Shown: positions 1-64,000 of the stretch, piece by piece
Position numbering within the stretch: position 1 is the first letter of the stretch
How the letters are laid out: each line of letters opens with the position of its first letter
Source: Oceanospirillaceae bacterium ASP10-02a
GTDB taxonomy: Bacteria > Pseudomonadota > Gammaproteobacteria > Pseudomonadales > Balneatricaceae
Length of the DNA stretch: 64,000 nucleotides
Reading direction: 5' to 3'
Assembly: GCA_905182035.1 (NCBI GenBank)
Contig: CAJIZL010000006.1
Coordinates: 62,001 to 126,000, forward strand
Made by a program: the position numbers and the translations under genes
Notes under the pieces: generated by a model
Told to the model about the DNA's origin: nothing
Database searches by the model: none
What the model saw: only the letters and a program-made list of their open reading frames with translations

Positions 1-2
1 TC

Positions 3-398
3 AATGAAAATGACGGTGAATGGTCTTATTGGGTACCTCCTGGTGGTGGTTTTGAGGATAAAGATGGGAATACACGTAACACGGTTAAGCGGGAAGTATG
101 GGAGGAGACAGGTTTGTCTGTAACAGTGGGTGAGTTGCTGTTCGTCCGTGAGTTTTGTGAGATATCTAGGGGTATTTATCATTTTGAGCAGTTTTATATG
201 GTTGATCACTGGCAAGGTGAGGTTTCGTTAAAGAACTTGGAAGGTCTGGATGAAGAGGTAAGATCTATTTCTCAGGCACGTTGGTTGACGCAGCGGGAAC
301 TTGCAGACGTAGAGGTGTTTCCACCACAGCTGAAAGACATGTTATGGGGTAAATTAGATCGACATGACCTATCTATCGTGCACTTGGGTTACTCGTAA
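3..398 (+). CDS. Nudix hydrolase, C-terminal part (cut by window edge)
   Basis: The reading frame is open from the first bases of the window, so the start lies upstream. The visible 131 residues carry a Nudix-like box: a PPGGGFED segment followed by REVWEETGL, which supplies the usual REVxEExG helix for Mg2+ and diphosphate substrates. The spacing before REV is slightly irregular, because the usual glutamate position is taken by a DKDG turn. After the box come a beta-rich stretch and the short tail HLGYS. The substrate cannot be predicted. It ends six bases before the next gene, so the two may be co-transcribed. Family confidence is good, function open. Confidence 0.75.
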   Translation, partial: NENDGEWSYWVPPGGGFEDKDGNTRNTVKREVWEETGLSVTVGELLFVREFCEISRGIYHFEQFYMVDHWQGEVSLKNLEGLDEEVRSISQARWLTQRELADVEVFPPQLKDMLWGKLDRHDLSIVHLGYS

Positions 399-404
399 GC
401 CTCT

Positions 405-1115
405 ATGACTTCATCGTCTCCAGAAACAGTAGCTATGAATGGTTTTGTGGCTGTTATCAAGCGTACTCGACGTAAAGGTAGTGTGGGTTTTAGGTTGTCA
501 TCGGGGCAAGTGGTCGTATTGGCGCCCAAAGCTAGTTCTAAGGCTGAACTTCGGCTTCTGTTAGAGTCTAAAAGTGCTTGGATATTGGCAAAACTCACGC
601 TGCAGGATCAAGCAAAGTTTCAGGCTGAGCGGCATTATGTTTGTGGTGAGCAGTTAGCTTTTTTAGATCGAAAATTAGTTTTACAGGTGTGCCAAGGCGC
701 TTTTAGCACTGGGCTTAGGGGCCCATCTGAGCTAGTAGTTAGTGTCCCTGAGGCTAAGCTTGGTTGGGTGCGCAATGCTCTTGTGCGCTGGTATAAGCTG
801 CAAGCTCAAGTACATATAGAGCAGCGAGTCAGCTATTTTTCTCCGTTGGTAGGCGCTTGGCCTAAGTCTATTGAAATTAAAACCTATCGAGCCCGCTGGG
901 GTAGCTGTAATGATCGTGGCCAAATACAATTTAATTGGAAGCTAATGATGGCGCCTAGTGCGGTAGTTGACAGTGTTGTGGTGCACGAATTATGCCATTT
1001 ACTGCACATGCATCATGGGCCAGAGTTTTGGCTGCAAGTGCAACGGGTTTTGCCAAATTATCAAGATGCAAAACAATGGTTAAAAGATGAAGGCCATGGT
1101 TTAGGGCTAGATTGA
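405..1115 (+). CDS. YgjP-like (DUF45/WLM) metal-dependent hydrolase
   Basis: This 236-residue protein of the YgjP family carries the zincin-type motif HELCHLLHMHHGPEFW near residues 194-209. Its two histidines and glutamate, with a further histidine downstream, would bind and activate a metal. A preceding YRARWGSC segment is also typical of the family. No signal peptide or membrane helix is visible, so it should be cytosolic. The physiological substrate of YgjP proteins is not established. An alternative start is the ATG at 435, which drops a Ser/Thr-rich leader. The gene sits close behind the Nudix gene. Confidence 0.85.
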   Translation: MTSSSPETVAMNGFVAVIKRTRRKGSVGFRLSSGQVVVLAPKASSKAELRLLLESKSAWILAKLTLQDQAKFQAERHYVCGEQLAFLDRKLVLQVCQGAFSTGLRGPSELVVSVPEAKLGWVRNALVRWYKLQAQVHIEQRVSYFSPLVGAWPKSIEIKTYRARWGSCNDRGQIQFNWKLMMAPSAVVDSVVVHELCHLLHMHHGPEFWLQVQRVLPNYQDAKQWLKDEGHGLGLD

Positions 1116-1175
1116 TATTCATGGCCTTTAGGTATTAAAATATCGACATTAGTCTCAAATGGGTAAATTAATTCC

Positions 1176-1832
1176 ATGCCTCAAGAAAATTCAGCTGCCA
1201 AGGTGTTGCACCATTTGAAGCAAGATATTTTGACTGGGCTCTTTGCAGCCGGCCATAAGCTAAAAATGAACGCCTTAAAAGAGCGCTATCAAGTTGGTGT
1301 GAATCCATTGCGGGAGGCATTGTCACAGCTTGTGGTGATGCAACTAGTGCAAGTCCAAGACCAGCGTGGTTATCGGGTATGTCCTGTGACGCAGTCAGAG
1401 TTGGTGGACATTTATGACACTCGGGCACATATTGAGTCTTTGTGTGTAGGGTTGGCCATTGAACGGGGTGATGAAGTTTGGGAGGCAGGTATCGTTGCCG
1501 CAGCTTATAGGCTCCAATCCAATGCTGGTCTGTTGCAGGCAGATGGTGATCTGCAGGCCTGGGAACAGCTACATCAACAGTTTCATTATGCCATTGTAAA
1601 AGGTTGCGGTTCTGAGGAGTTGCTTAGGGTGCGTTTAGACCTTTATGAAAAGGCATCGCGCTACCGAAACTTGTGGTTACGGCACAATGCTGGCCACGGC
1701 GCTTTCGACGTTAATCAAATGGAGCATGAGCAGCTAGTCACTGCCGTTCTGGCTAGAGATCTTGAGGCGGCAAAAAAGCTTATTTCTAAGCATATACTTG
1801 TGCCTAGTCAGGTCTTGCAAGGCTTATTATAA
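1176..1832 (+). CDS. GntR family transcriptional regulator (FCD subfamily)
   Basis: This 218-residue DNA-binding regulator has an N-terminal winged helix-turn-helix (about residues 8-75, with NPLREALSQL and the wing QRGYRV) and an all-helical FCD ligand domain (about 80-215). The FCD domain shows the spaced aspartate/histidine residues that usually bind a metal and a carboxylate effector (DTR, HQQFH, HEQL). FCD regulators mostly control catabolism of small organic acids. No obvious target lies beside it, and the neighbouring dcw cluster has its own MraZ control. The ribosome-binding site is weak. The effector is unknown. Confidence 0.85.
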   Translation: MPQENSAAKVLHHLKQDILTGLFAAGHKLKMNALKERYQVGVNPLREALSQLVVMQLVQVQDQRGYRVCPVTQSELVDIYDTRAHIESLCVGLAIERGDEVWEAGIVAAAYRLQSNAGLLQADGDLQAWEQLHQQFHYAIVKGCGSEELLRVRLDLYEKASRYRNLWLRHNAGHGAFDVNQMEHEQLVTAVLARDLEAAKKLISKHILVPSQVLQGLL

Positions 1833-1882
1833 AGCCTGTTACCTTTCTAATTTAGCAGCATCAAGTAACTTTATCTTTTCAC

Positions 1883-1941
1883 TTGCAATATAGCTATGAT
1901 CTACCTACACTTATAAAGTGGATAAAAGTGGGGAAAAGTGG
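1883..1941 (+). promoter_or_regulatory. mraZ/dcw promoter with three MraZ-type repeats
   Basis: A plausible sigma-70 promoter reads TTGCAA (1883-1888), 17 bases, TACACT (1906-1911). Directly downstream AAAGTGG occurs three times with exact 10-base spacing (1915-1921, 1925-1931, 1935-1941). Tandem TGGG/GTGG repeats at about one helical turn are the known operator type of MraZ, which represses its own dcw promoter. Here the repeats would cover the transcription start. The repeats are seen directly, MraZ binding is inferred. Confidence 0.75.
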
Positions 1942-1978
1942 TATTTTTTCCCTATATTGAATAAGTTTTGGGAAGTAA

Positions 1979-2449
1979 ATGATGTTTCGTGGTGCTGCAA
2001 CAATCAATATAGATACCAAAGGACGTATAGCTATGCCTGTGCGTTTTCGCGATCTATTCATTGATAAATCAGAACCTAGCGTCAACCCCCAGCTTGTGGT
2101 TACTATTGATACCGAAGAGCTTTGTTTAATGATTTATCCATTAATTGAATGGGATTTGATTCAGCAAAAATTAGAACAACTACCCAGCTTCAACCCCACC
2201 GCTAGACGTATCCAACGTTTGTTGATTGGCCATGCCACAGACCTTGAGCTCGATGCTAATGGGCGTATTTTGCTACCGACGCTGCTGAGAGAATATGCTC
2301 AGTTAGATAAGAAAGCCATTCTGCTAGGTCAAGGTAAAAAAATTGAACTGTGGAGTGAGTCCTTATGGAATGCGCGCCGTGAAACCTATTTGCAGGCCAA
2401 CAGCAACACTGAAGAGCTGCCGGAACTCTTGCATCAGTTGTCCTTGTAG
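1979..2449 (+). CDS. mraZ: Transcriptional regulator MraZ
   Basis: First gene of the dcw cluster, encoding a 156-residue two-domain AbrB-like DNA-binding protein that forms a ring and binds repeats upstream of its own gene. Both SpoVT-AbrB-like halves are visible, with DTKGRIAMPVRFR near residue 13 and DANGRILLPTLLREYA near residue 92. Two adjacent ATGs exist (1979 and 1982). The second is better spaced from GGAAG and gives the familiar MFRGA start. The three AAAGTGG repeats upstream support autoregulation. rsmH follows after seven bases. Confidence 0.95.
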   Translation: MMFRGAATINIDTKGRIAMPVRFRDLFIDKSEPSVNPQLVVTIDTEELCLMIYPLIEWDLIQQKLEQLPSFNPTARRIQRLLIGHATDLELDANGRILLPTLLREYAQLDKKAILLGQGKKIELWSESLWNARRETYLQANSNTEELPELLHQLSL

Positions 2450-2456
2450 TCGGTGA

Positions 2457-3422
2457 ATGACTGACGTTATTAATGGAACTGAAATGACACAAGACTTTAA
2501 CCACAAAACCGTCTTACTTGATGAAGCTGTAGAGTTATTGGTACACGATACCGATGGTGTTTATATGGACGGAACTTTTGGCCGTGGTGGGCACAGCGGT
2601 CTTATCCTACAACACCTAAGTCCTCAAGGACGATTACAGGCCTTTGATAAAGACCCTTTGGCCATTACGCAGGCGCAGGTGATGATTGCCAACGATTCGC
2701 GTTTATCTATCACTCAAACCTCTTTTGCAAACATGGACCAAGTTGCCCAGCAGCATCACTGTTTTGGGCATGTGCATGGCATTTTGTTGGACTTGGGTGT
2801 TTCATCACCACAAATAGACGATGCCAGCCGCGGCTTTAGTTTTCAATATGATGGCCCATTAGATATGCGTATGAATCCTGACGCAGGCGAATCTGCTGCG
2901 CAGTGGTTGGCGCGGGCAGGTGCGGAAGAAATAGCGGATGTGCTTTACCATTATGGCGAAGAGCGTTTCTCTCGAAGAATGGCGCGGGCTATTGTCGAGC
3001 ATCGTCAACAGCAGCCTATTACCACCACCAAGCAATTAGCCGGCATTATTGCCGCCGCTAACCCTAAGTGGGAAAAGGGTAAAAATCCCTCAACTCGGGC
3101 GTTTCAGGGTATACGTATACACATCAACCAGGAACTAAAAGATTTAGAAGTGGGTTTGCAAGCGGCACTTGAAATATTGGCACCTGGGGGCCGTTTAGTG
3201 GTGATTAGTTTTCATTCCTTGGAAGACCGTATTGTTAAGCGTTTTATGCGTGAGCACGCCAAAGGCGACTCTCACATCCCTCGCGGCTTACCTGTGACCG
3301 AAGATCAGTTAAAGCGGCGCTTAACGCTCTTGGGCAAAGCTCGTAAGCCTACTCCCTATGAAATTGAGGTTAACCCTCGGTCTCGCAGTGCGGTGATGCG
3401 TGTGGCAGAAAAAATCGAATGA
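2457..3422 (+). CDS. rsmH: 16S rRNA (cytosine(1402)-N(4))-methyltransferase RsmH
   Basis: S-adenosylmethionine-dependent methyltransferase that modifies C1402 in the decoding centre of 16S rRNA. The family signature [10 protein letters not shown] is followed by the SAM-binding loop [10 protein letters not shown], then [12 protein letters not shown] and the C-terminal [15 protein letters not shown]. The length fits the family. The start is ambiguous: 2457 gives a nine-residue extension, while ATG 2484 ([10 protein letters not shown]) follows a GGA and looks closer to characterised proteins. It overlaps ftsL by four bases (ATGA), implying coupled translation. Confidence 0.95.
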
Positions 3423-3748
3423 AAGACATGAGCGAAAACCTCAATATGTGGTTAAAGCGTGCGAGCTTACAGGCCGAACGTTACGCTATGTTGCTTGGGT
3501 TTTTGCTGTTGGTGTTGTTAGTTATTAGTGCTCAATTTGTTGTTTACAGCTCGTTTGAAGCTAGGGGGCATATCAATCACCTGCATCAGCTAGAAAGAGA
3601 CCGTAATGCCATGCAGGTGGAGTGGGGCCAGTTGCTGCTTGAGCAAAGCGCTTGGGCTTCCCATAGCCGTGTAGAATCGATGGTGACTGAGCAGTTAGGC
3701 ATGGGAGTGCCAGTCGCTCAACAAATTATTTTGGTGCGGCAGCCATGA
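3419..3748 (+). CDS. ftsL: Cell division protein FtsL
   Basis: Small bitopic divisome protein of 109 residues: a short cytoplasmic tail, one transmembrane helix (about residues 23-43, [16 protein letters not shown]) and a periplasmic coiled coil rich in Glu/Arg/Gln. FtsL forms the FtsQLB complex that activates FtsWI septal synthesis. Identity rests on size, topology and position between rsmH and ftsI, since the family is poorly conserved. It overlaps both neighbours by four bases. An internal ATG at 3428 could also be the start. Confidence 0.9.
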
Positions 3749-5421
3749 ATGCCATGGAATACCCATGGCGTATGCGCTGGGTATGGTTAATTTTATTAGT
3801 TGTGGCATCGGTTGTGGTTTGGCGTTTAGTGCACCTTAATTTAACTGAGCGTTCTTTTTTAATGCGCCAAGGTGACGCCCGTATGGTACGCGAAGTGCCT
3901 ATTCCTGCGCATAGAGGCATGATTTTAGACCGCCGAGGAGAACCTTTAGCAGTTAGTGCGCCAGTGGTTAGTTTGTGGGCCAACCCGCAAGTGTTGGGTG
4001 AAGATCTCGAGCATGCTAAACAGGTTGCTCAAAGCTTGGGTTTATCTGAAGTTGAGTTTTTAAAACGCTTAGCGCGTATGAAAGACAAGGAGTTTATGTA
4101 CCTTAAGCGACATGTTAATCCAGCCGATGCGGAGGCTGTACTGGAGCATAAGTGGCAAGGCGTGCACGGAGTTGAGGAATTCCATCGTTATTATCCTGCA
4201 GCAGAAGTGGCTACTCACTTGGTAGGTTTTAACAATGTTGATGACCAAGGCCAAGAAGGTATGGAGCTAGCTTATGAATCTTGGTTGCAGGGGACGTCTG
4301 GTAAGAAGGTAGTGCAAAAAGACCGCACTGGACGAACTGTTAAGGACCTACAGTTATTGTCCAACGCACAGCCTGGAAAAGATCTAAATTTAAGCATCGA
4401 TTTAAGGATGCAATATGTGGCCTATCGTGAACTCAAAGCCGTAGTGCAGCAGCACAAAGCATCTTCGGGTTCAGCTGTGGTTTTGGATGTACAGACGGGT
4501 GAAATATTGGCGATGGTTAATCAGCCGGCTTACAACCCGAATAATCGTTCAGTTATGAGTATCGACAGTTTGCGTAATCGTGCTATGACCGATGTACTAG
4601 AGCCCGGCTCAACCATGAAGCCTCTTACCATTGCGGCGGCCTTGATGAGCGGACAGTATGGTCCGGATAGTAAGGTTGATACCAACCCGGGATTTATAAA
4701 GGTTAAACGCAAGACTATAAGGGATCATCGCAACTACGGCGTATTAGATATCACCGGTATTATCACTAAATCAAGCAATGTAGGGGTCACTAAATTGGCC
4801 TTATCGCTACCAGAAAATAGTGTAAGAGAAACCTTTTATAGCTTTGGCTTGGGTCAGGCAACCGCCACTGGTTTTCCGGGTGAGAGTACGGGAATTCTGC
4901 CTAGTTATACTAAGTGGAACCCCATTAATTTAGCCACCATGGCTTATGGTTATGGCATTGCTGTAACACCGTTACAATTGGCTCAGGCCTATGGGGTATT
5001 CGCCAGCTATGGGCTTAAACGTCCCATTTCTATGTTGAAACAAGAGCAGGTGCCAGAAGCCGAGCGAGTAATGCCAGAACATGTAGCTAAACAAGTGATT
5101 GCTATGCTAGAAACTGTGACCCAAAAAGGTGGTACGGGAACTCGTGCTAGGGTGCCGTCTTTTCGTGTTGCTGGTAAAACTGGCACAGTACATAAACCGT
5201 CTAAAGATGGCGGTTATAACGACGATGTGTATGCCGCAGTTTTTGCTGGCATGGCACCAGCATCTAAGCCACGCTTAGTGTGTGTGGTAATTATTGATGA
5301 TCCCAAGGGTGAGCAATATTACGGTGGCGAAGTTGCTGCTCCCGTATTTTCTCGCATTATGGCAGAGAGCTTACGGCTTTTAAATGTGGCACCAGATAAT
5401 TTGCTGCCATTACAAGGTTAA
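3745..5421 (+). CDS. ftsI: Peptidoglycan D,D-transpeptidase FtsI (PBP3)
   Basis: Septal class B penicillin-binding protein, 558 residues, which cross-links peptidoglycan with FtsW. An N-terminal signal-anchor helix (about residues 10-28) is followed by the non-catalytic pedestal (IPAHRGMILDRRGEPLA) and the transpeptidase domain. The three penicilloyl-transferase motifs are intact: STMK with nucleophile Ser about 289, SSN at about 343 and KTG at about 478. Position in the cluster and length agree with FtsI. It overlaps ftsL by four bases and murE starts just after its stop. Confidence 0.97.
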   Translation: MNAMEYPWRMRWVWLILLVVASVVVWRLVHLNLTERSFLMRQGDARMVREVPIPAHRGMILDRRGEPLAVSAPVVSLWANPQVLGEDLEHAKQVAQSLGLSEVEFLKRLARMKDKEFMYLKRHVNPADAEAVLEHKWQGVHGVEEFHRYYPAAEVATHLVGFNNVDDQGQEGMELAYESWLQGTSGKKVVQKDRTGRTVKDLQLLSNAQPGKDLNLSIDLRMQYVAYRELKAVVQQHKASSGSAVVLDVQTGEILAMVNQPAYNPNNRSVMSIDSLRNRAMTDVLEPGSTMKPLTIAAALMSGQYGPDSKVDTNPGFIKVKRKTIRDHRNYGVLDITGIITKSSNVGVTKLALSLPENSVRETFYSFGLGQATATGFPGESTGILPSYTKWNPINLATMAYGYGIAVTPLQLAQAYGVFASYGLKRPISMLKQEQVPEAERVMPEHVAKQVIAMLETVTQKGGTGTRARVPSFRVAGKTGTVHKPSKDGGYNDDVYAAVFAGMAPASKPRLVCVVIIDDPKGEQYYGGEVAAPVFSRIMAESLRLLNVAPDNLLPLQG

Positions 5422-5423
5422 CA

Positions 5424-6941
5424 GTGAGGTTGAATGTGGATACCAAACGTTTATACGAACTGATGCCCCTACCAGGGCAAGCCCAACAATGGGCAGAAGT
5501 TTGTGTACATGGGGTGTCATCAGATAGCCGGCAGGTAAAACAAGGTGACTTGTTTATCATCTGTTTAGGGGAGCCAAAGTGGCAGCGTAGTTATATAAAG
5601 CAAGCTCAGGAAAATGGAGCTGTGGCGGTAGCTATTGATGCCCAACAGATGTTGCATTTGGACTCATCTAACCTCACTGTTCCCATTATTGGTATATCCA
5701 ATCTGGCGGCGATCCAGGGCCTAATTGCCGCTCGTATCAATGATGAGCCCAGCCAGCAAATGTCACTGATAGGTGTTACCGGTACTAATGGTAAAACCAG
5801 CTGTAGCCAGTTTATCGCTCAGTGCTTTTCGGACCTTGGCCGAACCTGTGGTGTGATGGGCACCTTGGGTTATGGTTTGCTTGAGGCATTGGAGCAGGGT
5901 CCAAATACTACGCCAGATGAAGTCACCATGCAGGGCCAGTTAGGTGCCATGGTGCAAGCAGGGGCAACGACGTGTGCTATAGAGGTATCTTCCCACGGTT
6001 TAGATCAAGGGCGTCTTAACGGCTGTCGTTTTGAAACCGCAGTGTTCACTAATTTAACTCAAGATCACCTTGATTATCATGGCACTATGCAAGCGTATGG
6101 TGAAGTGAAGGCTCAACTGTTTAACTGGCCTAGTTTACGTCACGCAGTGATTAATTTTGATGATGATTTCGGTCGTGGCTTACTTAACGAAATTGCACCC
6201 TCGGTGCAAACTTACACCTACAGCGCGCAAGTTTCAGAAGTGGATTATGTAGACTTAGGTGTGTCCACCATCACCCAGCACGAACATGGCATTGAAGCCA
6301 TGGTACATACACCAAAAGGCCAAGCGCTATTGCAAGTAGGACTGATTGGCCGCTTTAATCTAAGCAACCTATTGGCCACCTTAGCAGTGCTCTTATTGCA
6401 TAAAATTGACCTGTCATCAGCGACCTTTGCAATCAACAACCTCAGTACAGTATGTGGCAGGATGCAGCTAATAGGCAGCGAGCAGCAATCAAAAAACAAG
6501 CCACAGGCCATTGTTGATTACGCCCATACCCCTGATGCCTTAGAGCAGGCGTTAATGGCTGCCAAAGAGCATGTGGCTCATGGTCAGCTATGGGTGGTAT
6601 TTGGGTGTGGTGGAGACCGAGATGCGGGCAAACGGCCAAAAATGGCAAGCATTGCAGAAACATGGGCTGATCACGTGGTAGTTACTGACGACAATCCACG
6701 AACAGAATCGAGTGAGAAAATCTTATCAGACATTGGTAAGGGATTTAAGCGCCGAGACAAAGTAGTGATAGAAGGTAATCGCAGCCTAGCCATTGCTTTA
6801 ACTATGGGGCGTGCTAAAGCCGGTGATATCGTACTTATTGCTGGTAAAGGCCACGAAACCTATCAAGATGTTCAGGGACATAAACACCACTTTAGTGACC
6901 ACGAACAGGTGTTGGTCGCTCTTGCGGGAGGGTTGAATTAA
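5424..6941 (+). CDS. murE: UDP-MurNAc-L-Ala-D-Glu: meso-diaminopimelate ligase MurE
   Basis: Cytoplasmic ATP-dependent Mur ligase adding the third residue of the stem peptide. The ATP loop GVTGTNGKTS lies at residues 117-126. The DNPR motif at about 423-426 is the signature of MurE enzymes that select meso-diaminopimelate rather than lysine, as expected for a Gram-negative wall. The gene has a GTG start two bases after the ftsI stop; no in-frame ATG lies nearby. It overlaps murF by one base (TAATG). Length of 505 residues is normal. Confidence 0.96.
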   Translation: MRLNVDTKRLYELMPLPGQAQQWAEVCVHGVSSDSRQVKQGDLFIICLGEPKWQRSYIKQAQENGAVAVAIDAQQMLHLDSSNLTVPIIGISNLAAIQGLIAARINDEPSQQMSLIGVTGTNGKTSCSQFIAQCFSDLGRTCGVMGTLGYGLLEALEQGPNTTPDEVTMQGQLGAMVQAGATTCAIEVSSHGLDQGRLNGCRFETAVFTNLTQDHLDYHGTMQAYGEVKAQLFNWPSLRHAVINFDDDFGRGLLNEIAPSVQTYTYSAQVSEVDYVDLGVSTITQHEHGIEAMVHTPKGQALLQVGLIGRFNLSNLLATLAVLLLHKIDLSSATFAINNLSTVCGRMQLIGSEQQSKNKPQAIVDYAHTPDALEQALMAAKEHVAHGQLWVVFGCGGDRDAGKRPKMASIAETWADHVVVTDDNPRTESSEKILSDIGKGFKRRDKVVIEGNRSLAIALTMGRAKAGDIVLIAGKGHETYQDVQGHKHHFSDHEQVLVALAGGLN

Positions 6942-8305
6942 TGGCTTCCTTTAGCTTAGCTGAACTTTCTCACAAAGTGCCGTCCAGTTATGTCATTGGA
7001 GCAGCGGTCTTTAGTCAATTATCTACCGACACACGTAGTATGGCTGCTGGAGATTTATTTGTAGCTTTGGTGGGCCCAAATTTTGATGGACACGAATTTA
7101 TTGCTCAAGCTCAAAGCCAAGGCGCATGTGCAGCGTTGGTTAGTACGGAAATAGACACAGATTTACCTCAGTTGGTGGTGCCAGATACTCGAATTGCACT
7201 AGGGCAGTTAGCTGTTATTAAGCGTCAGAGCCTTAATGGTCAGTTTGTTGCAGTCACGGGCAGTAGCGGCAAAACCACCGTTAAAGAAATGTTACAAAAG
7301 GTGTTATTTCAAGCGGGCCAAGTTGAAGTGACACATGGCAACTTTAATAATGACATTGGTGTGCCGTTGACTCTTTGGGGTATGCAAGATGACATTGACT
7401 ATCGGGTGTTAGAACTTGGTGCCAACCATATTGGAGAAATTGCCTATACCAGCCGGATGGTTATGGCAGATGTAGCCATTTTGAACAATGCCCAAGAAGC
7501 CCATTTGTCTGGTTTTGGTAGCTTAGATGGCGTGGTTAAAGCCAAAGGTGAAATTATTTCGGAGCTTTCTGACCAGGGCCAAGTGGTACTTAATTTAGAT
7601 GATCGCCACATTCAACAATGGCAAGCGCTTGCTAAGTATAGGCGTGTATGGAGTTTCAGTCTAACCAATGAAAAGGCTAGTGTGTATGCCAGTGGCATCC
7701 AACGTACACCACAAGGCAGCCGCTTTATTCTGCATCTAGGCCAGCAGCAGCGACAAGTAGATTTGCAATTGTTAGGACAGCATAACGTTGCCAATGCCTT
7801 GGCGTCCGCCGCCGCCGCATTGGCTCTGGGGTTATCCCTAGATCAAATTGCCATAGGTTTGGGCCAAGTTAGGCCTTACCAAGGACGCCTTGTGAGCCAC
7901 CAATTAAGCCACAATCGTTGTGTCATTGACGATACCTATAATGCCAATCCAGGATCTGTAAAAGCTGCTATTGCGGTGCTGCAAGAGTGCCATGGACAGC
8001 GGTGTTTTATGCTGGGTGATTTAGGCGAATTAGGCCAGCAAGAGCTGCAGCTGCATCAACGTATTGGTGCCCATGTTGCGGCAGCAGGTATAGAACAATT
8101 TTATGGTTTCGGTCCATTAGCGGCTGCGGCTGTTGAGAGTTATCTGCAAAAAGGCGGTAACTTCGGCAAGGTTTGTGTAAACAAGGAAGATTTGTCCAGC
8201 TGTTTTCAACAGCTTCCAAAAGTGGGCTTGAGTTGTTTGGTTAAAGGATCCCGATCTAGCCAAATGGACCAGGTCGTAGAAAAATTAATTAACGGTGGAA
8301 TCTAG
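6941..8305 (+). CDS. murF: UDP-MurNAc-tripeptide: D-alanyl-D-alanine ligase MurF
   Basis: Cytoplasmic ATP-dependent ligase that attaches D-Ala-D-Ala to complete the UDP-MurNAc-pentapeptide. The ATP loop VTGSSGKTT is at residues 105-113, followed by the Mur ligase central motif HGNFNNDIGVPL and the C-terminal DDTYNANPGSVKAA segment typical of MurF. At 454 residues it matches the family. The ATG overlaps the murE stop, so translation is probably coupled, and mraY begins three bases after its stop. Confidence 0.96.
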   Translation: MASFSLAELSHKVPSSYVIGAAVFSQLSTDTRSMAAGDLFVALVGPNFDGHEFIAQAQSQGACAALVSTEIDTDLPQLVVPDTRIALGQLAVIKRQSLNGQFVAVTGSSGKTTVKEMLQKVLFQAGQVEVTHGNFNNDIGVPLTLWGMQDDIDYRVLELGANHIGEIAYTSRMVMADVAILNNAQEAHLSGFGSLDGVVKAKGEIISELSDQGQVVLNLDDRHIQQWQALAKYRRVWSFSLTNEKASVYASGIQRTPQGSRFILHLGQQQRQVDLQLLGQHNVANALASAAAALALGLSLDQIAIGLGQVRPYQGRLVSHQLSHNRCVIDDTYNANPGSVKAAIAVLQECHGQRCFMLGDLGELGQQELQLHQRIGAHVAAAGIEQFYGFGPLAAAAVESYLQKGGNFGKVCVNKEDLSSCFQQLPKVGLSCLVKGSRSSQMDQVVEKLINGGI

Positions 8306-8308
8306 CCC

Positions 8309-9391
8309 ATGTTGTTATGGTTAGCAGATTATTTAGCTCAGTATTACAGCGCCTTTGGTGTTTTTCATTACCTCACCATGCGAGGCATTATGGGGGTGCT
8401 CACCGCCTTGTTTATTGCCATGGCTATTGGTCCGTATATGATCAAACATTTAAAAGCTAAACAAATTAGCCAATCAATCCGTGAAGACGGACCCCAAAGT
8501 CATTTGCTGAAAGCTGGCACTCCTACCATGGGTGGCGCCCTTATATTGGTGGCTATTCTCATTAGCGCCTTGTTGTGGGGTGACTTAACCAATCGTTATA
8601 TCTGGGTCACCATCGCCGTAACTGGTGTGTTTGGTGCCGTAGGCTGGGTCGATGATTACCGTAAGGTGGTAGAAAAAAATTCCCGTGGACTTATTGCCCG
8701 CTGGAAGTATTTTTGGCAATCCGTTGGGGGGCTAGGGGCGGCTTTATTCTTGTACTATAGCGCTCAAACTCCTCAGGAATTGGAGCTTATAGTGCCATTT
8801 TTCAAAACCGTCGGTATTAATATTGGCGTGCTATATATTGCTCTCACCTACTTTGTCATTGTGGGTACTTCAAACGCCGTCAATCTCACTGACGGTTTGG
8901 ATGGTCTGGCGATATTACCTACGGTGCTGATTGCTGGGGCCTTGGCAGTGTTTGCTTATTTAACGGGCCATTCGGTATTTGCTGAATACCTTAACATTCC
9001 TTACATTAGCGGTGCGGGAGAACTGGTGGTGTTTTGTGCCGCGATTGTAGGGGCCGGAATGGGCTTTTTATGGTTTAACACTTATCCTGCCCAAGTGTTT
9101 ATGGGTGACGTTGGCGCATTAGCCTTAGGTGCTGCTTTGGGTGTTGTGGCGGTCATCGTTCGACAAGAATTAGTGTTATTCATTATGGGGGGCGTATTTG
9201 TGATGGAAACTGTGTCTGTTATTTTACAGGTGGCTTCGTTTAAATTGACCGGTAAACGTATCTTCCGTATGGCACCAATACATCATCACTTCGAGCTCAA
9301 AGGCTGGCCGGAGCCACGGATAATCGTACGCTTTTGGATAATTACCGTGGTATTAGTATTGATCGGTTTAGCCACCCTTAAGTTACGATAA
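8309..9391 (+). CDS. mraY: Phospho-MurNAc-pentapeptide transferase MraY
   Basis: Integral inner-membrane enzyme that moves phospho-MurNAc-pentapeptide from UDP onto undecaprenyl phosphate, forming lipid I. The 360-residue sequence is strongly hydrophobic with about ten membrane segments. It contains the cytoplasmic loops expected for the family: TPTMGG near residue 71, VDDYRKVV near 115, NLTDGLDGL near 192 and the histidine-rich [13 protein letters not shown] loop near 324. Its lipid carrier depends on isoprenoid supply, for which this window holds a mevalonate operon. Confidence 0.97.
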
Positions 9392-9415
9392 ACTTTTAAC
9401 TTTTAAGAGGCCTAG

Positions 9416-10777
9416 TTGCCAGTGTCGTTGATAGTTAGTGATCGTTTTAGCCTTATCATTGGTTTGGGAAAAACCGGGCTTGCCTGTGCTCAGTATTTTG
9501 CGCTTCAAGGTGAACGTTTTCAGGTGGCTGATTCTAGGGCGCAGCCGCCATTTCTTCATCAGCTAACATCAGAGCAACCAGATACACCTATACACTTGGG
9601 TGAATTTGCTCATGATTTATGCCTCAGTGCCAGGCAGATTATTTTAAGTCCTGGTGTATCAATGCAAGAACCCGCTTTAGTAGCAGCGGCCAATGCAGGG
9701 GTTCCTATACGCAGTGATGTAGACGTATTTGCTCAGGCTGCTCGGTCTGCTGGTGTGCCTATTGTGGCGATTACGGGTTCTAACGCTAAGAGTACGGTTA
9801 CCAGTTTAGTGGGGCAAATGGCCAAAACTGCAGGTTTAAACGTTGCAGTTGGGGGTAATCTTGGTGAGCCCTCTGTATCTTTGTTAGCTAATGATGTGGA
9901 TTTATATGTCTTGGAGCTGTCTAGTTTCCAGTTGGAATCGACCACTGGCTTAGGTGCTACCGTGGCCTGCGTGCTCAATGTGAGCCCTGACCACATGGAT
10001 CGATATGACAATCTTATGGCATACCATCAAGCAAAACATCGAGTTTTTCAAGCGTGTAAAGCGGCCGTCGTTAATGCTGATGATGCACTTACTAATCCAC
10101 TAGTGCCAGACACTGTCACTCAAACGCGATTTAGTTTAGGTGATCCCGATGTAGGCCAATTTGGTTTGCGCAAAGAGGGCGTTGATGAATGGTTGGCACA
10201 GGGTTTACAGCCACTCATGGCGGTAAAAAAAATGGCAATGTCTGGTCGTCATAACGTTGCTAACGCCCTTGCTGCATTGGCGTTAGGGCAGGCGGTTGGT
10301 CTACCAATGGATGCTATGGTTAATACCCTGGCAACGTTCACAGGTTTGCCACATCGGTGTGAGCGAGTGGCTAATATCGGTGGTGTTGATTACATCAATG
10401 ATTCTAAAGGTACAAATTTAGGTGCCACTGTAGCGGCGTTAGAAGGTCTAGGGCCCGGCCTAGCTGGCAAGATCATTCTTATTGCAGGTGGCGTAGGCAA
10501 GGGCGCAGACTTTTCTGATCTTGTTGCGCCGTTATCACGTTATGGCAAACAAACACTATTGATTGGTGAGGACGCTAAACACATTGAGCAGGCGTTGGCT
10601 GAAAAGGTAGCGTTTAGCCATGCAAAAGATATGCAAGAAGCTGTAAGTCTGGCGTATCAGCAGGCTGTTAGTGGAGATTTGGTGTTGTTGTCACCAGCGT
10701 GTGCAAGCTTTGATGCCTATTCAAGTTTTGAGGCAAGAGGCGATCACTTCGCAAAATTGGTATGGGCCTTAACATGA
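9416..10777 (+). CDS. murD: UDP-MurNAc-L-alanine: D-glutamate ligase MurD
   Basis: Cytoplasmic Mur ligase adding D-glutamate. The N-terminal Rossmann segment LIIGLGKTGLACAQYF is followed by the ATP loop ITGSNAKSTV, in which Ala replaces the common Gly of GxNGKST; to my recollection Pseudomonas-type MurD shares this variant. It also has HNVANALAALAL and NDSKGTNLGATVAAL. The start appears to be TTG 9416, five bases behind a clear AAGAGG; GTG 9422 is the alternative. It overlaps the start of ftsW. Confidence 0.95.
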   Translation: MPVSLIVSDRFSLIIGLGKTGLACAQYFALQGERFQVADSRAQPPFLHQLTSEQPDTPIHLGEFAHDLCLSARQIILSPGVSMQEPALVAAANAGVPIRSDVDVFAQAARSAGVPIVAITGSNAKSTVTSLVGQMAKTAGLNVAVGGNLGEPSVSLLANDVDLYVLELSSFQLESTTGLGATVACVLNVSPDHMDRYDNLMAYHQAKHRVFQACKAAVVNADDALTNPLVPDTVTQTRFSLGDPDVGQFGLRKEGVDEWLAQGLQPLMAVKKMAMSGRHNVANALAALALGQAVGLPMDAMVNTLATFTGLPHRCERVANIGGVDYINDSKGTNLGATVAALEGLGPGLAGKIILIAGGVGKGADFSDLVAPLSRYGKQTLLIGEDAKHIEQALAEKVAFSHAKDMQEAVSLAYQQAVSGDLVLLSPACASFDAYSSFEARGDHFAKLVWALT

Positions 10778-12057
10778 TCTCTGTATCTGAGCAGTGGCGT
10801 ACGGTGATCAGTCAAAGGTTGGATTTAGCTTTGTTTTTGCCGGCATTGGCATTAGCGCTTATTGGTTACGTTATGATTACATCGGCTTCTATGGATGTGG
10901 TGGCGATTAAGTTCAACGACCCTTTTTATCAGAGTAAGCGCCAACTTTTATTCATGTTTTTGGGCGGCGGTAGTCTCATGGTTTGCTTGATGACGCCAGT
11001 GCACGTATGGCAAAAACAGAGCCCATATCTGTTGCTATTGGCGGTGCTATTATTGGTTGCCGTATTGATTCCCGGTCTAGGCCGCAATGTCAACGGCAGT
11101 ACCCGATGGATTCCTATAGGATCATTGAGTTTGCAGCCTTCTGAATTTTCCAAAGTAGCAGTGGTAGCCTTTATGGCGGGGTATTTGGTGCGCCAGCAGG
11201 AAGAAGTTCGCAATAGTTTGTGGGGGTTCTCAAAATCCTTAGTAGTGTTAGTCACATTTATTGTGCTGTTTTTATTAGAGCCAGACTTTGGAGCGGTGGT
11301 GGTAATGATGTGTGCCGTGCTAGGCATGTTCTTTTTAGGAGGTATGCGTAAACGTCATATTTCTATAGTGATTGCGGCTGCTAGCGCCGCAGGTGCAGTG
11401 ATAATTTCAGCTGCTGAATACCGGGTACAACGGTTAACGACCTACCTAGATCCATGGAGTGATCCCTTTGGTAGCGGTTATCAATTAACGCAGGCGCAAA
11501 TTGCATTTGGCCGAGGTGGCTGGTTTGGTGAAGGTTTGGGCCAGAGTATGCAAAAGTTATTTTACTTGCCAGAAGCCCATACGGACTTTGTATATTCTGT
11601 GCTGGCTGAAGAGTGGGGTGCTTTTGGTGCTGTGATTGTTGTGGCTTTGTATGGCGTGCTAATCGTGCGTGGCCTGCAGGTGGGTCAAAAAGCCGAACGC
11701 TTAGGGCGCTATTTTTCAGCCTACTTAGGCTACGGCTTAGTATTGCTGATTGCCGTGCAAGCTATAATTAATATAGGAGTCAACTTAGGGTTATTACCGA
11801 CCAAGGGGTTAACGCTACCCTTTGTTAGCTACGGTGGCAGTAGTATGTTGGCTTGTGCCAGTAGTTTGGGTATTTTGTTGCGTATTTCGATGGAAAATAA
11901 TGCCACTTATGCTGGCTCATTTAGTGAGGATGCTTTTCACGAATCTTCTCCTTATAGACCATTAGATACCCCAAGCCCTGAAGCGACTCTAGGACTTGAT
12001 GACGTTGATCAATGGTTTGGTGATGAAGCTAAAAAGCAGGACTGGCGTCATGACTAA
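10774..12057 (+). CDS. ftsW: Septal peptidoglycan polymerase FtsW
   Basis: SEDS-family glycosyltransferase that polymerises lipid II at the septum together with FtsI. The protein has about ten transmembrane helices with the SEDS landmarks GLGRNVNGSTRWI, QPSEFSKVA, LEPDFGA and LPFVSYGGSSM. ATG 10774 gives the usual ATGA overlap with murD; an upstream in-frame ATG at 10762 would add four residues. The C-terminal tail of about 50 residues is hydrophilic. It overlaps murG by eight bases. Confidence 0.96.
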   Translation: MISVSEQWRTVISQRLDLALFLPALALALIGYVMITSASMDVVAIKFNDPFYQSKRQLLFMFLGGGSLMVCLMTPVHVWQKQSPYLLLLAVLLLVAVLIPGLGRNVNGSTRWIPIGSLSLQPSEFSKVAVVAFMAGYLVRQQEEVRNSLWGFSKSLVVLVTFIVLFLLEPDFGAVVVMMCAVLGMFFLGGMRKRHISIVIAAASAAGAVIISAAEYRVQRLTTYLDPWSDPFGSGYQLTQAQIAFGRGGWFGEGLGQSMQKLFYLPEAHTDFVYSVLAEEWGAFGAVIVVALYGVLIVRGLQVGQKAERLGRYFSAYLGYGLVLLIAVQAIINIGVNLGLLPTKGLTLPFVSYGGSSMLACASSLGILLRISMENNATYAGSFSEDAFHESSPYRPLDTPSPEATLGLDDVDQWFGDEAKKQDWRHD

Positions 12058-13129
12058 ATTGAATCGTCAAGCAAATTCAAAACGTTTACTGATTATGGCA
12101 GCAGGAACAGGCGGTCATGTTTATCCTGCTTTAGCTACTGCTGAAATCTTGCAGGCACAGAATTGGAAAGTAGAATGGTTGGGCACAGGCAGAGGCATTG
12201 AAGCTCGTTTGGTGCCAGACGCAGGGTTTTATTTACATTGCATTGATGTGGTGGGTTTGCGAGGCAAAGGTAAATGGTCTTTGTTGTTGGCGCCTTGGCG
12301 TTTATTCAAATCTTTGTTGCAGTCAATTAAGGTTATCCGCGGCTTTAAACCTCATTGTGTTTTGGGTATGGGTGGTTTTGTCGCTGGTCCTGGGGGTTTG
12401 GCTGCCAAATTATTAGGAGTACCACTCATTTTACATGAACAAAATGCAATTCCCGGGCTCACAAACCGTTTATTGCGCCCGTTTGCCAGCAGAACCTTAC
12501 AAGCGTTTGCTGGCAGTTTTGCTGATAGGCGGGCCATCACAGTTGGTAACCCATTACGATCCAATATCATTGCTCATAAGTCAGACCATAATGGGCTTCG
12601 GATATTGATTGTAGGCGGCAGCTTAGGTGCGCTTATCCTTAATGAAGTAGTGCCCATAGCGATGGCATTATTGGCCAGTAATGAACGGCCACAAATATGG
12701 CATCAAACGGGACCAAAACATCACAAGGTAACCCAAGCTGGATATGATAAAGCTCAGGTTGCGGCACAAGTAGATGCTTATATTGACGACATGGGAATGG
12801 CTTATGCATGGGCCAATTTAGTCATTTGCCGCGCGGGAGCTTTAACTGTAAGCGAGTTGGCTGGCGCTGGCATGGCGTCTATATTGGTGCCTTATCCTTC
12901 CGCTGTAGACGATCACCAAACGGCCAATGCTAATGTGTTAGTGCAAGCTGGCGCAGCCATCTTATTGCCACAAACGCAGCTGTCGCCAGCAACCCTTAGT
13001 CAAAATATTAGGGTTTTACAAAGCCGCCCATCAAAACTAAATAATATGGCCACTGCAGCCTTAACCTGCGCTGCACCAAAGGCCGCTTACAATGTAGCAC
13101 AACATTGCATGGAGATTGCCCGTGGTTAA
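12050..13129 (+). CDS. murG: UDP-GlcNAc: lipid I N-acetylglucosaminyltransferase MurG
   Basis: Peripheral inner-membrane GT-B glycosyltransferase that converts lipid I to lipid II. The N-terminal glycine-rich loop [14 protein letters not shown] is followed by [12 protein letters not shown], the second GT-B loop GGSLGA and the donor-binding region [15 protein letters not shown] ... [15 protein letters not shown] chose ATG 12050 ([14 protein letters not shown]) because it places the glycine loop at the usual distance. The frame is open further upstream but overlaps ftsW by about 60 bases. Length is 359 residues. Confidence 0.96.
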
Positions 13130-14558
13130 ATTCACCCCACCAAATCAATACACAATTCCGGAAATGCGACGCATCAAACGTATTCATTTTGTAGGTATTG
13201 GTGGTGTTGGAATGTGCGGTATCGCTGAAGTGTTGCTTAACCAAGGATACGAAATAAGTGGCTCTGATATAAAAGTAAGCCCAGTGACACAGCGATTGGC
13301 AAGTCAAGGTGCGCAGGTTTTTATAGGTCACCAAGATGCTAATGTTCGTGGTGCTCACGTAGTCGTCGTGTCTACTGCCGTGGCCGAAGAAAATCCAGAG
13401 CTAGTGGCGGCGCGGGCGCATCGCATTCCTATTGTGCAAAGGGCACAAATGTTGGCTGAATTGATGCGCTACCGGCATGGTATTGCCGTTGCTGGTACCC
13501 ATGGGAAAACTACCACCACTTCTTTGGTGGCTGCAATTTTGGCGGCGGGGGGGTTAGATCCCACTTTTGTTATCGGTGGCAAACTGACAAGCTCGGGAAC
13601 GAATGCAAAACTAGGGGCGAGTTCTTACCTAGTTGCAGAAGCTGATGAAAGTGATGCGTCTTTTTTGCATCTACAGCCGTTAACTTCTATTGTCACCAAT
13701 ATCGATGCCGACCATATGTCCACCTATGAAGGAGACTTTAACCGGTTAAAGAAAACCTTTGTTGAATTCTTGCACAACCTTCCGTTTTATGGCCTTGCCA
13801 TCGTGTGTGTGGATGACCCGGTGGTATGGGAAATATTACCCCAAGTGAGTCGGCCCTTAATGACCTATGGTTTTGACGAAAACGCTGATGTAAAAGCCAT
13901 CAACCTTCACCAAAAAGGCATGGTTACTTCGTTTACCGTGTGTAGACAAGGTCATAAGGACCTAGATATCTCCCTCAATATGCCCGGTAAACACAATGTC
14001 CAAAATGCCCTAGCAGCCATCGCAGTTGCTACAGATTTAGAAGTGGGGGACGAGCATATTGTCAGTGGGTTAAATGAATTCTCAGGTGTCGGCCGACGTT
14101 TCCAGGTGTTAGGTGATTACCCAGCACAGCAGGGCACTGCAACCTTAGTGGACGATTATGGGCACCATCCCCGAGAAGTGTCGGCAACCATTGATGCTAT
14201 TCGTGCGGGTTGGTCAGGTCGTCGGTTAGTGATGGTGTACCAGCCCCATCGATATTCTCGAACACGAGATTTATATGAAGACTTTGTGGATGTGTTATCA
14301 CGTGTAGATATATTGGTTTTATTGGATATTTATCCTGCAGGAGAAGAGCCGATTAACGGTGCCGATGGCCGTAGTTTGTGCCGCAGTATTCGATCAAGGG
14401 GCCAAGTAGATCCAATATTCGTAGAGCGTGGAGCCGCTGTAGCACCTGTGTTAGAAAATATTTTGTGCGACGGTGATCTATTATTAACTCAAGGCGCCGG
14501 TGATATTGGACAAATTTCCCGGGCACTGCTCGACAAAATACAACAAGAAGACAGCTAA
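13122..14558 (+). CDS. murC: UDP-N-acetylmuramate: L-alanine ligase MurC
   Basis: Cytoplasmic Mur ligase that adds the first amino acid of the stem peptide. The N-terminal nucleotide fold begins [18 protein letters not shown], the ATP loop is [13 protein letters not shown], and [15 protein letters not shown] plus [14 protein letters not shown] complete the MurC pattern. GTG 13122 is seven bases behind GGAG and is the best start; TTG 13116 would sit too close to it. It overlaps the end of murG by eight bases and abuts ddlB exactly. Confidence 0.95.
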
Positions 14559-15536
14559 ATGACAAATATCAATCTGTCCCAGAGTTGGGCGCACTTGCTC
14601 AAGGTACCCAAGGCCCGTATTGCGGTTATTTATGGTGGAACTTCGGCTGAACGCGAAATTTCTTTGATGAGTGGCAAGCAAGTTTTGGGTCACTTACAAA
14701 GTGCCGGTGTGAATGCCTTTGGTCTAGACTTAGGTGCCGATGGCCAAGATCAGGTGACTCAACTACAGCAGGCTGGTATGGATGCGGCGTTTATCATCCT
14801 TCATGGCCGTGGCGGTGAGGATGGAACGCTTCAAGGTGTACTTGAATTTATGGCAGTGCCTTACACAGGTTGTGACGTTCTAGCCTCTAGTTTGGGCATG
14901 AATAAGCTCATGACCAAATTGGTTTGGTTAGCGCAAGGGTTGAGAACTCCAGCCTATGAAGTTCTAAATGATGCGAGCAATTGGGCAGAGGTTGCCAAAC
15001 GTCTTGGATTGCCTTTGGTGGTTAAGCCGGTTCATGAAGGGTCAAGCTTAGGAATTAATATCGTTGATTCTGCCGCAACCTTAGAGCGGGCATATCAAGA
15101 TGCAGTAGAATATGACCGTGAAGTGATGGCAGAGCAATTTATCGACGGTGATGAGTACACGGTGCCTATACTCAATGACCTTTCTTTGCCGGCCATTCGT
15201 CTAGAAACAGATAATGCGTTTTACGACCTACAAGCCAAGTATTACTCCGATAAGACACGTTATTTGTTCGACAACCCAATGACGCGAACACAGCAGCAGA
15301 GTATGCAGGACGAGTGCCGCTGCGCGTTTCAAGTGTTAGGTTGTCGAGATTGGGGACGCATCGATGTGATGCGTGATAAGCAGGGGCGAAATTGGTTGTT
15401 AGAAGTGAATACCACGCCAGGTATGACCAGTCACAGTTTGGTACCTATGGCTGCGGAAGCGGCGGGGCTGAACTTTGCGCAATTAACCCTAGTTATTTTG
15501 AATTTAGCGTTGGCTCGAGCGAAGGCTGGGAGATGA
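14559..15536 (+). CDS. ddlB: D-alanine: D-alanine ligase DdlB
   Basis: ATP-grasp enzyme making the D-Ala-D-Ala dipeptide used by MurF. The N-terminal AVIYGGTSAEREISLMSG, the central VVKPVHEGSSLGI and the C-terminal metal-binding LLEVNTTPGMTSHSLVPMAA are all present. Length is 325 residues, slightly longer than E. coli DdlB because of an N-terminal extension of about 18 residues. The start codon directly follows the murC stop. The stop overlaps the ftsQ start (ATGA). Confidence 0.96.
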   Translation: MTNINLSQSWAHLLKVPKARIAVIYGGTSAEREISLMSGKQVLGHLQSAGVNAFGLDLGADGQDQVTQLQQAGMDAAFIILHGRGGEDGTLQGVLEFMAVPYTGCDVLASSLGMNKLMTKLVWLAQGLRTPAYEVLNDASNWAEVAKRLGLPLVVKPVHEGSSLGINIVDSAATLERAYQDAVEYDREVMAEQFIDGDEYTVPILNDLSLPAIRLETDNAFYDLQAKYYSDKTRYLFDNPMTRTQQQSMQDECRCAFQVLGCRDWGRIDVMRDKQGRNWLLEVNTTPGMTSHSLVPMAAEAAGLNFAQLTLVILNLALARAKAGR

Positions 15537-16261
15537 CGATGTCTGACGGGGCGCAAACAGTACATTGGAGTTGGAGTGCTAAGTTTCTGTTGGCACTGGT
15601 GCTAATGACAGCAGGACTGCTAACTTGGCAAGCCATTCAGCCCTGGTTGCAGCGTCCATTACAGCAAATTATTTTGCAAACAGATATACCGGCTTCGGAA
15701 AAAATAATATTACAGGCTCAACTAAATGCCCATTTGTCTGATTCTTTTTTTGGAGCAGATTTACAACTTATTAGACAAGAGGTAGAGAGCCACGCCTGGG
15801 TTAATGGCGCCAAGGTTAGTCGTGTTTGGCCCAATAGGTTGATGGTTGAGGCGCCACGGCAGATTTTCATGGCCCGCTGGCGAGGTGGTGGCTTCATCAA
15901 CCATGAGGGTGATTTGGTGTTAGTGAATCCTAGTCAGGTGGTGGGCTTTGAACAGTTGCCGATGCTGGCAGGCCCTGAAGGCAGTGTATGGGCTATGAGC
16001 GAATTGTTTCGACAAATGAGTTGGTTGGTCGGGCGGGATGATCTGACTATCGACCAACTGACTATGGCCCGCCGGGGAGCGGTTGAATTGCGCTTGCATA
16101 ACAGTATTGTTTTAGTACTTGGACGCGACCAAGTATTGCCTAGATTACAGCGTTTAATGAAGGTCTATCATAGTCATTTTGTCGCTAAATCTAGCACTAT
16201 TAAACGTATAGATGGTCGTTACCCTCATGGTGTATCTGTGGCGTGGAAAGAGGCCGGTTAA
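15533..16261 (+). CDS. ftsQ: Cell division protein FtsQ
   Basis: Bitopic divisome protein of about 242 residues: a short cytoplasmic tail, one membrane helix (about residues 16-36, FLLALVLMTAGLLTW), then a periplasmic POTRA domain and beta domain. The stretch RVWPNRLMVEAPRQIFMARW ... GDLVLV matches the FtsQ pattern. The start at 15533 overlaps the ddlB stop by four bases; the frame is open further back but runs deep inside ddlB. The sequence is diverged from model FtsQ, as usual for the family, and position supports the call. Confidence 0.92.
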   Translation: MTMSDGAQTVHWSWSAKFLLALVLMTAGLLTWQAIQPWLQRPLQQIILQTDIPASEKIILQAQLNAHLSDSFFGADLQLIRQEVESHAWVNGAKVSRVWPNRLMVEAPRQIFMARWRGGGFINHEGDLVLVNPSQVVGFEQLPMLAGPEGSVWAMSELFRQMSWLVGRDDLTIDQLTMARRGAVELRLHNSIVLVLGRDQVLPRLQRLMKVYHSHFVAKSSTIKRIDGRYPHGVSVAWKEAG

Positions 16262-16401
16262 AGGCGATTATTTGGCTGCTAAATTGGCGCTAATTTGCTC
16301 GATTAATCCACCACTTAGAGGGCAAAGTGTGGGATAATTACACAATATTTAAATGGCTTGTTTTGGCCACTTGAAAAACACATAAATAAGGGAAGATTTG
16401 G

Positions 16402-17649
16402 GTGGTAGACACAGCAATAAAACCCATGGTGGTTGGGTTGGATATTGGCACTTCTAAGGTGGTCGCTATGGTGGCGGAACTTGGTGATGATAGTCAATTA
16501 CAAGTTGTGGGAATTGGAGCGCAAGCGTCTCGGGGTTTAAAGCGTGGCATTGTTGCTAATATTGAATTCACCGTGCTATCGGTAAAGCGAGCCATCGAAG
16601 AAGCTGAATTAATGGCTGACTGTAAGATTAACGCTGTTACCGTAGGTATTGGCGGTAATCATATTAGTAGTATGAATTCTCACGGCATAGTAGCGATACA
16701 GGCTGGAGAAGTATCTGAGCTTGATTTGGAACGTGTGATCGAGGCGGCTAGGGCGGTAGCGATCCCAACTGATCAAAGAATTTTGCATATTTTGCCGCAA
16801 GAGTATGTGATTGACGGTCAGGAGGGTATCCAAGACCCTCTCGGTATGGCCGGTGTGCGGCTGGAAGCAAAAGTACATATTGTGACTTGCGCTCTTAATG
16901 TAGCGCAAAATATTGAAAAGTGCGTAAGTCGATGTGATTTGGTGTTGGAAAACATTGTTCTTAACGCTTTGGCATCTAGTTATGCTGTACTGACAGAAGA
17001 TGAAAAAGAATTAGGTGTTTGCTTAGTCGACATGGGTGGTGGCACCATCGAAGTTGCTGTGTTCACTGCTGGCGCCATTCGCCACACGGCAGTAATACCA
17101 GTAGCTGGTGATCAAGTGACCAACGACATTGCCATGGCGTTGCGCACACCAACCGTTCATGCGGAAGATGTAAAAGTAAGGTACGCCTGTGCGTTGGCAC
17201 AGTTAACCGATTTATCGGAAAGTATTAAAGTGCCTAGTGTGGGTGATCGTCCCGCTAGAGACTTGTCTCGCCAAGCCTTAGCTGAAGTGGTAGAGCCGCG
17301 TTATGAAGAGCTGTACACCCTAGTTCAATCGGAATTAAGGCGCAGTGGTTACGAAGATTTGATTGCAGCGGGTATGGTGTTAACGGGTGGTACGGCGCAG
17401 ATGGAAGGTGCAGTAGAGTTGGCGGAAGAGATTTTTCATATGCCAGTGCGCTTAGCCAAGCCGCATAAAGCGCAGGGGCCTAGTGGATTGTTGGATAATC
17501 CAACGTATTCCACCTGTGTTGGGTTGTTAAATTATGCTCAACAGGCAGGACCTTCTGCCCAGGTAAAGTTGCCTAATAGGATGGCTTTGGGGTTTGAAGC
17601 TAGTCAATGGCTGCTCAAGGCTAAAACTTGGGTAAAATCAAATTTTTAA
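16402..17649 (+). CDS. ftsA: Cell division protein FtsA
   Basis: Actin-like ATPase that tethers FtsZ to the membrane and recruits later divisome proteins. The nucleotide-binding landmarks are VVGLDIGTSKVVAMVAE (phosphate 1), LVDMGGGTIEVAVF (phosphate 2) and VLTGGTAQMEG (adenosine). The C-terminal ALGFEASQWLLKAKTWVKSNF is an amphipathic, basic membrane-targeting tail. GTG start at 16402 behind AGGGAAG. A 140-base gap after ftsQ leaves room for an internal promoter; a GATAAT at 16333 is a weak -10 candidate. Confidence 0.95.
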   Translation: MVDTAIKPMVVGLDIGTSKVVAMVAELGDDSQLQVVGIGAQASRGLKRGIVANIEFTVLSVKRAIEEAELMADCKINAVTVGIGGNHISSMNSHGIVAIQAGEVSELDLERVIEAARAVAIPTDQRILHILPQEYVIDGQEGIQDPLGMAGVRLEAKVHIVTCALNVAQNIEKCVSRCDLVLENIVLNALASSYAVLTEDEKELGVCLVDMGGGTIEVAVFTAGAIRHTAVIPVAGDQVTNDIAMALRTPTVHAEDVKVRYACALAQLTDLSESIKVPSVGDRPARDLSRQALAEVVEPRYEELYTLVQSELRRSGYEDLIAAGMVLTGGTAQMEGAVELAEEIFHMPVRLAKPHKAQGPSGLLDNPTYSTCVGLLNYAQQAGPSAQVKLPNRMALGFEASQWLLKAKTWVKSNF

Positions 17650-17742
17650 CGATAAGTCACCCAGGTGGATGTCGATAGTGAAGTCTGATAAACGATAGGA
17701 CTCGTTATTAGAAAAACAATAAAATAGACTAGGAGCAAGGCG

Positions 17743-18909
17743 ATGTACGAATTAGTCGATAACGTGCCGCAAAATGCAGTCATTAAAGTGATTGGTGTAG
17801 GCGGTGGCGGTGGTAATGCTGTAAGTCATATGTTGTCTAGTGAAATAGACGGCGTTGAATTTATTTGTGCCAACACTGACGCTCAAGCCCTTAGAGGTAT
17901 GGAGGCTCGATCGGTGGTTCAACTAGGCGCTCAAATCACTAAAGGTTTGGGAGCTGGAGCTAATCCTAATGTTGGCCGCGAAGCTGCCATCGAAGACCGC
18001 GAGCAGATTGAAAGTATTCTGCAAGGCGCTGATATGGTCTTTATTACCGCAGGTATGGGTGGCGGAACGGGTACCGGAGCTGCACCAATCGTGGCTGAAG
18101 TGGCTCGTGAAATGGGTATTTTAACGGTTGCTGTTGTGACCAAGCCATTCCCATTTGAGGGACGTAAACGTATGGCTATCGCAGAGCAGGGCCTTAAAGA
18201 ATTGGCGGAACACGTAGATTCATTGATCACTATACCAAATGAAAAGCTGCTGCCTGTGTTGGGTAAGAACTGTAGTTTACTGACGGCTTTTAGTACCGCA
18301 AACGATGTGCTTTTAGGTGCAGTACAAGGCATTGCCGACCTAATTACTCGGCCTGGTATGATCAACGTAGATTTTGCTGACGTACGTACGGTAATGTCCG
18401 AAATGGGCATGGCCATGATGGGCACTGGCGTGGCGCGAGGTGAAGACCGAGCCCGTGAAGCTGCAGAAGCTGCGGTACGCAGTCCGCTGCTAGAAGATGT
18501 TGACTTGCGAGGTGCAAAAGGCATTTTGGTCAATATTACAGCCGGACTAGACATGAATTTGGGTGAGTTCTCAGAAGTCGGTAATACTATAGAAGAGTTC
18601 GCGTCAGACAATGCCACCGTGGTTATTGGTACGGTGATTGATCCTGAATTGTCTGATGAGCTAAAAGTAACGGTTGTTGCTACAGGTCTAGGCTACGGTT
18701 ATACACAACAGATTGAACCAACGGTGAAAGCTGTGGTCAATAATACTATGAGACGTCCTACGGTCGATCAAATGGAATTGCCAACAGTTAAAGATGCGTT
18801 AGTTGGTGATGCACGTACGAGTGGCTCGGCGACGGATGCTGATAGTAGTTCTGAAGGCGATATTGATTATTTGGATATCCCTGCTTTTTTGCGGCGTCAA
18901 GCTGATTAA
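17743..18909 (+). CDS. ftsZ: Cell division GTPase FtsZ
   Basis: Tubulin-like GTPase that forms the Z ring. The GTP-binding signature [10 protein letters not shown] is at about residues 106-115, NTDAQAL near 44 and the T7-loop region [10 protein letters not shown] near 208. After a variable linker the protein ends with the conserved partner-binding peptide [12 protein letters not shown] that contacts FtsA and ZipA. A strong AGGAGCAAGG lies just before the ATG. The length of 388 residues is typical. It closes the dcw cluster. Confidence 0.98.
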
Positions 18910-18981
18910 GACTTAGGTCTTAGATGCTGGCGCTTTTTACCTGTAATGGGGGTCTTGTCACCGCCAGAGACAGATTTTTTG

Positions 18982-18990
18982 TGCTACAAT
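18982..18990 (+). promoter_or_regulatory. Extended -10 element upstream of lpxC
   Basis: TGC TACAAT at 18982-18990 forms an extended -10 box 35 bases upstream of the lpxC start, with no good -35 at 17 bases. lpxC is separately transcribed in related bacteria, so a promoter is expected in this 116-base gap. Pattern match only. Confidence 0.45.
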
Positions 18991-19025
18991 GCTCGGCTAT
19001 CCCCGAGTGCAGGGTTTAGGACATT

Positions 19026-19940
19026 ATGGTCAAACAGCGTACATTAAAAAATATTATTAGAGCCACAGGCATTGGTATTCATACGGGTAAAAAAGTTTAC
19101 CTCACATTGAAACCTGCTTTGGCTAATGTTGGCATCGTATTTTGCCGAACTGATCTCGATCCTGTGGTGTCCATCGCTGCCACGGCGGCTAACGTGGGAG
19201 ACACCACGCTATCTACAAATCTAGTGCAAGATGGCGTACGGGTTTGCACCGTCGAACATCTTCTATCGGCCTTTGCAGGTCTTGGTATAGATAACGCATA
19301 CGTAGAGCTAAGCAGCGAAGAAGTGCCCATTATGGATGGCAGTGCGGCACCATTTATCTTCTTGTTACAGTCTGCTGGTGTTGAAGAGCAGAATGCTCCA
19401 AAAAAATTCATTCGTATTAAAAAGACTATCATTGTTACTCAAGACGACAAAAAAGCGTCATTAGAGCCGTTTAACGGTTTTCAGGTGGGTTTTACCATCG
19501 ACTTTGATCATCCACTTTTTGAAAGTCGAAACTGCACCACCCATTTAGACTTTTCGAGTACGTCTTATGTGAAAGAAGTGAGTCGAGCACGTACCTTTGG
19601 CTTTATGAAAGACTTTGAATACCTTAGGTCCAAAAATTTAGCGTTAGGTGGTAGTTTAGATAATGCCATCGCGGTAGATGATTATCGTGTACTTAATGAA
19701 GATGGCCTCCGTTATCAAGACGAATTTGTTAAACACAAGGTATTGGACGCGGTAGGCGATATGTACCTGTTGGGCCTTAGTCTCATTGGCAAGTTCCAAG
19801 GTCATAAGTCAGGTCATGGCTTAAATCACATGTTGTTACGTGAGTTATTGGCGCAAGAGGATGCGTGGGAAGTGGTTACATTCGACGATGAGGCAGACTC
19901 ACCTATTGCTTATATGAGCCCGGCCGCAGCCGCAGCCTAA
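19026..19940 (+). CDS. lpxC: UDP-3-O-acyl-N-acetylglucosamine deacetylase LpxC
   Basis: Zinc deacetylase that performs the committed step of lipid A synthesis. The first zinc ligand lies in [16 protein letters not shown], and the second and third in [31 protein letters not shown] holds the catalytic histidine region. Length of 304 residues is normal. The C-terminus ends in an alanine-rich tail (SPAAAAA), reminiscent of the C-terminal FtsH-degradation signal of E. coli LpxC, which suggests but does not prove similar turnover. A strong terminator follows. Confidence 0.97.
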
Positions 19941-19953
19941 TAAACAACAACGA

Positions 19954-19986
19954 AAAAGCTGGTGTTCCTAAAGAACACCGGCTTTT
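19954..19986 (+). terminator. Rho-independent terminator after lpxC
   Basis: A 14-base arm AAAAGCTGGTGTTC (19954-19967) pairs with GAACACCGGCTTTT (19973-19986) around a five-base loop, with one G-U pair and a terminal T-run. A second perfect hairpin follows (TTAGGCCT 19994-20001 with AGGCCTAA 20010-20017). Together they separate the dcw-lpxC transcripts from secA. Confidence 0.9.
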
Positions 19987-20097
19987 CTACGTTTTAGGCC
20001 TTTGAAAATAGGCCTAAGACCCCATAGTAATAGAAGAGATCATAAACGTCTCATTTATCCCTAACAAGCGCATGAGCGCATATAAAAAGACAAGATA

Positions 20098-22809
20098 ATG
20101 GTACAGATTTTAAAATCACTTTTTGGCAGTAAAAATGATCGTGAAGTAAAGCGATTTAATAAAATTGTAAGTAAGGTCAATGGCTTAGAGAAAACTGTGC
20201 AGCCTTTGTCTGATGCTGATCTAGCAGCTAAACGAGTAGAATTTAACCTGCGTTTTGAGGCTGGCGAAAGTTTAGATCAATTATTACCTGAAGCATTTGC
20301 TGTCTGCCGAGAGGCCTCGATCCGGTTTATGGAGTTACGTCACTTTGACGTACAAATGATTGGAGGCATGGCTTTACACCAAGGCAAAGTGGCTGAAATG
20401 CGCACCGGTGAAGGTAAAACCTTAGTGGCCACGTTGGCGGTTTACCTCAATGCTATTCCAGCTAACGGTGTACATGTAGTCACAGTAAATGACTACCTAG
20501 CCCAGCGTGATGGTGAGTGGATGCGTCCTATATATGAAGGCCTTGGCTTATCCGTGGGTATCATATTGTCTGGCCAAGACAGTTCCGTCAAACGTGTTGC
20601 CTATGCCTGTGATGTTACCTACGGCACCAATAATGAATTTGGATTTGATTACCTACGTGACAACATGGCATTTAGTGCTGTGGATAAGGTACAACGACCT
20701 CTTAACTTTGCCATTGTTGACGAAGTGGACTCTATACTGATCGATGAAGCCCGCACACCCTTAATTATTTCTGGGCCCGTTGAAGATAACACTCAAATGT
20801 ACATTACCGTCAATGGTTTGGTGCCTCTACTCGAAATTCAACCAAAAGTTGAAGGTGATGAAGATCCCACTGGCCATTACACCTACGATGAATCCCACAA
20901 GACTATAGAGCTCACAGAAGCAGGTCACCAATTTGTTGAAGAGCTATTGGTTGGCGCTGAGCTACTGGCAGCCGGCGAAAGTCTTTATGCAGCTACTAAT
21001 CTAACACTGTTACATCACGTACATGCCGGACTCAAAGCTCTCGTTATATTCTCTCGCAATGTAGATTACATCGTTCAAGACGACCAAATTGTTATTGTTG
21101 ATGAACATACGGGCCGCACGATGCCCGGTCGCCGGTGGTCAGAAGGCATTCACCAAGCCATCGAAGCTAAAGAAGGCGTCACCATTCAAAAAGAAAGCCA
21201 AACTATGGCTTCTACCACGTTCCAGAACTACTTTCGTTTGTACGACAAGCTTGCTGGTATGACTGGTACTGCCGATACCGAAGCATTTGAACTACATCAG
21301 ATATACGATTTAGATGTGTTAGTGATCCCTACTAACGTTGATGTTAAACGTAAAGATATGAACGACCTTGTGTATCTAACAATGGCAGAAAAGTTTGACG
21401 CTATTATTGAAGACATTCGCCACTGCGTAAAACAACAGAGCCCAGTATTAGTGGGTACTGCGTCAATTGAAATGTCAGAAATGGTTTCCCAAGCGTTAAC
21501 CAAAGCTGATGTTCCCCACAACGTACTCAACGCTAAGCAACACGAACGCGAAGCCAGTATTATTGCAGAAGCAGGCCGCCCTGGTGCTGTCACTATTGCC
21601 ACCAACATGGCAGGCCGTGGTACCGATATTGGTTTGGGTGGTAAGTTAGAAGTTGAGTTGGCCGCCCTAGGTGAAAATGCCACCGATGCCGAAATACAAG
21701 CAGCTAAGGCAGACTGGCAAATACGTCACGATTTAGTATTAGCCGCCGGCGGACTTCACATTATCGGTACTGAGCGGCATGAGTCTCGCCGTATCGATAA
21801 CCAATTGCGTGGTAGAGCTGGCCGTCAAGGTGACCCAGGTTCATCACGTTTCTTCTTATCGTTAGAAGATAACTTACTGCGTATTTTTGCGCCAGAACGT
21901 ATTAAAGGCCTAATGCAAAAATTAGGTATGGAAAAAGGCGAAGCTATCGAGCACCGCATGGTGTCAAACGCCATTGAAAAATCACAACGTAAAGTTGAAG
22001 GGCGTAACTTCGACATGCGTAAACAATTGCTTGAATATGATGACGTGGCCAACGATCAGCGTACCGTGGTTTATGATCAACGCAACGAGTTAATGTCTAC
22101 GGATGATATTGCAGACGTGATCACTAATGTTCGTGCTGAAGTAGTGGATAGTGCTATTGATAGTTTCATCGCCCCACAAAGTCTTGCAGAACAGTGGGAT
22201 GTGAGTGGCCTAGAAACAGAACTTGAAAAGCAATTTGGTATGGCTTTGCCAGTCCAAGAATGGCTTGATGGTGATGACCGCCTTGAAGAGGAAGGTTTGC
22301 GTACACGAATTCAAACTCTACTGAGTGAGAGTTACCAGTCCAAAACTGAGGTAGTTGGAGCAGAAACTATCCGTGGTTTTGAAAAGCAGGTAATGCTGCA
22401 GGTGATCGATTCCCGCTGGAAAGAGCACTTAGCCACCATGGATATGTTACGCCAGGGTATTCATCTACGTGGCTATGCACAAAAGAACCCTAAGCAGGAA
22501 TATAAACGAGAATCCTTTGACCTGTTTCAGCAGCTGCTTTTTGCTATTAAAGAAGACGTTATTCGTATCTTGAGCCACGTACAAGTTAGGTCGCCAGCAG
22601 AAGTTGAAGCAGAAGAACGTCAAAAACGCGAACAGGCTCAAGCGGCGATGCAGTTCCGGCATGAACAAGCTCAGACCGCAGGTCAGCAGCAACAGCGTGA
22701 GGCAACCCCAAAAAATCCTGCAATACCCTCATTCAAGGTAGGTCGCAATGAGCCTTGTCCATGTGGTTCGGGGAAAAAATACAAGCAGTGTCATGGCAAA
22801 CTTAGCTAG
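20098..22809 (+). CDS. secA: Preprotein translocase ATPase SecA
   Basis: Motor ATPase that drives unfolded preproteins through SecYEG. Walker A is in [11 protein letters not shown] (about residue 101) and the DEAD-like [16 protein letters not shown] near 209. [31 protein letters not shown] and [22 protein letters not shown] complete the helicase-type motifs. The C-terminus is the SecB- and zinc-binding tail [14 protein letters not shown]. Length of 903 residues matches gammaproteobacterial SecA. I see no secM-like arrest gene in the 157-base gap before it. Confidence 0.98.
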
Positions 22810-22837
22810 TTACAGATAATATACTAGGGACGAGATT

Positions 22838-24052
22838 ATGGCAGTTGGACTGTTAGCTGAAGTGAAGTATCATCCTATCGCAGGTTTTCAATTGGGTACC
22901 ACAGATGCCAGCATTAAAATTCCAGGTCGCAAAGACCTGGTGGTAATGCAAGCCCAAGCTGGTTCAAGTATGGCTGGGGTATTCACAACCAATGCTTTTT
23001 GTGCAGCACCAGTACAACTGTGCCGACGCCATTTGCAAGATGACAGCCCCCTCGCTTTAGTCATCAATACTGGCAATGCTAACGCTGGCACTGGCGCAGC
23101 TGGTAATGCCGACGCTCTTACATCATGCAACGAGTTGGCTCAAGCCCTAAATTTGAACAGCTCTCAAGTACTGCCGTTTTCCACTGGAGTGATTGGTGAA
23201 AAACTCCCCATTGAAAAAATTGTAACAAGTTTACCCCATGCTATTAACAAGTTGGATGTTAACGGCTGGCAAGACGCTGCTTGGGGCATATTAACCACGG
23301 ATACTCGCACCAAAGGTGCTAGCGTGCAGATTGAACACTTTGGCCAGACCTTTAGTCTTACTGGTATCTCCAAGGGATCGGGTATGATTCGGCCTAATAT
23401 GGCCACCATGTTGGCGTTTGTTGCGACCGATGTGCAATGTTCACCCACATTGACTCAAGACCTGTTAAATCAAGCTGTCAATCAAAGCTTCAATCGTATT
23501 ACCGTAGACGGAGATATGTCCACTAACGATTCATGCATTCTCATTGCAACAGGCGCGAGTGAGTTGTGTTTAGATGAAGATAGTGAACTGGTGGCTAAGT
23601 TTAGTAAGGCCTTGACCGAACTCATGCAGCAACTAGCTCACGCCATTGTGCGGGACGGTGAAGGAGCCACTAAGTTCATCAGTGTAGAAGTGGAAGGTGG
23701 AGCTAATAGCGAAGAATGTTTGCAAGTGGCTTACGCCATCGCTCATTCACCATTAATTAAAACGGCTATGTTTGCTAGTGACCCAAACTGGGGCCGTATA
23801 TTGAACGCCGTAGGTTATTCTGGCGTACCAAATCTTGATGTTAACACCCTCACCATTCATTTAGGTGATAGCCTACTAGTTGATCAAGGAGGCTGTGCCA
23901 ATAGCTACACAGAAGCTGCAGGCCAAAAGGTCATGGATCAAGAAGAAATTACTATTCGAGTAGATTTAAAACGTGGCGACGCCAAAGAAACCGTGTGGAC
24001 CACAGACTTGTCTTACGACTACGTAAAAATCAACGCTGATTATCGTAGTTAA
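22838..24052 (+). CDS. argJ: Bifunctional glutamate N-acetyltransferase / ornithine acetyltransferase ArgJ
   Basis: Arginine biosynthesis enzyme that recycles the acetyl group from N-acetylornithine to glutamate. ArgJ matures by self-cleavage before a threonine that becomes the nucleophile. The site is visible as KGSGMIRPNMATMLAF near residues 178-193, with the cut between Ala and Thr. MFASDPNWGRILNAVGYSG and the 404-residue length agree with ArgJ. It lies 28 bases behind secA and is followed by mutT after eight bases, an arrangement also found in other gammaproteobacteria. An argF lies elsewhere in this window. Confidence 0.95.
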   Translation: MAVGLLAEVKYHPIAGFQLGTTDASIKIPGRKDLVVMQAQAGSSMAGVFTTNAFCAAPVQLCRRHLQDDSPLALVINTGNANAGTGAAGNADALTSCNELAQALNLNSSQVLPFSTGVIGEKLPIEKIVTSLPHAINKLDVNGWQDAAWGILTTDTRTKGASVQIEHFGQTFSLTGISKGSGMIRPNMATMLAFVATDVQCSPTLTQDLLNQAVNQSFNRITVDGDMSTNDSCILIATGASELCLDEDSELVAKFSKALTELMQQLAHAIVRDGEGATKFISVEVEGGANSEECLQVAYAIAHSPLIKTAMFASDPNWGRILNAVGYSGVPNLDVNTLTIHLGDSLLVDQGGCANSYTEAAGQKVMDQEEITIRVDLKRGDAKETVWTTDLSYDYVKINADYRS

Positions 24053-24060
24053 AGGTAACA

Positions 24061-24474
24061 GTGATCAATAAACGTGTGGAAGTGGTAGCAGCCATTTTAG
24101 TTGATTCTCAACAGCGTATTCTTATGGCGCAGCGGGCTGATTGGCAACACCAAGGTGGCAAGTGGGAATTCCCTGGCGGTAAAATAGAAACTCACGAAAC
24201 TCATATGCAAGCTTTAGCTCGTGAGATCCAAGAAGAGGTTGATTTAAAGATTAATCAGCAGACTTGTGAGCTTTTTAAGGCCGTACATCACGACTATAAT
24301 GATAAACAGGTGTCCTTGTATTTTTATCTAGTTAAAGACTTTTCTGGTAGTGCCAAAGGTATGGAAGGCCAACCCGTAATGTGGGTAGACGCTCAGACAT
24401 TACCGCAAATGACTATTCCTGATGCCAATAAAGCTATTGCAGATGCGCTGCTTCAAACTTGGCCTGTTAGCTAG
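24061..24474 (+). CDS. mutT: 8-oxo-dGTP diphosphatase MutT
   Basis: Small Nudix hydrolase (137 residues) that removes oxidised dGTP from the nucleotide pool. The Nudix box begins GGKIETHE, followed by ALAREIQEEVDL, and fits GX5EX7REUXEE with Asp in place of the final Gly. WEFPGGK and ILMAQR further match MutT. The start is GTG. Its last codons overlap the convergent MFS gene by four bases inside a 16-base inverted repeat. Confidence 0.9.
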   Translation: MINKRVEVVAAILVDSQQRILMAQRADWQHQGGKWEFPGGKIETHETHMQALAREIQEEVDLKINQQTCELFKAVHHDYNDKQVSLYFYLVKDFSGSAKGMEGQPVMWVDAQTLPQMTIPDANKAIADALLQTWPVS

Positions 24475-24489
24475 GCCAAGTTTGAAGCA
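24449..24489. terminator. Long inverted repeat at the mutT/MFS convergence, probable bidirectional terminator
   Basis: TGCTTCAAACTTGGCC (24449-24464) pairs perfectly with GGCCAAGTTTGAAGCA (24474-24489) around a nine-base loop that holds the overlapping stop codons. The repeat encodes the C-termini of both genes. No long T-run follows on either strand, so intrinsic termination is inferred from position and stability rather than from a full signature. Confidence 0.6.
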
Positions 24490-26603
24490 AGGTTAGATTC
24501 AGCATCCAACAACACCTCTTGAAGTAACTCCTCCGCCTGTTCTGGCAGTGAACTAGCAACAGCATACATTACGTCATCGGCCATTCCCGGTGCCACTTCG
24601 CTGATACTGCCCACCAAAGCTGAGGCATGCTCAGGGTCTGTTTGAGCGATGGACTCTGCCACTTGAGCGGCTTCTTCTGGCAGTATTCCAGCTACCGCGG
24701 TGGCGATGTCAAAGGCTTGTTCCGGTGCTTCCTGTACTAGCGCAATAGCAAGCTCAGCACCTTCGCCTAAATAGTTGCCATCTTCTTCTGCAGCTAAGAA
24801 GGTATGTAATTCTTCATCTGGGCTTGCAGCTATAGTTTCAGCCACCCCTGCCGCAACTTCTATGCTTGCCTCTGGTACCTCTTGTGTAACAGCTGTTGCA
24901 ACCTCTACCCGTTGATCTGGGGCAGCTTTTGCTGCTAAGACCGCGATCCGAGCCACTAGTTCTGGCATATCATCAGCGATTTCGTGGCTTACGATGGCTG
25001 CAATTTCTGCTGCCTGCTGTGGTGCCTCATTTAGCAGCCTTAGAGTAAGGCGGCTAAGGGCATGGAAGCTAGCCTCGGGCTTGAGCTTTTGTTGTTTGAT
25101 TAAGTCACACATATAGCGGGCTAAGGCTGCACCAGACAGTGGGGCGGAGCCAGCTACATTGGTAATAATGTCGAGCTTCAAGTGCGGCAGTTCATTGGCC
25201 AAGGCAATAGCTAAGGCTTCTGCTTGATCTGGGTAATGGTAGGCTGTGGCCTGAGCAATGTTTACCGCTTCTTCTGGCTGGTTAAGGGCTACGCTTACAG
25301 CAATTTCCACCACATCTTCTGGATTTTCTTCTGCTAATAAAAGTACCGTCTCTGCAGCCACACTGGTTTCATCGAGGCTGTTATATTCTGTACGGGGGTC
25401 AAGCTCGGTGGCCATCGGTGTCATGCCTTGTACCACGAACGACTCTTGCAGTGCATCGGGCACGGCTGAACGAATGCTCATGCGGTACATGACAAAGGCG
25501 ACTAACACTAAACTAGCTACAATCAAGTACCCAAACAGGGCATCTGCTCCCATTTGTTTCATTACTAACGAAGACGTATAGGGGCCTATGGCGCCACCTG
25601 CTGCATAAGCCAAAATGAGTTTGCCACTGGCAGCTACCATTTCTGTGGGTTTAAGTCGGTCAAAGGCATCTGCTAAGGCGATGGGGTATACGCAAGCCAA
25701 GGCACCGCTAAGAATGACGGCGCAAGCAATAGTAATGGCCATTTCTCCCCGTGCGGCCATAATCGGCAATACCATGGCAGCCAAACAGGCAACTAGCAAG
25801 GTCATTACTAATACTGTACGACGGTCAAACAGATCGGCCAGCTTACCTATGGGGAACTGTAATAAGAACCCGCCAACCATGGTGGCACTCATAAAGGTAG
25901 CGATTTGACTTTTAGTCATGCCCACATCGGCACCGTAAACACTACTCATATTGTACAAAGCGCCTAAACAAATGCCAGAAATCATGATACCTACGACACC
26001 CAAGGGTGAAGTACGGTAAAGGATCTTTAATGGCATGGCTTCCGGTTCATTTATTCGTGGCCCACCAGACCGACTCATGAGTACTGGAATCATGCATAAA
26101 CAAAACAGCATGGCTACGTAGATATAGAGGATAGGGTCTTGTGGCTCGGCAAAATTAAGCATGAGCTGGCCTAGGGCCAATCCAAAATAGGTGACGAACT
26201 GATAGCTACCAAACACTGTGGCACGGTTTTCACTAGTAGAGCTCTCGCTCAACCATGTTTCCATAGTCATAAAAAAGGTGGCATTAGTAAAGCCAATCAA
26301 TACCCGCAACACACCCCACACAAGAGGCACGGACCAAATGCTGTGCAACAAAGCACACATGGTGGCGACGGAAGCACAGGCGGCAAAAATACGAATATGA
26401 CCCACACGGCTTATAAGGTGTCTGCCGTATAAAGAACCTAATAACATACCTACAAAATAAAGCGACATAACTAGGCCAATGGCGTCCGTATCTTGGCCAT
26501 CTAGCCGCATGCTCATAGGGATAATAATAAACAGCAAACCATTGCCCATAAGCAAAAGCGTACAGCTTAAGTATAAAGGTAGAAGTTGATTCAGTGCTCT
26601 CAC
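24471..26603 (-). CDS. MFS transporter (YcaD-like) with C-terminal 15-residue repeat domain
   Basis: Residues 1-380 form a 12-helix major facilitator with the loop-2/3 type motif GRHLISRVGHIR near 60 and GKLADLFDRRTV near 253. An early METWLSE segment in the fourth-to-fifth helix region resembles the YcaD/sugar-efflux branch. The substrate is unknown. The unusual part is the hydrophilic, Ala/Glu-rich C-terminus (about 405-710), which carries around 14 repeats of the form xPEQAxxIAxAVAxx (separate entry). Most family members stop near 400 residues. The tail should be cytoplasmic. The gene converges on mutT with a four-base overlap and stands alone. Confidence 0.85.
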   Translation of the reverse strand: MRALNQLLPLYLSCTLLLMGNGLLFIIIPMSMRLDGQDTDAIGLVMSLYFVGMLLGSLYGRHLISRVGHIRIFAACASVATMCALLHSIWSVPLVWGVLRVLIGFTNATFFMTMETWLSESSTSENRATVFGSYQFVTYFGLALGQLMLNFAEPQDPILYIYVAMLFCLCMIPVLMSRSGGPRINEPEAMPLKILYRTSPLGVVGIMISGICLGALYNMSSVYGADVGMTKSQIATFMSATMVGGFLLQFPIGKLADLFDRRTVLVMTLLVACLAAMVLPIMAARGEMAITIACAVILSGALACVYPIALADAFDRLKPTEMVAASGKLILAYAAGGAIGPYTSSLVMKQMGADALFGYLIVASLVLVAFVMYRMSIRSAVPDALQESFVVQGMTPMATELDPRTEYNSLDETSVAAETVLLLAEENPEDVVEIAVSVALNQPEEAVNIAQATAYHYPDQAEALAIALANELPHLKLDIITNVAGSAPLSGAALARYMCDLIKQQKLKPEASFHALSRLTLRLLNEAPQQAAEIAAIVSHEIADDMPELVARIAVLAAKAAPDQRVEVATAVTQEVPEASIEVAAGVAETIAASPDEELHTFLAAEEDGNYLGEGAELAIALVQEAPEQAFDIATAVAGILPEEAAQVAESIAQTDPEHASALVGSISEVAPGMADDVMYAVASSLPEQAEELLQEVLLDAESNLASNLA
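24519..25340 (-). repeat. 15-residue protein repeat array in the MFS tail
   Basis: Prolines mark the repeats at residues 428, 443, 458, 473 and 488, at 547, 562 and 577, and at 627, 642, 657, 672 and 687, exactly 15 apart within each block. The consensus is roughly P-E-x-A-x-x-I-A-x-A-V-A-x-x-x. Each unit could be one helix and a turn, stacking as a solenoid. The DNA itself is not an exact tandem repeat, so the array is old and selected at protein level. Confidence 0.8.
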
Positions 26604-26911
26604 AGGTTGCCTATCAATAATTCATATTTAGTGGGTCATTTAGTCGCAAAATATAGCATATTTAGGCGTGGGTCAATGGCTAAATTAAGCCTTTGCAAAG
26701 CGCTGGTTGGGAGCTTGTAATGGCGGTCCTTTTGAAGCCAAGCAAACGTCGGAGTGCGCCTTTTGTGAGGTTACCAAAAAGCAGCAAAAAAGAGGATCGG
26801 CAACTGACTTGCCAAGAGTTTGATAACCACTAGGATTGGCTAGGTGCATACACCCTTGCCCCAATAAAGTTAATATATCTACTTTTCTGGGGCAGGGTGG
26901 AGTGGTGCTTA
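26604..26911. other. 308-base intergenic region between gcvP and the MFS gene
   Basis: No convincing gene. The stretch is downstream of gcvP and upstream of the MFS gene, both on the minus strand. It contains one imperfect inverted repeat, CCCTTGCCCCA (about 26852-26862) against TGGGGCAGGG (about 26888-26897), with a loop near 25 bases. This could end the gcvP transcript but has no T-run. The MFS promoter should lie near 26610-26680, where AT-rich sequence is present. Confidence 0.5.
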
Positions 26912-29815
26912 CTAGTTTTCGTAAACTTCCATTGGTGGGCAAGAGCAAATAAGGTTACGGTCGCCATAAACGTTGTCTATGCGGTTAACCGTAGGCCAAA
27001 ACTTAGCATCCAAGGTGGCTGCAGTTGGGAAAGCCGCCACTGTACGAGAGTAACCACGGTTCCAGCCGTGGCTGGCTAAATCTGACTGGGTATGTGGAGC
27101 CATCTTTAGCGGGTTATGCTTAGGACTCCATTCACCAGTTTCGATTTTCGCAATCTCTTCACGAATGCTCGCCATAGCATCACAAAAACGGTCAATTTCA
27201 CGCTTTGGCTCAGACTCTGTAGGCTCAATCATCAAGGTGCCTGCCACTGGGAAAGACATAGTAGGCGCATGGAAACCATAGTCCATTAACCGCTTAGCGA
27301 TGTCTTCTTCACTGATGCCAGTGGTTTCTTTAAGTTGGCGAATATCAATAATACATTCATGGGCGACACGGTCATTACGACCGCGATACAAAATTGGGAA
27401 GTGCTCACTCAATCGTGAAGCCATGTAATTAGCGCTCAAGATAGCTTGGGCTGTGGATTGTTGTAAACCCTCTGAACCTAACAAATTAATGTAAGCCCAA
27501 GATATAGGTAAAATCGAACCACTGCCATAAGGTGCTGCAGAAACTGCACCATTACCATTGTTGTTGCCATGCACGGGCACGACCGGGTGATTGGGCAAAA
27601 AAGGCGCAAGGTGAGCTTTTACACCTATAGGGCCCATACCAGGGCCGCCACCGCCATGAGGAATAGCAAAGGTTTTGTGTAAGTTAAGATGTGATACGTC
27701 AGAACCAATAAAGCCAGGCTTGCTGATGCCTACTTGAGCATTCATGTTAGCGCCATCCATATATACTTGGCCACCGTTGTCATGAATAATTTGGCAAATT
27801 TCCACCACACTCTCCTCATACACTCCGTGGGTTGAAGGGTAGGTGATCATTAAGCAAGACAGTTGCTCTGCATGTTGTTCTGCCTTGGCCTTAAGGTCTG
27901 CAACATCAACGTTACCAAAGTTATCGCAACCTACTACAACTACCGTCATATCCACCATGGAAGCGCTGGCAGGGTTGGTGCCGTGTGAAGAGCTTGGAAT
28001 GATACAAACGTTTCGATGGCCTTCACCAATACTGGCTTGGTATTTACGAATAGCCACAAGGCCTGCGTATTCACCTTGGGCGCCAGAGTTAGGCTGCATA
28101 GACACGTGATCGTAACCGGTAATTTCTACCAACTGCGCCTCTAAGGAGCGAATTAGTTCCATATAGCCGTGGGTTTGATCTGTAGGTGCAAATGGGTGCA
28201 TGTTGGCAAATTCAGGCCAAGTGACTGCTGCCATTTGTGCAGTAGCGTTAAGTTTCATGGTACAAGAACCTAATGGAATCATGCCATGAACCAAAGAGAA
28301 GTCTTTGTTTTCTAACTTCTTCAAGTAGCGCACCATGTCTGTTTCGCTATGGTGGCTATTAAAAACAGGGTGTTCAAGGATGGCGTCTTTACGCATTAAT
28401 TCATCGGCCATACCCATGTTAATACTGCTGCATAGGCTATCTGTGGCGGCTAAGTTAAAATCTACTTGGGCGCCAGCGACAATGTTTAACAAACCTTGGA
28501 TATGAATCACTTGGGTGGTTTCGTCAAGGCTAATGCCTAAGCAATCAGTGCCGACCTTACGTAAGTTATAACCTGCATCAAGAGCGCGCTGGTAAATGGC
28601 ATCCTGTTGGCCATTGGTGGCTAAGGTTAAGGTGTCGAAGAAGGTTTGGTTATTAGCTGGGAAACCTAAAGTATCTAGTTGAGCGGCTAAAATGGCCGTT
28701 AAACGTTGAATGCGGCTAGCAATAGTACGTAGGCCAGCTGGACCGTGGTATACAGCATAGAAAGATGACATGTTGGCTAATAATGCTTGGGCTGTACAAA
28801 TGTTGGAGTTGGCCTTTTCACGGCGAATATGTTGTTCACGGGTTTGCATAGCCATGCGCAATGCAGGCTTGCCCTTGGTATCAATGGAAACACCAATAAT
28901 ACGACCCGGAATAGAACGTTTGTATTTATCTTTGCTAGCAAAGAATGCAGCATGTGGGCCACCAAAACCTAAAGGTACGCCAAAACGCTGACTAGAACCA
29001 AACACCACGTCTGCACCTAATTGGCCTGGTGATTGGAGTAATACCAAGCTCATAATATCTGCGCCCACAGCAACGAGTGCTTTTTGTTCATGGGCCACAT
29101 CAATGATGCTTTTTAAGTCGCAGATAGAGCCGTCACTACCAGGGTACTGCACCATCACGCCAAATACATCGTGTTGGGCTAAATCTGTTGCAGGGTTGCC
29201 CGTAACAATTTCAAACCCAAAGTATTCTGCACGGGTACGTATTACAGAAATATTTTGTGGGTGGGTATTGTCATCTACAAAGAAGGTTACGCTCTTCTTT
29301 TTGTTGGCACGTTTACACAGGGCCATGGCCTCTGCTGCTGCCGTAGCTTCGTCTAACAATGAGGCGTTGGCCAACTCCATGCCCGTAAGATCCATGATCA
29401 TCTGCTGGTAGTTGAGCAGTGCTTCTAAGCGGCCCTGGGCGATTTCTGGCTGATACGGTGTATAAGCTGTATACCAAGCTGGGTTTTCCATGACATTACG
29501 TAAAATAACGTTAGGCACCAACGTGTTGCTGTAGCCCATGCCAATACAAGACACATTAACTATGTTCTTGCTGGCCATCTCTTTGAGTTGGGCTAGGGTG
29601 TCTACTTCAGATTGAGAGGTCGGTAAATCTAACGGTTGGTGTAAACGAATGCTGTCAGGCACTGTTTGGTCTAACAGCTCATCAATGCTGGACACTTGGA
29701 GGTGGTTCAGCATGGCTTCGTTTTCAGCGTTACTGGGGCCAATATGACGGTCGATAAAGGCGTTGGTTTGAAGAAGTTGTGCGATAGGTGTTCGGGCGAG
29801 AGTAGGTGCAGACAT
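26912..29815 (-). CDS. gcvP: Glycine dehydrogenase (decarboxylating), P protein GcvP
   Basis: PLP enzyme of the glycine cleavage system. It decarboxylates glycine and passes the aminomethyl group to lipoylated GcvH. The 967-residue single-chain form has two homologous halves. The N-terminus has [17 protein letters not shown], and the C-terminal half has the PLP lysine in [20 protein letters not shown] and the glycine-rich [12 protein letters not shown]. It lies 76 bases behind gcvH, with a strong hairpin in the gap that may set the ratio of H to P protein. gcvT is in the divergent unit. Confidence 0.97.
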
Positions 29816-29844
29816 AGGGAATCCTCACTAGGTGCAATTAACAA

Positions 29845-29877
29845 CCCACAAAGCCCGCACAAGACGGGCTTTGTGGG
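29845..29877 (-). terminator. Perfect hairpin between gcvH and gcvP
   Basis: CCCACAAAGCCCG (29845-29857) pairs with CGGGCTTTGTGGG (29865-29877), a perfect 13-base stem with a seven-base loop. On the minus strand it is followed by TTGTTAATT, a poor T-run. It is the only gap inside gcvHP and may act as a partial terminator or 3' stabiliser for gcvH mRNA. Confidence 0.6.
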
Positions 29878-29891
29878 ATAGAAGTCGTGGC

Positions 29892-30284
29892 TTAGTCTTC
29901 GCCAGTAACAACGTCGGTATAGGCTTCAGCGCTAAGGAGCACCGTCAAATCAGCGTCGTCCGCCAATTTAAGTTTCATGATCCAACCCTCAATGTAAGGG
30001 TCTTCGTTAACAGTTTCAGGTGCATCTTCTAAGGCTTCGTTAAAGGCAATAATTTCGCCAGCTATAGGAGAGTATGAGTCTGAGGCCGCTTTAACAGATT
30101 CAATGACTGTGTACTCTTCGCCAGCGTCAAGATTGCGGCCAACGTCGGCAGCTTCAACAAATACAATATCACCCAATAATTCTTGGGCGTGGTGGGTAAT
30201 ACCAACAGTAACGGTACCGTCGCCATTGTCAGCTAACCATTCGTGGGAGTCGGTATAAAGCAATTCAGCAGGAATATTGCTCAT
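29892..30284 (-). CDS. gcvH: Glycine cleavage system H protein
   Basis: Lipoyl-carrier protein of 130 residues that shuttles the aminomethyl group between GcvP and GcvT. The lipoylation site is Lys about 65 in [18 protein letters not shown] at the N-terminus and [11 protein letters not shown] near the C-terminus are the family signatures. I chose the ATG at 30284 ([10 protein letters not shown]), nine bases behind AGGAA, giving the usual family length. The frame is open 33 codons further upstream but that extension is not GcvH-like. Expression is probably controlled by the palindromic sites at 30398-30430. Confidence 0.95.
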
Positions 30285-30397
30285 GATTTTTGGTTCCTGA
30301 TAACAATTATTAAGGTGCTCAAGGGTTTGCAGTTGGCAGACCAATGTAACTGGCCGTAAGCATATCATTTTGATTCCTTTCAATCAATAAATTAGCA

Positions 30398-30430
30398 TAT
30401 AGGAAATATTTCCCTGTTATGTTTCCTGTA
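30398..30430. promoter_or_regulatory. Operator half-sites between gcvH and the XRE regulator gene
   Basis: TATAGGAAA (30398-30406), the perfect palindrome GGAAATATTTCC (30402-30413) and GTTTCCTGTA (30421-30430) lie in the divergent gap. They match the two halves of the palindrome at 31176-31191 before gcvT, one of them with a single mismatch. This suggests the same regulator acts on gcvHP, on its own gene and on gcvT. Binding is inferred. Confidence 0.6.
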
Positions 30431-30515
30431 AGTAGGGTCCTTAGTCTCATGGCATGACGCCAGACGGGCACCGTGTTAGCATAGGCTTTAACCTGTTAAA
30501 CCAACGAGCTATACC

Positions 30516-31139
30516 ATGTCCGCAGAACAACCCGATATGCCAGAGTTAAAGATTGAGTCAGGTTCTGGCCTGCAAACTAATGTAGAGCCACTCCAGCTAG
30601 GCAAGCGCTTACGGGAAATTCGCCAGAGCTTGAGTTTAACGTTGGAAGAGGCGAGCCAAAAAACAGGGTTGGCTCGCTCAACTCTTTCCAAAATTGAAAA
30701 TGAGCAGATTTCACCCACCTTTACGGCAGTACAAAAGCTCGCCAATGGACTGCAGATTGATATCCCTCAACTTTTCGCTAAACCCCGCAGTACCATGGCT
30801 TCTGGGCGGAGAGTGCTAACAAAGTCGGGGGAAGGCACACCCCACCCAACAAGCACTTACGAACACGAGCTGCTATCAACAGACCTTGCCCGGAAAAAGA
30901 TGGTACCCTTTAAGACTCGTGTTCGAGCACGTAGTTTTGATGACTTTGGCGATTGGGTTCGCCATGAAGGCGAAGAGTTTTTATTGGTCTTGGAAGGCGA
31001 ATTAGCTCTGTATACTGAGTTCTATGAACCCGTAGCGATGGTGGCTGGTGATAGTATGTACTACGACGCCAATATGGGTCATGCTTTAGTAAGCTTGAGC
31101 GAGAAAGATGCGCTAGTATTATGGGTAGTTGCCCGATAA
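30516..31139 (+). CDS. XRE-family regulator with C-terminal cupin, probable gcv regulator
   Basis: This 207-residue transcription factor has a lambda-repressor-like helix-turn-helix (about residues 28-87, containing TGLARSTLSKIENEQISPT) and a C-terminal cupin domain (about 125-205, with EGEEFLLVLEGELALY and AGDSMYYDANMGHAL). The cupin probably senses a small ligand. The gene sits between gcvHP and gcvT, and near-identical GTTTCC/GGAAAC sites occur at both flanking promoters, so it likely controls glycine cleavage and itself. E. coli uses the unrelated GcvA for this. The effector is unknown; glycine or a derivative is a guess. Confidence 0.85.
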   Translation: MSAEQPDMPELKIESGSGLQTNVEPLQLGKRLREIRQSLSLTLEEASQKTGLARSTLSKIENEQISPTFTAVQKLANGLQIDIPQLFAKPRSTMASGRRVLTKSGEGTPHPTSTYEHELLSTDLARKKMVPFKTRVRARSFDDFGDWVRHEGEEFLLVLEGELALYTEFYEPVAMVAGDSMYYDANMGHALVSLSEKDALVLWVVAR

Positions 31140-31173
31140 TCCCTCAATACATGGACAACAGTATAAAGAAAAT

Positions 31174-31202
31174 TTGTTTCCTATAGGAAACTTGCTTATA
31201 AT
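31174..31202 (+). promoter_or_regulatory. gcvT promoter overlapped by a 16-base palindromic operator
   Basis: TTGTTT (31174-31179), 17 bases, TATAAT (31197-31202) forms a good sigma-70 promoter. The perfect palindrome GTTTCCTATAGGAAAC occupies 31176-31191, covering most of the -35 box and the spacer. A protein bound there would block RNA polymerase, so repression is the simplest reading. The site matches half-sites upstream of gcvH. Confidence 0.75.
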
Positions 31203-31243
31203 CGCCGCAGAACCTTAATTGCAATTAAAGCCGCGAGAAGCCA

Positions 31244-32365
31244 ATGTCTGATTCTTTGTTAATTACTCCTTTTCATGCCATGCATATTGAAGCAGGAGCC
31301 AAAATGGTTCCTTTTGCTGGCTACGACATGCCTGTGCAATACACCATGGGTGTAAAACAAGAACATTTACATTGTCGTGCTCAAGCAGGTCTTTTCGACG
31401 TTTCCCATATGGGTCAAGTGCGCCTTACAGGTGCGTCGATGGAAGCTGTGGCTCTGGCTTTAGAAAGTTTAATCCCAGCCGATTATGTGACCTTAGCTGA
31501 AGGGCGCCAACGTTATGGTTTTTTCACTAACGCTATGGGCGGCATTATGGACGATTTGATGGTGACTAACGCCGGTGACCATTTTTTTGTTGTCGTCAAC
31601 GCGGGGTGCAAAGAGCAAGACATTGCTCATATGCGTGCGCATTTTGGCAGTGACATTAAACTACAAGTGCTCAATGACCGATCTTTGTTGGCCCTGCAAG
31701 GCCCGATGGCCGGTGAAGTGCTGGCTCGCTTTGCGCCAGAGGTTGCGGACATGCGTTTTATGGATGCAAGAGCGGTCTCTATTTTGGGTCACGATTGTTT
31801 TATTGGCCGCGCAGGTTACACGGGTGAAGACGGGTTTGAAATTTCTGTGGCAAATGATCACGCAGAAGCTCTTGCCGCAAGTTTATTGGCCTTTGACGAG
31901 GTGGAATGGATTGGTTTAGGCGCCCGTGATTCTCTGCGTTTAGAGGCAGGCCTGTGTTTGTATGGCCACGATCTAAACCAAGAAACGACGCCAATCTCTG
32001 CTAACTTAAATTGGGGTATTCAAAAAAGTCGTCGCATGGGTGGAAACCGTGAAGGCGGATTTCCTGGTGCAGAAGTTATTCTCGCTGAAATGGTTAACGG
32101 CACAATACGCCGCCGTGTTGGTTTGCTACCAGATGGTAAAGCCCCAGTACGTGAGGGTGTTGAGTTGGTTACAGCCAATGGTGATGTGATTGGAGTGGTG
32201 ACCTCTGGTGGGTTTGGCCCTAGCTTAGGTGCTCCTCTAGCCATGGGCTACCTTGATAACGCCTATAGCAGCATTGGCACTCAAGTGTTTGCTCTAGTGC
32301 GTGGCAAGCAATTGCCTTGCAGAGTGTGTAAAATGCCATTCGTAGAACAAACCTATCGTCGGTAA
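31244..32365 (+). CDS. gcvT: Glycine cleavage system T protein (aminomethyltransferase)
   Basis: Tetrahydrofolate-dependent enzyme that releases ammonia from the aminomethyl-H protein and forms 5,10-methylene-THF. The 373-residue protein has the N-terminal FDVSHMGQVRLTG, the central RAGYTGEDGFEI and the C-terminal barrel signature GVVTSGGFGPSLG. AGLFDVSHMG and DSLRLEAGLCLYG match GcvT rather than the related DmdA or sarcosine oxidase branch. It is transcribed away from gcvH but shares the palindromic operator. A second GcvT-fold protein, DmdA-like, is at 54737. Confidence 0.96.
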   Translation: MSDSLLITPFHAMHIEAGAKMVPFAGYDMPVQYTMGVKQEHLHCRAQAGLFDVSHMGQVRLTGASMEAVALALESLIPADYVTLAEGRQRYGFFTNAMGGIMDDLMVTNAGDHFFVVVNAGCKEQDIAHMRAHFGSDIKLQVLNDRSLLALQGPMAGEVLARFAPEVADMRFMDARAVSILGHDCFIGRAGYTGEDGFEISVANDHAEALAASLLAFDEVEWIGLGARDSLRLEAGLCLYGHDLNQETTPISANLNWGIQKSRRMGGNREGGFPGAEVILAEMVNGTIRRRVGLLPDGKAPVREGVELVTANGDVIGVVTSGGFGPSLGAPLAMGYLDNAYSSIGTQVFALVRGKQLPCRVCKMPFVEQTYRR

Positions 32366-32396
32366 ACATCGGCACAGCCCTTAAAGGAACTCTCGC

Positions 32397-33851
32397 TTGG
32401 CTTATCAACCGGACCAAACTCAAACATTGCTATGGCATGACTACGAAACTTTTGGTTTGGACCCCCGCTGGGACCGTCCTTCACAATTTGCAGCCATTCG
32501 CACTGATCTAGATTTTAATCCTATTGGTGAGCCCATGATGTGGTATTGCCGTCCTGCCGATGACTACCTTCCATCAGCAGGTGCCTGTTTGGTGACTGGC
32601 GTCACACCACAAAAATGTCTTCAAGAAGGGATGCCAGAAGTTGAATTCATGACCCTTATTAATGACCAAATGAGCCAGCCTGGTACCTGCAGCCTAGGTT
32701 ATAACAGTTTGCGCTTTGATGATGAATTCACCCGCTTTGGCCTGTATCGTAACTTCTTTGATGCCTATGCCCGTGAATGGCAAGGTGGTAATAGCCGCTG
32801 GGATTTGATTGATCTTGTGCGCACTGCATCATCCATACGACCTGAGGGTATTAACTGGCCCCACAATGAAGTGGGTGAACTTGTTCTTAAACTCGACCAG
32901 CTTGCGCCTGCTAACGGCATAGAACACACCAATGCCCATGATGCCTTAGCGGATGTGCGCGCTACTATTGAATTAGCTCGGTTGCTCAAAAAAGCCCAGC
33001 CCCGCCTATATAATTACGTGTTCCAGCTTAAACATAAAGCCCAAGTATGGGGGCAGTTAGATTTACAAATGCGTAAGCCAGTGTTGCACGTTTCTTCCAT
33101 GTATGGACGCGGCAACGGTTATTTGTCATTAGTAGGGGCTTTTTCAAAACACCCGAGTAATAACAATGGTGTGCTGGTATTTGATTTACGTCAAGATCCA
33201 CGGTTGTGGCAAGGCTACAGTTCGGCGCGGTTACAAGAACTCTTGTTTAGCCCCAGAAACCAACTTCCCACAGATACTATTCGTCCAGCTGTGAAAGAAA
33301 TTCATGTTAATAAATGTCCTGTGGTGGCCCCATTACAAACTTTAGCCGATGAGCAAGCCCAAAAATTTAGTATTGATAAAGCTCAATGTCAGACGCATTT
33401 ACAATATTTGCGGCAAGATTCGGAGTTATGTCAGGCGCTGGTTGAAGCGTTTGCTAATCGGCCTGATTTTCCTGCTGTAGATCCAGATGCAGGGCTTTAT
33501 GGAGGTGGCTTTTTTAGTGACAATGACCGCAAGCTGATGCAGAAAGTGCATCAGCAAGACCCAGAAACCTGGAGCGAAGGTGAATTTTCTTTTACTGACA
33601 GCCGTTTAGAAGCCATGTTATTTCGCTTAAAAGCCCGTAATTACCCACATCTTTTAAGCGGTGATGAAATGCAAGCATGGGAAGCATTTCGTAGTGAACG
33701 CTTACTTGATGCCAGCGCTTCTGGGGCTCGGACCTATGAGCACTTTGCTAAAGAACTTAATGAGTTGGGTCAAAATACTAAAGACCCTGCTCAAATCGCC
33801 ATTCTTGAAGAACTGCATACATACGCAGAATCTATTTACCCAATGAGTTAA
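32397..33851 (+). CDS. sbcB: Exodeoxyribonuclease I (SbcB)
   Basis: 3'-5' single-strand DNA exonuclease used in recombination and mismatch repair. The DEDDh exonuclease fold is visible: WHDYETFGLDP at the N-terminus (metal ligands Asp and Glu), NSLRFDDEF near residue 102 and HDALADVRATIELA near 181. The C-terminal SH3-like and helical regions follow, for 484 residues in total. The start is TTG 32397, behind AAAGGAA at normal spacing; no nearby ATG fits. yqaA begins four bases after the stop. Confidence 0.93.
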   Translation: MAYQPDQTQTLLWHDYETFGLDPRWDRPSQFAAIRTDLDFNPIGEPMMWYCRPADDYLPSAGACLVTGVTPQKCLQEGMPEVEFMTLINDQMSQPGTCSLGYNSLRFDDEFTRFGLYRNFFDAYAREWQGGNSRWDLIDLVRTASSIRPEGINWPHNEVGELVLKLDQLAPANGIEHTNAHDALADVRATIELARLLKKAQPRLYNYVFQLKHKAQVWGQLDLQMRKPVLHVSSMYGRGNGYLSLVGAFSKHPSNNNGVLVFDLRQDPRLWQGYSSARLQELLFSPRNQLPTDTIRPAVKEIHVNKCPVVAPLQTLADEQAQKFSIDKAQCQTHLQYLRQDSELCQALVEAFANRPDFPAVDPDAGLYGGGFFSDNDRKLMQKVHQQDPETWSEGEFSFTDSRLEAMLFRLKARNYPHLLSGDEMQAWEAFRSERLLDASASGARTYEHFAKELNELGQNTKDPAQIAILEELHTYAESIYPMS

Positions 33852-33855
33852 TAGG

Positions 33856-34308
33856 GTGTCTTGGTTTGCTTTATTTGGGTATAGCGCTTTAGCTGCAACA
33901 CTGTTACCCGGTGGTTCAGAAATTTTGTTGGCTGCCATGTTAGTAGAGCAACCAGAGAATGCATTTTGGTTGTGGCTCATTGCAACTGCAGGTAACAGCT
34001 TAGGTGCATATGTAACCTTTTTTATGGGCGGCCTACTGGCGTTTAGGCTGAGGCACACGCAAAACCAAGCTATCCCTCAGAAAAGCATGAGGTACCGTTT
34101 AGAAAAGATGTTTACCTTGTCTGCCCAGCGCATTGACCAACTGCACCACTACGGTGCCTGGCTGCTCTTGCTGAGTTGGGTGCCCATCATTGGTGATGGT
34201 TTTTGTCTGGCCGCAGGTTATTTGGGTTGGCGAAAGAGGCTCTGTTTTAGCCTTATTGCTATAGGTAAAGCAGGGCGGTATGGTTTTTTTTGGCTTTGGT
34301 TGGCATAG
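33856..34308 (+). CDS. YqaA-family (DedA/VTT-related) membrane protein
   Basis: Small membrane protein of 150 residues with about four hydrophobic segments and the family motifs FGYSALAATLLPGGSEILL and AGNSLGAYVTFFMG. The C-terminal half has LLLLSWVPIIGDGFCLAAGYLGWRK, the VTT-type proline/glycine pattern. YqaA proteins resemble DedA lipid transporters and scramblases but their function is unproven. The start is GTG. The gene follows sbcB by four bases and converges on yaaA. Confidence 0.8.
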   Translation: MSWFALFGYSALAATLLPGGSEILLAAMLVEQPENAFWLWLIATAGNSLGAYVTFFMGGLLAFRLRHTQNQAIPQKSMRYRLEKMFTLSAQRIDQLHHYGAWLLLLSWVPIIGDGFCLAAGYLGWRKRLCFSLIAIGKAGRYGFFWLWLA

Positions 34309-34314
34309 CCCTGC

Positions 34315-35088
34315 TTACACTTCTTCCCGTAAAAATACCCATTGGTTGTCGGTGCTTTGTTCTTCACTATAGTAGTACCCCGACTTATCAAAAGCTTTAA
34401 TACCTTCAACATCTGTGAGTTCATTCTCGATGATATAACGGGTCATCATGCCACGGGCTTTTTTTGCAAAGAAGCTAATGATTTTGTAATTACCGCGCTT
34501 ACGATCTTTAAATACCGGCGTGACTATGCGTCCAGCCAACTCTTTGGTGTTCACAGCTTTGAAGTATTCATTGGAAGCAAGGTTAACTAATATAGGATTA
34601 GTTTCTTGAATCAGCAACTTGTTGAGTCCTTCCGTAAGGGTATTGCCCCAATATGCGTAGAGGTCCTTGCCTTTAGGGTTGGCTAATTTGGTGCCCATTT
34701 CCAAGCGGTATGCCTGCATTAAATCCAGCGGCCTTAATAAGCCGTATAGACCAGATAAAATGCGTAGGTGAGATTGGCTAAATTGGAGCTGAGCATCAGT
34801 TAAAGTTTGCGCCTCAAGGCCAGTATAGACATCGCCTTTAAAAGCCAAAATGGCTTGTTTTGCGTTATCAATGGTAAAAGGTGTATGCCAACTACCGTAA
34901 CGGGCAGTGTTAAGTGCTGCTAATTTATCACTCAGCTTCATTAGCTGGGCAATGTCTTGGGGAGCCATGGGGGCCAGTACGTCAATTAAGTCCTGAGCTT
35001 GGGCCAGATACTCTCCTTGGCTAAGCAGCTGTGTGTGGCTGAGAGTTTCAAAATCTAGGGTTTTGGCGGGCGAAATGACTAGAAGCAT
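34315..35088 (-). CDS. yaaA: Peroxide stress protein YaaA (UPF0246)
   Basis: 257-residue YaaA/DUF328 protein. In E. coli it lowers free iron and limits oxidative DNA damage, and it belongs to the OxyR regulon. The start [14 protein letters not shown], the middle [23 protein letters not shown] and the late [21 protein letters not shown] with [10 protein letters not shown] are the diagnostic blocks. No OxyR site was recognised upstream. It is divergent from the kinase gene across about 200 bases. Confidence 0.95.
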
Positions 35089-35218
35089 AAGCGATCATGA
35101 CAAAAGTGGAATAACAATTAATGACGATACTAGGTAACAAATCCCCCTAGTGCAAGTGATAATACTAAAGTTTGCTCAAGGTTTGGTCTAGTTCAAGATG
35201 AAGATGTTAAGAGTGTAT

Positions 35219-35251
35219 GATAATCTGCGCGATTATACTGTGCAGATTATC
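35219..35251 (+). promoter_or_regulatory. 12-base hairpin or inverted operator upstream of the kinase gene
   Basis: GATAATCTGC (35219-35228) and GCAGATTATC (35242-35251) form a perfect ten-base inverted repeat, extended by a G-U and a C-G pair toward a nine-base loop, GATTATACT, which repeats the GATTAT sequence. No T-run follows. It lies in the yaaA-kinase divergent gap and could be an operator or a leader structure. Confidence 0.5.
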
Positions 35252-35290
35252 TCTGTTGACACCTGCTTAGGTATTTTCCATGGGGGGAGA

Positions 35291-35887
35291 ATGTGGTTAG
35301 AACAAATCCAACGCATCGCTAAATTAGCCCAAGTTCGATATCAACAAGATCAGCTTTTAGTGATCGCTATAGACGGTTGTGGTGGTGCAGGAAAGTCTAC
35401 TTTATGCCAAGCGTTAGCGGCAGAAATAGAGCCTTGGGCACACCCTCAGGTGCTCAAGTTAGATAGTTTTTATCATCCGCTTAGTGCAAATCAAAGAACA
35501 CAATTGCAGCATATGCCCGCTCGTCAAGCGTATTTTAATGTGATGGAGTTCAAACACAAGGTGCTTAAGCCGTTGAGTAAAGGCCTTTGTGCAAGATACA
35601 AGCCGTTTCATTGGCTAGATGGCGAAAGTGATCAAGTGGTCGAGTTACTGCCTACTGGAGTACTGCTTATTGACGGTGTGTTTTCTTTTAGCGCACCTTT
35701 GCGCGGCATGGTACACCTATCGCTTTTTGTGGAAACGCCTTCACATATTCGTAAGCAGCGGCTGCTAGCGCGGCCACAGCTAGATACAGACTGGGTGAGT
35801 CATTGGCAGAATACCGAATCTTGGCACCATCAGCACGAACATACGTCAACTAAAGTAGAGTTTGTGCTGTCAGGCGCTAAAGGTTAG
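35291..35887 (+). CDS. P-loop kinase of the uridine kinase/phosphoribulokinase type
   Basis: This 198-residue P-loop protein has a Walker A GCGGAGKST at residues 29-37 and a following VLKLDSFYHPLS segment, where the DxFY motif is the substrate site of uridine and pantothenate-type kinases. LLIDGVFSF provides the second acidic strand and RKQRLLARPQLDT a lid arginine cluster. The start ATG 35291 sits behind a strong GGGGGGAGA; a longer frame from 35198 would run through the hairpin and is rejected. The substrate cannot be named. The gene ends ten bases before the convergent kdsA. Confidence 0.75.
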   Translation: MWLEQIQRIAKLAQVRYQQDQLLVIAIDGCGGAGKSTLCQALAAEIEPWAHPQVLKLDSFYHPLSANQRTQLQHMPARQAYFNVMEFKHKVLKPLSKGLCARYKPFHWLDGESDQVVELLPTGVLLIDGVFSFSAPLRGMVHLSLFVETPSHIRKQRLLARPQLDTDWVSHWQNTESWHHQHEHTSTKVEFVLSGAKG

Positions 35888-35897
35888 CAACTTAACG

Positions 35898-37116
<1,219 letters not shown>

Positions 37117-39375
37117 ATGCAAGATTTGATGGTCACAAAGCGTAACGGAAGACAAGAAAAAATAGACTTAGAAAAGATTCACCGTGTCATAGACTGGGCC
37201 GCAGAAGGCTTGGAAAATGTTTCGGTTTCTCAAGTAGAGCTGAAAGCACATATTCAGTTCTTTGATGGCATCCCTACTGCGGATATTCATGAAACCATCA
37301 TTAAGTCTGCTGCTGACCTAATTTCTGAAGAGACTCCAGATTACCAATATTTGGCAGCTAGATTGGCCATCTTTCATCTACGAAAGCGCGCCTTTGGCTG
37401 TTTTGAACCGCCACATTTGGGCGAGCACGTGAAAAAAATGGTTGCGCTCAAAACTTACGACAGTGACTTGTTGAAAGATTATACCGAAATTGAATTTGAT
37501 CAACTGAACAGATATTTAGACCACTCTCGTGACATGAACTTTAGTTACGCTGCGGTTAAGCAAATGGAAGGCAAGTACTTGGTACAAAATCGAGTCACGG
37601 GCCAAATCCACGAAAGCGCTCAGATTTTGTACATGCTGGTGGGTGCTTGTTTGTTCTCTAAGTATCCTAAGGCTACACGTTTAGACTATGTGCAGCGGTT
37701 TTATGATGCCGTGTCTTTATTCAAACTCTCTTTGCCGACGCCGATCATGGCTGGTGTCCGTACACCTACGCGCCAGTTTAGCTCCTGCGTACTTATAGAG
37801 TGTGGGGATTCGCTAGATTCAATCAACGCCACTTCGTCTGCTATTATTAAGTATGTTAGCCAGCGTGCCGGTATCGGTATTAATGCTGGCCGGTTACGTG
37901 CATTGGGCAGCCCGATTCGTGGAGGCGAAGCATTCCACACTGGAATGATTCCATTTATCAAGCACTTTCAAACTGCTGTTAAGAGTTGTTCGCAAGGTGG
38001 TGTTCGTGGTGGTGCAGCCACTTTGTTTTATCCTATTTGGCACTTAGAAGTTGAGTCCTTATTGGTGTTAAAAAATAATCGTGGTGTAGAGGAAAACCGT
38101 GCCCGTCACATGGATTATGGTGTGCAATTTAACCGGTTGATGTATACGCGCTTGATTAAGGGTGGCAATATCACCTTATTCAGCCCTTCAGATGTGCCAG
38201 GCCTATACGATGCTTTCTTCGCTGATCAAGATGAGTTTGAGCGACTTTACGCCACCTATGAGGCAGATGACACCATCCGTAAACGCACTGTCAAAGCGGT
38301 AGATCTGTTTAGCAAGTTTGCTCAAGAGCGAGCTCAGACTGGACGCATCTACCTGCAAAATGTGGACCACTGTAATACACGTAGTGCCTTTGATCCTAAA
38401 AAGGCACCTGTGCGCCAGAGTAACTTGTGTTTAGAGATTACTTTACCAACATCACCTTTAAATAGTATAGATGATGCTAGTGGTGAAATTGCTTTATGTA
38501 CTCTATCGGCCTTTAACTTAGGTGCTTTAGACAGTTTGGACGAATTGGAAAACTTATCAGACCTCATCGTTCGCGCCTTAGATAGCCTACTTGATTACCA
38601 AGAATACCCTGTTCCAGCTGCTTATGAAGCCAGTATGAAACGCCGTACATTGGGTGTAGGAGTGACAAACTTTGCCTATTATCTTGCCAAGAATGGTGCT
38701 AAGTATTCTGATGGGTCGGGTAATGCACTCACTCACCGTACGTTTGAAGCAGCACAGTACTACCTGTTACAAGCCTCTAGCCGTTTGGCGCAAGAGCAAG
38801 GAGCTTGTCCCGCCTATGATGACACTTTTTATGCCCAGGACGTGATGCCCATTGATAGCTACAAAAAAGATGTTGATAAGTTCTGCGATCAAGAACTGTT
38901 GCTAGATTGGAACGCTTTACGCCAGCAGATTAAAGACCACGGTTTGCGTAATAGTACCTTAACTGCGCTGATGCCCTGCGAGACATCTAGCCAAATCACC
39001 AATAGTACCAATGGCATCGAACCTCCACGGGGTTATGTGAGTGTGAAGGCCAGTAAAGATGGTATTCTGAAACAAGTGGTACCTGAATTTAAGCGTTTAC
39101 GTGATGCTTATGAGTTACTTTGGAGTATTCCGAGTAACGAAGGTTATTTGCAGCTTGTTGGTATCATGCAGAAGTTTGTTGATCAGTCTATTTCTGCCAA
39201 TACCAATTACGACCCAGCTCGTTTTGAAAATGAAAAAGTGCCCATGAAGCTTTTGCTAAAAGATCTACTTACTGCCTATAAGTATGGTGTGAAGACCTTG
39301 TATTACCATAACACTCGTGACGGTGCTAATGATGATCAAGATGATGGCTGTGAAAGCGGTGCTTGCAAACTATAG
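37117..39375 (+). CDS. nrdA: Class Ia ribonucleoside-diphosphate reductase, alpha subunit
   Basis: Large subunit that reduces ribonucleoside diphosphates. An N-terminal ATP cone (about residues 5-95, VTKRNGRQEKIDLEKIHRVI) binds dATP/ATP for overall activity control. QFSSCVLIECGDSLDSI contains a redox-active cysteine, NLCLEITLPTSPLN the active-site region and DDGCESGACKL the C-terminal thiol pair that shuttles electrons. At 752 residues, and with this C-terminus, it is very E. coli-like. Upstream NrdR boxes suggest deoxynucleotide-dependent repression. Confidence 0.97.
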   Translation: MQDLMVTKRNGRQEKIDLEKIHRVIDWAAEGLENVSVSQVELKAHIQFFDGIPTADIHETIIKSAADLISEETPDYQYLAARLAIFHLRKRAFGCFEPPHLGEHVKKMVALKTYDSDLLKDYTEIEFDQLNRYLDHSRDMNFSYAAVKQMEGKYLVQNRVTGQIHESAQILYMLVGACLFSKYPKATRLDYVQRFYDAVSLFKLSLPTPIMAGVRTPTRQFSSCVLIECGDSLDSINATSSAIIKYVSQRAGIGINAGRLRALGSPIRGGEAFHTGMIPFIKHFQTAVKSCSQGGVRGGAATLFYPIWHLEVESLLVLKNNRGVEENRARHMDYGVQFNRLMYTRLIKGGNITLFSPSDVPGLYDAFFADQDEFERLYATYEADDTIRKRTVKAVDLFSKFAQERAQTGRIYLQNVDHCNTRSAFDPKKAPVRQSNLCLEITLPTSPLNSIDDASGEIALCTLSAFNLGALDSLDELENLSDLIVRALDSLLDYQEYPVPAAYEASMKRRTLGVGVTNFAYYLAKNGAKYSDGSGNALTHRTFEAAQYYLLQASSRLAQEQGACPAYDDTFYAQDVMPIDSYKKDVDKFCDQELLLDWNALRQQIKDHGLRNSTLTALMPCETSSQITNSTNGIEPPRGYVSVKASKDGILKQVVPEFKRLRDAYELLWSIPSNEGYLQLVGIMQKFVDQSISANTNYDPARFENEKVPMKLLLKDLLTAYKYGVKTLYYHNTRDGANDDQDDGCESGACKL

Positions 39376-39427
39376 CCAGTAGTGCATAAGACCCCTTTAG
39401 ATATAACTGTACACCTACGAGATAGCC

Positions 39428-40558
39428 ATGGCTTATTCCACCTTCAATAAGGTTAAAAACGACCCTTTAAAAGAACCCATGTTCTTTGGTCAAAATGTTA
39501 ATGTAGCTCGCTATGATCAGCAACGCCACGCTATTTTTGAGAAATTGATTGAAAAACAATTGTCTTTCTTCTGGCGTCCAGAAGAAGTGGATTTATCCAC
39601 TGACCGTAAAGATTTTATGGCCATGGCAGAGCATGAAAGACATATCTTTCTAAGTAATTTGAAATATCAGACGTTGCTTGACAGTGTTCAGGGCCGATCT
39701 CCAAATATCGCATTTTTGCCGGTAGTGTCTTTGCCAGAGTTGGAAACCTGGCTTGAAACTTGGTCGTTTAGTGAAACGGTTCATAGCCGAAGTTACACTC
39801 ATATTATTCGAAATGTGGTGGATGATCCCAGTATCGTATTTGACGATATCGTTGACAATCCCGAAATTGTTAAACGTGCAGAAACGGTGACACGTTATTA
39901 CGATTTGTTCATTGAAATGTGTAGTCAATACAGTTTGCTTGGTGTGGGTACCCACCAAATTAATGGTGAAGAGGTCATCGTTAGTTTAAGCGCGCTCAAA
40001 CGTCAGCTGTACCTTACTATTGCTTCTGTCAATGTACTTGAAGCTGTGCGTTTTTACGTAAGCTTCGCCTGTAGCTTTGCCTTTGCTGAACGGGCCATTA
40101 TGGAAGGTAATGCGAAGGTCATTAAGCTGATTGCCCGTGATGAAGCCCTGCACTTAGCAGGCACTCAACACATGCTTAACTTAATGGCCAATGGCCACGA
40201 TGACCCAGAAATGGTGGCCATTGCTGAATCATGTAAAGACGAAGTCATAGAGATCTTCCGCGAAGCAGCGGAGCAAGAACGGGAATGGGCTAAGTATTTG
40301 TTTAAAGACGGTTCAATGATTGGCTTAAATGCCGAAATTCTTAGTGATTATGTAGATTATATAACCAACGTTCGCTTGCGTGGTTTGGGGTTTGAAGAAA
40401 TATTTAAAATCCGTAGCAATCCGTTGCCGTGGATGAATGCGTGGTTAGTGAGCGATAACGTGCAGGTTGCTCCTCAAGAAGCTGAAATTAGTTCATACCT
40501 TGTGGGTGCTATCGACAGTAACATGGAAGACGCAGACTTTGATGATTTTGACCTATGA
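39428..40558 (+). CDS. nrdB: Class Ia ribonucleoside-diphosphate reductase, beta subunit
   Basis: Small subunit that houses the diiron-tyrosyl radical. The ferritin-like helices supply metal ligands in [34 protein letters not shown] and [18 protein letters not shown]. The flexible C-terminal tail ends [10 protein letters not shown], the segment by which beta docks on alpha. Length of 376 residues equals the E. coli protein. It lies 52 bases behind nrdA and is followed by a ferredoxin that probably maintains its cofactor. Confidence 0.97.
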
Positions 40559-40575
40559 TGGTTGAGATCTTTTAA

Positions 40576-40845
40576 ATGCCGGTACCACAACTGATGAGTT
40601 CCACAGTCACCATTAATGAAGTACAGAGTTTTTCTTATGGCGAAGAGTTTTCTTTGCTGGACAGTATGGAAGAGCACCAGATCCCCGTGACTTATAACTG
40701 TCGTGGTGGTTATTGTGGACTCTGTAAAGTGAAATTAACCTCTGGCAAGGTTAACTGGGTACAGGACAGTTTAGTGACCTTGGAAGCAGGTGAGATTCTA
40801 GTGTGTTGCTGTGTGCCAGATGGCTCAATTAGTTTGGCCACCTAG
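40576..40845 (+). CDS. 2Fe-2S ferredoxin, YfaE-like, NrdB cofactor maintenance
   Basis: 89-residue plant-type ferredoxin with the cluster motif CRGGYCGLC (Cys 42, 47, 50) and a fourth cysteine in LVCCCVPDG (around 77-79). YfaE, the E. coli counterpart next to nrdB, delivers electrons to rebuild the diferric-tyrosyl radical. The 17-base gap to nrdB and the matching length support the same role. An internal ATG at 40594 (MSSTVTI) could be the true start. Confidence 0.88.
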   Translation: MPVPQLMSSTVTINEVQSFSYGEEFSLLDSMEEHQIPVTYNCRGGYCGLCKVKLTSGKVNWVQDSLVTLEAGEILVCCCVPDGSISLAT

Positions 40846-40860
40846 CAGCGCGGGCTGACC

Positions 40861-42276
40861 CTATCGATTGATTCGCGCCTGTTTCAGGGTGTCGGCAATT
40901 AAGAATGCCAACTCGAGTGCTTGGTCTGCGTTGAGTCTTGGATCACACGCTGTGTGGTAACGATCAGCTAGTCCTTCTGCAGTTATGTCATGAGCACCAC
41001 CCATACATTCAGTCACATTCTGCCCTGTCATTTCAAAGTGCACACCACCGGCATAAGTGCCTTCTGCAGCATGCACATCAAAGAAGCTTTTCACTTCCCT
41101 TAATACATCCTTCACCTGGCGAGTTTTGTAGCCAGTATGGGTTTTTATAGTGTTGCCATGCATGGGATCGCTGCTCCACAGTACCTTACGGCCTTCTTTT
41201 TCAACAGCCCTAATTAATTCAGGTAGATAGGTTTCTACCTTATCTGCACCCATGCGGGTAATAATGTTAATGCGACCTGCTTCATTGTCTGGGTTCAGAA
41301 CATCCAACAAGCGCAACATATCGTCGGCTTGCATAGTGGGTCCTGCCTTAAAGCCTAAGGGGTTTTTGACACCACGTAAAAACTCTACGTGTGCACCATC
41401 TACTTGGCGGGTACGGTCACCAATCCAGAGCATGTGGGCAGAACAATCGTACCAATCGTTAGTCAGGCTGTCTTCACGGGTTAACGCTTGTTCATAGTTC
41501 AGGAGTAAGGCTTCGTGAGAAGTGTAAAGGCTTGTTTTATGAAGCTGTGGGGTATTTTCAGCATTAAGACCACAGGCATTCATAAAGCTCAAAGAGCGGT
41601 CAATCTGGTCTGCCAGATTTTCATAACGAGTTCCAAGAGGGCTGGTTCGTACGAAGTCTTGATTCCATTGGTGCACTTTTTTCAAGTCTGCGAAGCCGCC
41701 TTGAGCAAAAGCCCGTAGTAAGTTTAGGGTGGCAGCCGATTGATTATAGGCTTGCACTAAACGTTCTGGGTTAGGCACGCGAGCAGCAGAAGTGAAATCT
41801 GTGCTGTTGATAATGTCACCCCGATAACTGGGTAACTCTACGCCATCAAAGGTTTCAGTATCAGCAGATCTAGGTTTGGCGAATTGGCCAGCCATACGAC
41901 CTACCTTCACTACTGGGCAACTGCCCGCAAAGGTCAATACCACAGCCATTTGTAACATGACTTTAAAAGTGTCACGTATGTTAGATGCGCTAAATTCAGC
42001 GAAACTTTCTGCACAATCTCCGCCTTGTAATAAAAAGGCCTCACCATCAGTGACTTGGGCTAATTGTTTTTTTAGCTCCCGAGCCTCTCCTGCAAATACC
42101 AAGGGAGGTACCTGAGCAAGTTGTTGCTCAACGCGAGTTACTGCGTTGGAATTGGGATAGTTAGGTTGCTGTAATATTGGGAATTCACGCCAACTGGTTG
42201 GAGACCATGGTTTCATTAGGAGAGCCAAAAAAGGTAGGTTGAGCAATGCCCTTGGCAGTGCACGAAGTGTGCCCAT
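40861..42276 (-). CDS. 3-deoxy-7-phosphoheptulonate synthase, class II
   Basis: Plant-type (AroA-II) DAHP synthase that starts the shikimate pathway from PEP and erythrose 4-phosphate, unrelated in sequence to E. coli AroFGH. Hallmarks are [51 protein letters not shown] and the late [33 protein letters not shown] near the N-terminus is typical. ATG 42216 (MKPWSP) would fit the family better than 42276, although neither has a good ribosome site on this strand. Members are widespread in Pseudomonadales relatives. Confidence 0.93.
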
Positions 42277-42541
42277 TTTATATCACGCCTATCAGTTAGG
42301 TTCAATCTGACTCTGCGATATTTGTAACCAAGAGAGCACTAAATATAGTGGCTGTAAACTAGACACGTTCTGTAATATTGCTATCCAGAATGCTAAAGCA
42401 TTATTGCACGGTTTACTTTTACTTACATTGGGCTATATTATGTAACGAAAGGGTAATTTAATATATTAAAGTGTAAGTATTTATTACCGTACCGAGTATT
42501 TGACCGATGTGGTTGTTCAACACACAACTTGGAACTGACAA
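42277..42541. other. Intergenic region between aroA-II and the response regulator
   Basis: This 265-base AT-rich divergent region should hold both promoters. TTACAT (about 42422) and ATGTAA (about 42439) form an inverted pair around GGGCTATATT. The spaced TGTAA/TTACA half-sites are reminiscent of RstA-type boxes but do not match that consensus well. No gene is recognised. Confidence 0.35.
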
Positions 42542-43270
42542 GTGGATTTTAATAAAAGTACACAAATTTTAATTGTGGAAGACGATGAGCGCTTGGCTGA
42601 GCTTACTCGCGAATACTTAACCAACAATGGCCTTTGCGTGAGTGTAGAGCACAATGGTGCAGTTGCCGTAGGGCGTATTAAGGCAGAGCAACCTGATCTA
42701 GTTATCTTAGACTTGATGTTGCCCGGCGAAGATGGCTTGGGTGTCTGTAGGCTAGTAAGGCCAGAATATAGCGGCCCAATTATAATGTTAACGGCCCGTA
42801 CTGACGAATTGGATCAGGTGGTAGGATTAGAAGTTGGTGCTGATGATTATGTTTGTAAACCGGTGGCCCCAAGGCTGTTGCTGGCTCGAATTAGTGCCAT
42901 GTTGCGCAGAACCAACAAATCCCCAGCAGCTTCGGAAATCACTGCACTACAAAACTCTGCTGGTGCTCGGCATCACTTTGGAAGTCTCATTATCGACAAT
43001 GCAATGCGTGAAGCATGGCTAGGCGATGATGACATTGAATTGACCAGTGCTGAGTTTGACTTGTTATGGCTGCTTGCCAGCAATGCTGGGCGTGTATTAA
43101 GCCGCGAAGAAATTTTCTCTGCCCTGCGAGGTATTTCCTACAACGGTCAAGACCGATCCATAGATGTGCGAGTTTCCCGTATTAGGCCCAAAATTGGCGA
43201 TGACCCCGATCATCCTAGGCGCATAAAAACCGTCCGTAGCCGAGGTTATTTATTCGTGAAGGCTAATTAG
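42542..43270 (+). CDS. OmpR-family response regulator, RstA-like
   Basis: 242-residue response regulator: a receiver domain (about 7-122) with acidic pocket VEDDE, phospho-acceptor Asp 57 in LVILDLMLPGEDG and the lysine in CKPVAP, then a winged-helix DNA-binding domain (about 150-240) with LTSAEFDLLWLLASNAGRV and DVRVSRIRPKIGDDP ... TVRSRGYLFV. The overall pattern is closest to RstA. The start is GTG. The histidine kinase gene begins immediately after the stop codon and lacks a sensor domain. Confidence 0.88.
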   Translation: MDFNKSTQILIVEDDERLAELTREYLTNNGLCVSVEHNGAVAVGRIKAEQPDLVILDLMLPGEDGLGVCRLVRPEYSGPIIMLTARTDELDQVVGLEVGADDYVCKPVAPRLLLARISAMLRRTNKSPAASEITALQNSAGARHHFGSLIIDNAMREAWLGDDDIELTSAEFDLLWLLASNAGRVLSREEIFSALRGISYNGQDRSIDVRVSRIRPKIGDDPDHPRRIKTVRSRGYLFVKAN

Positions 43271-44065
43271 GTGGACTTGCCAGCAAACCCAATGATTTTG
43301 GGGCGCATGGAGCAACAAATGGCGCTTCAGCAAGAGCTAATGGCCGCCATTTCCCATGAAATAAGAACCCCAGTCGCGCGCTTAAGTTTTGCCCTGCAGT
43401 TATTGCAAGATGCCTTAGAAGAGGATAAGGCGGGAGAGCGACAAATAGACATGATGTCTTCGTGCAAGGGCATGGCGCAAGATCTTGAAGAAATTAATGA
43501 TTTGCTTGCTGAAACAATGACCTATATTCACCTAGAAGAGGGTGGGCCAAGGATTATTTTTCAAAAAGTAGATGTAAAAACTATACTTATTAACCTCTGT
43601 GTTCAATATTCTAGTTTGAACCCTCAATTAAATATTACGGTAGACCCGTCTCTAGATGATTTAATTGTTGACGTAGAACCCGTGCAGTTACGAAGAGCTT
43701 GCCAGAATTTGCTGGGTAATGCGGTTAAGTATGCCACATCTACCGTACTGCTAGGGTATCGCTTAGATGCTGACTCTTGTGTCTTGACGGTTGAAGATGA
43801 CGGCCCAGGTATTCCAGAATCCGAGTATGGCCGCGTATTTTCACCCTTTACAAGATTGGATGAAAGCCGTAATCGCAGCACTGGCGGATTTGGCTTAGGG
43901 TTATCCATTGTTCGGCGTATTGCTTATTGGCATGGTGGGCGAGCAATTGCTGGTCGAAGTGATAAGTTAGGTGGTGCTAATATGATGATACGATTACCTG
44001 TACACCAACCTACAGACAGTCTTCCGGTGCCCTCAATGGCTCACCTTTCTGGTTCGTTTGCTTAA
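43271..44065 (+). CDS. Soluble histidine kinase core, RstB-like, lacking sensor and membrane regions
   Basis: 264 residues holding only the catalytic half of a sensor kinase. The HisKA dimerisation domain has phospho-acceptor His 29 in AAISHEIRTPVARL. The HATPase domain has its N box in LRRACQNLLGNAVKYA, then VEDDGPGIP and GGFGLGLSIVRRI. All catalytic motifs look intact. RstB normally has two membrane helices, a periplasmic sensor and a HAMP domain before this point; here none exist, and the GTG start abuts the regulator stop. Signal input would have to be cytoplasmic. Its end overlaps metR by 56 bases, tail to tail. Confidence 0.82.
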   Translation: MDLPANPMILGRMEQQMALQQELMAAISHEIRTPVARLSFALQLLQDALEEDKAGERQIDMMSSCKGMAQDLEEINDLLAETMTYIHLEEGGPRIIFQKVDVKTILINLCVQYSSLNPQLNITVDPSLDDLIVDVEPVQLRRACQNLLGNAVKYATSTVLLGYRLDADSCVLTVEDDGPGIPESEYGRVFSPFTRLDESRNRSTGGFGLGLSIVRRIAYWHGGRAIAGRSDKLGGANMMIRLPVHQPTDSLPVPSMAHLSGSFA

Positions 44066-44966
44066 TACCAACTAAAGTGGCTGCAGACGTTTCCCGTGCA
44101 GTGACAAGAAAATCCATCATGTATTTGCTGTCGGCTTGATCACTGCGTACGGCAGCATAAAGAGTACACCAAATGCCAGATTCTGACATAGGTATGGCGG
44201 TGACATAACCACGACTGCTGTATTCGTCTAAGGCCCAATTCGGTAAAGCACATACCCCCCGGCCACTGGCTACTAACTGCATCATCATTACAGTGAGTTC
44301 AGCATGCCTTATGGCTGCAGGCTCTACATCTGCGGGATCTAAGAATTGCACAAATACATCTAACATATCGCGATCAACGGGATAACAAATGAGTGTTTGG
44401 TCAGCGATATCTTGTGCTTCTATAAAGGCTTTTTCGGCTAACGGGTGGTGATTGCTAACCGCAAGCACGGACTCGTAGCTAAACAATGGCACATAGCTTA
44501 TGCCTGGTAAATCCTTAGGGTTAGCAGTGATTACAAGGTCCAGCTCACCACTTCGCAGTGCCGGTAGGGGTGCAAAATTGAAGCCACTGGCTAAATCAAG
44601 CTCCACCTCGGGCCAATCGGCACGGTAACGGTCTAAGCTAGGCATTAACCATTGAAAGCAACTATGGCACTCTATGGCGATATTAAGGCGACCTACAGCA
44701 CCCGCAGCTAAACGGATGATTTCGCGTTCTGTATTACGAATCTGTGGCAGCAGGTCATCTGCAAGAAGCAGTAATCGCTGACCCGCAGTGGTAAATTCCA
44801 CGGGTTTGGTTTTCCTCATAAACAGGTCTAAGCCAAGTTTATGCTCAAGGTCTTTAATTTGATGGGATAAAGCCGACTGGGTAAGAAAGACCTTCTCTGC
44901 CGCTTCCACCAGACTGCCTGTTTCTCTAAGGGCTGAGAGAGTGCGTAGGTGTCGTAACTCAATCAT
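44010..44966 (-). CDS. metR: LysR-family regulator, MetR-like
   Basis: LysR transcription factor of 318 residues with an N-terminal HTH (MIELRHLRTLSALRETGSLVEAAEKVFLTQSALSHQ region, residues 1-60) and a periplasmic-binding-protein-like effector domain. AIECHSCFQWLMP and FNFAPLPALRSGELDLV match E. coli MetR closely. MetR activates methionine genes with homocysteine as co-effector. It follows argF by nine bases in the same direction, so the two are probably co-transcribed. Its 3' end overlaps the histidine kinase gene. Confidence 0.88.
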   Translation of the reverse strand: MIELRHLRTLSALRETGSLVEAAEKVFLTQSALSHQIKDLEHKLGLDLFMRKTKPVEFTTAGQRLLLLADDLLPQIRNTEREIIRLAAGAVGRLNIAIECHSCFQWLMPSLDRYRADWPEVELDLASGFNFAPLPALRSGELDLVITANPKDLPGISYVPLFSYESVLAVSNHHPLAEKAFIEAQDIADQTLICYPVDRDMLDVFVQFLDPADVEPAAIRHAELTVMMMQLVASGRGVCALPNWALDEYSSRGYVTAIPMSESGIWCTLYAAVRSDQADSKYMMDFLVTARETSAATLVGIKQTNQKGEPLRAPEDCL

Positions 44967-44975
44967 ATGGCCTAC

Positions 44976-45899
44976 TTATACTTGTGGTTGTAATAACAAA
45001 AACTCCATCAGTGCTTTTTGAGCATGTAAACGGTTCTCAGCCTCGTCGTATACCACACTGCGTGGGTCACTGAGCATGTCGTGACTAACTTCTAAACCGC
45101 GGTAGGCTGGTAAACAATGCATGAAAAGGGCTTCTGGCTCTGCCAAATCCATTAGTGTGGGGTTAACTTGATAGTCCTCAAAGGCAGTTTCGCGCGCTTT
45201 CTTTTCGTCTTCTTGACCCATAGAGGCCCAAGTGTCGGTAACTACCAAATGGCTGCCAATGACAGCTTGTTTAGGATCTTGTACCAGATGCACTCGGTCA
45301 GCATTGTTGGCCATCAGCTGTGTATTTGGTAAATACCCATCTGGGCACGCTACGTTGAGTTTAAAATTAAACTGTTTGGCGGCATTAATAAACGAATGGC
45401 ACATGTTGTTGCCATCACCAATCCAGGTGACAGTCTTGCCACTGATGCTGCCTCGGTGCTCAACAAAGGTTTGTATATCAGCTAACAATTGACAGGGGTG
45501 GTAATCATCCGTAAGAGCGTTAATAACAGGGACTTTGGAATGAGCTGCAAACTCTTCTACTTGGGCGTGGGCAAAAGTACGAATCATAACAATGTCGGCC
45601 ATGCTGGAGATTACCCGAGCACTATCTGCAATAGGCTCCCCACGGCCTAGGTGTGTGTCTCGTGGAGAGAGGAATATAGCATGTCCACCTTGTTGCGCCA
45701 TACCTGCTTCAAACGACACCCGTGTCCGTGTAGATGACTTTTGAAAAATCATAGCCAATACCTGATTGCGGAATGGCTCATAAAGGGTCTTCGAATTGCG
45801 TATTTGTTTGAGTTCGATGGCGCGTTGAATGACCCAATGGAGTTCGTTAGGAGTCAAGTCGAGCAAGGTTAAAAAGTGACGTGGTGACGAGTTGGGCAT
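44976..45899 (-). CDS. argF: Ornithine carbamoyltransferase
   Basis: Anabolic arginine enzyme joining carbamoyl phosphate to ornithine. The carbamoyl-phosphate site [11 protein letters not shown] is near residue 55, HPCQLLAD near 133, the ornithine region DTWASMGQE near 228 and the catalytic HCLPAYRG near 263. Length of 307 residues fits the anabolic trimeric form. No clear arginine box was recognised upstream. metR follows nine bases downstream, an arrangement I do not recall from model species. Confidence 0.95.
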
Positions 45900-46034
45900 G
45901 GAAAATGGCCGCCTAAACCAAGAATGATAGGGGTAATGGCCTATGCTTGCAAATATATAAGCTTATAAGGTCTATATATATTGTAAATTATGGTAAATAG
46001 TGTGGATCATGGTGTTTTTTTGGCCAAATAATAA

Positions 46035-46064
46035 CTGACTAAATTGGTCGGATATGGGTATAAT
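46035..46064 (+). promoter_or_regulatory. Probable grxD promoter
   Basis: CTGACT (46035-46040), an 18-base spacer and a consensus TATAAT (46059-46064) lie 28 bases before the grxD frame. The -10 is perfect and the -35 matches at four of six positions. Confidence 0.55.
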
Positions 46065-46091
46065 TGCCCCAATTGAATTATGCAACCATAA

Positions 46092-46448
46092 ATGAGCGAG
46101 ACCATAATTATGGATACGTTAACCACCATTAAAGAACAGATCGAAAGCAATGCCATTTTACTGTACATGAAAGGTACGCCTAAATTTCCTCAGTGTGGAT
46201 TTTCTTCACAAACAGTGCAAAACCTTATGAACTGTGGAGAACGTTTTGCTTTCGTTAATATACTAGAGCATCCAGACATTCGGGCAGAATTGCCCAAGTA
46301 TGCCAATTGGCCAACGTTCCCGCAGTTGTGGATCAGTGGTGAATTAGTTGGCGGTTGCGATATCATCACCGATTTAGCTCAATCAGGTGAGTTAGCTGAA
46401 ATGATAAGCGCCGCTGCACCTGCCGAAGCAGATGCAGACACAGAGTAA
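46092..46448 (+). CDS. grxD: Monothiol glutaredoxin GrxD (Grx4)
   Basis: 118-residue CGFS glutaredoxin that binds and transfers 2Fe-2S clusters with glutathione, often with BolA partners. The CGFS site is at about residues 35-38 in KGTPKFPQCGFSSQ. ELPKYANWPTFPQLWISGELVGGCDI holds the glutathione-binding TVP-like and GG motifs. ATG 46110 (MDTLTTIKEQI) aligns best with E. coli GrxD and may be the real start. The peroxiredoxin gene follows after about 40 bases and may share its transcript. Confidence 0.94.
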   Translation: MSETIIMDTLTTIKEQIESNAILLYMKGTPKFPQCGFSSQTVQNLMNCGERFAFVNILEHPDIRAELPKYANWPTFPQLWISGELVGGCDIITDLAQSGELAEMISAAAPAEADADTE

Positions 46449-46487
46449 TTTAATAATCAAAAAACTAACTATTATAGAGGAACAACT

Positions 46488-47093
46488 ATGAGCGTATTAG
46501 TAGGCAAGCAAGCGCCAGATTTTACAGTACCAGCCGTATTAGGCGATGGCACTATTGTTGATGATTTTAATCTTTCTGAAGCCATTAAAGGCAAATACGG
46601 GTTGGTCTTTTTCTACCCCTTAGACTTTACCTTCGTTTGTCCTTCTGAGCTGATTGCATTAGATCACCGTATGGATGAGTTTAAAGCTCGTAACGTTGAA
46701 GTTATTGGAGTGTCAATCGACTCTCATCACACCCACAGTGCATGGCGTAATACGGCTATAAACGATGGTGGTATCGGCCCAGTTAAGTACACATTAGCAG
46801 CAGACATGGCACATAATATTTGTCGCGCTTATGATGTTGAATTAGCTGATGGTAGCAAGGCGTACCGCGGTGCGTTTATTATTGACCGTGAAGGCCAAGT
46901 TCGTTCACAAATCATCAATGACCTGCCACTAGGTCGTAACATGGACGAACTATTGCGCATAGTCGATGCCCTTCAGTTCCACGAAGAGCACGGTGAAGTA
47001 TGCCCAGCTGGTTGGAACAAAGGTGACTCAGGCATGAAAGATTCAGCTGCTGGAGTAGCCTCTTACCTAACTGAGAATTCAGACAAGCTATAA
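46488..47093 (+). CDS. Typical 2-Cys peroxiredoxin (AhpC/TSA family)
   Basis: 201-residue thiol peroxidase. The peroxidatic cysteine is Cys 51 in FYPLDFTFVCPSE and the resolving cysteine about Cys 172 in EVCPAGW, so it works as a typical 2-Cys dimer, reduced by thioredoxin or an AhpF-like partner not in this window. RGAFIIDREGQVRSQIINDLPLGRN fits the PrxII/AhpC1 branch. It has a strong ribosome site (GAGGAA) and a good terminator after it. Confidence 0.93.
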   Translation: MSVLVGKQAPDFTVPAVLGDGTIVDDFNLSEAIKGKYGLVFFYPLDFTFVCPSELIALDHRMDEFKARNVEVIGVSIDSHHTHSAWRNTAINDGGIGPVKYTLAADMAHNICRAYDVELADGSKAYRGAFIIDREGQVRSQIINDLPLGRNMDELLRIVDALQFHEEHGEVCPAGWNKGDSGMKDSAAGVASYLTENSDKL

Positions 47094-47105
47094 GTGTTGT
47101 CCTAT

Positions 47106-47143
47106 AAAAAGCCCCGTTAGCCTTGTGTTATCGGGGCTTTTTT
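47106..47143 (+). terminator. Rho-independent terminator after the peroxiredoxin gene
   Basis: AAAAAGCCCCG (47106-47116) pairs with CGGGGCTTTTTT (47132-47143) around a 15-base loop and ends in a six-base T-run. It insulates the mevalonate operon from grxD-prx transcription. Confidence 0.92.
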
Positions 47144-47255
47144 ATGTACAGAGTGAACGGCATACTCCGTCTGCTCTTAGTAGCGTTGAGGCAGGTTTTG
47201 CCCCGCTGACAGAGATGTCAGGTAGGATGGCGTTAATAACCCTGCTAAATCGTCA

Positions 47256-47284
47256 TTGCATAACCCTATAGGGCTAGTTAAAAT
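47256..47284 (+). promoter_or_regulatory. Mevalonate operon promoter with palindrome in the spacer
   Basis: TTGCAT (47256-47261), 17 bases, TAAAAT (47279-47284) is a good sigma-70 match 55 bases upstream of mvaA. The perfect ten-base palindrome CCCTATAGGG (47264-47273) occupies the spacer, which would suit a repressor or a spacer-twisting activator. No regulator is encoded next to the operon. Confidence 0.6.
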
Positions 47285-47338
47285 TACACCCTACCTATTT
47301 CTATTGCATTTGCATTTGTTATCTATAAGGCACCTTGA

Positions 47339-48409
47339 ATGGCCCCTACTCCTGCTAGAACGAGCCCAAAAGTGACTCAAGCACCAGTTCCTATGCGTTT
47401 TGTTGGGCCTATGAAAATTAGTGCTCAAGCCAGCATAGATGCTGCATGGCAAGATAAGGTCTCAGTGCCGCTGGCTACCTATGAAATTCCCTTGTGGCAT
47501 TCAGTGGGTCGTGGTGCGCGTTTGTCGATTTTATGTGGTGATGGCATTAAAACAACTCTAGTTGATGAGCGCATGACGCGCTCTATCTTGCTAGAGGCTG
47601 GCGATGCAAGCCAAGTCCTAAGTGCATGGCAATCCATTCATATGCGTCAGGAAGAAATGCAGCGCATTGTTAGCCAAACCAGCCGTTTTGCTAAGTTGAT
47701 TGATATGAACATGCAAATCGTTGCTAATTTGTTGTACTTGCGCTTAGAATTTAAGACAGGGGACGCATCAGGTCACAATATGGTCACCCAAGCAGCTGAT
47801 AGTCTCATGCAATGGGTGTTGGCTGAATACCCGCAGCTTAACTACAGCTCGATCTCTGGTAACTATTGCAGTGATAAAAAGGCCACCGCCGTAAACGGTA
47901 TTTTAGGACGAGGCAAATATGTTGTTGCAGAGCTAACGGTGCCACGGGGTTTGTGTGAGCGCAAGTTGCTTACGACACCAGAAAAAGTGGTTGATCTCAA
48001 TATTAAAAAAAACCTGTTGGGCACATTAATGGCTGGTGGTTTGCGTAGTGCTAATGCTCATTTTGCTAATATGTTATTAGGTTTTTATTTAGCCACTGGT
48101 CAAGATGCAGCTAATATTATCGAAGGATCACAAGGTATGGTGCATGCAGAAGTAAAACAAGGCGACTTGTACTTCTCCTGTACCTTACCTAACATTATTG
48201 TAGGTACCGTAGGTAATGGTAAAGGCTTAGATTTTGTCACAGAAAATTTGACTAAACTAGGCTGTACTCAAGATGTTGAAGCAGGTGCCAATGCTCGACG
48301 CTTAGCCCAAATTTGTGCGGCAACAGTTTTATGTGGTGAGCTGTCGCTACTTGCAGCACAAACTAACCCGGGTGAACTCATGCAAGCCCATTTAAAGTTA
48401 GAGCGATAA
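47339..48409 (+). CDS. mvaA: Hydroxymethylglutaryl-CoA reductase, class I-like
   Basis: First gene of the mevalonate operon. It reduces HMG-CoA to mevalonate with a nicotinamide cofactor. The 356-residue soluble chain has the substrate-side glutamate in ATYEIPLWHSVGRGA (Glu 49), the NAD(P) loop GDASGHNMVT (about 141-150), the catalytic lysine in GNYCSDKKATAVN (about 180), the aspartate in ATGQDAANI (Asp 256) and a C-terminal histidine in QAHLKLER (about 351). GNYCxDKK and the late histidine point to class I. No membrane anchor is present. ATG start behind AAGG. Confidence 0.92.
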   Translation: MAPTPARTSPKVTQAPVPMRFVGPMKISAQASIDAAWQDKVSVPLATYEIPLWHSVGRGARLSILCGDGIKTTLVDERMTRSILLEAGDASQVLSAWQSIHMRQEEMQRIVSQTSRFAKLIDMNMQIVANLLYLRLEFKTGDASGHNMVTQAADSLMQWVLAEYPQLNYSSISGNYCSDKKATAVNGILGRGKYVVAELTVPRGLCERKLLTTPEKVVDLNIKKNLLGTLMAGGLRSANAHFANMLLGFYLATGQDAANIIEGSQGMVHAEVKQGDLYFSCTLPNIIVGTVGNGKGLDFVTENLTKLGCTQDVEAGANARRLAQICAATVLCGELSLLAAQTNPGELMQAHLKLER

Positions 48410-49438
48410 ATGAACGATCAAACCAATCGCCGTAAACGGCAACACATAGAAGTCATCGGTCGTGATGAGGGCGTAGAGCGCAATGGCCGTTTTTTTGATG
48501 CGATACAGCTACAGCATCGAGCCATGCCAGAAATTAATTTGCATGACGTTGATCCAAGTATAGAAATTATGGGCAAGCGGCTGAGTTTCCCTTTGTTGAT
48601 TTCATCTATGACTGGTGGTGACGATGCCCTAGTGGGTAAGGTTAATCAACATTTGGCAGAGGCAGCACAAATTACTGGTGTGGCTATGGGTGTTGGTTCA
48701 CAGCGAGTGATGTTAGAAGATACTAAAGCTCAGGCCAGCTTTGATTTGCGCCGTTATGCGCCAGATGCACTCTTGTTTGCTAATATGGGTGCCATTCAGC
48801 TTAATAATGGCATGGCATCAGCTCAGCTACAGCAGGCCATTGACGTGTTAGCTGCAGATGCTATTTTCCTGCACCTAAACCCGTTGCAAGAAGCAGTGCA
48901 ACCCGAAGGTGATACTAATTTTGCTAATTTGGCCCAAGCTATTGGTCATGCACAAACTCAACTTAACGTGCCAGTAGTACTTAAAGAAGTTGGAGCAGGC
49001 CTGAGTGTGGCCGATATAGAGTTAGGTTTACGACACGGTATTCAGTGGTTTGACGTAGCGGGACGTGGCGGCACTTCATGGGCGCGTATTGAACAACAGC
49101 GCCGTGAAGATGCGCATACCCTAGGGTTTACACTGCAAGATTGGGGCATACCTACGCCTTTAGCTATGAAAAATGCCCGCCCATATATGCAGCAAGCAAA
49201 TTTCATTGCCAGTGGCGGCTTGCGTAATGGGCTAGACTTGCTAAAGAGTGTTATAATGGGCGGCTGTTTAGGTGGTATCGCTAAACCGTTTTTGGCGCCG
49301 GCCATGGAATCTACCTCTGCTGTAGTTGATGCTATAGAGGCCTTGAAAAAAGAGTTTGTCACCGCCATGTTTTTGTTATCTGCAAGTAATGTAGATGATT
49401 TGCACTTAAATGATTCGTTAGTGCTTAGTGAAAGTTAG
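48410..49438 (+). CDS. fni: Isopentenyl-diphosphate delta-isomerase, type 2 (FMN)
   Basis: FMN- and NAD(P)H-dependent enzyme interconverting IPP and DMAPP, needed because the mevalonate route yields only IPP. Blocks typical of type 2 isomerase are RKRQHIEV at the N-terminus, PLLISSMTGG, AMGVGSQR, LHLNPLQEAVQPEGDTNF with the catalytic Gln and Glu, VVLKEVGAGLS, VAGRGGTSWARIE and ASGGLRNGLDLLKSV. The 342-residue length is normal. The start immediately follows the mvaA stop. Confidence 0.95.
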   Translation: MNDQTNRRKRQHIEVIGRDEGVERNGRFFDAIQLQHRAMPEINLHDVDPSIEIMGKRLSFPLLISSMTGGDDALVGKVNQHLAEAAQITGVAMGVGSQRVMLEDTKAQASFDLRRYAPDALLFANMGAIQLNNGMASAQLQQAIDVLAADAIFLHLNPLQEAVQPEGDTNFANLAQAIGHAQTQLNVPVVLKEVGAGLSVADIELGLRHGIQWFDVAGRGGTSWARIEQQRREDAHTLGFTLQDWGIPTPLAMKNARPYMQQANFIASGGLRNGLDLLKSVIMGGCLGGIAKPFLAPAMESTSAVVDAIEALKKEFVTAMFLLSASNVDDLHLNDSLVLSES

Positions 49439-49491
49439 TCTCAGATATTTATACTTCATTAAGTTTGTAGCAGGGAAGGTCGAGAAGTTAT

Positions 49492-50673
49492 ATGCCCGTT
49501 GGTATTGATGATATAAGTTTTTATACCGCTAATTTTAGCCTAGATTTGCAAGAGCTAGCGGCCAACAATGGCTCCAATGCCGCCAAGTACACTGTTGGCA
49601 TAGGCCAAGAGCGTATGAGTGTGCCCGGCGCCGACGAAGATGTAGTCACCATGGCAGCCAATGCCTGTGTGCCTTTATTAGAAGGTATGAAGACACGAGG
49701 TGAAGACTCAAACGCTATTAAAACTATCTTGTTTGCCACAGAAACAGGTATCGACCAATCCAAGGCCGCTGGAGTATATTTACACTCTCTGCTAAAGCTT
49801 AGCCCACGTTGCCGCGTGGTTGAACTCAAACAAGCCTGTTATAGCGCTACTGCAGCCTTGCAACTCGCAACAGCATGGGTTGCCCGTAAGCCTAAAGAAA
49901 AAGTATTGGTCATCGCTTCTGATATTGCTCGTTATGAGCGCCAAACACCTGGTGAAGCGACTCAGGGCTGTGGTGCTGTTGCTATGATAGTGAGCGCTAA
50001 CCCGAGGCTCATTGTGCTTGATTCTGAGACTGGAATTCACACGGAAGATGTGATGGATTTTTGGCGTCCTAACTATCGCTCAACCGCCTTAGTAGATGGT
50101 AAATATTCCACCAAGGTATATTTACGTTGTGTACGTTCTGCATGGCAAGATTTTCAGCAACAAAGTGATTTGAAATTTGCTGATTTTGATTATTTCTGTT
50201 ACCACTTACCATTTAGTCGTATGGCTCAAAAAGCCCACAATCACCTTGCTAATGGCAATGCTCACGAACTCAGCACCAAAACTTTAGAAGACCAAATTTC
50301 CTCTAGCCTTATTTATAATCGTATCACTGGCAACAGCTATACGGCTGCTATGTATATTGGGTTTATTTCTTTGCTAGACAATACCGCTGCTAATTTGGCT
50401 GGTAAACGTATTGGTTTCTTTAGCTATGGCTCTGGCAGCGTGGGAGAATTTTTTACGGGCACCCTTGTAGAAGATTATCAAGACATGCTGCATCAGCAGG
50501 GTCACCAGTCCATGCTTGAATCACGACAGCCACTAAATTATGCCGACTATCAGAAAATGTACGCCTTTGAAGTGCCTACAGATGGTGGTGATCACGAGTT
50601 TGAGCATCAAACCAACGGTAAATTCCGCTTAACAGGTATTAGCCAACATAAACGCCTTTATCAGGTGCGATGA
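49492..50673 (+). CDS. mvaS: Hydroxymethylglutaryl-CoA synthase
   Basis: Thiolase-fold enzyme that condenses acetyl-CoA with acetoacetyl-CoA. The catalytic triad is visible: Glu 84 in ATETGIDQSKAAG, nucleophile Cys 116 in ELKQACYSATAAL and a histidine in FCYHLPFSRMAQKAH. Length of 393 residues matches bacterial MvaS. It lies 53 bases behind fni with GGAAGG before the ATG, and overlaps the next kinase by four bases. No acetoacetyl-CoA thiolase is in the operon, so that substrate must come from elsewhere. Confidence 0.94.
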   Translation: MPVGIDDISFYTANFSLDLQELAANNGSNAAKYTVGIGQERMSVPGADEDVVTMAANACVPLLEGMKTRGEDSNAIKTILFATETGIDQSKAAGVYLHSLLKLSPRCRVVELKQACYSATAALQLATAWVARKPKEKVLVIASDIARYERQTPGEATQGCGAVAMIVSANPRLIVLDSETGIHTEDVMDFWRPNYRSTALVDGKYSTKVYLRCVRSAWQDFQQQSDLKFADFDYFCYHLPFSRMAQKAHNHLANGNAHELSTKTLEDQISSSLIYNRITGNSYTAAMYIGFISLLDNTAANLAGKRIGFFSYGSGSVGEFFTGTLVEDYQDMLHQQGHQSMLESRQPLNYADYQKMYAFEVPTDGGDHEFEHQTNGKFRLTGISQHKRLYQVR

Positions 50674-51749
50674 CCGCATCTGACTCTATGGCCTCCCAAA
50701 TGTCTTCGGCCTCTCCAGCACGGCCCACTTGCACTCGTGTAAGGGTGCCAGGTAAAGTTATTATTAGTGGTGAACATGCGGTTGTTTATGGCGCTCCTGC
50801 CTTAGCATGTGCCATTAAAAAATACGCCTTTGCTAAAGTCACTAACAGCCATTTACTGGGGGTTCACCTTAAGGTCCCTGAATTTGGTATTGATCAACAA
50901 TTCAGTAATTTGCAACTTTCTCAGTTAGGTCAGCAGACCCAGTTTCGCCATCAGCAATACCTCACTGCCTCAGGCCTTTTATCGAACGTGGTCTCAAACC
51001 CGGTGGAGTTTTTTGCAGCGGCCATAGGTGCTAGCGGCCTTGTTGATGTATTATTAAATCAGCAGGGCCTAGTTATAGAACTCACCATGGATCTAGCTAC
51101 TGGTGGTGGCATGGGCTCGTCAGCGGCTTTGGTTGCCGCCATGTTGGCAGCGGCCTTTAAACATTTGGGTCAGCCCTTAACTCCTACAGAACTTATCTCA
51201 AAAACGACTCAAAGTGAACAGTGGCAGCATGGCCGCTCTAGTGGCTTAGACCCTTATGTGTGTGTAATGGGTGGTTTGCAGCAATATCAAAAGGGCTGTG
51301 GTGAACGTCAAGAGCTGAAACAGCTAAGCCAGTACTTTTTGGTCACAACGGGGCAACCAGATAGTTCTACAGGTGAGTGTGTAGATGCTGTTAAACGACA
51401 AAATTTGCCACAAGCCCTATGGCATCAGTTTGAGCTGATTCAAGAAAATCTACTGCAATGTATGTTAGGTGACATGAAGGAAGATATGATTAACGCCATC
51501 TCAGCTAATCACAGGCTGCTTCAACATATTGGTGTAGTGCCAAATACCGTAGCAGATTTCGTTGCTAAGATAGAGTCTAAGGGTGGGGCGGCAAAAGTGT
51601 GTGGTGCTGGCAGTGTGGTTGGTGACCATGGAGGTTTAGTTTTCGCCGCAGGCATAGAACAAACTCACATTGAACAACTCTGCTTAAGCCACGGTTATGA
51701 CGTTCAAACAATGGTTCCAGACCTAGAGGGAGTGTTTTACTTTGACTAG
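50670..51749 (+). CDS. GHMP kinase of the mevalonate operon, probably phosphomevalonate kinase
   Basis: 359-residue GHMP-fold kinase. Motif 1 is VPGKVIISGEHAVVYG (about 26-41), motif 2 the ATP loop GGGMGSSAAL (145-154) and motif 3 the region AAKVCGAGSVVGDHGG. The TTGQPDSSTGECVDAV segment recalls the TGxxxST region of phosphomevalonate kinases. The following gene resembles mevalonate kinase more closely, so I assign this one the second phosphorylation; the reverse is possible. It overlaps mvaS by four and the next gene by eight bases. Confidence 0.7.
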   Translation: MTASDSMASQMSSASPARPTCTRVRVPGKVIISGEHAVVYGAPALACAIKKYAFAKVTNSHLLGVHLKVPEFGIDQQFSNLQLSQLGQQTQFRHQQYLTASGLLSNVVSNPVEFFAAAIGASGLVDVLLNQQGLVIELTMDLATGGGMGSSAALVAAMLAAAFKHLGQPLTPTELISKTTQSEQWQHGRSSGLDPYVCVMGGLQQYQKGCGERQELKQLSQYFLVTTGQPDSSTGECVDAVKRQNLPQALWHQFELIQENLLQCMLGDMKEDMINAISANHRLLQHIGVVPNTVADFVAKIESKGGAAKVCGAGSVVGDHGGLVFAAGIEQTHIEQLCLSHGYDVQTMVPDLEGVFYFD

Positions 51750-52740
51750 TGTAAGCGTTATTGCATCTGCACCAGCCAATACCATGCTTATGGGTGAGCA
51801 CGCAGTTTTGTTTGGCCATAGCGCTCTTGTTTGTGCTTTAACTCAGCGTATCTACGTTGGGGCGAATAAGCGTTCAGATGGACAAATAGTTATTGAGTCT
51901 GAATTAGGCCAGTTTCAATGCTCACTTAGTGATCTGGATGGACAGATACGCGAAAGCTCCTCCTTTAGCTTTGTATTGCAGGCACTTGCCCTTTGTGATT
52001 TAGTTGAGGGTGTGCAGCTAGTGATTGAATCAGACTTTGAACACACACTAGGGCTAGGGTCATCAGCAGCCGTTACTGTGGCTGCGCTGGGGGCTATTGA
52101 ATTACTCACCAAAGGCCAGTTAGATGCTCAGGCGGTAATGAGCTTAGGGATTGAGTCTATCCGTAAAGTACAGGGTAGGGGTTCTGGTGCTGATGTTGCT
52201 GCCAGTGCATTAGGAGGTATTGTTAAGTTTCAAGCTAAGCCGGTTAGTGCTCATAAGGTTAACCTTTCTGCCGAAGCATGGCAGGGTGCACCGAATTTGC
52301 GATTAGTTTATTGTGGTTATAAAACGCCCACACCAATAGTCATTGAGCACGTGGCTCAAGCAGCGTCTAAAGAACCAAAACTTTTTCAACAACTTTATGA
52401 GCAAATGGGTGCCTGTGTTGACACAACCGTTGATACACTGACCAATGAAGACTGGCAAACGTTTGCCCAATCTATGGATCAGTATCAAAACCTAATGCGA
52501 GACCTTGGTGTGAGTGATGAAACCATCGAGACCATCATTCAGTTAGGTCAAAATCAGGCCAAAACTGATGCTTTGTTTGGCGCCAAAATTTCTGGTTCTG
52601 GGCTAGGAGATTGTGTCCTCTTAATCGGTAGTGAGCAGTTAGATTGGCCTCACACTCAAATGTCAATACAAATAGATCCCCAAGGCTTGCGCCAAGAAAC
52701 AGATCTACCCAGTCAAACGCACCATGAGACATTATCATGA
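51742..52740 (+). CDS. GHMP kinase, probably mevalonate kinase
   Basis: 332-residue GHMP kinase that would phosphorylate mevalonate. It has SAPANTMLMGEHAVLFGH at the N-terminus, ATP loop LGLGSSAAVTVAALGA (about 103-118), VQGRGSGADVAASALGG and the C-terminal FGAKISGSGLGDCVLLI. Block order and spacing resemble archaeal mevalonate kinase (for example YKTPT, SMDQYQNLMRDLGVS and the KxSGxG end). It overlaps the genes on both sides by eight and four bases. Confidence 0.72.
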   Translation: MTSVSVIASAPANTMLMGEHAVLFGHSALVCALTQRIYVGANKRSDGQIVIESELGQFQCSLSDLDGQIRESSSFSFVLQALALCDLVEGVQLVIESDFEHTLGLGSSAAVTVAALGAIELLTKGQLDAQAVMSLGIESIRKVQGRGSGADVAASALGGIVKFQAKPVSAHKVNLSAEAWQGAPNLRLVYCGYKTPTPIVIEHVAQAASKEPKLFQQLYEQMGACVDTTVDTLTNEDWQTFAQSMDQYQNLMRDLGVSDETIETIIQLGQNQAKTDALFGAKISGSGLGDCVLLIGSEQLDWPHTQMSIQIDPQGLRQETDLPSQTHHETLS

Positions 52741-53753
52741 ACCAAACCTCAGTAAGCCTAATCTCTGTTAATGATTGGGTTAGTCAGATTTTGGGTGAAG
52801 CTAAACATAAGTCACCAGCGGCCCAAGCTAGTGCCTACGCACCCAGCAACATTGCCTTGAGCAAATACTGGGGCAAACGTGAGTTGAGCTTTAACTTACC
52901 TATAACTGGCTCTCTGTCCATTTCTTTGGCTGAACATGGCACTAAAACGGGCCTCTCAGTGATAGATGCTCCAATGCATCAAGTCATACTCAACGGTAAA
53001 GAAGTCAGCGCAAATCAGAGTTTTTCAATCAAGGTTAGTCAGTGGTTAGACCGAGTGTTGCCAAACGTTCTGAAATTACGAGTCGATACTCACAATACCG
53101 TACCTACGGCAGCAGGATTAGCTTCATCGGCAAGTGGATTTGCAGCCTTAACGCTAGCCACAAATAGTCTTATGGGTTGGCAGCTACCGGAGCGCCAGCT
53201 ATCCGCATTAGCTCGCTTAGGTAGCGGCAGTGCCAGTCGCTCCTTGTGGCACGGCTTTGTTAAATGGCAAGCTGGAGAGCAGGCCAATGGCAGCGACAGC
53301 GTTGCTTTTCCGTTGGAACATCAATGGCCAGAATTAAGGATCGGTTTATTAACTGTTTCAAGCCAAAAAAAAGCAGTTTCTTCCCGAGAGGGCATGGCAC
53401 GAACCATCACTACTTCCGCCCTATACAACCAGTGGCCACAACAAGCCGAGTCAGATCTTGCTACCATTGAAACCGCTATCATAGCTGGTGATTTTGAAAC
53501 CATGGCTAAAACTGCAGAACATAACGCCATGAGCATGCACGCCACCATGGCTGGCGCATGGCCCCCACTAGTCTATTGGCAGCCTGACTCCTTAACCCAA
53601 ATGCAGAAAGTTTGGCAGCTACGTGAACAAGGGCTCCCTCTTTATCTTACGATGGATGCTGGGCCCAACCTTAAACTCCTTTTTGAGGCTAAGCATCAAT
53701 CAGATGTAGAAGCAGCCTTCCCCGAAGTTCAAGTGATCACCCCATTTGGATAG
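52737..53753 (+). CDS. mvaD: Diphosphomevalonate decarboxylase
   Basis: ATP-dependent decarboxylase forming isopentenyl diphosphate, the last unique step of the pathway. Family blocks are APSNIALSKYWGKRELSFNL, TGSLSISL, the phosphate loop TAAGLASSASGFAAL, RLGSGSASRSLWHGF, AMSMHATM and TMDAGPNLKLL with the catalytic Asp at about 307. The 338-residue length fits MvaD. Last gene of the operon, overlapping its neighbour by four bases. No clear terminator is seen in the AT-rich 232 bases after it. Confidence 0.93.
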   Translation: MNQTSVSLISVNDWVSQILGEAKHKSPAAQASAYAPSNIALSKYWGKRELSFNLPITGSLSISLAEHGTKTGLSVIDAPMHQVILNGKEVSANQSFSIKVSQWLDRVLPNVLKLRVDTHNTVPTAAGLASSASGFAALTLATNSLMGWQLPERQLSALARLGSGSASRSLWHGFVKWQAGEQANGSDSVAFPLEHQWPELRIGLLTVSSQKKAVSSREGMARTITTSALYNQWPQQAESDLATIETAIIAGDFETMAKTAEHNAMSMHATMAGAWPPLVYWQPDSLTQMQKVWQLREQGLPLYLTMDAGPNLKLLFEAKHQSDVEAAFPEVQVITPFG

Positions 53754-53985
53754 GTGAAATTATTTTTATTTATTATTAAGTAACTGATTTTTATTAATAA
53801 ATGTAAATTTAAAATGAACAGGTCAAAATCTCAAAGATTGTTGAGCATGCTTTGAACGGCCCGTAAGTTCTTGTATCCTTAGGCACTATGGTGGGTTGTG
53901 AGTTGCCTAGCAAATGAGTAGTGATTCATTGTGAAAACATTTGTCCAATTAGATTGCTAAGGTATTTACAAAAGAGAACGCAAAC

Positions 53986-54468
53986 ATGAAAAAACTGGCC
54001 TTGGATGCGATAGATATACGTATTTTGTGTGCGGTCCAGCACCATGGGAAAATTAGTAAAATTAAACTCGCAGAGCTGGTTAATCTATCGCCAACGCCTT
54101 GTTGGGTGAGATTAGATAAGCTTAAAAAGTTAGGCGTAATTAAGGGTTACAGAGCCGACATCGATATTGATCGAATGATTGATTTGACGAAGGTAATTGT
54201 CACGGTGGCATTAAAAACCCATAAGAAATCTGACTTTAACAGGTTTGAATCTTACATACGTGAAATAGACGAAATCGTTGAATGTTTTGCTACTGGTGGT
54301 GGCTCTGATTATGTTATGACAATAATTTCCAGAAATCTTACTGATTTTCAGTGCTTAGTTGAGCAACTGCTCAACGAAGAAATTGGTATCGATCGCTATG
54401 TTATCTATATTATTACAAAGGAGGTTAAAAAGACCTCTCCAAACCTAGTAACACTTCTGTCTAAGTAA
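53986..54468 (+). CDS. Lrp/AsnC-family regulator, resembling ectoine-associated AsnR/DoeX
   Basis: 160-residue Lrp-type regulator. The N-terminal HTH (about 1-60) reads DAIDIRILCAVQHHGKISK then LAELVNLSPTPCWVRLDKLKKLGVI. The C-terminal ligand-binding domain has VECFATGGGSDYVMTI and EEIGIDRYVIYIITKEVK. From memory, the LSPTPCW and GIDRYxxYIxTK blocks are close to the regulator of ectoine degradation clusters (AsnR/DoeX). No ectoine genes are nearby; the next gene is a DmdA-like enzyme on the same strand 268 bases on. Target and effector are unknown. Flanking DNA is AT-rich. Confidence 0.8.
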   Translation: MKKLALDAIDIRILCAVQHHGKISKIKLAELVNLSPTPCWVRLDKLKKLGVIKGYRADIDIDRMIDLTKVIVTVALKTHKKSDFNRFESYIREIDEIVECFATGGGSDYVMTIISRNLTDFQCLVEQLLNEEIGIDRYVIYIITKEVKKTSPNLVTLLSK

Positions 54469-54736
54469 CTTTAACAAAAGAGGATGAGACAGGGCTCTCC
54501 TAGACAACCTTACCTAGCAGAAAATGTCATTGTGTGGACAGGGTATCTCGGATGGTAATCGCCATTCAAACTTATTTTCAAATATACTTCTTCTCGTTAT
54601 AAATGAGACTAAATAGGCTTGTTACAAGAATTACTTAGACCATTTTTAACACCAAGTTCAGATATAGTTTTGTTTTACAGTTTAGCATCAGGTTGTATCC
54701 GTAATTGCTATCAACTGACCATATGAGGAGTTCCCC

Positions 54737-55879
54737 ATGACAGCACCTAGAGAGTTTGGTTTTGGCACACAGATTCGTAAATCACCTTACTTTGACGCAA
54801 CAATACGCTGGGGCGCCAAAGATTTTTCTGTCTATAATCATATGTATATCCCGCGCGACTTTGGCAACCCAGAAGAGAATTTTTGGAACTTAGTAAACGG
54901 CGCAATCCTATGTGATGTTGCTGTTGAGCGGCAGGTAGAAATCACTGGCCCAGATGCTGCAAAATTGGTGCAGTATCTCATTTCACGCGATCTTTCAAAA
55001 TGTGCCGTAGGCCAGTGTAAATATGTTCTACTTACCAATGCAGAAGGTGGCATTCTGAATGACCCAATATTGCTTCGTTTGGCTGAAAATCACTTTTGGA
55101 TATCTCTAGCAGATAGTGATATTTTATTCTGGGCTCAGGGAGTTGCTGTGCACTCTGGACTGGATGTGCATATTTGTGAACCTGATGTTTCTCCCTTGCA
55201 GTTGCAAGGCCCAAAGTCTGGTGAGGTAATGCAAGCGTTGTTTGGTGAAAGTATTGTTGATCTGAAATATTACTGGCTGCGTGAATATGAGTTAGATGGT
55301 ATACCTTTAATTGTTTCCCGCACAGGCTGGTCAAGTGAGTTGGGCTATGAGCTCTACTTACGAGATGCTTCAAAAGGTGCCCTGCTATGGGAAACAATTA
55401 TGGCAGCAGGCAAGCCTTTTGGTCTTAAGCCAGGTCACACCTCTACCATTCGCCGTATCGAAGGAGGGATGTTGTCCTACCACGCTGATATGGATATCAA
55501 AACTAACCCCTATGAGCTGGGACTCGACCGGCTGGTTGATCTTGATGCTGATATTGAATTCATCGGTAAGCCTGCATTACAAAAAATCCGCCGCGAAGGT
55601 GTGGCACGTAAGCATGTTGGCTTAATAATAAGTGGCCCTGCAATAACCGGTTCTAATACCTGCTTTTGGGAGTTAGAGAAAGATGGCCAGCAAATTGGTA
55701 AAGTAACATCTGCTGTTTATTCGCCCCGTTTAGAGAAAAATATCGCACTGGCCATGGTTGAATCTGAGTTTGCTGCACTAGGTACAGATTTTTTAGTCAT
55801 AAACCCCACTGGCAACACAATTGCAACAGTTGTAAGGAAACCTTTCTTTGATGCTAAAAAGAAATTGACAGCCAGCTAA
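54737..55879 (+). CDS. DmdA-like tetrahydrofolate-dependent demethylase (probable DMSP demethylase)
   Basis: 380-residue GcvT-fold protein. It resembles the dimethylsulfoniopropionate demethylase DmdA: RKSPYFDATIRWGAKDFSVYNHM, DVAVERQVEITGPDAAKLVQ, RDLSKCAVGQCKY, EGGILNDPILLRL, SIADSD-like SLADSDILFWAQG and EPDVSPLQLQGPKS. DmdA moves a methyl group from DMSP to THF, giving methylmercaptopropionate. Related GcvT-like enzymes act on glycine betaine or other methylated compounds, so the substrate needs testing. GAGGAG precedes the ATG. dmdB, dmdC and dmdD are not in the window. An Lrp-type regulator lies upstream. Confidence 0.72.
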   Translation: MTAPREFGFGTQIRKSPYFDATIRWGAKDFSVYNHMYIPRDFGNPEENFWNLVNGAILCDVAVERQVEITGPDAAKLVQYLISRDLSKCAVGQCKYVLLTNAEGGILNDPILLRLAENHFWISLADSDILFWAQGVAVHSGLDVHICEPDVSPLQLQGPKSGEVMQALFGESIVDLKYYWLREYELDGIPLIVSRTGWSSELGYELYLRDASKGALLWETIMAAGKPFGLKPGHTSTIRRIEGGMLSYHADMDIKTNPYELGLDRLVDLDADIEFIGKPALQKIRREGVARKHVGLIISGPAITGSNTCFWELEKDGQQIGKVTSAVYSPRLEKNIALAMVESEFAALGTDFLVINPTGNTIATVVRKPFFDAKKKLTAS

Positions 55880-56342
55880 CTATAATCGCGTATTGTATTG
55901 GCCCAACACTTAATAGGGCAACGAAAGGTTACTAATAGATGGCGACTCTGTATTCCAATGGGCGACTGGTTATTGTGGCTAAAAGCAATGCAAACCGGTT
56001 CTTTGGCTTACGCTTAACAACTCCTCTAGGTGCAATTTTTAGTTAGAAACCGTGATAACTCAATAGTATTTCACGCTATTGATTAACATATTTCTGTTAT
56101 CATATAAGTACATAAATCATACAAGAAACTAATGCCTTTGAAGAACTCGGCCACCTTTTGTGGCTGAGTATGTTGCTAAGTTGATGTCATTTGGACTGCT
56201 TAAAAAAGAGCGTGCGGGTTGAATGCTGAATTGTATTGTCCTGCATCAAAACCTTAATGCCTTAATCGACTTTTTGCAAGATGAGTGTTGTACAGATGCC
56301 CGAATCCAACTAGCTAAATCAACCAAATAGGCCAGAGCAAGA
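55880..56342. other. 463-base region without a convincing gene, two tiny frames and a hairpin
   Basis: Between the DmdA-like gene and polB. Two 35-codon frames are seen at 55939-56046 and 56223-56330, neither with a family I recognise and neither with a strong ribosome site. ACTCGGCCAC and GTGGCTGAGT (about 56145-56169) form a ten-base stem with one G-U pair and a five-base loop, but no T-run follows. The stretch may be decayed sequence or the end of the dmdA transcript plus the polB promoter. Confidence 0.4.
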
Positions 56343-58718
56343 ATGAAAGGTTTTGTGCTTTCCCGCCACAGCCAAGATACTGACGAAGGTATCAATCTTA
56401 CCTATTGGTTAGCCACTGACGATGGCCCAGTGTGTCTGCAGCAAGCGCAGCAAGAGTCCGTTTGTTTTTTACCTTTGTCTCAGCAAAACCATGCGCAAAC
56501 ATTAATGCAGTCCATGGGATGGGATAGTTCTATTTGGCGTTTCCAATCTCTGGGCCTTAAAACCTTCCAACATGAATCTGCAGTTGCTCTTTATATTTCT
56601 AACCATAAGGTGTTTCAGCAAGCGTGTGGTGTGTTACGTGAGGCGCAGATTAGCCTGATGGAACAGGATATTCAGCCGCAAGAACGTTATTTGATGGAGC
56701 GTTTTATTAGTGCTAGTTTGGTGTCTGATGTTTCTCCAATTAATGGTGTGTTAGCGGACGCTCGCGTAAAAAGTTGTGAATACATCCCCAATATCAAATC
56801 ACTATCTCTCGATATTGAAACCACTATGGATGGCAAAACCATTCACAGTATTGCTGTATATGGGATGGAGAATGATGCTCCAGTGGAACGGGTTTGGTTG
56901 CATTGGCCAACCAATATGCCCATGGAATCTGTAGAATCTTTGCCGGAATCCACCCGCATTTGTAACAACGAAAGGCAACTGTTGAAACAGTTTAGTCAGT
57001 GGCTACAAGATTATGATCCAGACGCGATTATCGGTTGGGCGTTGGTTCAGTTTGATTTTCAAATTCTGTGTGCCCGAGCGCGGGAGTTAGGTGTACGTTT
57101 ACGGTTAGGTCGTGGGGGTGAGGAAATTCGTTGGCTGGCAGGACAGGGAAGCCGTCCTGCAAGGCTTTATATGCCAGGCCGTGTGGCCTTGGATGGTATT
57201 GAAGTGATGCGCTCGGCGACCTGGCAATTTGAATCTTTCGCTTTAGAAAATGTGGCGCAACAGATGCTGGGACGTGGCAAAAACATTACTAAACCGCAAG
57301 ACCGTGGCGAAGAAATTCAGCGTATGTATCAAGAAGAGCCGGCTTCGTTAGTCAAATATAATCTAGAAGATTGTCGCTTGGTTTGGGACATTTTTATTAA
57401 GGCTGACTTGATGGCTTTTCTCATCGAGCGTGCTCGGTTAACAGGGTTGCCGATGGATCGAATAGGCGGCTCGTCCCAAGCCTTTGATCACTTATATTTG
57501 CCGCGCTTACATCGTCAAGGTTATGTAGCGCCAGCATTTGCCTCTGGCCAGGCAGGTGATAGCCCTGGCGGATTTGTGATGGATTCTAAACCTGGGCTTT
57601 ACCGCAATGTGTTGGTGTTAGACTTTAAAAGTCTGTACCCAAGTATTATTCGAAGCTTCCAAATTGATCCCTTAGGATTAATTCAAGGTTTACAGGAAGA
57701 TGATGCTGTAAATGGTTATAAAGGGGCCCAATTTAGCCGTAATCAAAGCATTTTGCCGGATATTATTGGTGACTTATGGGCAGCAAGAGATGTGGCTAAG
57801 GCTAACAATAACATGCCACTATCTACTTCCATAAAGATTGTAATGAACTCCTGTTATGGCGTCTTAGGTTCCAGCGTTTGTCGTTTTTATGACCAGCGTT
57901 TAGCCAGTTCCATTACTTTACGGGGCCATGCAATCTTGAATCAAACCAAAGACCTTATTCAGCAACAAGGCATGCAGGTGATCTACGGTGATACAGATTC
58001 TGTGTTTGTGTGGTTAGGTGATGAAACCATCTCCTTAGATCAGGTGCAAGCAAAGGGGAACGCTTTGGCGCAGTTACTGAATGAGTGGTGGACGAATCAC
58101 CTGAAAGTTGAGTTTGAACTAAAAAGTTATCTAGAAATTGAGTTTGAAACCTACTTTAGCCGCTTTGTCATGCCCACTATAAGGGGGCAAGAAACAGGCA
58201 GTAAAAAACGTTATGCAGGCATAACTGTTACCCCAGATGGCTCCACAAAGATGCTTTTCAAAGGTTTAGAGCAAGTGCGGACAGACTGGACTAAGTTGGC
58301 AAGAGAGCTTCAAGCAGAGCTTTACCAGCGAGTGTTTAATGACCAACCTTATGTTGACCTTATTAAGCCTTTGTTGGAGCAAATAAGGGCAGGGCAGTTA
58401 GACCATAAGTTAGTGTATCGTAAGCGATTACGCAGACCATTAGTTGAATATCAAAAGAACGTCCCACCTCATGTGCAAGCTGCACGAAAAGCTGAAGCGT
58501 GGCGCTTACAAAACCAATTACCATCGGCTTATTCCAAGGGTGGTTGGATCGAATACGTGATCACCCTTACGGGGCCAGAACCTTTGGAAATGAGCCCTAA
58601 TAACTACGACTATGAACATTATATTGACCGTCAAGTTGAGCCGGTGGTTGATGGTATTTTACCTTTCATAAATGACAGTTTTGCTAACATTACTGAGCGG
58701 CAGTTAGGTTTGTTTTAG
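56343..58718 (+). CDS. polB: DNA polymerase II (family B)
   Basis: Family B polymerase used in replication restart and translesion synthesis, SOS-induced in E. coli. The exonuclease domain begins with SLDIETTMDGK (Asp 157, Glu 159). Polymerase motifs are VLDFKSLYPSIIRSF (motif A), KIVMNSCYGVLGS (motif B) and YGDTDSVFVW (motif C, about 548-557). Length of 791 residues matches E. coli PolB. Only a weak AGAG precedes the ATG, and I could not identify a LexA box in the upstream gap. Confidence 0.95.
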   Translation: MKGFVLSRHSQDTDEGINLTYWLATDDGPVCLQQAQQESVCFLPLSQQNHAQTLMQSMGWDSSIWRFQSLGLKTFQHESAVALYISNHKVFQQACGVLREAQISLMEQDIQPQERYLMERFISASLVSDVSPINGVLADARVKSCEYIPNIKSLSLDIETTMDGKTIHSIAVYGMENDAPVERVWLHWPTNMPMESVESLPESTRICNNERQLLKQFSQWLQDYDPDAIIGWALVQFDFQILCARARELGVRLRLGRGGEEIRWLAGQGSRPARLYMPGRVALDGIEVMRSATWQFESFALENVAQQMLGRGKNITKPQDRGEEIQRMYQEEPASLVKYNLEDCRLVWDIFIKADLMAFLIERARLTGLPMDRIGGSSQAFDHLYLPRLHRQGYVAPAFASGQAGDSPGGFVMDSKPGLYRNVLVLDFKSLYPSIIRSFQIDPLGLIQGLQEDDAVNGYKGAQFSRNQSILPDIIGDLWAARDVAKANNNMPLSTSIKIVMNSCYGVLGSSVCRFYDQRLASSITLRGHAILNQTKDLIQQQGMQVIYGDTDSVFVWLGDETISLDQVQAKGNALAQLLNEWWTNHLKVEFELKSYLEIEFETYFSRFVMPTIRGQETGSKKRYAGITVTPDGSTKMLFKGLEQVRTDWTKLARELQAELYQRVFNDQPYVDLIKPLLEQIRAGQLDHKLVYRKRLRRPLVEYQKNVPPHVQAARKAEAWRLQNQLPSAYSKGGWIEYVITLTGPEPLEMSPNNYDYEHYIDRQVEPVVDGILPFINDSFANITERQLGLF

Positions 58719-58773
58719 GGTGTCGGTGGGCATGGTTTGTTACTAGTCTCCTAAAGTCCCACCTTTGCTATCT

Positions 58774-59922
58774 TTACTTACTTGATTGATCAATCAAATG
58801 TTGGGGAAAGTCCTCAATTTTTTCACAGCCAACCTGTTCCATAACCTGCTGAATCTGGCGTTTAAGAATTTCTAGGGCCTGGTTTCCGCCTTTTGCACCC
58901 ATCGCGCACGCGCCAAACATAGGGGCTCGGCCGAGGAAAGTGAACTTGGCACCTGACGCCAAGCTAGAAGCAATATCTGCACCTGATCGAATACCACCGT
59001 CCATCATCAAGGTGACTCTGTCGCTGTATTTTTTTGCCAGCTCTGTGAGTGGCTTGATGGTAGATTCTCCACAGTCCAGCTGCCTACCACCATGATTTGA
59101 AACGATTAAACCGTCCGCACCCAACCTAATGGCTAACTCAGCGTCTTCAGGATTGACGATGCCTTTGATCACCAGATTACCTTTCCACTGGTCACGAACC
59201 GCTTTGATTTTGTCTTCTGTTAAACGGCCAGAAAAGGTCTTATTCATAAACAGGCCGAGATGTTGCATGTTGAGCCCATTGGGAATGTATGGCTTCATGG
59301 TTTTAAATTCGGGTGATCCTGCAAAAAGCTGCTCTATGGCCCACCTCGGGTGAGTGGCTATTTGCAGAAGGTTTGCCAAGGTCATTTGTGGTGGGATAGA
59401 AAGACCGTTTCGAATTTCTTTAGGGCGGTAAGCAAACGTCGGTGTGTCGGCCAATAAAACCAATGTTTTACAGCCCGCCTGGGCAGCGCGCTCGAGGAGT
59501 TTATCGCGCAGTTCATTCGCTTTGGGGTGATAGAGCTGGAACCAGAAGTCACCTTCAGTAATTTCAGAAATGGTCTCAATACTCGCTGTTCCGACTGTAC
59601 TAAGGCAAAACGGTATATTGTGCTGTTTGGCAGCCTCTGCCAGAATTTCGCATGACTTAGGCCACATGAGTCCTTGAAGTCCAACAGGCGCTATACCGAA
59701 AGGGGCATCGTAGGTTTTACCAAATAAAGTGGTTTGTTGCGAAGCGCCATTGAATTTGCGTAAGTAGTACGGGCGAAGTTGAATATCTCGAATTTCTTTT
59801 GTATTACGAGCCAGGTTAATGTCAGAAAAACATCCCCCTGTAAGATAATCATAGGCAAAGCCGGGCATGCGTCGTTTCGCGCGTTCGGCTAGCATTTCGA
59901 TTGAGGGGTAGCGCACATCCAT
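58774..59922 (-). CDS. FMN-dependent 2-hydroxyacid dehydrogenase (LldD/glycolate oxidase family)
   Basis: 382-residue TIM-barrel flavoprotein oxidising an L-2-hydroxy acid such as lactate. Family landmarks are FAYDYLTGG near residue 22, APVGLQGLMWP, FCLSTVGTASIE, FWFQLYHPK, the FMN/substrate lysine in LVIKGIVNPEDA, the catalytic histidine in SNHGGRQLDCGEST and MMDGGIRSGADIASSLASGA. LLADTPTFAYRPKE replaces the usual TVDTPVxGxR, so substrate preference may differ from LldD. A FadR-type regulator is divergent, a typical arrangement for lactate genes. Confidence 0.86.
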   Translation of the reverse strand: MDVRYPSIEMLAERAKRRMPGFAYDYLTGGCFSDINLARNTKEIRDIQLRPYYLRKFNGASQQTTLFGKTYDAPFGIAPVGLQGLMWPKSCEILAEAAKQHNIPFCLSTVGTASIETISEITEGDFWFQLYHPKANELRDKLLERAAQAGCKTLVLLADTPTFAYRPKEIRNGLSIPPQMTLANLLQIATHPRWAIEQLFAGSPEFKTMKPYIPNGLNMQHLGLFMNKTFSGRLTEDKIKAVRDQWKGNLVIKGIVNPEDAELAIRLGADGLIVSNHGGRQLDCGESTIKPLTELAKKYSDRVTLMMDGGIRSGADIASSLASGAKFTFLGRAPMFGACAMGAKGGNQALEILKRQIQQVMEQVGCEKIEDFPQHLIDQSSK

Positions 59923-60118
59923 TTTATTTTATCTGCTCAGAGTTATTTTAAGGGTCATCTCAACTTTACTGGAGTTTAAAGGGTGGGATTGTGTTGTTGT
60001 AAAAACCAAATAATCTGTTACCTGTAGCTGTGGTGCAAAAGACTCAGTACATTATGCCCTTGGTGGTAGCTAGGCTCTAGTAGCTAGGGGTTATTTGGAG
60101 TAAAGTGATCTGACCAAA
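59923..60118. promoter_or_regulatory. Divergent control region with a 14-base-spaced direct repeat
   Basis: GTAGCTAGG occurs at 60066-60074 and 60080-60088, spaced by 14 bases, just upstream of the regulator gene. It could be the operator of that regulator, but GntR/FadR proteins usually bind short palindromes such as TGGTnnnACCA, which I do not see here. The rest of the gap is featureless. Confidence 0.35.
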
Positions 60119-60829
60119 GTGTCGGTATTTGATATGAACAAAGTAGAGATAATTAGTAAAGCTATTGAGGACGGTATCCGTCAGTGCCAATGGTTGCCGG
60201 GGAGTAAATTACCTGGGCAGTTGGCCCTTATGGAGCGGTTTGACGTGTCCCGTACCTGTTTACGTGAGGCTATGACAGGTTTAGAAATGAGAGGGTTAAT
60301 TACTAGTCGCCATGGTTCGGGTTGTTATGTGAATAACCTATTTGAGTTGCAATTTGCTGAACCTATGTCTGGTGTGGAACTTGATTCCGTGGCCTTGCAG
60401 CTATCCATCATGGAAATGCGGTTAGTGTTGGAGGGGGAGGCAGTGCAATATGTCTGTGAGCGCGCAACAGATGATGAATTAGCGGTTATAGCACATGGGT
60501 ATAAGGCCATTGGGCAGCGCCGTGGCAATGGTCTTCAAAGAGCCAAGGCGGACTTGAAGTTTCACATGCTTATTGCAGAGTCTAGCCACTGCCTCATTGT
60601 TGTGTCCTTAAGCCAGTTATTTTACCCCCAGTTTTTTAACGCTATTTACGGCTCTTTGTACAATGTTGCGGGGCACGATTTAAGCCTGTCCGATGAGGTT
60701 TCAATAGTTATCAGCGAGCAGCATCGAGCTATTTATGAAGCCGTCATGTTGCGGGATGGCGATGCTGCTAAGACCGCAGCCCAAGAGCATATTGGCTACT
60801 CAATGTCTTTACTGGAGAGCAGAGTTTAG
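60119..60829 (+). CDS. GntR-family regulator, FadR/LldR type (FCD)
   Basis: 236-residue regulator with an N-terminal winged HTH (about 10-75: PGSKLPGQLALMERFDVSRTCLREAMTGLEMRGLI, then the wing SRHGSGCYV) and a C-terminal FCD domain (about 85-230) with its helical metal/carboxylate site (EMRLVLEGEA, DLKFHMLIAESS, EQHRAIYEAV). Divergent from a 2-hydroxyacid dehydrogenase, so an LldR-like response to lactate or a related acid is likely. The GTG at 60119 lacks a well-spaced ribosome site; ATG 60134 (MNKVEII) is an alternative start. A terminator follows. Confidence 0.82.
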   Translation: MSVFDMNKVEIISKAIEDGIRQCQWLPGSKLPGQLALMERFDVSRTCLREAMTGLEMRGLITSRHGSGCYVNNLFELQFAEPMSGVELDSVALQLSIMEMRLVLEGEAVQYVCERATDDELAVIAHGYKAIGQRRGNGLQRAKADLKFHMLIAESSHCLIVVSLSQLFYPQFFNAIYGSLYNVAGHDLSLSDEVSIVISEQHRAIYEAVMLRDGDAAKTAAQEHIGYSMSLLESRV

Positions 60830-60891
60830 TTTGGTTTTTTTTGGGTAAGGCGAGATTGCAGGAAAGGCTTCAAGGCTTGTTCTTCAGGCTC

Positions 60892-60921
60892 AATGAGGGT
60901 AAAATTAGCCCCTCATTTTTT
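60892..60921 (+). terminator. Rho-independent terminator before thrS
   Basis: AATGAGGG (60892-60899) pairs with CCCTCATT (60910-60917) with a ten-base loop and a run of six T ending at 60921. It ends the FadR-type regulator transcript. If thrS transcription began upstream it could also act as an attenuator, but no leader peptide rich in threonine codons is seen. Confidence 0.8.
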
Positions 60922-60964
60922 GTGCTATCGTTGTCATGCTAAATGCAACAGCGTTTCACCCCAA

Positions 60965-60985
60965 GTGGCCTTTGGTAGGGGCCAC
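60965..60985 (+). promoter_or_regulatory. thrS leader hairpin mimicking the tRNA-Thr anticodon arm
   Basis: GTGGCC (60965-60970) pairs with GGCCAC (60980-60985), closed by a U-G pair, leaving a seven-base loop UUGGUAG. Read as an anticodon loop this places U at position 33, GGU at 34-36 and A at 37, as in tRNA-Thr(GGU). It is centred about 30 bases before the AUG, like the E. coli thrS operator to which ThrRS binds to block its own translation. Confidence 0.65.
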
Positions 60986-61004
60986 CACTGAGCAAGGAAA
61001 CTCT

Positions 61005-62924
61005 ATGCCTGTAGTTACTCTTCCTGATGGTAGTCAGCGCTCCTTTGATGCGCCTGTATCAATCTATGATGTTGCTTTTGACATTGGCCCAGGCCTTGCT
61101 AAAGCTGCTGTAGCTGGCAAGGTATCTGGCGAATTAGTTGATACCAGCTATATCATCAATGATGATATAGCTCTTGCTATTGTTACTTCAAGGGATGAAG
61201 AAGGCCTTGAAGTGATTCGTCATTCTTGTGCCCATATGATGGCGCAAGCAGTACAAGACGAATTTCCTGGCGCACAGGTGACCATTGGCCCTGTCATTGA
61301 AGATGGTTTTTTCTACGATTTTGCCTACGAGCGTCCATTTACCCCAGAAGATTTAATCAAAATTGAATCTCGTATGAAGGCCTTAACTAAGGAAAACCTT
61401 CAAGTTGAGCGCCGTATCATGAGCCGCAGTGATGCTGTTGCGTTTTTCAAGGACCTTGGTGAAGACTACAAGGTAGAAATTATTGACAGTATTCCTGGTG
61501 AGGAAGATCTATCTTTCTACAGTCAAGGTGGCTTTACAGATTTATGCCGGGGCCCTCATGTGCCTTCTACTGGCCACATTAAGTCTTTTAAGTTGATGAA
61601 AGTTGCTGGTGCATATTGGCGTGGCGATTCTAACAACGCTATGTTAACGCGTGTTTACGGCACAGCTTGGGCAGATAAAAAAGACCTTAAAGCCTACTTA
61701 CACCGCTTAGAAGAGGCAGAAAAGCGTGACCACCGTAAGTTAGGTAAGAAACTAGATTTGTTCCATACCCAAGAAGAAGCGCCAGGTATGGTGTTTTGGC
61801 ATCCAAATGGTTGGACTATCTACCAAGTGGTAGAGCGTTATATGCGTGAGCGCCAAATTGAAGGTGGCTATCAAGAAGTGAAAACCCCACAAGTGGTTGA
61901 TCGAAGCCTGTGGGAACGTTCTGGCCACTGGGATAAGTTTTCTGACATGATGTTTACCACATCTTCTGAAAATCGTGACTATGCAGTTAAGCCAATGAAC
62001 TGTCCATGTCACATTCAGATCTTTAACCAAGGGTTGAAGAGCTACAAAGAATTGCCTATTCGTATGGCTGAGTTTGGCTCGTGTCATCGCAATGAACCAT
62101 CGGGCACTTTGCACGGTATTATGCGTGTGCGTGCGTTTACCCAAGACGATGGCCATATTTTTTGCTCCGAAAGCCAGATGCAAGATGAAGTGGCTCGTTT
62201 TATTGACTTCTTGTACGATGTATATCGCGACTTTGGCTTTGACGATATCATCCTAAAGCTGTCTACCCGTCCAGAACAACGCGTAGGAGCTGACGAAGTT
62301 TGGGATCGTGCTGAGGCAGCTTTAGAAGAGGCACTAAATGCCAAACAATTACCGTTTGATATTTTGCCAGGCGAAGGTGCTTTTTATGGTCCTAAGATTG
62401 AATTCTCCTTGAAGGATTGTCTTGGCCGAGTTTGGCAGTGTGGCACTGTTCAAGTAGACTTTTCCATGCCGGGTCGCCTTGATGCGCAGTTTGTAAACGA
62501 AGCAGGTGATCGTGAAGTTCCGGTGATGTTACACCGTGCAACTTTGGGCTCATTTGAGCGTTTTTTAGGTATTTTGATCGAAAACTTTGCCGGTGCCATG
62601 CCACCTTGGTTAGCACCCAAACAAGTGTCGATTTTGAATATTACGGACAAACAAGCGCCTTTTTGCAAAGAAGTTGCAGAAAATTTGACAAAAATGGGCT
62701 TTAGGGCCGCTGCGGACTTGAGAAACGAAAAGGTAGGCTTTAAAATCCGCGAGCACACAATTCTTAAAGTTCCTTATTTGCTAGTTATTGGCGATAAGGA
62801 AGTTGAAACCCAAACTGTCACAGTGCGAACTCGTACGGGTGAAGATTTGGGTAATATGAGCCTACAATTATTTGCCGATTTGCTTAATGCAGACATCGCC
62901 AAATTAGGCCGCACTGAAGCGTAA
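61005..62924 (+). CDS. thrS: Threonyl-tRNA synthetase
   Basis: Class II synthetase of about 639 residues. An N-terminal TGS domain ([20 protein letters not shown]) is followed by the editing domain with [12 protein letters not shown] and the SAD motif, then the catalytic core: [25 protein letters not shown] with zinc ligand Cys, [30 protein letters not shown], and a C-terminal anticodon-binding domain. I start at ATG 61005, behind AAGGAAA, giving the family N-terminus [11 protein letters not shown] longer frame from 60936 would include the leader hairpin in coding sequence and is less likely. Autoregulation is suggested by that hairpin. Confidence 0.96.
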
Positions 62925-62962
62925 GTATACGCTTCAAATTATGAATTAACGGAGATACCGAA

Positions 62963-63502
62963 ATTAAACGGGAATACACTAAGGGCAAAACAAAACGCCC
63001 AACAATTAACGAACATATTGAAGCGACAGAATGTCGCCTCATCGGTGCTGACGGCGAACAAGTCGGCATTGTTTCTGTAGCCGAAGCACTGCAAATGGCA
63101 GAAGCTGCCAAGCTGGATCTAGTTCAGATCGCAGCAGACGCTGAGCCCGTAGTCTGTAAGATTATGGACTATGGCAAGCAAGTGTTTGAAGTTAAAAAAC
63201 AGAAAGCAGCTGCTAAAAAGAAGCAAAAGCAGACGCAAGTGAAAGAAATCAAGTTCCGTCCCGGGACTGATGTAGGAGATTATCAGGTAAAACTACGCAA
63301 CCTGATCCGTTTCCTAGAGAATGGTGACAAGACGAAAGTAACCTTGCGTTACCGTGGTCGTGAGATGGCACACCAAGAATTGGGTATGGAATTACTCAAG
63401 CGTGTAGAAGTCGATTTGGCTGAATACGCTGGAGTAGAGCAATACCCAAAGATGGAAGGCCGTCAATTGACTATGGTGTTGGCACCAAAGAAAAGAAAGT
63501 AA
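62963..63502 (+). CDS. infC: Translation initiation factor IF-3 (AUU start)
   Basis: IF-3 binds the 30S subunit and checks the start codon and initiator tRNA. No ATG lies near the expected N-terminus. The frame from ATT 62963 reads [20 protein letters not shown], preceded by GGAG at eight to nine bases, and gives 179 residues as in E. coli IF-3. The familiar blocks [39 protein letters not shown] and [20 protein letters not shown] are present. The rare AUU start is the E. coli device by which IF-3 represses its own translation. It lies 38 bases behind thrS. Confidence 0.95.
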
Positions 63503-63593
63503 CCCTTAAAAGTTACAATCGGGAGACCGTTTAAGAGTTTAGGTTCTTAATTGCGTCTTCATTAACAATCAACGAATGCGTGGAGTAAATGTA

Positions 63594-63788
63594 ATGCCTA
63601 AGATGAAATCTTGTAGCGGTGCTGCAAAACGATTCAAGAAAACTGCTAACGGTTTTAAACACCGTCAGTCCTTCACCAGTCATATTTTGACCAAAAAGAG
63701 TACTAAGCGTAAGCGTCATTTACGTGGCACTCTGCAGATTTGTGCTGCGGATAAGCCATTAGTAAGACGCATGTTGCCGTATATCTAA
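63594..63788 (+). CDS. rpmI: 50S ribosomal protein L35
   Basis: 64-residue basic ribosomal protein, [20 protein letters not shown] ... [25 protein letters not shown]. The ATG at 63594 follows GGAG at normal spacing, and an in-frame ATG at 63576 is rejected because it adds a non-homologous leader. In E. coli rpmI-rplT translation is repressed by L20. The 91-base gap after infC could hold such a site, but I cannot identify the pseudoknot by eye. Confidence 0.97.
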
Positions 63789-63814
63789 TTAGTCACTGGT
63801 AAGGAGAAAGTATA

Positions 63815-64000
63815 ATGTCTCGCGTAAAACGTGGTGTCCAAGCACACCGTCGTCATAAGAAGATCCTCAAGCTAGCTAAGGGCTATTACGGTGCACGTAG
63901 CCGAGTATTCCGTGTTGCTAAGCAAGCCGTAATCAAAGCTGGCCAATATGCCTACCGCGACCGTCGTCAACGTAAGCGCCAGTTCCGTGCTCTATGGATT
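63815..64000 (+). CDS. rplT: 50S ribosomal protein L20, N-terminal part (cut by window edge)
   Basis: The first 62 residues of L20 are visible: [18 protein letters not shown] then [19 protein letters not shown] and [15 protein letters not shown], the family pattern of a long basic helix that binds 23S rRNA early in assembly. AAGGAGAAAG precedes the ATG. It follows rpmI by 26 bases. The remaining part lies beyond the window. Confidence 0.97.

Follow-up and report, generated by a model that had tools for sequence, protein, structure and literature searches.

The locus described here raises the question of what a long and strictly periodic C-terminal tail might do on a bacterial transporter of the major facilitator superfamily (MFS). 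The gene lies in a window of 64,000 nucleotides from Oceanospirillaceae bacterium ASP10-02a, which is the whole stretch of DNA that was analysed. The sequence-only reading of this DNA had held that large soluble tails are rare among MFS proteins, a statement that needs softening: MFS cores fused to CBS, cyclic-nucleotide-binding, PAS or UspA domains have been described, several of these soluble-domain fusions being still experimentally uncharacterised (PMC10710835), and in ProP, an MFS osmolyte symporter of E. coli, the cytosolic C-terminal domain tunes transport (PMC10710835, PMC4047261).

A YcaD-like MFS core with a C-terminal extension

The open reading frame is complete, and orthologous open frames are present in genomes of the same genus. 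The protein can be divided as follows:

24471..26603, minus strand: complete open reading frame with a GTG start, 710 amino acids, encoding the MFS transporter and its tail
25473..26603, minus strand: MFS core of 12 transmembrane helices (residues 1-377), with an MFS_1 match at residues 11-341 and the YcaD-type PRK03633 as nearest curated model
25371..25472, minus strand: linker of about 35 residues (378-411), predicted to be disordered (pLDDT 30-40)
24828..25370, minus strand: predicted solenoid block 1 (residues ~412-592), about 11 helices in units of ~15 residues in the models
24765..24827, minus strand: acidic low-confidence loop (residues 593-613, pLDDT about 46-66) that joins the two solenoid blocks
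24474..24764, minus strand: predicted solenoid block 2 (residues 614-710), 6 helices in the models and five in-phase prolines (627-687)

A convergent MutT-like gene (24061-24474, plus strand) overlaps the MFS gene at the stop codons, at window positions 24471-24474.

The MFS_1 family of Pfam (PF07690) matches the core with an E-value of 1.2e-40 and 139.9 bits, against a gathering score of 33.4. Membership is also supported by the fold, with 12 transmembrane helices in the model and NorA and VMAT as the closest PDB folds (E ~1e-9 to 1e-8); just MFS folds were among the matches listed in the fold search with the full-length model. With regard to the subfamily, the core aligns with the YcaD-type model (NCBIfam NF002962 / PRK03633) over residues 12-373 (E 5.9e-45), but the score of 154 bits falls short of the cut-off of 361, so that the protein is not an equivalog, and the tail lies outside the 382 positions of that model. 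Two further related MFS proteins are encoded in the same genome, both without such a tail, and none of the plasmid-borne MFS relatives covers at least 80% of the 710-residue protein.

The tail is built on a 15-residue period

The tail comprises residues 413-710, 298 residues in all. Its fusion to the transporter, as first proposed, stands, with the correction that the core ends near residue 377 and not 400; the interval originally assigned to it (24519-25340, minus strand) corresponds to residues ~422-695. The 13 prolines from which the repeat had been recognised are all found at the residues given for them (428, 443, 458, 473 and 488; 547, 562 and 577; 627, 642, 657, 672 and 687). Ten pairs of prolines in the tail are 15 residues apart, where 20,000 shuffles gave 0.77 such pairs on average and never more than 5, and the self-identity of the tail at lags 15 and 30 exceeds that of shuffled sequences by ~4 SD, with side peaks at lags 11 and 19, as helices would give. 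The consensus of the in-phase unit is P-E-x-A-x-[ED]-[IVL]-A-x-A-V-A.

At the DNA level, TRF detected no tandem array in the window and a DNA repeat search returned one 29-nt pair only, at 72%, which points to a repeat that is old at this level. A recent tandem DNA duplication was rejected, as no tandem array is present in the window or in the homologous loci L021 and L109. A short conserved motif, roughly EW(M/V/I)xSxDxKP, ends the MFS proteins of L064, L021 and L109 and is absent from the window protein; in several relatives it is a possible second binding motif.

A predicted cytosolic solenoid of single-helix units

In the AlphaFold2 model of the full-length protein, built on 33 homologues, the tail folds into 17-18 helices, one helix of ~14 residues per unit with a break every 15 residues, and pLDDT is mostly 80-95. 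The helices span residues 415-426, 428-441, 443-456, 458-471, 473-486, 488-504, 509-526, 528-543, 547-560, 562-575 and 577-592 and, past a weak loop, 614-625, 627-640, 642-655, 657-670, 672-685 and 690-709. A separate run with the tail only gives the same helices (pTM 0.76), the alignments behind both models holding 21-33 sequences only. The orientation of the arm relative to the core is not resolved by the full-length model, the pTM of which is 0.55. Since 12-13 of the modelled helices begin at an in-phase proline and the others are degenerate, the earlier estimate of about 14 units is reasonable.

An even number of transmembrane helices puts a C-terminal tail on the cytoplasmic side, which is the norm for MFS proteins. 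The tail would thus be cytoplasmic because 12 transmembrane helices are predicted and the topology of MFS proteins is standard. A cytoplasmic helical solenoid had been suggested from the sequence, and at the level of prediction the two structure runs and the helix count bear this out: the tail is predicted to be a cytosolic alpha-solenoid of single-helix 15-residue repeats, with about 17 helices.

The tail matches no named family

That the tail belongs to no named family holds across the Pfam, NCBIfam, PDB-sequence and fold searches. No model of Pfam or NCBIfam scores above cut-off for the tail, a PDB sequence search returned no significant match, and the tail was not found described in literature searches. 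Against PDB folds, the best match of the tail-only model was a designed protein with an E-value of 0.012 and TM scores were at most about 0.35, which is not significant; nothing significant was found among viral structures either. INTS1_R4 and similar Pfam matches fall below cut-off and were taken as composition matches, and the PDB profile matches to FliG and RNA polymerase subunit F (E 0.15 and worse) as chance.

As in TPR, HEAT and other alpha-solenoids, short repeated helices pack side by side in the models; the tail differs from these in having a single helix in each unit and a strict period of 15 residues, and 16 tails scanned against Pfam gave no TPR, HEAT or other named alpha-repeat family above cut-off. 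The best-looking lead by eye was the N-terminal domain of MgtE (PF03448), the structure of which is a superhelix of short helices and which likewise places a cytosolic superhelix on a transporter. This candidate was rejected, as hhalign gave a probability of 0.7% against the MgtE_N domains of the same genus and order and Pfam reports no MgtE_N match to the tail. The MFS fusions with CBS, cyclic-nucleotide, PAS or UspA domains likewise have a soluble module attached to the MFS core, but their modules belong to named families, none of which the tail matches.

A conserved linker behind the core

The best-conserved non-membrane part of the protein is a motif in the linker, (L/V)PxxxQExFVxQ...ELDPRTEY. 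By column conservation across 51 tailed homologues, Q386, E387 and P403 are invariant, V390, D402 and R404 reach 98%, and mean conservation is 0.65 for the linker and 0.86 for residues 400-407, against 0.61 for the membrane core. The full QExFV...LDPR motif is retained in the tail-less proteins of Thalassotalea ND16A and of genome G029, the tail-less protein of Neptuniibacter caesariensis keeps its first half only, and DPR is present too in some Acidiferrobacteraceae relatives. Since tail-less relatives keep the motif, we infer that it works together with the MFS core itself, the solenoid being an add-on that extends the protein behind it.

Distribution, evolution and selection

The tail is present in 13 of the 14 other genomes of the genus. 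With the window tail alone as query, other genera were reached at E-values of 1e-8 to 1e-4, and outside the genus every frame read at these matches encodes an MFS protein with a tail. Relatives with a genus name come from, among others, Neptunomonas, Amphritea, Oceanospirillum, Motiliproteus, Marinobacterium, Pontibacterium, Marinomonas, Neptuniibacter, Osedax symbionts, Colwellia and Vibrio, and tails are present in Neptunomonas, Amphritea, Oceanospirillum, Marinobacterium, Motiliproteus, Marinomonas, Colwellia, Vibrio and others. The tail is widespread in Oceanospirillaceae-type bacteria and occurs also in Vibrio, Colwellia and Marinomonas. Homologues range from 500 (Colwellia) to 982 amino acids, which corresponds to tails of ~100 to ~600 residues.

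When the presence of the tail is mapped on a tree built from the MFS part, it costs four changes over 83 rows, compared with a mean of 23.8 after shuffling. As one of the four, in L099, is merely a contig end, the history is most simply read as a single gain at the base of the clade, the tail having later been lost in Thalassotalea ND16A and in the branch of Neptuniibacter caesariensis and G029, with the direction of gain and loss hanging on a root placed at the midpoint. No solenoid tail is found in the alphaproteobacterial and Acidiferrobacteraceae relatives of the outgroup. In the least saturated pairs, dN/dS is 0.046-0.069 for the tail versus 0.014-0.027 for the MFS core, and by this measure the tail is under strong purifying selection.

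The repeat outside MFS proteins

The window tail as such was not found standing alone, without an MFS core. The same 15-residue unit does occur in short signal-peptide-like proteins (L050/L051, L140, L141, L142-L144, L168, L170, L171 and L173), which show that a repeat of this kind can exist as an independent protein. The repeats are simple and alanine-rich, and the resemblance of these proteins to the MFS tails may be either homologous or convergent. A conserved signal-peptide-like family of ~260 amino acids (FLKRQVDQNMSVGRAI...) with nine 15-residue units is encoded at L142:370-1152, L143:1111-1932, L144 (minus strand), L168 and L170; the two members scanned gave no Pfam match above cut-off. 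The small alanine-rich proteins of L050, L051, L171 and L173 adjoin, judging by eye, an outer-membrane beta-barrel-like protein, together with an O-antigen-ligase-like protein in L050/L051 and a WecA-like transferase in L173. They may be secreted helical-repeat proteins that belong to exopolysaccharide loci.

What the tail may do

The reading favoured here, to which we give a probability of roughly one half, is that a YcaD-like MFS transporter carries a solenoid arm in the cytosol, which serves docking or regulation and is coupled to it via the linker. The arm would hang off TM12 on the flexible linker with its QExFV...LDPRTEY motif and offer a cytosolic protein a surface for docking and regulation, the linker motif would touch the MFS core on its inner side, and occupancy or conformation of the arm would alter or localise transport. 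Against this reading, no neighbouring gene is shared across the family, and the wide variation in repeat number (tails of ~100 to ~600 residues) counts against one fixed binding geometry. More tentatively, the arm may be seen as a length-variable regulatory solenoid module, not described before. Via the conserved QExFV/LDPR linker, predicted to be disordered, it would tether a cytosolic protein to this clade of marine MFS transporters or gate the transporters, and the repeat type would also have emerged in the form of secreted proteins, some of them next to polysaccharide-export-like genes.

Among the alternatives to the docking arm, the main rival, itself rather unlikely, is a sensor of osmotic or ionic strength, in which packing or membrane contact of the acidic arm would shift with cytoplasmic salt and gate the transporter. 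The charge of the tail is in keeping with this: residues 413-710 hold 51 D/E and 10 K/R (net about -41), every homologue checked has an acidic tail (net -10 to -88), and the hosts appear mostly marine, judged by record names. A functional parallel exists with the C-terminal domains of ProP (MFS) and BetP (BCCT); like the protein studied here, ProP joins an MFS core to a cytosolic C-terminal domain, which controls the transporter (PMC10710835), but its extension is a coiled coil, whereas the window tail is 298 residues of ~14-residue helices with no long helix, and no ProP-type coiled coil is predicted.

The gene neighbourhood speaks on both sides of the sensor. In its favour, a BCCT-family transporter of osmolyte type is encoded no more than ~6 kb away in 12 loci of the MFS clade, which has ~60 members; these loci come from several lineages, and about one would be expected by chance from the 0-13 BCCT genes per related genome. 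Against the sensor, the window genome and another member of the genus keep the tailed MFS and have no BCCT gene, two BCCT-linked MFS proteins are devoid of a tail, and in Thalassotalea and Colwellia the BCCT gene stands beside genes for aldehyde dehydrogenase, Fe-alcohol dehydrogenase, dipeptidase or RidA, a setting of catabolism and not of osmoprotection. The BCCT link thus does not define the family, although it hints at quaternary amines or DMSP-like compounds as the substrate class in part of the clade. In a Colwellia locus (L114:1381-5858), the genes that precede the one for the tailed MFS protein encode a BCCT transporter, an iron alcohol dehydrogenase and a methylmalonate-semialdehyde-type dehydrogenase, an arrangement reminiscent of a ddd cluster for DMSP catabolism. 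DMSP catabolism or an osmolyte operon as a general role was rejected, the window genome having no BCCT gene and its tailed MFS other genes as neighbours.

Less probable still is a device for oligomerisation or clustering, by which neighbouring arms would pack and organise membrane patches. A long, alanine-rich helical solenoid would suit such packing, and the weak fold neighbours include several designed self-assembling repeat proteins, but those matches are the non-significant ones described above, and strong uniform negative charge works against tail-tail packing at low salt. The least probable of these readings is that the tail has no specific function and is a neutral, alanine-rich appendage of a kind that arises easily. 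Although its length varies, some members have lost it and unrelated secreted-looking proteins carry similar 15-residue repeats, the dN/dS values already disfavour this reading, and the tail is retained across many genera with a regular structure that is confident in two runs.

Implications

Appended soluble domains can control bacterial transporters, and the tail described here is absent from Pfam and NCBIfam. The conserved linker motif offers a precise target for mutagenesis, and the natural tail-less relatives make the role of the tail directly testable. Many marine gammaproteobacteria have retained the tail, among them culturable Vibrio, Marinomonas, Amphritea and Colwellia.
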